33,303 nt of DNA from Candidatus Peregrinibacteria bacterium CG11_big_fil_rev_8_21_14_0_20_46_8 (GCA_002796025.1 PCVQ01000004.1:1-33303); one strand, 5' to 3'. Counted from the stretch's first letter, positions 1-33,303 are shown. Numbers and translations: made by a program. Notes: generated from the sequence alone by a model not told the origin.

Positions 1-385
1 TCTTAAGATGAGGAATGGCGAGCTGTGCGACTCGTGTAAACGCTTTGATATTGATGTCGATCATTTGATTAAAATCGTTCCAGTCGTATGCCTCAAAAGA
101 GCTTTTGCCTAAGGCAAGGCCGGCATTGTTAATAAGGACATCGATTTCTTTATCCTGAATTTCTTTAAAAAGAGTTTCGATATTCTCAAATTTGCATAAA
201 TCCACTTGATAGATGAGTACTTCAATTGAATATTTTTCTTCTAATTGTGATTTAATTTCTTCGAGTTTATTTTTTCTTCGTGCTACAAGAATTACATTTT
301 TGCCTTCTCGTGCTAAAGCCTCAGCGCAGGCCTTTCCAATGCCAGAACTCGCACCTGTAACAAGCGCAAATATTTTTTGATTCAT
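1..385 (-). CDS. SDR family NAD(P)-dependent oxidoreductase (C-terminus beyond window)
   Basis: Reverse-strand translation from ATG at 385: MNQKIFALVTGASSGIGKACAEALAREGKNVILVARRKNKL...DVLINNAGLALG; TGxxxGIG and NNAG motifs of the SDR family. Open at window edge, so absent from the ORF track. Confidence 0.9.
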   Translation of the reverse strand, partial: MNQKIFALVTGASSGIGKACAEALAREGKNVILVARRKNKLEEIKSQLEEKYSIEVLIYQVDLCKFENIETLFKEIQDKEIDVLINNAGLALGKSSFEAYDWNDFNQMIDINIKAFTRVAQLAIPHLK

Positions 386-410
386 GCCGTCGCTATGATA
401 GCATCATTCT

Positions 411-634
411 TTATTTTCTCAATTTTTCATACTCTTCGACGGTCAGTTTAATATCATTCAGTATTTTTCTTAGCAGTCCTTTACTGAGATCTCGATTGTG
501 GATTGGAAGAACAGTTGTTCTGCCATCATTATGTTTGAAAAAACATGAGAACCTTCGGCATCTCTTTGGTGAAAGCCAAGCTTCATAAGTATTTTGATGA
601 GCTTTTTGGGCTTTACTGGCACTAGCTTAGGCAT
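411..634 (-). pseudogene. hicA: HicA-type toxin, frameshifted in a homopolymer
   Basis: Reverse strand: MPKLVPVKPKKLIKILMKLGFHQRDAEGSHVF / frameshift / KHNDGRTTVLPIHNRDLSKGLLRKILNDIKLTVEEYEKLRK*. GSHVFFKH...TVLPIHNRDLSKGLLRKIL is HicA-like. The frame breaks at a 6-A run (538-543) where 7 would restore it. Confidence 0.8.
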
Positions 635-851
635 TTGAAAGTTCTAGATTTTGAATGCCTATAAATTTTGTTTTCAAAATTTGTTTTTTGTTTACATTTC
701 GTAAGCATAATTTCAAGACGTCTGAGAGATTTTTCATCATCTCTGCCTGGGTTTTACCTTCAGCATGACAACTTGGAACTGATGGAATGGAACCTATAAA
801 CATACCATCTTCATCTTGTTCAATATAAACAGTAAATTGCTTGATTTTCAT
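627..851 (-). CDS. hicB: HicB-family antitoxin
   Basis: 74 aa; MKIKQFTVYIEQDEDGMFIGSIPSVPSCHAEGKTQAEMMKNLSDVLKL is a typical HicB partial RNase-H fold; overlaps the hicA start by 8 nt. Confidence 0.85.
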   Translation of the reverse strand: MKIKQFTVYIEQDEDGMFIGSIPSVPSCHAEGKTQAEMMKNLSDVLKLCLRNVNKKQILKTKFIGIQNLELSNA

Positions 852-869
852 AGCATAATGATATTAGAC

Positions 870-883
870 GATAAAAGTTTATC
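870..883. promoter_or_regulatory. Palindromic candidate operator upstream of hicB
   Basis: GATAAA-AG-TTTATC, perfect 6-bp arms, 19 nt upstream of the hicB ATG. Confidence 0.45.
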
Positions 884-940
884 AATTTTCTTATGATAAT
901 GCCAGTTTTTGAACATCGGCAGGTGCGTCCTCTTTTTGTA

Positions 941-1081
941 TTAATAGAAAGACAACGCTTCTTCTGAGAGTTCTCCATTGTATTCATTTCTTTCGGCCCA
1001 AAAGACGATTTCATTTTCAAAGTAAATATATAAGCCGGTAGGGTCGTCTTTGGATTGGTCATATAATTTTTTATCTTTCAT
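941..1081 (-). CDS. Small hypothetical protein (46 aa)
   Basis: MKDKKLYDQSKDDPTGLYIYFENEIVFWAERNEYNGELSEEALSFY*; its ATG abuts the stop of the upstream CNNM gene (TAA-ATG). Below the ORF-track size cutoff. Confidence 0.55.
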   Translation of the reverse strand: MKDKKLYDQSKDDPTGLYIYFENEIVFWAERNEYNGELSEEALSFY

Positions 1082-2113
1082 TTAATACTCAACTTTAAAT
1101 TCCCCGATAATCGCCTCCAGTACGTCGTGAAAGCTGATAACGCCAACCGGTTTTTTTGTCTCTTTGTCGGTAACAAGTGCCATGCTTATGGATGATTTTT
1201 TCAGCCGGTCTATGGCTACAAGCGACGGAACATCGGCATGGATATTCATTACGGGCTGGATGAGAGATTTTAAATCCAGCTCCTCCGATTCATTTGTAAA
1301 AACATGGGTGAGAATATCGTTTGTTTCAATGGCGCCAATAGGATGATCTGTCCTTCCTTTGTATACAAGAAAAATAGATTTATCACTCGTGATGATTTTA
1401 TTTTTTATAATTGTAATAGGGTCATCAAGATCCAGCCAAACCACTTCATTATTCGGCGTCATGAAATCTTTAATGGGGCGGTTTCCCAAATGGAAAACAT
1501 TTTCCACCATTTTTTGTTCCGTTTTTTCAAAGACACCTTTTTCCGTTCCTTCAGCTATTAGCACTTTAATCTCTTCTTCGGTAATAGTTTGCTCTGTGGG
1601 GGCTTTAACATGCAGAAGTTTCAGGAATTTTTTTGTTGAAGTACTTACCAGTACTACCAGGGGTTTTGTAAATCTCATTAAGCTTGTGATGGTTCCCGCA
1701 ACTTTCAGAGACATTTTTTCCGCATTCGATAAGGCAATCTGCTTTGGTACCAGCTCTCCAATGATGAGTGAGAAATAGGTGATGACAAGTACAACTAAAG
1801 CTACACCGATCGGTTCGCCGTAATCGGCAAAGGACGGATACTGTTCCAGCCAATTTGCAATATATTCCGCTATGGTTGCTCCGCCAAAAGCTCCTGCAAA
1901 AATGCCGATCGTAGTAATGGCTATTTGAATTGTAGAGAGCATTTCTGACGAGTGATGCACCAAAAACAATGCTTTTTCAGCTTGTTTGTTGCCTTGTTTG
2001 GACAAGTGTTTGAGACGGCTTTTTTTTACACTTAAGAGAGCGATTTCCGATAATGAAAAATAGCCGTTTAAAAGTATGAGTCCTGCAATAATGAAAAGCT
2101 CAAGAGCTAACAT
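1082..2113 (-). CDS. HlyC/CorC (CNNM-CBS) family transporter-like protein
   Basis: N-terminal membrane domain MLALELFIIAGLILLNGYFSLSEIALLSVKKSRL..., GELVPKQIALSNAE motif, C-terminal CBS pair. Confidence 0.9.
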   Translation of the reverse strand: MLALELFIIAGLILLNGYFSLSEIALLSVKKSRLKHLSKQGNKQAEKALFLVHHSSEMLSTIQIAITTIGIFAGAFGGATIAEYIANWLEQYPSFADYGEPIGVALVVLVITYFSLIIGELVPKQIALSNAEKMSLKVAGTITSLMRFTKPLVVLVSTSTKKFLKLLHVKAPTEQTITEEEIKVLIAEGTEKGVFEKTEQKMVENVFHLGNRPIKDFMTPNNEVVWLDLDDPITIIKNKIITSDKSIFLVYKGRTDHPIGAIETNDILTHVFTNESEELDLKSLIQPVMNIHADVPSLVAIDRLKKSSISMALVTDKETKKPVGVISFHDVLEAIIGEFKVEY

Positions 2114-3467
2114 AAACTGTTTTTGTATTCACAAATTCACGTATTCCATAAGCGCCAAGTTCGCGGCCGTGGCCGGATTTTTTGACGCCGCCAAAGGGGA
2201 GGCGGGGATCACTCTTTACCATGCCGTTGATAAAAACTGCACCGGATTCTATTTGTGCGGCCAGCGCTTCTGCACGCTCGATGTCGCGCGTCCAGATGCT
2301 TGCGCCCAAGCCAAATTCAGAGTCGTTTGCCAGCTCCACTGCAGCATCTGCATCCCATACTTCGTACAGACTCAAAACCGGACCAAAGGCCTCTTCTCTA
2401 TATAAGCGCATTTTTGGGGTGATACCCCGGATAATTGTCGGCTCGTAAAAGGCACCGGCTTGGCCCCAGGGCTTGCCGCCGGTCAGACATTTTGCTCCTT
2501 TTTGTACGGCATCTTGCACCAGTGCATCGATGTCATCGCGAAAGCGCTTCTGTGCAAGCGGCCCAATATTAACCGTTTCGTCTAAGGGGTCGCCAATTTT
2601 TAAATTGGCATACAGCGCCAGCAATGTTTTCTCAAATGCTTCCATAACCGGCTTTTCTACAATAAACCGCTTCGCCGCAATACAGCTCTGGCCGTTGTTT
2701 TGGTTGCGCGCAGTCACTGCGGTCTCTGCAGCTTTCTCTAGATCTGCGTCTGCCAAGACAATAAAGGGATCGCTGCCGCCCAGCTCCAGAACAATTTTTT
2801 TCAAATGTTTGCCCGCGTTTGCTGCAACCGCCGCGCCCGCAGCCGTAGAGCCGGTTATCGTCACGCAGTCCACGGCATCTTCTTCAATCAGCATATTTGC
2901 CGTCTTTGCATCCACAAGCAGGGTGGTAAAGAGATGTTCAGGAAAGCCGGCATCGCGAAAGATTTCTTCCAGCTTCATAGCGCACTGCGGCACATTGCTC
3001 GCGTGCTTCAGTACAACGCCGTTGCCCGCAGCAATCGCCGGTACGGCTGCACGATAAACCTGCCAAAACGGAAAGTTCCACGGCATTATCGCCAATAAAA
3101 CACCCAGCGGATCAAAGCGTACATAACTTTTAGAGGCGTCGCTCTCGACAATATCGAGCGCTAAATGTTCAGCCGCATGTTGCGCATAGTACTCACAAAC
3201 CCATGCGCACTTCTCAACTTCGGCAACGGCCTGCTGAATAGGTTTGCCCATCTCCAGAGTTGCCAGCTTGCCGTACTCAGCGGCGCGTTCGCGCGTGAGC
3301 AACGCCAATTTTTGCAGCGGCTTTACGCGCTCTTCTATAGGTAATTCGCGCCACTTTTGTTGCGCAGCTCGGCACGCCTGTGTTGCCGCCACAGCTGCAT
3401 CGGCATCCATGCCCTCGAACTCACCAATTATTTCATCTGTTGCCGGATTTATCGACTGTAACTTCAT
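2100..3467 (-). CDS. gabD: NAD(P)-dependent succinate-semialdehyde/aldehyde dehydrogenase
   Basis: ALDH motifs: MPWNFPFWQ, VLELGGSDPF, NNGQSCIAAKRF, EEAFGPVLS, PFGGVKKSGHGRELG. Start chosen at MKLQSINPATDE (ORF extends to 3488). Confidence 0.9.
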   Translation of the reverse strand: MKLQSINPATDEIIGEFEGMDADAAVAATQACRAAQQKWRELPIEERVKPLQKLALLTRERAAEYGKLATLEMGKPIQQAVAEVEKCAWVCEYYAQHAAEHLALDIVESDASKSYVRFDPLGVLLAIMPWNFPFWQVYRAAVPAIAAGNGVVLKHASNVPQCAMKLEEIFRDAGFPEHLFTTLLVDAKTANMLIEEDAVDCVTITGSTAAGAAVAANAGKHLKKIVLELGGSDPFIVLADADLEKAAETAVTARNQNNGQSCIAAKRFIVEKPVMEAFEKTLLALYANLKIGDPLDETVNIGPLAQKRFRDDIDALVQDAVQKGAKCLTGGKPWGQAGAFYEPTIIRGITPKMRLYREEAFGPVLSLYEVWDADAAVELANDSEFGLGASIWTRDIERAEALAAQIESGAVFINGMVKSDPRLPFGGVKKSGHGRELGAYGIREFVNTKTVYVSS

Positions 3468-3501
3468 ATGAATCATAGTAACAGGCATGCTATAATTTTT
3501 C

Positions 3502-3606
3502 CATGAAAGCGATGTGGATGCCGCTTGGTATTATCCGCAACCAAAAGAAGCAGCAGCTCAAATAAAAGATTATGTCGCTTTTTGGAAAGGGATTGAGGTG
3601 GTCTAA
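3502..3606 (+). pseudogene. C-terminal remnant of a DUF427-like protein
   Basis: In-frame peptide HESDVDAAWYYPQPKEAAAQIKDYVAFWKGIEVV*; resembles the DUF427 C-terminus (AAWYYPxPxxAAxxIxxYVAFWKGVxV). Upstream in-frame stop at 3493-3495 and no start codon. Confidence 0.65.
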
Positions 3607-3610
3607 GCCG

Positions 3611-4594
3611 CTATGATATTCTCATCTTTTTAGCGTCTTTTTCGTCGATAATCTCACCAACAAGCTCTTCTAAAACTTCTTCGAGTGTTACCAAGCCGAC
3701 GGTTTTTCCATGATCTTTTACCACCGCAATATGCGTATGCTCTTTTTGGAACAAGAGAAGCAAATCATCAGCCTTCATGGTACAGAGAACCTTGGGAAGC
3801 GGACGAATCATCTCGCGGAGTTGTTTATCGTGCTCGTCGCGCGCAAGCGCTTCAACAAGGTCTGATTTCAAAACCATCCCCTCAATATGATCCAAGTCGC
3901 CTTTGAATACCGGCAGACGGGCGAAGTGATGCTTCATTGCTATTTTGGCCGCCTCCGCAATACTTACATGATGCTCCAGGCCAATAATCTTTGAGCGGGG
4001 AATCATAATGTCTTCAGCACTTTTATCGTTGAGCAAAAATACGCGGTGAATCAGCAGCCCTTCATCGGCCTCAATGTGTCCGCGGCGCCATCCCAGGCGT
4101 ACGAGTGAACGAATTTGGCTTTCGGTACCAATTTTGCGTTCTCCTTTTTGTAACATATTTGTGATCCACTCAAGCAAAAATATGATAGGGTAGAGAATCC
4201 ACATGAGTGCCGTAAGAATCGGTGCAATTTTTGGTGCAACAGCAGAGGCATAGTGCATTCCTAAGCTTTTCGGAATAATTTCTGAAAAGAAAATAACCGC
4301 AAATGTAAGTGCAGTGGATGCAACACCTAAAAATGCATCGCCATAGAGTGCAATTACGCTTTGTCCTACAAGAATGGAACCAATGATGTTGACTGCATTG
4401 TTCATAATAACAATGGCAAAGATGGCCCGCGAAGTTTTTTTTGTGAGCGTATGCAGTGTTTTTGCACCGATCATTTTTTTATGCATCATATCTTCCACCT
4501 CTCCAGGATTGACCGTTAACAGAGCGGCCTCTGCCCCAGAAAAGAAGCCGGAAAGTGTTAGAACAATGAGAATTAAAATAATGAGTGAAAACAT
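3611..4594 (-). CDS. CNNM/CBS domain (HlyC/CorC-like) protein
   Basis: MFSLIILILIVLTLSGFFSGAEAALLTVNPGEVEDM..., FFSEIIPKSLGMHYA, paired CBS region with VLEELVGEIIDE. Confidence 0.88.
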   Translation of the reverse strand: MFSLIILILIVLTLSGFFSGAEAALLTVNPGEVEDMMHKKMIGAKTLHTLTKKTSRAIFAIVIMNNAVNIIGSILVGQSVIALYGDAFLGVASTALTFAVIFFSEIIPKSLGMHYASAVAPKIAPILTALMWILYPIIFLLEWITNMLQKGERKIGTESQIRSLVRLGWRRGHIEADEGLLIHRVFLLNDKSAEDIMIPRSKIIGLEHHVSIAEAAKIAMKHHFARLPVFKGDLDHIEGMVLKSDLVEALARDEHDKQLREMIRPLPKVLCTMKADDLLLLFQKEHTHIAVVKDHGKTVGLVTLEEVLEELVGEIIDEKDAKKMRIS

Positions 4595-4603
4595 ACAACA
4601 GAG

Positions 4604-4613
4604 TGTATAATAC
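4604..4613. promoter_or_regulatory. Quasi-symmetric -10 element between divergent genes
   Basis: GTATAATAC reads TATAAT on + and TATTAT on -; it lies in the 23-bp gap between divergent start codons 4594(-) and 4618(+). Confidence 0.5.
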
Positions 4614-4617
4614 GCTC

Positions 4618-5076
4618 ATGAAAGATAAAAATCGATCCCGTTATATATTTGCTGTGGTGCTTGCCTTGTTGGGAATGCTCGTTACCGTTTATCTTATTAA
4701 ACAGCACTATGCAGAGCCGGATACTTCATTTTGCAATGTGAGTGCTATTGTAAATTGTGATGTTGTGAATCAGAGTAAATATTCCACTTTTTTAGGTATT
4801 CCGGTAGCGATTTTAGGTTTCGGTACCTATACGGTTTTGTTTGTTGCAATGTTTGGAATGGTTTTTGGATGGTGGAAAAAATATAGTACTCGTGTTCTTA
4901 CGCTTATGACTGCATTTTCAGGTTTCGGTCTTGCATTCTCGCTCTATCTCACAATTGTTGAATTTTTTGTAATTGGTGCGGTCTGCATGTTTTGTTTAGC
5001 ACAGCAGTTTATTATTCTCGCTCTTTTCTTGCTTCTTTTTGCTATCTATCAGCGCCAGGCAGAGGCCGAAGTATAA
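4618..5076 (+). CDS. Vitamin K epoxide reductase (VKOR) family protein
   Basis: SFCNVSAIVNCDVVNQSKYSTFLGIPVAILGFGTY and CMFCLAQQ (CxxC redox motif), four-helix membrane pattern. Confidence 0.9.
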   Translation: MKDKNRSRYIFAVVLALLGMLVTVYLIKQHYAEPDTSFCNVSAIVNCDVVNQSKYSTFLGIPVAILGFGTYTVLFVAMFGMVFGWWKKYSTRVLTLMTAFSGFGLAFSLYLTIVEFFVIGAVCMFCLAQQFIILALFLLLFAIYQRQAEAEV

Positions 5077-5085
5077 TTATTTGCT

Positions 5086-6009
5086 ATGTCAATTGAGCGA
5101 CAAGAGCAGAGAAATCACAAAGAAAAGCAGGATCCAGATGCTTTATTATTAAGAGATATAGCTGATCCTGAGCGGGCACCGCGCACAAAGGCTGGCGCAC
5201 TTTTGGGCCGCCTTTATGAGCATGAGGCTCCCGAAAAACTTGCGTTTGCACTCTTTGGAGGCCAAGCAAAAATTGAAAATGTACATCAGGCGCGGGAGGC
5301 TCTCGAAAAGACCGAAAGTGTAATGCGAGATGATACAAAAAAAATGGAAAAATCGGGAGTAGAACCTAAAAAGTTACTGCAGGGTTTTAAGCTGGAGGAG
5401 CGTCATGCATTGTCTCGTGCACTTGAAAGGCATTTTAATCCGGTGGAGAGAGAGCCTAAAAATAAGGAGGAACGCAACGCGCTCGATTTAGAAAAAGCGG
5501 TACGTACAAAATTTGAATCTCGTTTGTCCAAATCTCAGGACGATCACTCCTTCGATCTCGATAAAATTCGCCTGCAGACTTTCGTTCTTTTAAAGCATGA
5601 TGAAGCACGTGAGGTGCAAAATACGATTGTGGCCATCGAGCAGCAAAAGATGGACGGATATGGTGATGTGGTAACAGCTATTCGGCGTGCCCGTGAAGTT
5701 CAGCAAACAAATGGCGGAGTACTTGGACGTGAAATTACTGCTGTTATGAAGCGTCGCGATTTATCTTCGGCTGAGCGTACGTTGGAGTTGGCGCAAATAC
5801 TCACTGCAGAAGAGATGCGGCCCCAGGACAAGCTCTTACAAGAAACAGTTTCTGTTGTCGATGCACAGCGGGAATTTTTTATGACATTGAATGCCAAAAC
5901 AAAAGAGGCACGGGTCCGCGTTCAAGATATTGAACATGCTATCGAGCGTGCGCGCGCTGAATCGATGGATTTTGAGAGTCCAGAAAAAGGCGCAGAAGAG
6001 GCTGCTTAA
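5086..6009 (+). CDS. Hypothetical charged, predicted coiled-coil protein
   Basis: 307 aa ORF rich in E/K/R/Q with heptad-like helices; no recognised family. Confidence 0.7.
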
Positions 6010-7286
6010 ATTTTGGCAAATGCATTTTTGCCGGCATAGCGGGCCCGTCGTCCGAGCTCTTCTTCAATACGCAGCAGCTCGTTATATTTTGCCACGCGGT
6101 CGCTTCGAGAGAGTGAACCGGTTTTAATTTGTCCGGTTTCCATACCTACGGCTAAATGCGCAATAGTTGTGTCTTCACTTTCGCCGCTGCGGTGTGACAC
6201 AACTTGCGTATATTTATGCTGGCGGGCCATTCGCATTACATCCAATGTCTCACTTAAGGTGCCGATTTGATTCAATTTAATAAGAATTGAGTTTGCAATA
6301 TGTTCATCAAAGCCCATTTGTAAACGTTTTGGATTCGTTACAAAAAGGTCATCACCGACGAGTTGCATCTTATTTCCAAGCCGGTCGGTGAGCCCTTTCC
6401 ATCCGTCCCAGTCGTCCTCTGCACAGCCATCTTCAATCGATACAATCGGATATTTATGAACAAGTTTCTCAAAATAGCCGATCAGTTCGGGAGCCTTTAC
6501 CTTCTTTTGTGCACCGTTCATTTTAAGATTATATACGCCACGCGAATAGAATTCAGAAGCTGCAACATCCAACGCGAGCCATACATTTTGTCCGGCTTTG
6601 TATCCGGCTTTTTCAATTGCCTTCATGAGAAGGTCCAAAGCTGCTTCATGAGATTTGAGCGGGGGAGCAAAACCTCCTTCATCGCCCACAGTTGTGGGCA
6701 TGTGTTTTTCGCCGATGAGCTTTTGTAATGTGTGAAAAATTTCTGCACCCATGCGCAATGCTTCGCGAAATGTAGCCGCGCCGGCCGGCACAATCATAAT
6801 TTCTTGAAATTCTAACCCGGAGTTGGCATGTACGCCGCCATTCATTACATTCATCATTGGAACGGGGAGAAGCGCCGCACGGTCACCAATCGATTTATAT
6901 AGTGGAACGCCGGCTTCGGCAGCTGCTAATTTTGCACATGCTAGTGAGACACCGAGAATTGCATTTGCTCCAAGATTCGACTTATTTTCGGTGCCATCCA
7001 TCGTAATAAGTAATTCATCAATGGCCTGTTGATTATGTACCTTCATTCCTCGCACCTTTCTTTTTATTTTATTATTTACATGATTTACTGCTTTCAAAAC
7101 GCCTTTGCCGCCAAAGCGCCGCTGATCGCCGTCCCGTAACTCAAGAGCCTCATGGGCTCCGGTTGAAGCGCCACTTGGCACGATGGCCCAAGCACGCTGC
7201 CGCTCCGATTCAGCAACGACTTCTATGGTCGGATTGCCCCTGGAATCTAAAACTTCGCGTGCAATAAGATTTTTTATAGTTGGCAT
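6006..7286 (-). CDS. eno: Enolase (phosphopyruvate hydratase)
   Basis: [94 protein letters not shown]. Confidence 0.98.
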
Positions 7287-7293
7287 TGTAATC

Positions 7294-7299
7294 ATTATA
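7294..7299 (-). promoter_or_regulatory. Extended -10 promoter (TGCTATAAT) 7 nt before the eno ATG
   Basis: Reverse strand TGC-TATAAT-GATTACA-ATG. Confidence 0.6.
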
Positions 7300-7331
7300 G
7301 CAAAAGACCTTGTTTAATTACTTTGAATCGC

Positions 7332-7337
7332 TACAAT
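7332..7337 (+). promoter_or_regulatory. -10 element TACAAT 7 nt before the ATG at 7345
   Basis: TTGTTT-N16-TACAAT-AGGCCCG-ATG. Confidence 0.5.
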
Positions 7338-7344
7338 AGGCCCG

Positions 7345-7986
7345 ATGGATATTCAATGGCATGGACGCTCATGCGTCTCAATTAAGGGAAAAAGCGGTAC
7401 AGTTATTGTGGATCCTTATGATCAGAAAAAAGCAGGTTTCAAGCTGCCGAAAAGTTTAAAACCAGAGGTCGTGCTTTCAAATGAAGATGATCCTGAATTG
7501 GACGCTGCTCAGTTTGGTAAAGAAACGCATATCTTTGACTGGCCTGGAGAGTACGAGGCGTGCGGAATCCTTATTCAGGCGATTCAGGCATATGACCGTC
7601 CGCTCGAAAAAGACGAAGCGGGCAATAAACAGTCAACCAAGGCAAATTCGATTATGATTTATTCGCTCATGGTAGATGGTTTGCGCGTATGCCATTTGGG
7701 AAATATCGGTCATAAATTAACCCCCGAAATGCTTGAGCAGATTGGAGAGGTAGATGTTTTGCTGGTTCCCATCGGTGGTATACTTGGCCCAGAAAAAGCA
7801 CACGAAGTTATTGAGCAAATTGAACCGCGCATTAGTATTCCGATTTATTTTGAAGATCCGACTGCTTTCTTAAAGGAGGTTGGTGCGCAAAATTTAGAGG
7901 CGCAAAAAGTCGCCAAATTTCAGAGCCGCAGTACATTACCGAGCGACAAAATGGAGGTGAACTTGCTGGAGCAGGTTAATGGATAG
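7345..7986 (+). CDS. MBL-fold (beta-lactamase-superfamily, COG2220-like) protein, metal motif degenerate
   Basis: MDIQWHGRSCVSIKGKSGTVIVDPY...LKPEVVLSNEDDPEL...FDWPGEYE...GLRVCHLGNIGHKLTPE...VDVLLVPIGG matches the fold order; canonical HxHxDH is absent. Confidence 0.8.
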   Translation: MDIQWHGRSCVSIKGKSGTVIVDPYDQKKAGFKLPKSLKPEVVLSNEDDPELDAAQFGKETHIFDWPGEYEACGILIQAIQAYDRPLEKDEAGNKQSTKANSIMIYSLMVDGLRVCHLGNIGHKLTPEMLEQIGEVDVLLVPIGGILGPEKAHEVIEQIEPRISIPIYFEDPTAFLKEVGAQNLEAQKVAKFQSRSTLPSDKMEVNLLEQVNG

Positions 7987-8039
7987 TTAGTGCGTACCTC
8001 ATTCTATTTTTGTTCATATCTTTCTGCGCGCTCGTTTTT

Positions 8040-8116
8040 TGGTACCCCGGGCAGGAGTTGAACCTACAACCTTTCCCTTAGGACGGGACTGCTCTATCCA
8101 GTTGAGCTACCGGGGC
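8040..8116 (-). tRNA. tRNA-Arg (CCU anticodon), CCA encoded
   Basis: Reverse strand GCCCCGG-TA-GCTCAACTGGATAGAGC-A-GTCCCGTCCTAAGGGAA-AGGTT-GTAGGTTCAACTCCTGC-CCGGGGT-A-CCA folds as a cloverleaf. Confidence 0.92.
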
Positions 8117-8174
8117 TTATGTGCGGGGTAATAGTACTATAGAATTTTTTATTGCGCGCCTACAAACATAATAA

Positions 8175-8213
8175 AAAAAATCTCCCGGGCACTATTGCGG
8201 CGGGAGATTTTTT
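8175..8213. terminator. Intrinsic (bidirectional) terminator
   Basis: AAAAAATCTCCCG ... CGGGAGATTTTTT, 13-bp inverted repeat just downstream of the histone-like ORF. Confidence 0.8.
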
Positions 8214-8230
8214 AAAACGCTAAGAAAAAT

Positions 8231-8440
8231 TTATTTCTTCTTACGTCGAGCTGGCTTGCGTTTTGCAGCTGGCTTGCGCTTAGCTGGCTTCTTAGCCGCT
8301 TTGCGTTTTGCAGCTGGCTTGCGCTTAGCTGGCTTCTTAGCCGCCTTGCGTTTTGGAGCTGCCTTGCGCTTAGCTGGCTTCTTAGCCACTTTGCGTTTTG
8401 CAGCTGGCTTGCGTTTTGCAACGCGTTTTTTTGCTGGCAT
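8231..8440 (-). CDS. Histone H1/Hc1-like lysine/alanine/proline-rich repeat protein
   Basis: MPAKKRVAKRKPAAKRKVAKKPAKRKAAPKRKAAKKPAKRKPAAKRK...; very basic low-complexity DNA-binding style protein. Confidence 0.85.
   Translation of the reverse strand: MPAKKRVAKRKPAAKRKVAKKPAKRKAAPKRKAAKKPAKRKPAAKRKAAKKPAKRKPAAKRKPARRKKK
8260..8415 (-). repeat. ~45-nt tandem repeats within the histone-like gene
   Basis: Unit gctggcttgcgcttagctggcttcttagccgctttgcgttttgca (15 codons) recurs about 3 times with few substitutions. Confidence 0.8.
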
Positions 8441-8521
8441 AAAGCAGGGGTTAAAAAATAATAAAAAAAATAGAAAACAGAAATTAAAAAAGAAAAATAA
8501 AAAAACTTTTTCTCAAGAAAA

Positions 8522-8550
8522 ATTTTATCTCTTTTTCATTTCTCTGTAAA
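8522..8550 (-). promoter_or_regulatory. Sigma70-type promoter for the histone-like gene
   Basis: Reverse strand TTTACA-N17-TAAAAT, ~80 nt upstream of the ATG at 8440. Confidence 0.55.
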
Positions 8551-8726
8551 CACTTTGCGCGCAAAATTTATTTTGCGTGTAAAGAAATTTTTTTGTGTAT
8601 GCGTGTTATAAAAATTTTAACATTTTTTGCACATTAGTTTTCCCTTTTAAAATAGAGGAAAAAACGGTGTGCATTTTTTTATTCGTTGCGGGTTATTTTT
8701 TTTCGTATCCCGTTGTAGCTAAAAAA

Positions 8727-9662
8727 CTAATTTATAAATTCTTTTGCTTTTTCATTTTCAATGAGTGCAAGAAATGTAAAAGTCCACACTGCATTTGAAA
8801 ATAAATTTAAAATTCCTGTGAAGTAAGATGCAAAAATTAATCCAACAATACTCAAAAGAATTCCAATCACAATTGCAATTTGGGTTGCAATTGCTGTGGC
8901 TGCAAAAAGTCCGATCGTAATAAAAAGTACCGTCGGCACAATGAGCACTGCAACAATGTTAATAATAATTCGAACGCCGATGAGCAGCATCAAAACTCCT
9001 ATAATAAATGTATGTTGCCAGCTTAAAAGTACGAGCTTGGCGCTTTTTGCCATGGCGCTAAGTACCGAACTGCGTTTTAGCACGATAAAAAATTCGGAAT
9101 AGGTAAAAAGCAGCGTGAGCAGAAACCCAATAAGACCGGCGAGTACAAAGAACGGAAGCAGTGTTTCAAGGGCACCAGGACCAAGATTTCGCAAAACGAA
9201 TGCAGCTTCGGTAAGAATAGCAAAGAGTGAAAACCCCCGAATCAGCAAGTTGTATTCAAAGAGGGGCAGAAAGACGACTAAACCAAGTCCTACACCGTCA
9301 CTTACACGAATTTCTTTGCCTTCGCGTGCCCGGGCAATGAGCTGAATAAGCCCGCCTTGGCAGAGTGTCGGCAGCAATGCATATATAATAAGGATAAGTG
9401 CTGTCACTAAAATGGCGGGTACAATTAATCCTCTATGTACACTTAGAAAGTCGTAAATATTGCCAGCGAGCTCTGCTAAAAAGCTTTGTTCGGCATCGTC
9501 AAAGAGCGCTGAGTATTTAAAGGCAAAGTACTGGTATATAAGGTAGATAATGCTTATGAGCGTTGTAAAAAGGGCTGGTAAAAATGCATACCACCACATT
9601 AAACGCTTATTTTGGCGCGTAAATGCCCAGGCCTCACTTATAATATGACGGGAGTTCACCAT
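8727..9662 (-). CDS. Hypothetical multi-pass membrane protein
   Basis: 311 aa with several long hydrophobic segments. Confidence 0.75.
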   Translation of the reverse strand: MVNSRHIISEAWAFTRQNKRLMWWYAFLPALFTTLISIIYLIYQYFAFKYSALFDDAEQSFLAELAGNIYDFLSVHRGLIVPAILVTALILIIYALLPTLCQGGLIQLIARAREGKEIRVSDGVGLGLVVFLPLFEYNLLIRGFSLFAILTEAAFVLRNLGPGALETLLPFFVLAGLIGFLLTLLFTYSEFFIVLKRSSVLSAMAKSAKLVLLSWQHTFIIGVLMLLIGVRIIINIVAVLIVPTVLFITIGLFAATAIATQIAIVIGILLSIVGLIFASYFTGILNLFSNAVWTFTFLALIENEKAKEFIN

Positions 9663-9698
9663 GGTGTCCGGGCTATTATATAGATTTTTTTAATAGTC

Positions 9699-9727
9699 TT
9701 GCAGGGAAACTGCCCATTTGTTAGAAT
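9699..9727 (+). promoter_or_regulatory. Promoter of rpsO
   Basis: TTGCAG-N17-TAGAAT upstream of the rpsO ATG. Confidence 0.5.
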
Positions 9728-9768
9728 TCGGCAGTATTCAAGCAGTATTAATAAAATATTTTTATAAC

Positions 9769-10032
9769 ATGAAAAGAGACAAGAAAAAGAAAGTGATCGG
9801 AGATCATGGGAGTCATCCTAAGGATACTGGATCACACCACGTTCAGGTTGCAATCCTGACCGAACGTATTAATGAGCTCAGTAAGCATTTGGAAACCCAT
9901 CCTAAAGATAACAGCAGCCGCCGCGGTTTGCTGATGATGGTTGGCCGTCGCCGCAAGCTGCTTAATTATGTTAAGGGTAAAGGCGCGGATACATACGAGT
10001 CGCTCCTTAAAAAACTCAAGCTGCGAAAATAA
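9769..10032 (+). CDS. rpsO: 30S ribosomal protein S15
   Basis: [49 protein letters not shown] is the S15 signature; ORF-track start at 9718 is upstream of the likely ATG. Confidence 0.97.
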
Positions 10033-10043
10033 TCGTAGCTGTA

Positions 10044-10125
10044 GGAACAGGTGTAATAAGACAGGAAGATGTTTGTGCCTTCGGCAGTTGGGCTTAAACA
10101 CTTTCTTGTCTTCAAAACTTGTTCC
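10044..10125 (+). promoter_or_regulatory. Structured pnp leader hairpin in the rpsO-pnp intergenic region
   Basis: GGAACAGG (10044-10051) pairs with CTTGTTCC (10118-10125); AAGACAGGAAG pairs with CTTTCTTGTCTT; TGTTT with AAACA; apical TGCC-TTC-GGCA. Confidence 0.7.
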
Positions 10126-10164
10126 GTTTCCTATTCGTTAATGCGCATTGCGCAAATTTTTATT

Positions 10165-12384
10165 ATGGAACAAGTACATTCAGTACAAATGGATATTGGC
10201 GGTCGAGAATTTAAATTGACCTCCGGACTGTATGCATTTCAAGCACATGGAGCTGTTGTCGCTTCTTTTGGTGAGACGCAGGTTTTGGGTGCAACTACTA
10301 TGGCCGAAAAGGCAAAAGAAGGTATAGATTTTTTTCCGCTCTCCGTCGATTATGAAGAGCGCTACTACGCAACAGGAAAAATTAAGGGGAGCCGTTTTAT
10401 TAAGCGTGAAGGGCGTCCGTCTGAACAGGCGATTTTGGCATCACGCATGACTGATCGTCCGATTCGTCCGCTTTTTCCAAAGGGTGCAATGAACGATGTG
10501 CAATGTATTGCGACCGTTCTTTCTGCCGATATGGAGGTATCTCCCACAACAACTGCAACAAATGCAATTTCTGCCGCATTGATGGTTTCGGGTATCCCAT
10601 TTGCCGGGCCAGTTGGTTCAATACGTATGGGGTTGGTCGATAATCAACTCATTGTAAATCCAACCTATGAACAAGTTGAACAAGGCGGTTTGGATTTGGT
10701 AGTTGCCGGTACACTTGATGCTATTACAATGGTGGAGGCCGGTGCTCATGAAGTGCCCGAAGATGTTATGCTCGAAGCTCTTGCCAAAGCTCATGAAGTT
10801 ATAAAGCAGATTTGTGAATTGCAAATCCAGCTGCGGGACAAGGTTAATCCAACACCGCGTGTATTTACGATTCGTCAAAAGAATGAAGCAGCAGCTAATG
10901 CGGTCCAAAGCTATGTAACAGAAGATATGTTGCTCGGCGTAAACGGCAATACAAAGTTTGACGTAAAAGGAAAAATCCATGCTTTGGAAGACGCGCTTTA
11001 TGAGAAGTATGCTCCGCAAATTGAAGCGGGAGAGTTCGGTAAAGGTGATCTTGCCGATGCTTTAAACAGTTTGTTAGAGAAAGATATGCGGAAAAATATT
11101 CTGCAGCAGGAGCGCCGTATTGATGGCCGCTCACTCGATCAAATTCGCCCAATAGAGTGCCGTGTTGGTGAAATTCCGCGGACTCATGGTTCAGGTATGT
11201 TTCAGCGGGGAGAAACACAGGTATTAACGCTGACAACCCTTGGCGGGCCCGGTGCTGCACAGATTATCGATACTATGGATACTGATGAAGAGCGGCGTTA
11301 TATGCATCACTACAACTTCCCGCCGTATTCAGTGGGAGAGGTGCGTATGATGCGTGGTACTTCTCGCCGAGAAGTAGGACATGGAGACTTAGCTGAACGC
11401 GCGTTGCTTCCCGTGCTGCCGAAGAAAGAAGATTTTGCCTATACCATGCGCTTGGTTTCGGAGGTGCTTTCCTGTAATGGGTCAAGCTCTATGGCTTCGG
11501 TGTGCGGTTCTACACTTTCTCTTATGGATGCAGGTGTGCCAATTTCTCGTCCTGTTTCTGGTATTGCAATGGGCTTGGTAACGGGCGAGGATTTCGATGG
11601 TAAAAATGGTACCTATAAAATTCTTACAGATATCCAAGGTTTGGAAGATTTTGCCGGCGATATGGACTTTAAAGTTACTGGAACAAGTGAAGGAATTACT
11701 GCTTTGCAGATGGATATTAAAGTAAAAGGCCTCTCTCTCGATGTATTAAAGGAGGCATTAGAACGTGCACGGAACGCGCGCAACCAAGTACTCGAAGCAA
11801 TGCTCAAGGCAATTGCTACACCGCGCGATCATCTTAGTAAATATGCACCAATGATCAGCAGTATGCATATCGATCCAGATGATATTAAGCTTGTAATCGG
11901 CAAGGGCGGGGAAACCATTCAGAAAATTACCGCCGAGACGGAATGCGAGATCGACATTGAGCAAGATGGTTTAGTTATGATTACTGCAAAAGATCAAGAA
12001 TCGGGTCAGCGCGCTATGGATTGGATTAAAAAGATTACTTATAAGCCTGCGGTTGGAGATGTATTCGAAGGTAAGGTTGTTCGTATTATGGACTTCGGTG
12101 CCTTTGTAGAAATTACGCCGGGCAAGGACGGGCTTGTACATATTTCTCAACTCGATCACCATCGCGTAAACCGCGTTGAGGACGTAGTGCAGTTAGGCGA
12201 TATTGTTAAAGTAAAACTGATGGAAATCGATGATCAAGGACGCTATAACTTATCCCGAAAAGTCTTACTGCCTCGACCAGAAGGCATGCCTGAACAAAGT
12301 GAGAGCGACTTTGGCGGAGGCTACCGCCTAGGCGGGGCAGGTCGTCCATCTCGGCCACCACGTCGCGGTCCGCCACGTCGCTAA
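10165..12384 (+). CDS. pnp: Polyribonucleotide nucleotidyltransferase
   Basis: MEQVHSVQMDIGGREFKLTSGLYAFQAHGAVVASFGETQVL, FPPYSVGE, SNGSSSMASVCGSTLSLMDAGVP-like region, KH (VIGKGGETIQKI) and S1 domains. Confidence 0.97.
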   Translation: MEQVHSVQMDIGGREFKLTSGLYAFQAHGAVVASFGETQVLGATTMAEKAKEGIDFFPLSVDYEERYYATGKIKGSRFIKREGRPSEQAILASRMTDRPIRPLFPKGAMNDVQCIATVLSADMEVSPTTTATNAISAALMVSGIPFAGPVGSIRMGLVDNQLIVNPTYEQVEQGGLDLVVAGTLDAITMVEAGAHEVPEDVMLEALAKAHEVIKQICELQIQLRDKVNPTPRVFTIRQKNEAAANAVQSYVTEDMLLGVNGNTKFDVKGKIHALEDALYEKYAPQIEAGEFGKGDLADALNSLLEKDMRKNILQQERRIDGRSLDQIRPIECRVGEIPRTHGSGMFQRGETQVLTLTTLGGPGAAQIIDTMDTDEERRYMHHYNFPPYSVGEVRMMRGTSRREVGHGDLAERALLPVLPKKEDFAYTMRLVSEVLSCNGSSSMASVCGSTLSLMDAGVPISRPVSGIAMGLVTGEDFDGKNGTYKILTDIQGLEDFAGDMDFKVTGTSEGITALQMDIKVKGLSLDVLKEALERARNARNQVLEAMLKAIATPRDHLSKYAPMISSMHIDPDDIKLVIGKGGETIQKITAETECEIDIEQDGLVMITAKDQESGQRAMDWIKKITYKPAVGDVFEGKVVRIMDFGAFVEITPGKDGLVHISQLDHHRVNRVEDVVQLGDIVKVKLMEIDDQGRYNLSRKVLLPRPEGMPEQSESDFGGGYRLGGAGRPSRPPRRGPPRR

Positions 12385-13742
12385 ATATCGAGTATGAGGA
12401 GCTTTATTGTCTCGTGCACATCATCGATACCCACAAACTTTGGGTATACTTTGATGTTATTTAAGCGCAGGTTGTAATACAGCAGCGGTTCGACGCTATT
12501 TGTAATATAGATATTGGTCTTATTCTTTTGAAGAAACTCCGCCATTTTGACGGCATCGTCAGAATGAAAGCTTTCTGCGAGATGAAAATGGTCATGCACT
12601 TGCCCATCCTTTATATCGACAAAGAGGAATGTATAGTCGCTGTCGTCGTCGATGTCTATTTTTGCCGAAAGCCCATCAGCGGGATTTTGCACCGGAATAG
12701 CAACGCGGATTTTATCGGGCTTTGGTGCATCGATGTAGAGTACAAAATCGCCGAGATGCCGAATGTTTTCTTCAATAGAGTGATGCAGCCGGTGAATCTC
12801 ATTTCGTAAATCGATTGCATTACTAAATGGATTTGTTTCGAGAATTGCCTCGCCGAATAAAAATGTTCCCGTTTTTCTCAGTCGTATCTTTTTAATTTTT
12901 GTAACGATGCGTGACTTTTTTAGGAGCGTGCGAATTTTACGTGCAATCTTAGGATCGTCCCAGAAATCAAGTAAGTCGAGCAGGGATTCTTTTGCAAATT
13001 TTACTCCGCTCCAAATTATCAAAACAGAGATGAGTATACCCAGTATCGCTCCTGCATGCGCTATGCCAAACTTATCTCCTACGATACCGAGCAAAACGCC
13101 TCCGGAGACAAACATATCGTTGCGTTTGTCATAGGCGCTGGCGAGCATCGCTTTTGATTCAAGTTTCTCTCCCGCAGCTTTTTGATTGTAGTATGAGTAA
13201 CCGGCTGCAATGATTGAGATCGAAGATATAATGATACCGAAAATGTGGTTTGTAGTAATGCGTGCCGTGAATATAGAGTTAATACTTTCTAGAAAGAGCC
13301 GCCCGCCGATCACGAGAATGAAAAGCGATATGAGAAAGGAAATGAGTGTTTCGATTCTATGGTATCCGTACGAAAAACCATGGCCTGCGCGTTTCGTGGA
13401 GAGACGAAGTCCCATAAAAATTGCAATCGCGGCGAGGATATCGCTAAAGCTGCTTACAGCATCTCCAATTAAGGGAATAAAGTTAGTTATGTAGCCGGCC
13501 ACACCTTTGGCAATCGTTAAAGCTATGAGCAAAAATACACTTCTTCGGGCCACCCGCATCGCTTGCCGTAACTCTTCTTGATGCGCCGCTTTGAGCGGTG
13601 TTTTTGGTAAATCTTTAATTACCTTTACCTCACCGGTAGGATTACTCGGGTCCGGTTTAATATCTGGATTCTCTTTATTTGTTTCGACTTTTTGTGTGAC
13701 GATTTTTTCTGTTTCGTCCTTTTTTGCAGTTGGCATATCCAA
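12381..13742 (-). CDS. Cation diffusion facilitator (CDF) transporter with C-terminal NifX/dinitrogenase-cofactor-like domain
   Basis: CDF core: SVFLLIALTIAKGVAGYITNFIPLIGDAVSSFSDILAAIAIFMGLRLSTKRAGHGFSYGYHRIETL. Tail IRVAIPVQNPADG...YTFLFVDIKDGQVHDHFHLAES...NIYITNSVEPLLYYNLRLNNIKVYPK resembles Nitro_FeMo-Co domains. Confidence 0.82.
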   Translation of the reverse strand: MDMPTAKKDETEKIVTQKVETNKENPDIKPDPSNPTGEVKVIKDLPKTPLKAAHQEELRQAMRVARRSVFLLIALTIAKGVAGYITNFIPLIGDAVSSFSDILAAIAIFMGLRLSTKRAGHGFSYGYHRIETLISFLISLFILVIGGRLFLESINSIFTARITTNHIFGIIISSISIIAAGYSYYNQKAAGEKLESKAMLASAYDKRNDMFVSGGVLLGIVGDKFGIAHAGAILGILISVLIIWSGVKFAKESLLDLLDFWDDPKIARKIRTLLKKSRIVTKIKKIRLRKTGTFLFGEAILETNPFSNAIDLRNEIHRLHHSIEENIRHLGDFVLYIDAPKPDKIRVAIPVQNPADGLSAKIDIDDDSDYTFLFVDIKDGQVHDHFHLAESFHSDDAVKMAEFLQKNKTNIYITNSVEPLLYYNLRLNNIKVYPKFVGIDDVHETIKLLILDI

Positions 13743-13769
13743 GTATTATACCAGCAAAAAGGGGATTTG

Positions 13770-15317
13770 TCAGCTTTGCAGATAGCACTGTTCGCAGTGG
13801 ATTATTTCTGGTCTATCCGGTGCATATGCACTCTGAATTGGCATGTTACACTTCGCACACTGCCGTTTCCAGAGCAGACGCGGCGTGCGCTGAGCAAAAC
13901 GAGCAGAGTGCCGGCACTCAGGACATTTTTGAGGGAGCGGGATATCCTGTTTTTTGTAAAAATTCAGCTCTTTTGGAAGGATCTTGTAGGCTTTAGCACA
14001 GACAATACAGCGACCGGCTTCTTGTGGTAATGTGTGCTGCGTGATTTTTGTTTTTATTTGTTGAGGAAAGTAATCTGCTGCAACTGAATCTTGGTACGAA
14101 AAAGGGGAGAGCCCCATAGGGGGAAATTCGCCGTAAGTTTTGTCGGCATGCATATCGGCAATTATTTTTGCACGCAGCGTTTCATATTCTTGTTTTGTAT
14201 ATTGTTTATTGAGAATACAATATTTTTTATTTCTGAGTCCCACACAGCCAAAAAGATTTTGTGAACTTTTGCAGAAATCTGAATATTGGCAGTCTGCGCA
14301 TTCGCCACATGTATTGCAGAATTGAATATTGTTGTTTCCATAATAGCCAATATGCTCATAACAGAGTTCAAAGTGTTCGCAGTAGTTTACATCGTATGAA
14401 TCTTTGGCATCGATGATTTGGGCACAGTAGCGAACATCTTGAGCCTTTTTTACATCAAAGCAGTCGCGGGCATTTTTTGAATTTACAATATAGTTGCCGC
14501 TTACATTTTCGTTATTTAGATTTTGTGCATATTTATGAGGGAAATTGAGTTTGAATTTTGCAAATTTCTTAAGCAGTTCATCGATTCCTTTGCGTGTATT
14601 TAGTTTCAAATCCGTTTTTATATTCTCATACTCTTGTTGAGAATAAGCCTTATTGAAAATGTAATATTTTTTATTGCGCAGCCCAATGGAGGCAATACAA
14701 TTTTGTGATCCTTTACAGTCAAAACAGGCGATTAAATCTGAAGAAGTGGAGCAATCTTGGCAGTACTGGCATGCGTAGCATTTTTCACAATCTATGCACT
14801 CATAACAGAGTTCTGATTCACGTACTAAGAAACTATCATAGCAGTCACGCGATTCGTATGGAGATCCGTACATACAGTCTTCGATATGAATAGAACCGAA
14901 GCAGAGATAGCTGTTGTGAGCAAAGCCGACGTAATTGCAGTAATCACTATTTTCGGTGTTTACCGTTGCAAGATTAAGGCGTGGCACACGCTGCAGAAGA
15001 GCATGATATTGAGCGAAAAATGATTTTGAAGGTGAATATTCTTGTCCATGCTCCTGAGGATCCCATGCATCGCTCCACCAGCAGGTTTGGCAATAGACTG
15101 GAAAAGGGTGCCCGGGCGCATACATAGAAATTATTTTTTTGCCGCACAAACCGCATGTATCGTGATACAAATTGCGTTCATTGCGCCAAGCGAGCCTTCT
15201 CTGCATGCGGCATAGCGCACACAGTGTGGGGGCCGGCACATGTATTTTTGTATAGAATGCGCGATCCGAATCATCTATAACAAATTTCTTGCTGCAATGC
15301 GCACATGTTTTTTCCAT
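13770..15317 (-). CDS. Cys-rich zinc-ribbon repeat protein (paralog 1)
   Basis: MEKTCAHCSKKFVIDDSDRAFYTKIHVPAPTLCALC...; central Cys-rich ladder with IGLRNKKYYIFNKAYSQQEYE / VGLRNKKYCILNKQYTKQEYE repeats; C-terminal zinc ribbon. Confidence 0.85.
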   Translation of the reverse strand: MEKTCAHCSKKFVIDDSDRAFYTKIHVPAPTLCALCRMQRRLAWRNERNLYHDTCGLCGKKIISMYAPGHPFPVYCQTCWWSDAWDPQEHGQEYSPSKSFFAQYHALLQRVPRLNLATVNTENSDYCNYVGFAHNSYLCFGSIHIEDCMYGSPYESRDCYDSFLVRESELCYECIDCEKCYACQYCQDCSTSSDLIACFDCKGSQNCIASIGLRNKKYYIFNKAYSQQEYENIKTDLKLNTRKGIDELLKKFAKFKLNFPHKYAQNLNNENVSGNYIVNSKNARDCFDVKKAQDVRYCAQIIDAKDSYDVNYCEHFELCYEHIGYYGNNNIQFCNTCGECADCQYSDFCKSSQNLFGCVGLRNKKYCILNKQYTKQEYETLRAKIIADMHADKTYGEFPPMGLSPFSYQDSVAADYFPQQIKTKITQHTLPQEAGRCIVCAKAYKILPKELNFYKKQDIPLPQKCPECRHSARFAQRTPRLLWKRQCAKCNMPIQSAYAPDRPEIIHCEQCYLQS

Positions 15318-15356
15318 AAGGATAGTTACAAGTTCATGACAGAGGGTAGAGCGAGT

Positions 15357-15385
15357 TTGTAAGATTGTCTATATTTCAGTACAAT
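15357..15385 (+). promoter_or_regulatory. Promoter of the TrmB-like regulator
   Basis: TTGTAA-N17-TACAAT. Confidence 0.6.
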
Positions 15386-15388
15386 AGT

Positions 15389-15406
15389 TGTCACTATGCT
15401 GTGACA
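15389..15406. promoter_or_regulatory. Palindromic operator candidate
   Basis: TGTCAC-TATGCT-GTGACA, perfect 6-6-6 inverted repeat overlapping the expected transcription start. Confidence 0.65.
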
Positions 15407-15411
15407 GCACC

Positions 15412-16200
15412 ATGATAGATATTCCCCAAAAAATTAAGCAGACACTTCGTGATTTTGGTCTCAGTAAGGCCGAAATGTATGTATACGTAAGCGCTTTGCG
15501 GCTTGGAGCGCAACCCGCCAGCGTTATTGCAAAGCATGCGCTTTTGAAGCGTGGTCATACCTATAATATGCTTACGAGCTTAAAGGAAAAGGGATTGGTG
15601 CAAGAAATGATCAAGCGTAAAATTCGGCACTTTGCAGCATGTCGCCCCGAAACTATTCTCTCTGTTTTGCTACACCGCGAAGAAAAGATAGCGCATCAAA
15701 AGGAGCAAATTGCACAAATTATTCCACTCTTGCAGTCACTCAAAAATCCCGCAGTACAGCCTGCTCGCGTCCGATTTTTTGAGGGGTCTCAAGGTATTAA
15801 AGAGATTTATGAAGATACTATTCAAAATTCAAACGAAACCATATATGCAATTGGTGACTTCGCCTGTTTTTTCCCACAAGAAAAGGATCCGGTCTTAAAC
15901 GGCTGGATTTGGAAATATTCTCAGCGGCGTGCCGCAAAGGGAATTTGGTATTACGGAATCGCAAATAAATCGAAATATTCCGATATGGCTTTTAGAAAGC
16001 GTCTAAAACAAAAACGAAAATTAAAGATGCTGAAAGATGTGGAATTGCCTGTTGAAATCAATATTTACGGCAATAAAGTAGCGGTCATGTCCACATCAAA
16101 AGAAATGATTGGTTTTATTATTGAGGATGCACCCACTGCTGAAACGCTTCGTAATTTGCATAAGGCAATTTGGGGATTTTTGCCGGACTACGCTATTTAA
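15412..16200 (+). CDS. TrmB-family HTH transcriptional regulator
   Basis: LRDFGLSKAEMYVYVSALRLGAQPASVIAKHALLKRGHTYNMLTSLKEKGLVQEM (TrmB-like winged HTH) plus ARVRFFEGSQGIKEIYEDTI C-terminal domain. Confidence 0.85.
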   Translation: MIDIPQKIKQTLRDFGLSKAEMYVYVSALRLGAQPASVIAKHALLKRGHTYNMLTSLKEKGLVQEMIKRKIRHFAACRPETILSVLLHREEKIAHQKEQIAQIIPLLQSLKNPAVQPARVRFFEGSQGIKEIYEDTIQNSNETIYAIGDFACFFPQEKDPVLNGWIWKYSQRRAAKGIWYYGIANKSKYSDMAFRKRLKQKRKLKMLKDVELPVEINIYGNKVAVMSTSKEMIGFIIEDAPTAETLRNLHKAIWGFLPDYAI

Positions 16201-17876
16201 TACACCTCGGCCAAATAGCAGGTCTCGCAATATATTGTCTCTGGCCTGTTTGGAGCGTAACTTGTTTGGATTGCTTTTTTACACTTTGCGCATTCGCGTG
16301 TCCACAGACGCCACGGCGTTCTTATTTTGTTCCGCGCATTGTGCCGGCAATCTGGGCACTGTTTTGGAACCGGAATGCGCTGTGTCCGGTAAAATTTTAA
16401 CTCTTGTGCCGTGATGCGATAGTTTTTTGCACATATTTCACACGCGCAAATGCCTTTTGTAATCTCATCGGTGACCTCATCGATACTATTCGGAATTTGC
16501 ACAGTGGCCGGCTGAAATTCTTTTGAATCCTTTGGGCGCCAGCCCCAGCCTAATTCTTTTGCTTGCCCTTCATTCAGAGGAAAATGGTCTTGTGCAATGG
16601 TTTCATTGTAATTAAATGGTGAGAGCGAGGCCGGGAAAAATTCTCCCCATTCTCCGGTTTTTTGCATATGTTCAATAATACGTGCGCACATTTTTTCGTA
16701 TTCTTCTTTTGGATACTCTTTATTGAGGATTGTATGGCGCGCTTTATGAAAGCCAACAGTTCCAAAGCAATCTTGTGCAGAGGGTGACTGTACACAATAT
16801 AGAAGATTTTTTGCACCGTTCCAGTTATATACCGAAAGTACGATCCTGTATCCGGGTACGCCAGTTACGGTATTGTAATAAGATAATTCGGCCTCTTGAA
16901 TTCCGGTGATGTCGTAGCAATCAGAAATGGGTTTATCGCCGAGTGTTATAAACTTTGAATCTTGTGCACCGTTGGTGTCAAAACTTTGCTGTACATTTTT
17001 GCAGTTTGAAAGATTTGTACCGGTCGAATTTTCACAATTTGTAATTTGTGTAGCACGCATCGGAAATTTTAAACGGTGCTCTGTAAACATTTTCTTGGCT
17101 CGCTCAAGCCCCTCATGGGTATCTAGGCGGAGTTCTGCAATTCTTTTTTCATATTCTTCTTTGCTCAACTGTTCATTAAAAAAGCAATACTGTTTACCTA
17201 TGAGGTTTACGCTCCCAAAACAGTTTTGGCAGTTGCGGCAGCCTTCACAGAAAATACAATCAATGCAGTTTGTACAGTGTGTCGAATATTTGCATCCATA
17301 ACATTTGTTCACTTCCACACATTCATAGCAAAGCTCACTGTTATACGCAGTAAGACAATCTACTGAATCCTGGCAGCTCCATATATAGCTGGAGTACTGG
17401 CAATTTTCATTATCATTGCTGGCAAATATCAGATAGCAATCTTTGTTGTTATTACAAAAATTTACATAGTCGCTGTTGTATGATTTGTCTACGAGCAAAT
17501 CCATAAGGGGAACAGATTGAATCAGTTCGCGAAGCTGTGAAAAAAATGGACGATTGAAATCAAACTCTCGTCCATAGTCGCCGGCATCCCAAGTATCGCT
17601 CCACCATGCTTCTTTCTTATACACTTTATGCGGTTTGTCCGCTGCAATCCAAGAGATGATCGGCTCGCCCGTTGCATCGCAGTTTCGCCGGTAGAGGCTT
17701 CGTTCATTTCGAAACGCAAGGCGGTTTTGCAGGCGGCAGTCCGGACACTCTTTTGGCGGCGGAATTTCAAAAACTTGCCCGGCAAACGTAGGAGAAACGC
17801 GCTTATAAAATTCTAGATCTTCATCGCCAATGTGAAACGAAGTTCTGCATCGCCGGCATGTTTGTTCTAGAGCTAT
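16197..17876 (-). CDS. Cys-rich zinc-ribbon repeat protein (paralog 2), start codon uncertain
   Basis: 475 aa from GTG at 17624, but the frame stays open upstream and encodes IALEQTCRRCRTSFHIGDEDLEFYKR...PPPKECPDCRLQNRLAFRNERSLYRRNCDATGEPIISW, homologous to the N-terminus of paralog 1. No ATG/GTG/TTG before the in-frame TGA; ATA at 17874-17876. Confidence 0.75.
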   Translation of the reverse strand: MALEQTCRRCRTSFHIGDEDLEFYKRVSPTFAGQVFEIPPPKECPDCRLQNRLAFRNERSLYRRNCDATGEPIISWIAADKPHKVYKKEAWWSDTWDAGDYGREFDFNRPFFSQLRELIQSVPLMDLLVDKSYNSDYVNFCNNNKDCYLIFASNDNENCQYSSYIWSCQDSVDCLTAYNSELCYECVEVNKCYGCKYSTHCTNCIDCIFCEGCRNCQNCFGSVNLIGKQYCFFNEQLSKEEYEKRIAELRLDTHEGLERAKKMFTEHRLKFPMRATQITNCENSTGTNLSNCKNVQQSFDTNGAQDSKFITLGDKPISDCYDITGIQEAELSYYNTVTGVPGYRIVLSVYNWNGAKNLLYCVQSPSAQDCFGTVGFHKARHTILNKEYPKEEYEKMCARIIEHMQKTGEWGEFFPASLSPFNYNETIAQDHFPLNEGQAKELGWGWRPKDSKEFQPATVQIPNSIDEVTDEITKGICACEICAKNYRITAQELKFYRTQRIPVPKQCPDCRHNARNKIRTPWRLWTRECAKCKKAIQTSYAPNRPETIYCETCYLAEVY

Positions 17877-17912
17877 TGTGTTGGGGTAAAGTGCCTGTCA
17901 ATTAAACAATAT

Positions 17913-18590
17913 TTATCTTTTTTCAACAAATTTTTCTTTGGAAAATTTCTTGGCAGCTAGGATTTTTTGTTGCGCCTTGCCAAAGGGGCAGTAGTCGAGC
18001 AATGGACACTCACTGCAGCGCGGTTTCGGCTTACAGATTTTGCGTCCATGGGAGATCATTTGAATGTGTGTGGAAATCCAATATTTTTTATCAATTGCAC
18101 GGCGCAAATCTAAATCGGCTTTGTCGGCTGTCGTTGCCCTTGTTAGGTCTAAGCGCAGCGCAACACGGTGTACATGGCGGTCCACAGGAAAGGCCGGCAC
18201 ACCAAATGCTTGTGTCAAAACTACGCTCGCGGTTTTACGTCCAACGCCGGGCAGTTTTTGCAGCGATTCTAAATTGTTCGGTACCTCGCCGCCATATTCT
18301 TCTAAAATTGCGTGCGCAGCTCCCAGCAAACTTTTAGTTTTTGCATTAAAAAATCCGGTAGTACGAATTAGTGCCATAACTTTGCGCGGTCCGAGGGCAA
18401 GTAGTTGTTCCGGTGTGCCCCCCACTTTGAATAACTCTTTGGTAACAATATTAACGCGCTCATCAGTACACTGTGCCGATAAAATCGTCGCAACGAGTAG
18501 CTGAAAAGGTGTCTCAAAATTTAAAAAAGGTCGGGGATTTGGATACTCTCTGTTGAGAATTCCTATGATTTTTGTTGTGCGCGCGTCCAC
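17913..18590 (-). CDS. nth: Endonuclease III
   Basis: PFQLLVATILSAQCTDERVN, LPGVGRKTASVVL, VDRHVHRVALRL, C-X6-C-X2-C-X5-C [4Fe-4S] motif CKPKPRCSECPLLDYC. Confidence 0.96.
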   Translation of the reverse strand: MDARTTKIIGILNREYPNPRPFLNFETPFQLLVATILSAQCTDERVNIVTKELFKVGGTPEQLLALGPRKVMALIRTTGFFNAKTKSLLGAAHAILEEYGGEVPNNLESLQKLPGVGRKTASVVLTQAFGVPAFPVDRHVHRVALRLDLTRATTADKADLDLRRAIDKKYWISTHIQMISHGRKICKPKPRCSECPLLDYCPFGKAQQKILAAKKFSKEKFVEKR

Positions 18591-18608
18591 GGACGCATTA
18601 TAGCGGAG

Positions 18609-19181
18609 TTATGCTGCTCGTGCTTCCGGTCCGGCATCGGTTTCTTTTTCTACACGTGCAGCTCGTATTTCTGTTTTTAACTCTTCATTCACTACTGCAA
18701 ATGCATCGCCGGCTTGGAATGCCGCATCGAGAAGAGGCTTTATTGCACGTACTTCCGGATCCAGCATCGCAGCTATCTTTACTAACCACTGTGCTGCATC
18801 ACTTCTTTCTTTGTCCATTTTTTGTATCTCTTCATCACTTACATTTTTAAGATCAAGAATTCCTACGCGTACAAGCTGTTGAATTTGATTTGAACCAGTA
18901 TATACGCCGCGCTGTACAATTCCTGGGATTTTTTCCCAAACTGTCCGTGTTGGTCCCATTGCTTTGTCTAGCAGTTTCCATAATCCGGCATAGAGCGGCC
19001 AGATGCTTTCATGTTGAATAATCTCGCGCGGTAATGCGGTCAGTTTTTGCGCTTCCTCTTTTTCGAGTGTTTCGCCGCCTTGTATTTTTTTTAGCAGCTC
19101 AGCGTATTGTAAAGTTTCCTTCGTTTCGTCCTGTTCGCCTAGATTTTCCGAAGGAGCCTGCTCAATTGATTCATTGTGCAT
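18609..19181 (-). CDS. Hypothetical protein
   Basis: Start chosen at MHNESIEQ; charged helical protein without a recognised family. Confidence 0.6.
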   Translation of the reverse strand: MHNESIEQAPSENLGEQDETKETLQYAELLKKIQGGETLEKEEAQKLTALPREIIQHESIWPLYAGLWKLLDKAMGPTRTVWEKIPGIVQRGVYTGSNQIQQLVRVGILDLKNVSDEEIQKMDKERSDAAQWLVKIAAMLDPEVRAIKPLLDAAFQAGDAFAVVNEELKTEIRAARVEKETDAGPEARAA

Positions 19182-19289
19182 ATCTGAAGAGTAGCACAAA
19201 TTTTGCTGTATTTGGAGCTTTTCGTAAGTTCTAGGCAAACTCTGCGTTTGTATCTCCGGTACGTCCACTATTTCTTAATTTTTCTCATT

Positions 19290-19697
19290 ATGATAGGAAA
19301 ATTCACCGCTTTTATAGCTGTCACCATCATGTTTGCAGGTGCCGCATATCCAGCAATCGCAGACTCTCTTCATAGAAATGCGGTAACGGTATCTACCGTG
19401 CCGGAGGTTTCAAGATCAAATACAGAGCAAACTGCCTCACCAGCTGCACCGACTACGCCAAATACTTCAACCGAGCCAGCTTCTCCACCAAGCCAGACGG
19501 TATCACCGGCTCCAAATCAAAATTCACCAACTTCAAGTACAGCTGGAAACAGCAATACCAATTTAAATACAGCAACGCAAAGCGGTACACAGGTAAACGG
19601 TAATACTCCTATTACACGCGCACCTCAAAATAACTTCCCAAGTACCTCTGCAACCGATTATAGATCACAATTTTTACTTGAGAACAGAGTTCAATAA
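19290..19697 (+). CDS. Secreted Ser/Thr/Pro/Asn-rich protein
   Basis: Signal peptide MIGKFTAFIAVTIMFAGAAYPAIADS followed by low-complexity PTTPNTSTEPASPPSQTVSPAPNQN. Confidence 0.7.
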   Translation: MIGKFTAFIAVTIMFAGAAYPAIADSLHRNAVTVSTVPEVSRSNTEQTASPAAPTTPNTSTEPASPPSQTVSPAPNQNSPTSSTAGNSNTNLNTATQSGTQVNGNTPITRAPQNNFPSTSATDYRSQFLLENRVQ

Positions 19698-19772
19698 GCA
19701 TTTTGTAAGTTTTTCATATTGTCATCGTTTCAACAATCGGTGTCAGAGATGGCACCTAACATATCGAAGAGA

Positions 19773-19807
19773 GGGGGGTCACCACGTTGGGGAGGTGGCC
19801 CCCTTTT
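19773..19807 (+). terminator. Intrinsic terminator
   Basis: GGGGGTCACC...GGTGGCCCCCTTTT hairpin downstream of the 19290 gene. Confidence 0.8.
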
Positions 19808-19901
19808 CATATGTGCAATTTTATGGGGGATTTGCTCTTAAAAGATTATTTTGTTAGGCTTCACCTTAGTGTGTGTTTTTATTTTTTTAACCCCCATATT
19901 T

Positions 19902-20105
19902 ATGTTTGACGATCAAAATGCTGCTATGGGCGGTGACAATGCCGGCCAGCAAGACGCAGGTGCTATGCCAGCAGGTGAAGGTGAAAACCAAGAAGGTCAA
20001 CACCAGGGCGGTGAGCATTCCGAAGGCGAATCTCAAAGCCATGAAGGCGGTGAGGCTGCCGGTGGAGATTCAGCTCCAGCTGCGGGAGGAGAAGGAGGCA
20101 TGTAA
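19902..20105 (+). CDS. Small acidic Gly/Glu/His-rich hypothetical protein
   Basis: MFDDQNAAMGGDNAGQQDAGAMPAGEGENQEGQHQGGEHSEGES...; start at ATG 19902 preferred over the TTG at 19851 because of the shared upstream motif. Confidence 0.55.
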   Translation: MFDDQNAAMGGDNAGQQDAGAMPAGEGENQEGQHQGGEHSEGESQSHEGGEAAGGDSAPAAGGEGGM

Positions 20106-20122
20106 TTTTGCCAAATCTCGAT

Positions 20123-20153
20123 AAAAAAGAGCGCTCATTGAGTGCTCTTTTTT
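20123..20153. terminator. Intrinsic terminator
   Basis: AAAAAAGAGCGCTC-ATT-GAGTGCTCTTTTTT. Confidence 0.85.
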
Positions 20154-20241
20154 AGCAAAATATGCAACATAGAGCACAAATATCAATGGAGATTTAATAT
20201 TGCACATCAATCCTTCTTCGTTTGGGCGTCATAAATAAGTT

Positions 20242-20781
20242 ATGGCATACCATTATCAAGAATTGAGCAGATCTATAATTATAGCTGCCAAAAAAGGCAG
20301 TAGAGATGATTTTAATAGGATCGTGGAAAGATACCAGCGGCCGATCTATGGTTTTGTGAATAAAATGACGCATAGTCCCACGGAAACTGAAGATCTCACC
20401 CAAGAGATTTTTCTAAAATTATATCTTAATATTAAAAAATATGACCCGGAGAGGAGATTTTCGAGTTGGTTATTTACAATAGCCAGGAGAATTGTAATCG
20501 ATTATTTTCGAAAAAAAGGCCGTAATAAAGAGCTTTTTATTATCGATGATCCAGAAAATTATTTTGAACCTTCTATAGATCCTCCCAATATGGGGGATAA
20601 AATCGATATTCAGGAGGCTTTTTTGAATCTGAAACCACGATATCAGCGGGTACTTTTTTTAAGGTATTGGAAAGGAGAGAGCTACAGGAGTATTTCTCGA
20701 AAATCACATTTAAGTTTAAATACGGTAAAAACTTATATACGTCGCGGTAAAAAAGAATTGCGCAGAAAACTCCCGGATTAA
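20242..20781 (+). CDS. ECF-type RNA polymerase sigma-70 factor
   Basis: TETEDLTQEIFLKLYLNIKKYDPERRFSSWLFTIARRIVIDYFRKKGR (region 2) and LNLKPRYQRVLFLRYWKGESYRSISRKSHLSLNTVKTYIRRGKKELRRKL (region 4). Confidence 0.95.
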   Translation: MAYHYQELSRSIIIAAKKGSRDDFNRIVERYQRPIYGFVNKMTHSPTETEDLTQEIFLKLYLNIKKYDPERRFSSWLFTIARRIVIDYFRKKGRNKELFIIDDPENYFEPSIDPPNMGDKIDIQEAFLNLKPRYQRVLFLRYWKGESYRSISRKSHLSLNTVKTYIRRGKKELRRKLPD

Positions 20782-20878
20782 AATTACATTGAAACTTCCG
20801 GCAGTTCGCTGGCGTATGTTAATAGTGCGAAGGTCGACCTCGCTCCCCAATATACATATACCTTAACTTCCAAATATT

Positions 20879-21808
20879 ATGAATACTACACAGAACATAA
20901 TCGGCGGAGTTGGCAGAAAATTTTTGTCAATCATTGCTATTTCAGCAATGCTCTTGTTTGCAGGAGCAATGAAAATTGCAAGTGCAGAAACAGATGTTAA
21001 TAGTGTCAATGAAAATAATATTAATGCTGAGACGAATAGTAGCGCAACCAGTGGCACCACCAATGGTACAACCAATGGCACGGTTGATGATACTACTGAT
21101 GATACCGAGTCTACCGAGACGGATAGCACGAATACTGATACTAACACCAATAACACCACTACGACCAATGGCAATAATCGCATCAATTTAGGAACAAATA
21201 GTGATAATAATTCTCAAAATATCGAAGAACTCTTTGTTTTAAAGGCGCTGTTTGATGATGAAAACGGCACGGTGAATAATACCAACATTGAAGATCTGTT
21301 TGTTTTGAAACAATTATTTGATGAGAATGGGAATGGAGGAGTTTTGAATAATGGAGGAGATAATCTAGAAGATCTTTTTGTGATTAAGGCACTGTTTGAT
21401 GATCAAAATGGAGACGGCATTTTAAACGGGAATGATAATCTAACAGATCTCATTGTGCTTCAAGCGCTATTTGATGATGATGAAAATGGAACTGGAACTG
21501 GAATCTTTAATGGAGACGATAGTAATTTAGAAGATCTTTTCATCTTATCAATTATTGATGATGACGATGGTACCGGTGACAGTGATTTAGTCGATCTTTT
21601 CGTCATCACAAAGCTGTTTGATGATGAAAATGGAACCGGAAGTGGAAATGGTCTCTTCAGTGGAGACGACAATCTAGAGGATCTTTTCATTTTGACTATC
21701 CTTGATGATGACGATGATAACGGTGGTACTGATTTAGTAGATCTTTTCGTCATTCGAGAGCTTTTCAATGATGATGAAGAGAACAATATCAATAATCTCT
21801 TAAACTAA
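20879..21808 (+). CDS. Secreted Asp/Asn-rich tandem-repeat protein with dockerin/EF-hand-like loops
   Basis: Signal-like N-terminus (FLSIIAISAMLLFAGAMKIASAE), Thr/Asn linker, then ~8 repeats of [N/D]LEDLFV[L/I]KALFDD(E/Q)NGxG, e.g. DDQNGDGILNGNDNLTDLIVLQALF. Confidence 0.8.
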   Translation: MNTTQNIIGGVGRKFLSIIAISAMLLFAGAMKIASAETDVNSVNENNINAETNSSATSGTTNGTTNGTVDDTTDDTESTETDSTNTDTNTNNTTTTNGNNRINLGTNSDNNSQNIEELFVLKALFDDENGTVNNTNIEDLFVLKQLFDENGNGGVLNNGGDNLEDLFVIKALFDDQNGDGILNGNDNLTDLIVLQALFDDDENGTGTGIFNGDDSNLEDLFILSIIDDDDGTGDSDLVDLFVITKLFDDENGTGSGNGLFSGDDNLEDLFILTILDDDDDNGGTDLVDLFVIRELFNDDEENNINNLLN

Positions 21809-21858
21809 TTCTAATTTCTAACCTGCCAAATCCCTGTGCGAATACAAATACGCCCACA

Positions 21859-23037
21859 CTAACGAAGAACAGTCATCTTTGAATGACTGTTCTTCGCTTT
21901 TTTAGTATGAACTTCTTCAGGCACAACTACTATTACTTTTAACCCCTGTTTATTCAGCTCATTAACCAATCCTTCTTCGTGACCAGCACCGAATTGAAGC
22001 ATCCCGATGGTCTGATTTTGGTTGCGTAGCGCTGTAGCAAAGTTTTCTGCAGTTTCACGGTTCCTTTGATCAATTACTACCTCTTGAATTTTTTCTTTAC
22101 TGCGCTTTTCGAGTCCTTGTAATGTTTGTGTATCATCAATATCTGCAAACGGATTTTTTGTTCTGGACACAGTAGTTTTTTTATTCGTCTTCACTTCATT
22201 TTCTGCCTTCATCAATCGTGATGCCTCCGCTACTGCATCTTGAAACTCGCCAATTTGGCGGTACGCTTTATTATTCTTCTGTTCTTTTGCCATTATCTCT
22301 AGATCGTCGAGATCAGTGTCATTTTTTTTCTCTTTTTCATCATCTCTCGCATCCCGCAACTTTTTAAGCATTTCAAGCTTGAGCGCGAGTCCTTTGTTGT
22401 TGGATTTTTTTGGTTTGAGGCGATCTTTAATATAAATATATTCTCGTACAATTTTTGCACTTTCTTCACGAGTTTCTAAATTTTCTGCTCCAACCAATTT
22501 TACATCACTGTGTTGGCTCCAAACTGTATACGGTGCTCCTTTCAGCCAAATTTGTCTCTCTACATTGTGAATTGCTTTTTCAATTTTATTAAACAGCTCG
22601 CTTTGTGCCTCGCGGTCGACCGGGTTCGTTTCTAAAACTGCTTCCAGTCTTTCGTACTCTTGCTGCAAGAGCTCAAGTGCTTTTAATTCATTTTGTACGT
22701 CGTGACGCTCGCGCTGTTCGACATCTCCTGTTAACTCGCCTTCGACCATAATGAGATTGATGTCTTTTTCATCTACAAGATAATTCATGATTTCATACGT
22801 CTCTCTTTGAGTTCGCTCCGCCTTATCGTTTACATTGTCGCCGTTTTTACTTCCGGGTGCTTTATGATATTGAGGAAAATAAATTACCGTGCCCCAATTT
22901 TCACCAGGCGCTTCGCTTGTGTACGTTGTTCCGATGGGAAGTTGATTTTTGTTATTTGCTTGAGCAAAAGTTTGGTGTGTCATTAGCAGCATGGCTGCTA
23001 TAAGACCGCTACTAACTATTTTTTGAATGATTTGCAT
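21859..23037 (-). CDS. Secreted TraB/TIKI (ChaN-like) superfamily protein
   Basis: Signal peptide MQIIQKIVSSGLIAAMLLMTHQTFAQA; GTVIYFPQYHK...RTQRETYEIMNYL...LIMVEGE; DQRNRETAENFATAL...TIGMLQFGAGHEEGLVNELNKQGLKVIVV. The upstream TTG at 23172 in the ORF track is rejected. Confidence 0.7.
   Translation of the reverse strand: MQIIQKIVSSGLIAAMLLMTHQTFAQANNKNQLPIGTTYTSEAPGENWGTVIYFPQYHKAPGSKNGDNVNDKAERTQRETYEIMNYLVDEKDINLIMVEGELTGDVEQRERHDVQNELKALELLQQEYERLEAVLETNPVDREAQSELFNKIEKAIHNVERQIWLKGAPYTVWSQHSDVKLVGAENLETREESAKIVREYIYIKDRLKPKKSNNKGLALKLEMLKKLRDARDDEKEKKNDTDLDDLEIMAKEQKNNKAYRQIGEFQDAVAEASRLMKAENEVKTNKKTTVSRTKNPFADIDDTQTLQGLEKRSKEKIQEVVIDQRNRETAENFATALRNQNQTIGMLQFGAGHEEGLVNELNKQGLKVIVVVPEEVHTKKAKNSHSKMTVLR
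21864..21904 (+). terminator. Intrinsic terminator overlapping the 3' end of the convergent gene
   Basis: GAAGAACAGTCAT-CTTTGA-ATGACTGTTCTTC followed by GCTTTTTT. Confidence 0.85.
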
Positions 23038-23158
23038 GTAATAGAGGTTAGTAAAATAGACACGGTCGCCCATCATAGTTGCTGGCGAACAGCATGCAAG
23101 GACAAATAAATTTCGTGTAGCAACAACAACCTGAAAACGCCTAGAACATAGGCAAATA

Positions 23159-23177
23159 TCACATTGACGCAATGTGA
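23159..23177. promoter_or_regulatory. Perfect 19-bp inverted repeat in a divergent intergenic region
   Basis: TCACATTG-ACG-CAATGTGA. Confidence 0.5.
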
Positions 23178-23258
23178 GACTCTTGTTTTATTGGCTGTAA
23201 AAATCTGCACTTGTTGCAGCTTTGCCCGTCACGGCAAGCTGGTGTACTCTTCCAGAAA

Positions 23259-24536
23259 ATGAAAAGTAAATTGCTCGATCTTATTCCAAGCCGCGAATCG
23301 CTCTCTCGTGTTGCGGAAAATATGCCTTTGCCCGAACGCGAGAAGCGCCCCCTCGTTGTCGCTTTTTACCTTACATTTGATTGCAATGCGCGCTGTAAAT
23401 TTTGCAGCCAGGCGAAATATGTATATGGAGAAGCAAAGGGTAATTATGCACATGTTCGCCGCGATATCGAGCGCGCTAAAGAGATTTTGCGTGTTATTCG
23501 GCGCGATGTTCCGAATATTTATTTTGAAGGTGGTGAGCCCACAATTTATCCAGGTTTTGAAGAAATTTTGGCGGAGTGCAAGAGCCTAGAATTTGAAACA
23601 ATCGCCGTAAATACTAATGCAATCAAATTTTCTCCGGCGGTTTTGGAATACGCGGATCTCCTTGTAGTCAGTATGCATTCCGATGATCCGCGCAAAGTCG
23701 TTGAGATTTATGAAATCGCCGGGGGCATAGAGAGAGGCGCGGAAATTATCGATAACATCGCGCGGTACAACAATATGCGCGATAAGAAAAAGACGCGCAT
23801 GGTCATAAATTGCGTTGCTACTGCAGAGAACCTTACAGACATTGCCGAAGTTGCAAGTTTTGCGCAGAATCTTGGAGTTCAATTTAATTTGGCGCCTTCA
23901 ATTCAGCCCGACGGTACTCCGGATCCCGCATTAATAGACAATCCCGATTATCAGCTTTTTGTCGATTGGATGATGAGGCAGGGAATGTTTGTTGCAGCGA
24001 GCCAAAATTATTTGCGCACTATTCGAAATTTTGAACCTTTTATTTGTGCGCCGCACTTGGTGCCCGGGGTACATCCGGACGGCCGCATGATTGTACCGTG
24101 TCCAAATTTGCCCGAGGCACCTGAAATGGTGAATATTTTGGAAGCTGGTGGAGTCATTGAGGGGTTGCGCATAGGCCGTGAAAAATTTGAAGCACAGCAT
24201 GGAATTTTAGACACAGCCCGCCGCTGTGCGGACAGGTGTCATAAAATGTGTTTTGTAGATACAAGCGGAACGAGCTCCATTGCGGGGATTATGACTATGG
24301 TTCAAGAAGGTGTACGCGGCTTCCGCCGCCAATTAGCGGTAAAAGATAAAATCTCCAATCGCGCACCGCCTCATCTTCGGTCTCACTCCGCATGTTTATG
24401 CGATCCCTATTACGACAAATTTGCACCTTGGATGCCGGAAGGTACCGAGGCATGGTTAAATCGCCGCAATCACTGCCCTGCCGATACTCAGCAAAAAACA
24501 TCAGGACATCCAGCATTGCGGGTTATTGAAGAGTAA
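23259..24536 (+). CDS. Radical SAM protein
   Basis: FYLTFDCNARCKFCSQA (CX3CX2C), YFEGGEPTIYPGFEEIL; additional C-terminal Cys cluster CADRCHKMCFVDTSG. Confidence 0.93.
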   Translation: MKSKLLDLIPSRESLSRVAENMPLPEREKRPLVVAFYLTFDCNARCKFCSQAKYVYGEAKGNYAHVRRDIERAKEILRVIRRDVPNIYFEGGEPTIYPGFEEILAECKSLEFETIAVNTNAIKFSPAVLEYADLLVVSMHSDDPRKVVEIYEIAGGIERGAEIIDNIARYNNMRDKKKTRMVINCVATAENLTDIAEVASFAQNLGVQFNLAPSIQPDGTPDPALIDNPDYQLFVDWMMRQGMFVAASQNYLRTIRNFEPFICAPHLVPGVHPDGRMIVPCPNLPEAPEMVNILEAGGVIEGLRIGREKFEAQHGILDTARRCADRCHKMCFVDTSGTSSIAGIMTMVQEGVRGFRRQLAVKDKISNRAPPHLRSHSACLCDPYYDKFAPWMPEGTEAWLNRRNHCPADTQQKTSGHPALRVIEE

Positions 24537-24597
24537 TAATGGTGCAATTCTTTTTTGTGATGAAACGTCTCTCAATTATCACTTAAAAGAATTCATT

Positions 24598-25011
24598 ATG
24601 ACAAAACAAGTTTCGAGTATAGAAAGTTCTTACCAAAAAACTTTAGATTTGTTTCATGCTATAGAAAGGAAAACAGGCTGGAAAGAAAACCACGAAGTAA
24701 CGTACAAAGCACTGCGAGCAGTGTTGCACGCTTTGCGGGATCGTATGATACCCGACGAAGCGGTTCAATTTGGTTCACAACTGCCTTTAATTGTCCGTGG
24801 TATGTACTATGAAGGATGGAAGCCGAGTAAAACGCCTCAAAAAATGAGCAAGGATGAATTTATTCAAAGGATCCAGGGCGAAACATATATTGCCCAGCCA
24901 AATCCTGAGGAGATGGTGAAACATATTCTGGAAGGCATCGATGAATTCATGGCCCCAGGAACTGTTGAAAAAATCAAAAATACTTTGCCCAAGGATTTTT
25001 GGGTGCTTTGA
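24598..25011 (+). CDS. DUF2267 domain protein
   Basis: ALRAVLHALRDRMIPDEAVQFGSQLPLIVRGMYYEGWKPSKTPQKMSKDEFIQRI is DUF2267-like. Confidence 0.8.
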   Translation: MTKQVSSIESSYQKTLDLFHAIERKTGWKENHEVTYKALRAVLHALRDRMIPDEAVQFGSQLPLIVRGMYYEGWKPSKTPQKMSKDEFIQRIQGETYIAQPNPEEMVKHILEGIDEFMAPGTVEKIKNTLPKDFWVL

Positions 25012-25024
25012 TTTGGGTGTTATC

Positions 25025-25099
25025 TGGAGCGAGTAAGGGGAATCGAACCCCTGTCCCCACCATGGCAAGGTGGTGTAATAGCCACTATACGATACTCGC
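25025..25099 (-). tRNA. tRNA-Gly (GCC anticodon), CCA encoded
   Basis: Reverse strand GCGAGTATCGTATAGTGGCTATTACACCACCTTGCCATGGTGGGGACAGGGGTTCGATTCCCCTTACTCGCTCCA. Confidence 0.95.
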
Positions 25100-25227
25100 G
25101 AAAGCAGGGGGAAATATAACATAGACTGCAAAAAACTCAACTTTTTTTAAGGTTGGGAATTCTAAAAGATGCGTTGCATCTCGAGAATATCTCTTATACA
25201 CTGCCTCAGGTTCTTACTGACTGCTAC

Positions 25228-25302
25228 GCCAGGGTAGCTCAGTGGTAGAGCATGCGACTGAAAATCGCAGTGTCGGCAGTTCAATTCTGCCCCCTGGCAC
25301 CA
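25228..25302 (+). tRNA. tRNA-Phe (GAA anticodon), CCA encoded
   Basis: GCCAGGGTAGCTCAGTGGTAGAGCATGCGACTGAAAATCGCAGTGTCGGCAGTTCAATTCTGCCCCCTGGCACCA. Confidence 0.95.
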
Positions 25303-25449
25303 AAAGCTGGTTATAAAGGAGGTATTCCGGTTAAGGCTGAATAAAGCACATACCAAACCACGCTTTTTTGAAAGTTAACCTGAACATTGACGTCTTCTTT
25401 GTAAGAAGCGCGTGTTTCTTGAATCTCATATTTTTTAACCCCCAGTGTT

Positions 25450-25833
25450 ATGAAAACACTCAAACAATTTTTCGCGGCACTATTGGTCTCGGGGGTTATC
25501 TTCGCACCCATGAGCAGTGTATCTGCTCAAGAGAATACTACGAAGTTACCTCCAGAAGATATCGCCTGTTTTAGTGCGGCGATTGAGGCGCGGTCGAGTG
25601 CTTTAATCGATGCTCTTGATGAATGGCAAGGCGATGTAAAGGTCGCAATTATGGAACGAAACGATGGCATTATCGAGTCATTAGCGCTTGAGCGCGATGC
25701 CCGCTTTGATGCACGCCGTAACGTTTTTGTTGCGTATACGGAACAAGTCCGTTTGCTTGATGCGCGATATGAGCAAATGCGCAATAACGCTTTTGCCAAT
25801 TATCGCAGTGCAGTCAATGACTGCCGTTCATAA
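25450..25833 (+). CDS. Secreted helical hypothetical protein with terminal Cys pair
   Basis: Signal peptide MKTLKQFFAALLVSGVIFAPMSSVSAQ; helical body bounded by Cys (DIACFSA...NDCRS). Confidence 0.7.
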   Translation: MKTLKQFFAALLVSGVIFAPMSSVSAQENTTKLPPEDIACFSAAIEARSSALIDALDEWQGDVKVAIMERNDGIIESLALERDARFDARRNVFVAYTEQVRLLDARYEQMRNNAFANYRSAVNDCRS

Positions 25834-25872
25834 GCGTTTCTTTTGCTGTTTATTTTTTAACCCTCATTTTAT

Positions 25873-26553
25873 ATGAAGGTATCTAAATTCATTGCAGCCG
25901 GCAGTATTGCTTCGCTGCTCTTTGTACTCTCGGCTTTGCCGGTCTCTGCACAGAGCGAAAGTGAAGAGACAGCTCCGCAAGCCCAGCACCGTGAATGTAA
26001 GCAAGAAGCTCATGATGCATTCCGCGCAGCATATCGCGCAGCATTTGAAAAACGTGCAGAAGCAACTGCTAAGGCACGTGCTGAATATCACGCAGCTCTT
26101 GATGTCGAGCTTGAGGATGGTGAAGATGGTTTGATTGCAAGACTTCGTCTTCGTTTAGAAGCGCGTCAGGCATTTCATGCAGCAGTACGTGAGGCAAATA
26201 ATGAATTTATTGAGACATTAAAGGAAGCTCGTGCCGAATATAAAGATGTAAAAGAAGAGTGCCGTGATGAATTTAAAGCAGAACGAGAAGAGGCTCGATT
26301 AGAAGTTGATGGTGAAGTGGATACTGATGTTGTTGATGATAATAATGAGGAGAGCACTGACGACGATGAGGATGAATCTGAAGATGAACTTGAAGCTGAG
26401 GAAGGCCGTAGAATTGAGTCTGAAATAGACGTAAAGATAGAGCGCAAGGGCAGAGGCGGAGAAGTGAAGATTGAACAGCAGTCTCGTATAGAGGATAAGA
26501 AAAAGGCGGGTCTAAAATCGGGGTTACGTCTTCGTTCGAATTTGGAATTATAA
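25873..26553 (+). CDS. Secreted helical hypothetical protein with acidic C-terminal region
   Basis: Signal peptide MKVSKFIAAGSIASLLFVLSALPVSAQ; HRECKQEAHDAFRAAYRAAFEKRAEATAKARAEYHAAL...KEECRDEF; 40 nt downstream of the previous gene. Confidence 0.7.
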   Translation: MKVSKFIAAGSIASLLFVLSALPVSAQSESEETAPQAQHRECKQEAHDAFRAAYRAAFEKRAEATAKARAEYHAALDVELEDGEDGLIARLRLRLEARQAFHAAVREANNEFIETLKEARAEYKDVKEECRDEFKAEREEARLEVDGEVDTDVVDDNNEESTDDDEDESEDELEAEEGRRIESEIDVKIERKGRGGEVKIEQQSRIEDKKKAGLKSGLRLRSNLEL

Positions 26554-26591
26554 TTGTATTATTTTTTGTATGTAATTAATTTGTTAGTGGG

Positions 26592-26625
26592 AGGGACCTC
26601 TGAGACACGCTCGGGGGTCCTTTTT
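26592..26625 (+). terminator. Intrinsic terminator
   Basis: AGGGACCTCTGAG-ACACG-CTCGGGGGTCCTTTTT. Confidence 0.75.
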
Positions 26626-26751
26626 ATTTTATAAGCTTCGGCTTTTGCTCAGTCGTCGCTAAATTTGCGACTCCTTCGCTTCAGCCTACGCGCTCGGCCC
26701 GCGGCCTCGCATTTAATGTTATACTAATGTAAATAATCTTAATTATCTCTT

Positions 26752-27267
26752 ATGAACACATCGGAAGGTGGTAAACCACTTCAACAGCTCGAGCATGTTC
26801 TGGACGAATATTTGATTCATAAAGCACCATTTCAGCTGCCTGGCGGCTTAAAGCAGTTTATTGTAAAGGTAGCGCCTTGGCTCAATTTGCTGTTTATTAT
26901 TACACTATTGCCGGTGGTTTTATTTGCTTTAGGTCTCGGAGCCATCCTCTCTCCGTTCCTTTTGTTCGGAGATGCAGCGTACCATGCAGGTGCCGGTTTA
27001 TTTACGCTGATTTTTGCAGCCGGTTCAATTGTTTTACAGGCAATTGCAGTACCGGGACTCTTTAAGCGCAATGCGCAGGGATGGAACTTCCTTTACTATG
27101 CAACACTGCTTATGGCAGTCGCCGACATTGTTTATTTCAGTATTACCGGATTGATTGGGGTTTTGATTTCGCTCTATATTCTCTTTCAAGTGAAATCGTT
27201 GTATGCAGGCAAGACAGTTATGGCTGCGCCATCACCAAAAAGTCACCCACCAAAGCATCAAGACTAA
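26752..27267 (+). CDS. Hypothetical membrane protein
   Basis: 171 aa with four hydrophobic segments. Confidence 0.75.
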   Translation: MNTSEGGKPLQQLEHVLDEYLIHKAPFQLPGGLKQFIVKVAPWLNLLFIITLLPVVLFALGLGAILSPFLLFGDAAYHAGAGLFTLIFAAGSIVLQAIAVPGLFKRNAQGWNFLYYATLLMAVADIVYFSITGLIGVLISLYILFQVKSLYAGKTVMAAPSPKSHPPKHQD

Positions 27268-28103
27268 GTTCGCAGCGCGTCAGAAATTGCCTGATTAATT
27301 TCTGCTTTATTGCGAACAATAGAGCGTGAGCTATGTTTTCCGGGCATAATTCTATGTTGGCCGGCCGTGCTAAAGCGGGCAACATTTGCATTTGTAACCA
27401 TGCGGTCCGTCTCAAAACCAAGTGAAGTAATAGGAACTTCAAGAGTTCGTTCCGGCAAATTCGCTTGTTCGGCATTTGCAAATGTATTTCCCGCAAATGC
27501 GAGAACATTTGTAGCTTCTTTATCGTTGCGTATTTCCAGCGAGGCAAGTTGTATGATACTTTTCGCTCCAGCCTCTGCAGCTCTCATTAATAATGAACGA
27601 GAGGCGTCTTTGACCCAGCGAAGTCGATCGAGCTCTATGCAATGCTTTGCAGCAAGTTGCCAAGTTTGGCTGAGATCATCTTGCATCACTGGAGCGCAGA
27701 GCGTAACGAGCTTTGTACACCGCCTAAAGAGCGCCGGATTTTTTTGTTGAAGATATTTAAGGAATTGAACTGCCGTAGAGCCTCCGAGCGACATTGCTGC
27801 AATACTAAATTCATTTGGATTTAGCTCTTCAATCATTCTCTCGTACTGCCAGAACAAAAAGTCGTGCCGTGTTTTTTGTGTAATTGCACGATGACTGAGA
27901 ACTGTATTTTGTTCAGGCTTCCAAAGCGTTGCATCTAAGCCGATACTTTGTGCTGAAATTCCGAATCCAGGAATAATGAATGTGAGTTTCCCATACTGCG
28001 GGCCTTGCAACCTTTCAAAAGCTGTTGGTGTGAGTCCATCGAATTCGTCAGGAAAATGTAATTCATCGATCTGTTCTTCATAGGGCGCAGTTGCTGTTTC
28101 CAT
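27264..28103 (-). CDS. Alpha/beta-hydrolase-like protein
   Basis: FIIPGFGISAQSIG and nucleophile-elbow-like AAMSLGGSTAVQFLKYL; starts 5 nt after sufU. Confidence 0.6.
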   Translation of the reverse strand: METATAPYEEQIDELHFPDEFDGLTPTAFERLQGPQYGKLTFIIPGFGISAQSIGLDATLWKPEQNTVLSHRAITQKTRHDFLFWQYERMIEELNPNEFSIAAMSLGGSTAVQFLKYLQQKNPALFRRCTKLVTLCAPVMQDDLSQTWQLAAKHCIELDRLRWVKDASRSLLMRAAEAGAKSIIQLASLEIRNDKEATNVLAFAGNTFANAEQANLPERTLEVPITSLGFETDRMVTNANVARFSTAGQHRIMPGKHSSRSIVRNKAEINQAISDALRT

Positions 28104-28108
28104 ATTGT

Positions 28109-28477
28109 TTATTGTTTAATTTTTTTAACCGCTTCCTGAAGCGTTTCGAGTGCCAGCAGACCGCACTTGATTCGTGCCGGGCCGAGTTCTGTGCCGAGCC
28201 ATTCAAAGATATTGTGTGGGCCCCAATCTGAAATATCGTTAAGGAGAACGCCTTTGGCCTCTTCGGTAAGCAAACTCGCTGCAGCAATAGAAATTGCGCA
28301 GCCTTCGCCTTCAAAAGATAGATCGGTAATTTTCTCACTATCTTTTTTTATATATATTCGCACACGGTCGCCGCACGTCACATTTGCCCCGCTGTTCGTA
28401 ATATGGGCATCCGGCATCGACCGCTTGTTTACAGGGTTTTTGTAGAGATCAATAATGAGTTCGCGGTAGAGATTCAT
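28109..28477 (-). CDS. sufU: SufU/IscU-like Fe-S cluster scaffold
   Basis: NSGANVTCGDRVRIYI, FEGEGCAISIAAASLLTEEAKG, ARIKCGLLALETL: three conserved Cys; overlaps sufS by ATGA. Confidence 0.9.
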   Translation of the reverse strand: MNLYRELIIDLYKNPVNKRSMPDAHITNSGANVTCGDRVRIYIKKDSEKITDLSFEGEGCAISIAAASLLTEEAKGVLLNDISDWGPHNIFEWLGTELGPARIKCGLLALETLQEAVKKIKQ

Positions 28478-29676
28478 GATTTGAAGATCTTTTTAACATT
28501 TCTTAAGCCGGCTGCCAAGCGGTCGATATCTTGTTCAGTATTATAAAGATAGAAGCTCGCGCGTACGGTTGCAGGCAGATTAAGCCGCTCCATAAGGGGC
28601 ATACAGCAATGGTGACCCGCTCGCACCGCGATATTATCTTCATTTAAAATTTCGGCAATGTCGTGGGGATGAATTCCTTCAATACCGAATGAAAGTACAC
28701 CGCTTTGCATTGCCGGATTATTTGGACCATAAAGCTGCACTCCATCAATTGCGCCGAGCGTTTTGAGTGCATAATGTAACAGCTGCTTCTCGTGATCGCG
28801 AATTTTATTCATGCCGATACTTTGTAAGTAGCGCATAGCGGCTGCCAATCCAATTGCCTCTGCAATAGGCGGCGTACCTGCCTCAAATTTATTCGGCGCC
28901 TTTTGAAAGGTGGATTTTTTAAGATGCACTTCTTTAATCATGCCGCCACCAAAGTGCCATGGCAGTTCAAGTTTTTCTTGTACGCGCTCTTTCATATAGA
29001 GCACTCCAATGCCGGTTGGCCCGCACATTTTATGACCGGAAAAAACAACAAAGTCTGCATCTAAATACTGCACGTCCAGCGGCATGTGCGGTGCGCTCTG
29101 TGCGGCATCTACAAGGACTTTTATGCCCGCAGCGTGCGCCTGCTGAATGATTTTTCGGAGCGGCACAATTGTGCCGAGTGCATTAGAAACATGTGTGATG
29201 GTGAGCAGGCGAGTTTGCCGTGAAAGCAGTTTTAAAAACTGTTCCTCGCGCAGCGTTCCGTCATCATTAACATCAATATGTTTAAGCGCGCATTTCTTTT
29301 CACGCGCCAACATTTGCCACGGAACGAGATTGCTGTGATGTTCTAGAACTGTGGTGAGAATTTCGTCGCCTTCGCGTACAAATTGTCGTCCCCACGATTG
29401 TGCTAAGCCATTAATTGCTTCAGTGGTGCCGCGCGTAAAGATAATTTCGTGCGCTTGTTTTGCATTGATAAATTCGCGCACAGTCTCTCTGGCTCCTTCA
29501 TATGCAACTGTTGCGCGCTCGCTTAAATCGTACAGTCCGCGGTGAATATTCGCGCTGAATCCGGTGTAGTACTCATTCATAGCATCGAGCACCGGCTGCG
29601 GCTTGAGCGATGTTGCGGCGCTGTCTAAATAGACAAGCTCCGGCTGCTTTTGCAATAGAGGAAAATCACTTCTCAT
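28474..29676 (-). CDS. sufS: SufS-type cysteine desulfurase
   Basis: YLDSAATSLKPQPVLDAM, EHHSNLVPWQ, DFVVFSGHKMCGPTGIGVLY, VRAGHHCCMPLM. Confidence 0.96.
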   Translation of the reverse strand: MRSDFPLLQKQPELVYLDSAATSLKPQPVLDAMNEYYTGFSANIHRGLYDLSERATVAYEGARETVREFINAKQAHEIIFTRGTTEAINGLAQSWGRQFVREGDEILTTVLEHHSNLVPWQMLAREKKCALKHIDVNDDGTLREEQFLKLLSRQTRLLTITHVSNALGTIVPLRKIIQQAHAAGIKVLVDAAQSAPHMPLDVQYLDADFVVFSGHKMCGPTGIGVLYMKERVQEKLELPWHFGGGMIKEVHLKKSTFQKAPNKFEAGTPPIAEAIGLAAAMRYLQSIGMNKIRDHEKQLLHYALKTLGAIDGVQLYGPNNPAMQSGVLSFGIEGIHPHDIAEILNEDNIAVRAGHHCCMPLMERLNLPATVRASFYLYNTEQDIDRLAAGLRNVKKIFKS

Positions 29677-29753
29677 ATGAGCCACGAGTATAACGAAGGA
29701 GTATTTGGAAGTCCAGAATTGCATACCCTATAATAGGGAGTAGAATCTCACTA

Positions 29754-30287
29754 ATGGATTACATTTTTGTCACAGGAATTATCGGTTCACTTGTGCTTGT
29801 TACCGGCGCCGCGTGGCCGGAATCAAAAAAGGCGCGCCATCCGGTGCAATCTGCAAAAAATTGGCTCTTTGCAATCGGAGGTCTGATACTTTTACTATAC
29901 GCACTGCTTGGTTATTTGAACGGCGGCCCAATTTTCTTCGTCTTTTTAGAGGTGCTTATTTTGATCGCAAGTATTTTGATGATGCTCAATGTGCCGGACA
30001 GAATCGATATTCCGGTCATTCTTGGCTGTGCGGCTATTCTTATTATTTGGTCGTTAGCCCTTTTTGAAGATTATAGAACGATTATTTTTATTCTTGGTCT
30101 TGCGGGTGTCGGTTTAGGCTATGCATTTGATATGCGCTCTTTGAAGCGCGATGCAGCGCTCACCGGCGGCAGTATTTTGATTGCGTTTTTTAGTTATACT
30201 GAAGGCAGCTGGATATTCTTTTGGCTCAATGTCTTTTTTGCAATTTTTTCCGCCTTTTATCTATTTAAACACTTACAACGCACATGA
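29754..30287 (+). CDS. Hypothetical multi-pass membrane protein
   Basis: 177 aa, almost entirely hydrophobic helices. Confidence 0.75.
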   Translation: MDYIFVTGIIGSLVLVTGAAWPESKKARHPVQSAKNWLFAIGGLILLLYALLGYLNGGPIFFVFLEVLILIASILMMLNVPDRIDIPVILGCAAILIIWSLALFEDYRTIIFILGLAGVGLGYAFDMRSLKRDAALTGGSILIAFFSYTEGSWIFFWLNVFFAIFSAFYLFKHLQRT

Positions 30288-30718
30288 TTTTCTCATTTGA
30301 TGCAATCATTCTCTATTTAAAAATCGTTACTATTTTTATAGGATTTATGAGTTTCTATGGCATTTTTTTTCAAACATTTGATCCAACCGGATGGATGGAA
30401 AATCAGATGAGCAGAGCGATGTTTGGAAAAGATAAATTAACTGATGAACAAGCACGTGCGTTTCGCTTTCCAATGATGCTTTTTTGCTTGGCGAGTCTAT
30501 GTCTTGCAATCTTTATGTACGCTTTTATTCACTATGTTTTGGCAGAGCAGGTGCTGTGGGCCTGGTATATCTTTATGGCACCGCTCGTACTTTGGTTTGT
30601 TTTTGCCGGTTGGTATACACTTCGAAACGGACTGAGATTTTATTTTCTCTATTCGGTGATTCCTTTTGAACTTTTGTATGTGCCTGCTCTTCTGCTGCTG
30701 AAGCCTTATTTAGTGTGA
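30284..30718 (+). CDS. Hypothetical membrane protein
   Basis: 144 aa; ATGA overlap with the preceding gene. Confidence 0.75.
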   Translation: MIFSFDAIILYLKIVTIFIGFMSFYGIFFQTFDPTGWMENQMSRAMFGKDKLTDEQARAFRFPMMLFCLASLCLAIFMYAFIHYVLAEQVLWAWYIFMAPLVLWFVFAGWYTLRNGLRFYFLYSVIPFELLYVPALLLLKPYLV

Positions 30719-31596
30719 AGCTTTAATGCATCTAATTTTGCCTCTACTGTCTTTTTTATTGTTGAGGCAAAGGGCATATTCGCATATGCGTCTTGCATAA
30801 AACCTTCGGCGATCATGTGGATGGCCTCTTCTTCTGGAATACCGCGGCTTGCGGCATAAAAGAGCTGTTCGTCGTCAACGCGGGTGATTGCGGCTGAATG
30901 TCCTGCAGTCACATCGTTCGTGTCGATTTTGAGTCGGGGAATTGCATCTATTTTGCACTCGCTTGAGAGGAGCAGCGCCTCTTCTTCCAGCTGGCCGTCG
31001 CAGCCGTGACCGGTCTGTTCTATAACGATACCGCCGTCGAAGCGGCCGTGTGCCGTGCCGTGGAGTGCGCCTTGTGCGGTGATCTGAGCCCGGCCGTTGA
31101 TGCCGCGCATGTAGGTTGTAGAAAAGATTTCGAAATTCTGCGTCTCGTTTCCAAAGAAAATATTGTGCTGCTTGAGGCGCGCTTCAGCGCCGGTCAGTGT
31201 TGTTTCTAAAATAAGCGTGCTCTGCGCAGCGCCAAATGTGCCGGTATAGCATTCGAGCTCAGCGCCCTCTTCAAGTTCGATTTGAAAAATCGCAAAGCCA
31301 TTTTCTGTTGATGCCAGATTTTGCAAATAAGGGAGGATGAGTTTGGAATTTTTTTTCTGTACAATGCTCACTGCGGTGAGGCCTGGAGTTGCTTCCAGTG
31401 TTGGCAGCTCTAGAGTTTGTCCTTCCGCGACGGTGATTGTTGCTGTGCGGATATTTTTATCTGCACGTTTCTCGGCTGCTCGCAGGCTGGCAGTGGCACG
31501 TTCATACCCTTTCATACGGAGTTGTTTTCCAGTTGGGTCCTGCGTAGGAATATGCGCTTTAATTTGCTCGCACGTTGTAGTTGTCCAGTGAATCAT
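30706..31596 (-). CDS. sufD: Fe-S cluster assembly protein SufD
   Basis: LSSECKIDAIPRLKIDTNDVTAGHSAAITRVDDEQLFYAASRGIPEEEAIHMIAEGF is the SufB/D C-terminal core; start at MIHWTTTT. Confidence 0.93.
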   Translation of the reverse strand: MIHWTTTTCEQIKAHIPTQDPTGKQLRMKGYERATASLRAAEKRADKNIRTATITVAEGQTLELPTLEATPGLTAVSIVQKKNSKLILPYLQNLASTENGFAIFQIELEEGAELECYTGTFGAAQSTLILETTLTGAEARLKQHNIFFGNETQNFEIFSTTYMRGINGRAQITAQGALHGTAHGRFDGGIVIEQTGHGCDGQLEEEALLLSSECKIDAIPRLKIDTNDVTAGHSAAITRVDDEQLFYAASRGIPEEEAIHMIAEGFMQDAYANMPFASTIKKTVEAKLDALKLHTK

Positions 31597-31603
31597 AAGA
31601 AAA

Positions 31604-31622
31604 AGCCTGCTTTCGGCAGGCT
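31604..31622 (-). terminator. Terminator/attenuator-like hairpin in the sufB-sufD junction
   Basis: Reverse strand AGCCTGC-CGAAA-GCAGGCT-TTTTCTT-ATG(sufD). Confidence 0.6.
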
Positions 31623-31624
31623 GG

Positions 31625-33043
31625 TTATCCAATCGCTCCGGCCTCTTCCATTTCTAATTCGATAAGGCGGTTCATCTCTACCGCATATTCCAGCGGCATG
31701 GCTTTTACAATCGGTTCGATAAATCCATTTACAATCATCGCGATCGCTTCATCTTCACTTAAGCCGCGGCTCATCGCATAGAATAATTGCTCTTCACTGA
31801 TTTTTCCAACAGTAGCCTCGTGTGCAATCGAGATGTCGTTTTCTTCGATGCGTATGTCGGGGATGGTGTCTGAAATTGAGTGATCGTCGAGCAGCAATGC
31901 ATCGCAGCGCACCTGTGCTTTACTTCCTTTCGCGCCTTTCAAAATCCGCAGCAATCCCCGGTACACCGACTTCCCTCCATTTTTGCTGATACTCTTCATC
32001 ACAACTTTACTGCTGGTATTCGGCGCCGCATGAATTACTTTGGCGCCCGTATCTTGAATCTGATCTTTATTTGCAAATGCGATGCCAAGGTGATCGGCAC
32101 GCGCGCCCTCGCCGCGCAAAATAGAACACGGATAGAGCATTGTTGCACCGCTTCCCATGTTTCCGCCAACCCACTCCATAACACCATTGCGGTCTACTAA
32201 CGCACGCTTGGTATTCAAGTTATAGGTATTGCGGCTCCAGTTTTCTACAGAAGAGTAGCGGAAGCGTGCGCCCTCTTTTACAAAAACCTCGACCAATCCC
32301 GCATGAATTGAAGGTGATTCATATTTTGGCGCCGAACATCCTTCTATATATGAGCCCTGTGCACCATTCTCGACAATAATCAAAGTATGTTCAAACTGCC
32401 CCATAGACTGTGCATTCATTCTAAAATACGCTTGCAACGGCTGATCTACATTCACACCTTCCGGAATATATATAAACGTGCCGCCGCTCCATACCGCGCC
32501 GTGCAGTGCCGCAAACTTGTGGTCGTGCATCGGCACGCAGCGCATAAAGTACTGCTTCACCAAATCCGGATACTTTTGCAGTGCAGTATCCATATCCTCA
32601 AAAATTACACCTTTTTCGCCCCATTTCTCCTTTAAGCGGTGATAAACATTTTCGCTCTCGTACTGGGCTCCTGCGCCGGCAAGATATTTCCGCTCTGCTT
32701 CCGGAATTCCTAATTTTTCGAAAGTGCGTTTAATATCTGCGGGAACATCTTCCCAGTTGTGGCTTGGCTTAATTTCTCCTGGCCGCGCATAGTAAATAAT
32801 CTCATCTAAATTGAGTTTAGAAAGATCCGGACCCCAGCCTGGCATAGGTTTTTCTAAAAAAACTTTCAGTGATTTTAGGCGGTGCTCCAGCATCCACGGC
32901 GGCTCCTTTTTGTCTCCGGAAATGCGGCGTACTACTGCTTCACTCAAGCCGCGAACCGCGCCCTCCGCATATGCCGAATCATTCGCGCTATCGAGCGTTT
33001 CTCGATTTAAATTTCCAACATAGTCCAGGGTAACATTTGCCAT
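31625..33043 (-). CDS. sufB: Fe-S cluster assembly protein SufB
   Basis: FIYIPEGVNVDQPLQAYFRMNAQSMGQFEHTLI, SVENWSRNTYNLNTKRA, DDHSISDTIPDIRIEENDISIAHEATVGKISEEQLFYAMSRGLSEDEA. Confidence 0.97.
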   Translation of the reverse strand: MANVTLDYVGNLNRETLDSANDSAYAEGAVRGLSEAVVRRISGDKKEPPWMLEHRLKSLKVFLEKPMPGWGPDLSKLNLDEIIYYARPGEIKPSHNWEDVPADIKRTFEKLGIPEAERKYLAGAGAQYESENVYHRLKEKWGEKGVIFEDMDTALQKYPDLVKQYFMRCVPMHDHKFAALHGAVWSGGTFIYIPEGVNVDQPLQAYFRMNAQSMGQFEHTLIIVENGAQGSYIEGCSAPKYESPSIHAGLVEVFVKEGARFRYSSVENWSRNTYNLNTKRALVDRNGVMEWVGGNMGSGATMLYPCSILRGEGARADHLGIAFANKDQIQDTGAKVIHAAPNTSSKVVMKSISKNGGKSVYRGLLRILKGAKGSKAQVRCDALLLDDHSISDTIPDIRIEENDISIAHEATVGKISEEQLFYAMSRGLSEDEAIAMIVNGFIEPIVKAMPLEYAVEMNRLIELEMEEAGAIG

Positions 33044-33058
33044 AAAAATTTTTGTACA

Positions 33059-33303
33059 TTACGCATTCATGGGGACCGCCTCTGCATCTGCTTCTTTTTT
33101 AATCCAGTCGTATCCTTCTTGTTCCAGCTTTTCGCCAAGTTCCGGTCCGCCGCTCTTTACAATTTTGCCGTCTATCATAACGTGCACATAGGTCGGCTTA
33201 ATGTAGTGCAAAATGCGCTGATAGTGTGTAATGAGGAGCATACCGCGCTGCGGTGAGCGCAACTTCTCAACACCTTCTGCAACGATCTTCAGAGCATCAA
33301 CAT
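33059..33303 (-). CDS. sufC: Fe-S cluster assembly ATPase SufC (N-terminus beyond window)
   Basis: Open frame to the window end: [67 protein letters not shown]. Confidence 0.93.

Follow-up and report, generated by a model that had tools for sequence, protein, structure and literature searches.

A multicopy protein family of CPR bacteria with zinc modules at both ends of a predicted Cys-rich solenoid tracks a VirD4/TrwB-like ATPase

Two genes in a stretch of 33,303 nucleotides from Candidatus Peregrinibacteria bacterium CG11_big_fil_rev_8_21_14_0_20_46_8 (PCVQ01000004.1:1-33303, here called the window) are members of a large undescribed family in CPR bacteria, whose proteins carry a zinc module at each end of a Cys-rich middle (bookend proteins). 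The family occurs almost only in genomes that also encode one TrwB/VirD4-like ATPase and hence is probably half of an undescribed molecular machine. We estimate a probability of roughly one half that the bookend proteins are interchangeable partners, either adaptors or clients, of this soluble VirD4/TrwB-derived (T4CP) ATPase. The anatomy of the proteins, their co-occurrence with and adjacency to the ATPase, the presence of split genes and an often divergent TrmB-like regulator are supported by computation. Each part is of a kind already known, whereas for the assembly we could identify no known system that corresponds to it. The initial annotation had recognized the bookend plan and knew of no function assigned to it, and no published description of the family, functional or other, was found in the literature searched, which includes few subscription papers and is therefore limited evidence of absence. 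The identity of the module, the multicopy distribution in CPR bacteria, the regulator and the link to the motor were not part of that annotation.

Paralog 1 is encoded by an ATG open reading frame of 515 aa on the minus strand (13770-15317) and scores ~704-713 bits with the family profile. Its N-terminal zinc module (residues 2-82; 15072-15314, minus strand), delimited by a PF13451 match, a weak PF23477/TIGR04272 match and self-alignment, comprises a zf_Tbcl-like finger (Cys 5, 8, 33 and 36) followed by a second finger of the form CxxC-x17-CxxC (Cys 55, 58, 76 and 79). The C-terminal module (residues 434-514; 13776-14018, minus strand) was delimited by self-alignment with the N-terminal one and contains Cys 437, 440, 465, 468, 487, 490, 508 and 511. 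Paralog 2 is likewise a full bookend protein, encoded by an open frame of 559 aa on the minus strand (16197-17876) with a degenerate second N-terminal finger, and scores 749 bits with the family profile. Upstream of its first finger there is no in-frame ATG, GTG or TTG, only an ATA at 17876-17874, the apparent start; the first GTG in frame lies at 17624, and a start there would lose the finger. Self-alignment bears out the proposed duplication of the module at both ends in both proteins. The two ends of paralog 1 align with a BLOSUM62 score of 136 (best of 1000 shuffles with Cys positions fixed, 77) and those of paralog 2 with a score of 109 (best shuffle, 60), far above what the fixed Cys positions yield. 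Paralog 2 had been described as following the same plan with one N-terminal Cys pair lost. The plan is indeed the same, but the loss is larger, since of four Cys in the second N-terminal finger just one remains (the positions read C, T, K, A).

The end module combines two known fingers, zf_Tbcl (PF13451) and zf_Tbcl_2 (PF23477); a protein with this pair at each of its ends is undescribed in anything we found. A PF13451 search over genomes of the phylum matched the family in the window's genome and in others. In paralog 1 the match (15195-15311) reached 24.0 bits against a curated cut-off of 24, and PF13451 was not reported for this protein by a whole-protein Pfam scan. PF23477 matched paralog 1 weakly (residues 48-80, also TIGR04272), at 14.2 bits against a cut-off of 27. 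Among 70 family members, PF13451 is found in 25 and PF23477 in 42 at E<=0.1, the best PF23477 match having an E-value of 8e-8. A free 104-aa zinc protein of a distant genome, G245, lies above the curated cut-offs of both families (PF23477, 40 bits), and other CPR genomes contain free open frames of ~97-145 aa with the same two fingers. Conservation of the fingers is uneven: the final four Cys are kept in 69 of 70 members, 43 have a complete first C-terminal finger and 34 a complete second N-terminal one, of which the other 36 retain 0-1 Cys.

The Cys-rich ladder that had been noted between the modules is present, with Cys in a three-residue phase, and is itself duplicated. In paralog 1 the two halves of the middle align with a score of 181 (shuffle maximum, 105), and internal duplication, strand period and Cys phase together mark residues 117-358 (14244-14969, minus strand) as a duplicated solenoid with a helical linker between its halves. 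Across the family, Cys autocorrelation at lag 3 is 0.72 in the first and 0.39 in the second half of the middle; C, S and L are frequent in the Cys phase, D and N in a neighboring one. An AlphaFold2 model of paralog 1 from a 70-sequence alignment (mean pLDDT 82.5, pTM 0.84) shows strands every 12 residues. The middle is thus predicted, partly at low confidence, to be a tight beta-solenoid that completes a turn in 12 residues and places Cys at every third one, and the three-residue phase suggests that Cys would line it. A Cys-lined solenoid had been suggested for testing by AlphaFold; the overall model agrees with it, as do the well-predicted second half and caps, but residues ~121-190 reach a pLDDT of only ~50. 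Foldseek comparison of the bookend model with the PDB and BFVD returned nothing below an E-value of 0.001, and no enzyme or nucleic-acid-binding signature was seen in the bookend proteins. The zinc modules carry net charges of +4 and +7 and the solenoids of -7 and -5.5. A DNA-mimicking beta-helix as in Qnr/MfpA was considered on account of this acidity; the turn, however, has 12 residues and not 20, and we keep it as an idea only.

A profile search, as had been proposed for establishing the family's distribution, showed several copies per genome in some CPR lineages, and the presence of the family follows that of a single clade of VirD4/TrwB-like ATPases. About 10 copies are estimated for the window's own genome, where the profile matched at some 10-12 places, a few of them broken or at contig ends; other genomes reach up to ~25-30 copies (a first look gave up to 28 candidates among relatives). 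A family match was found in 44 of 59 relatives and in 16 of 240 genomes sampled evenly over the phylum. Named records with the family include Nomurabacteria, Liptonbacteria, Peribacteria, Kerfeldbacteria, Peregrinibacteria, Gracilibacteria, Magasanikbacteria and SR1. Paralog 1 had no match in the phage or plasmid records searched, and one short fragment matched in IMG/VR. On the family tree, genome labels are as dispersed as after shuffling (73 vs 73.5), a pattern more in line with old paralogs than with recent expansion. Recent lateral transfer of the family was considered and is not claimed: the best cross-genome family identities exceed ATPase identities by no more than 0.02.

The VirD4/TraD-like ATPase is the second most frequent neighbor of family genes. 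At order level, its clade (proteins at least 55% identical to that of G034) was present in 24 of 25 family-positive and in none of 18 family-negative genomes (43 searched; Fisher 3e-11, a value that is without phylogenetic correction and overstates the independence of the genomes). Six taxonomic families of mixed state, five of the order (f2, f4, f8, f12 and f15) plus f60, were concordant apart from genome G040, which has one family copy and no clade ATPase; in f60, four genomes have both and four have neither. Across the 240 sampled genomes, the 15 best ATPase scores belong without exception to the 16 family-positive ones, although the profile was built from family-linked sequences and favors near lineages, and the best family-negative score (835 bits, G214) lies close below the lowest positives. 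Another exception is G215, with ~12 family copies and no ATPase at threshold. Of the clade ATPases examined, most have a family gene within 3 kb, usually on the same strand, and several such pairs overlap or are less than 110 bp apart; at seven family-negative comparison loci, no family gene was near the ATPase. In G010, G016, G005, G102 and for the main copy of G017, no family gene accompanies the ATPase within the stretch read. ATPase genes number only one or two per genome for up to ~25-30 family copies, which, like these exceptions and the lack of an enzyme or nucleic-acid-binding signature in the bookend proteins, speaks against a partnership.

Beside the motor, solenoid and zinc module are also found apart. 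After the ATPase, genomes of the window's taxonomic family have a solenoid-only frame (~313-322 aa, four genomes) and, as a distinct frame, the zinc module (~95-119 aa), a conserved arrangement situated between housekeeping genes; in the window's own genome a zinc frame (102 aa) precedes a solenoid frame of 356 aa. The distant G245 carries a row of four genes: zinc (104 aa), solenoid (306 aa), sigma-70 region 4/HARE and ATPase. Hence, in both lineages solenoid and module also exist as adjacent separate genes beside the ATPase. The G245 ATPase is one of the longer relatives that, by hydropathy, have an N-terminal membrane helix.

Between the two paralogs lies a gene for a TrmB-like winged-helix regulator (15412-16200, plus strand; PF01978, E=5e-9, 36.2 bits against a cut-off of 25.6), which the initial annotation had passed over; it faces paralog 1 head-to-head and paralog 2 tail-to-tail. 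TrmB-like genes are recurrent head-to-head neighbors of the family. Among the matches listed, at least 11 of 101 TrmB-like genes lie within 1 kb of a family hit (21 genomes), where a Poisson expectation assuming random placement gives 1.13, and at least nine of these pairs, again among the matches listed, are divergent. A search for an operator in the TrmB/family intergenic regions gave inverted repeats that were not consistently longer than in shuffles (p 0.35 in the window, 0.015-0.055 at a few of the 19 loci tested), and none is claimed.

If the bookend proteins are partners of the ATPase, the motor would physically engage them, the basic zinc ends may dock onto the motor or onto nucleic acid, and what is captured, be it nucleic acid or protein, could be set by the acidic solenoid, which differs from copy to copy. 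The local TrmB-like regulator would then decide when the cluster is expressed. More tentatively, we propose a motor-and-repertoire system of an ultra-small CPR lineage, in which a soluble, anchor-free T4CP descendant is served by diversified zinc-capped Cys-solenoids under local TrmB-like control, each copy conferring a different specificity on the motor. Some of these mostly uncultured bacteria with small genomes spend up to 25-30 gene copies on one undescribed family, and the ATPase is the first concrete partner candidate for proteins otherwise called hypothetical.

The same motor could also be a dedicated receptor, with the bookend proteins as diversified effectors secreted through a CPR type IV secretion system, a reading we consider unlikely. 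The motor does have a coupling-protein fold: in a model of the ATPase (pTM 0.58), Foldseek places it with VirB4, TrwB and HerA (E-values down to 1e-13; TrwB, ~1e-10), its Pfam matches are T4SS-DNA_transf, TrwB_AAD_bind, TraG-D_C and DUF87, and PF02534 is above its cut-off in several partner ATPases. Many diverged copies per genome resemble an effector repertoire, and a Cys-rich tight beta-helix would suit an extracellular, disulfide-forming setting. Many Patescibacteria moreover have type IV secretion systems, and VirD4 homologues far from virB4 number in the thousands there; a 2025 survey counts 5,713 VirD4 homologues in 2,918 genomes, only 148 of them near virB4, and leaves the role of those far from it open, exaptation included (PMC12102498). 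However, by a simple hydropathy measure and not a topology predictor, a clear N-terminal membrane helix was found in none of 20 family-linked ATPases (19-residue maximum 0.5-1.5 within the first 250 aa), whereas four of five longer relatives, the ATPase of G245 among these four, reach ~2.0-2.8. The lack of a hydrophobic N-terminal segment in the clade argues against a simple membrane-bound secretion receptor, although another part could serve secretion. Furthermore, no other type IV secretion gene was recognized beside the clusters, and none of 70 family proteins has a signal peptide or a hydrophobic, membrane-spanning segment.

Quite unlikely, in our estimate, is a role in defense or mobile-element recognition, in which diversified cytosolic sensors would recruit a HerA/T4CP-like motor against foreign DNA. 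The patchy presence and variable copy number of the family are in keeping with it, as are the toxin-antitoxin neighbors identified by eye (MNT, RelE-like, PIN, MazF-like and Fic-like), and HerA-type motors are known in defense systems. PADLOC did match the ATPase weakly to mad8 and HerA, but these matches span the generic motor only, and PADLOC gave no match for the bookend proteins. The set also lacks any nuclease or other domain of an effector, and the family is absent from the phage and plasmid records mentioned above. We would give long odds to a metal or redox store, whose Cys ladder would bind zinc, iron-sulfur clusters or thiol reagents with the motor link being incidental. The zinc-finger ends and 29-51 Cys per protein (median 37) invite this idea; it leaves co-occurrence with and adjacency to the ATPase unexplained, and the inner-phase positions also take Ser, Leu and others, as expected of a structural core. 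That both families are merely accessory genes of shared genomic islands, traveling together, is very hard to believe despite the unrelated toxin-antitoxin and transporter genes in the clusters, given the short or overlapping ATPase-family junctions in several lineages, the arrangement conserved in the window's taxonomic family and best cross-genome family identities that rarely rise above ATPase identity, so that within the sample nothing points to a recent transfer of both together.

With VirD4/TrwB coupling proteins and VirB4/HerA motors, the partner ATPase shares its motor fold. Unlike VirD4/TrwB, the family-linked ATPases lack an N-terminal membrane helix and adjoin bookend genes, not a relaxase or recognized type IV secretion genes. 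They can be compared with the orphan VirD4 homologues of Patescibacteria; the zinc/solenoid family is unmentioned in the available part of that survey, and partnership with it offers a testable answer to the role of some homologues far from virB4 (PMC12102498).

The solenoid is matched by phrog_15341, a 276-position phage model of unknown function that lacks zinc modules (E-values of 9e-19 for the free solenoid of G245 and 4e-6 for paralog 1), a likeness that may partly reflect Cys periodicity. The antifreeze protein of Tenebrio is a Cys beta-helix with 12 residues per turn and every third residue pointing inward. The predicted 12-residue strand period and the three-residue Cys phase of the family's middle would resemble such insect antifreeze proteins (PF02420), the first half being modeled at low pLDDT. 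Unlike them, the family is much longer, zinc-capped, acidic and bacterial, and PF02420 was absent among the Pfam families reported for both paralogs and for the 70 members. A weakly similar Campylobacter phage protein has PF02420 hits in its depositor's annotation. The ends of the family, finally, have the same two-finger order as the small zf_Tbcl plus zf_Tbcl_2 proteins (PF13451 with PF23477/TIGR04272), and several members reach the curated PF13451 cut-off. The small zinc proteins of the zf_Tbcl type found in this analysis are free open reading frames of ~95-140 aa, whereas the family carries the pair at both ends of a solenoid, often with one finger degenerate.

Ahead of the first zinc finger of paralog 2, no in-frame ATG, GTG or TTG codon was found in the start region (window positions 17862-17897, minus strand), the sole translation table 11 start seen there being an ATA at 17876-17874. 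Either this gene uses a rare start codon or its beginning is damaged.

Between copies of the family, toxin-antitoxin-like genes are common (stretches L139-L148, L132 and L143), and, as judged by eye from sequence, include MNT/HEPN, RelE-like, PIN, MazF-like and Fic-like types. The right end of the window (28109-33043) carries genes resembling sufU, sufS, sufD and sufB of Suf-type iron-sulfur cluster systems, again a sequence judgement, and a SufC-like ATPase frame lies just past this end (L130). In the window's own genome, six of the approximately 12 family copies, located on contigs C28, C15, C55, C25 and C30, lie less than 1 kb from the end of a contig, with a binomial value of 7e-4 calculated post hoc. 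Perhaps the assembly breaks at family copies owing to strain variation.

In genomes lacking the family, the related VirD4/TrwB-like ATPase is longer (852-1061 aa), and in several of them is adjoined by a sigma-70 region 4-like gene. A gene of this type is also situated between the solenoid and ATPase genes of G245, a distant family-positive genome. These observations come from loci L172-L175 and L183-L185.

A short Cys-repeat protein of Campylobacter phage CPt10 (FN667789.1; L186, 3007-3432), which according to the depositor's annotation matches the insect antifreeze family PF02420, shows weak similarity to the solenoid.
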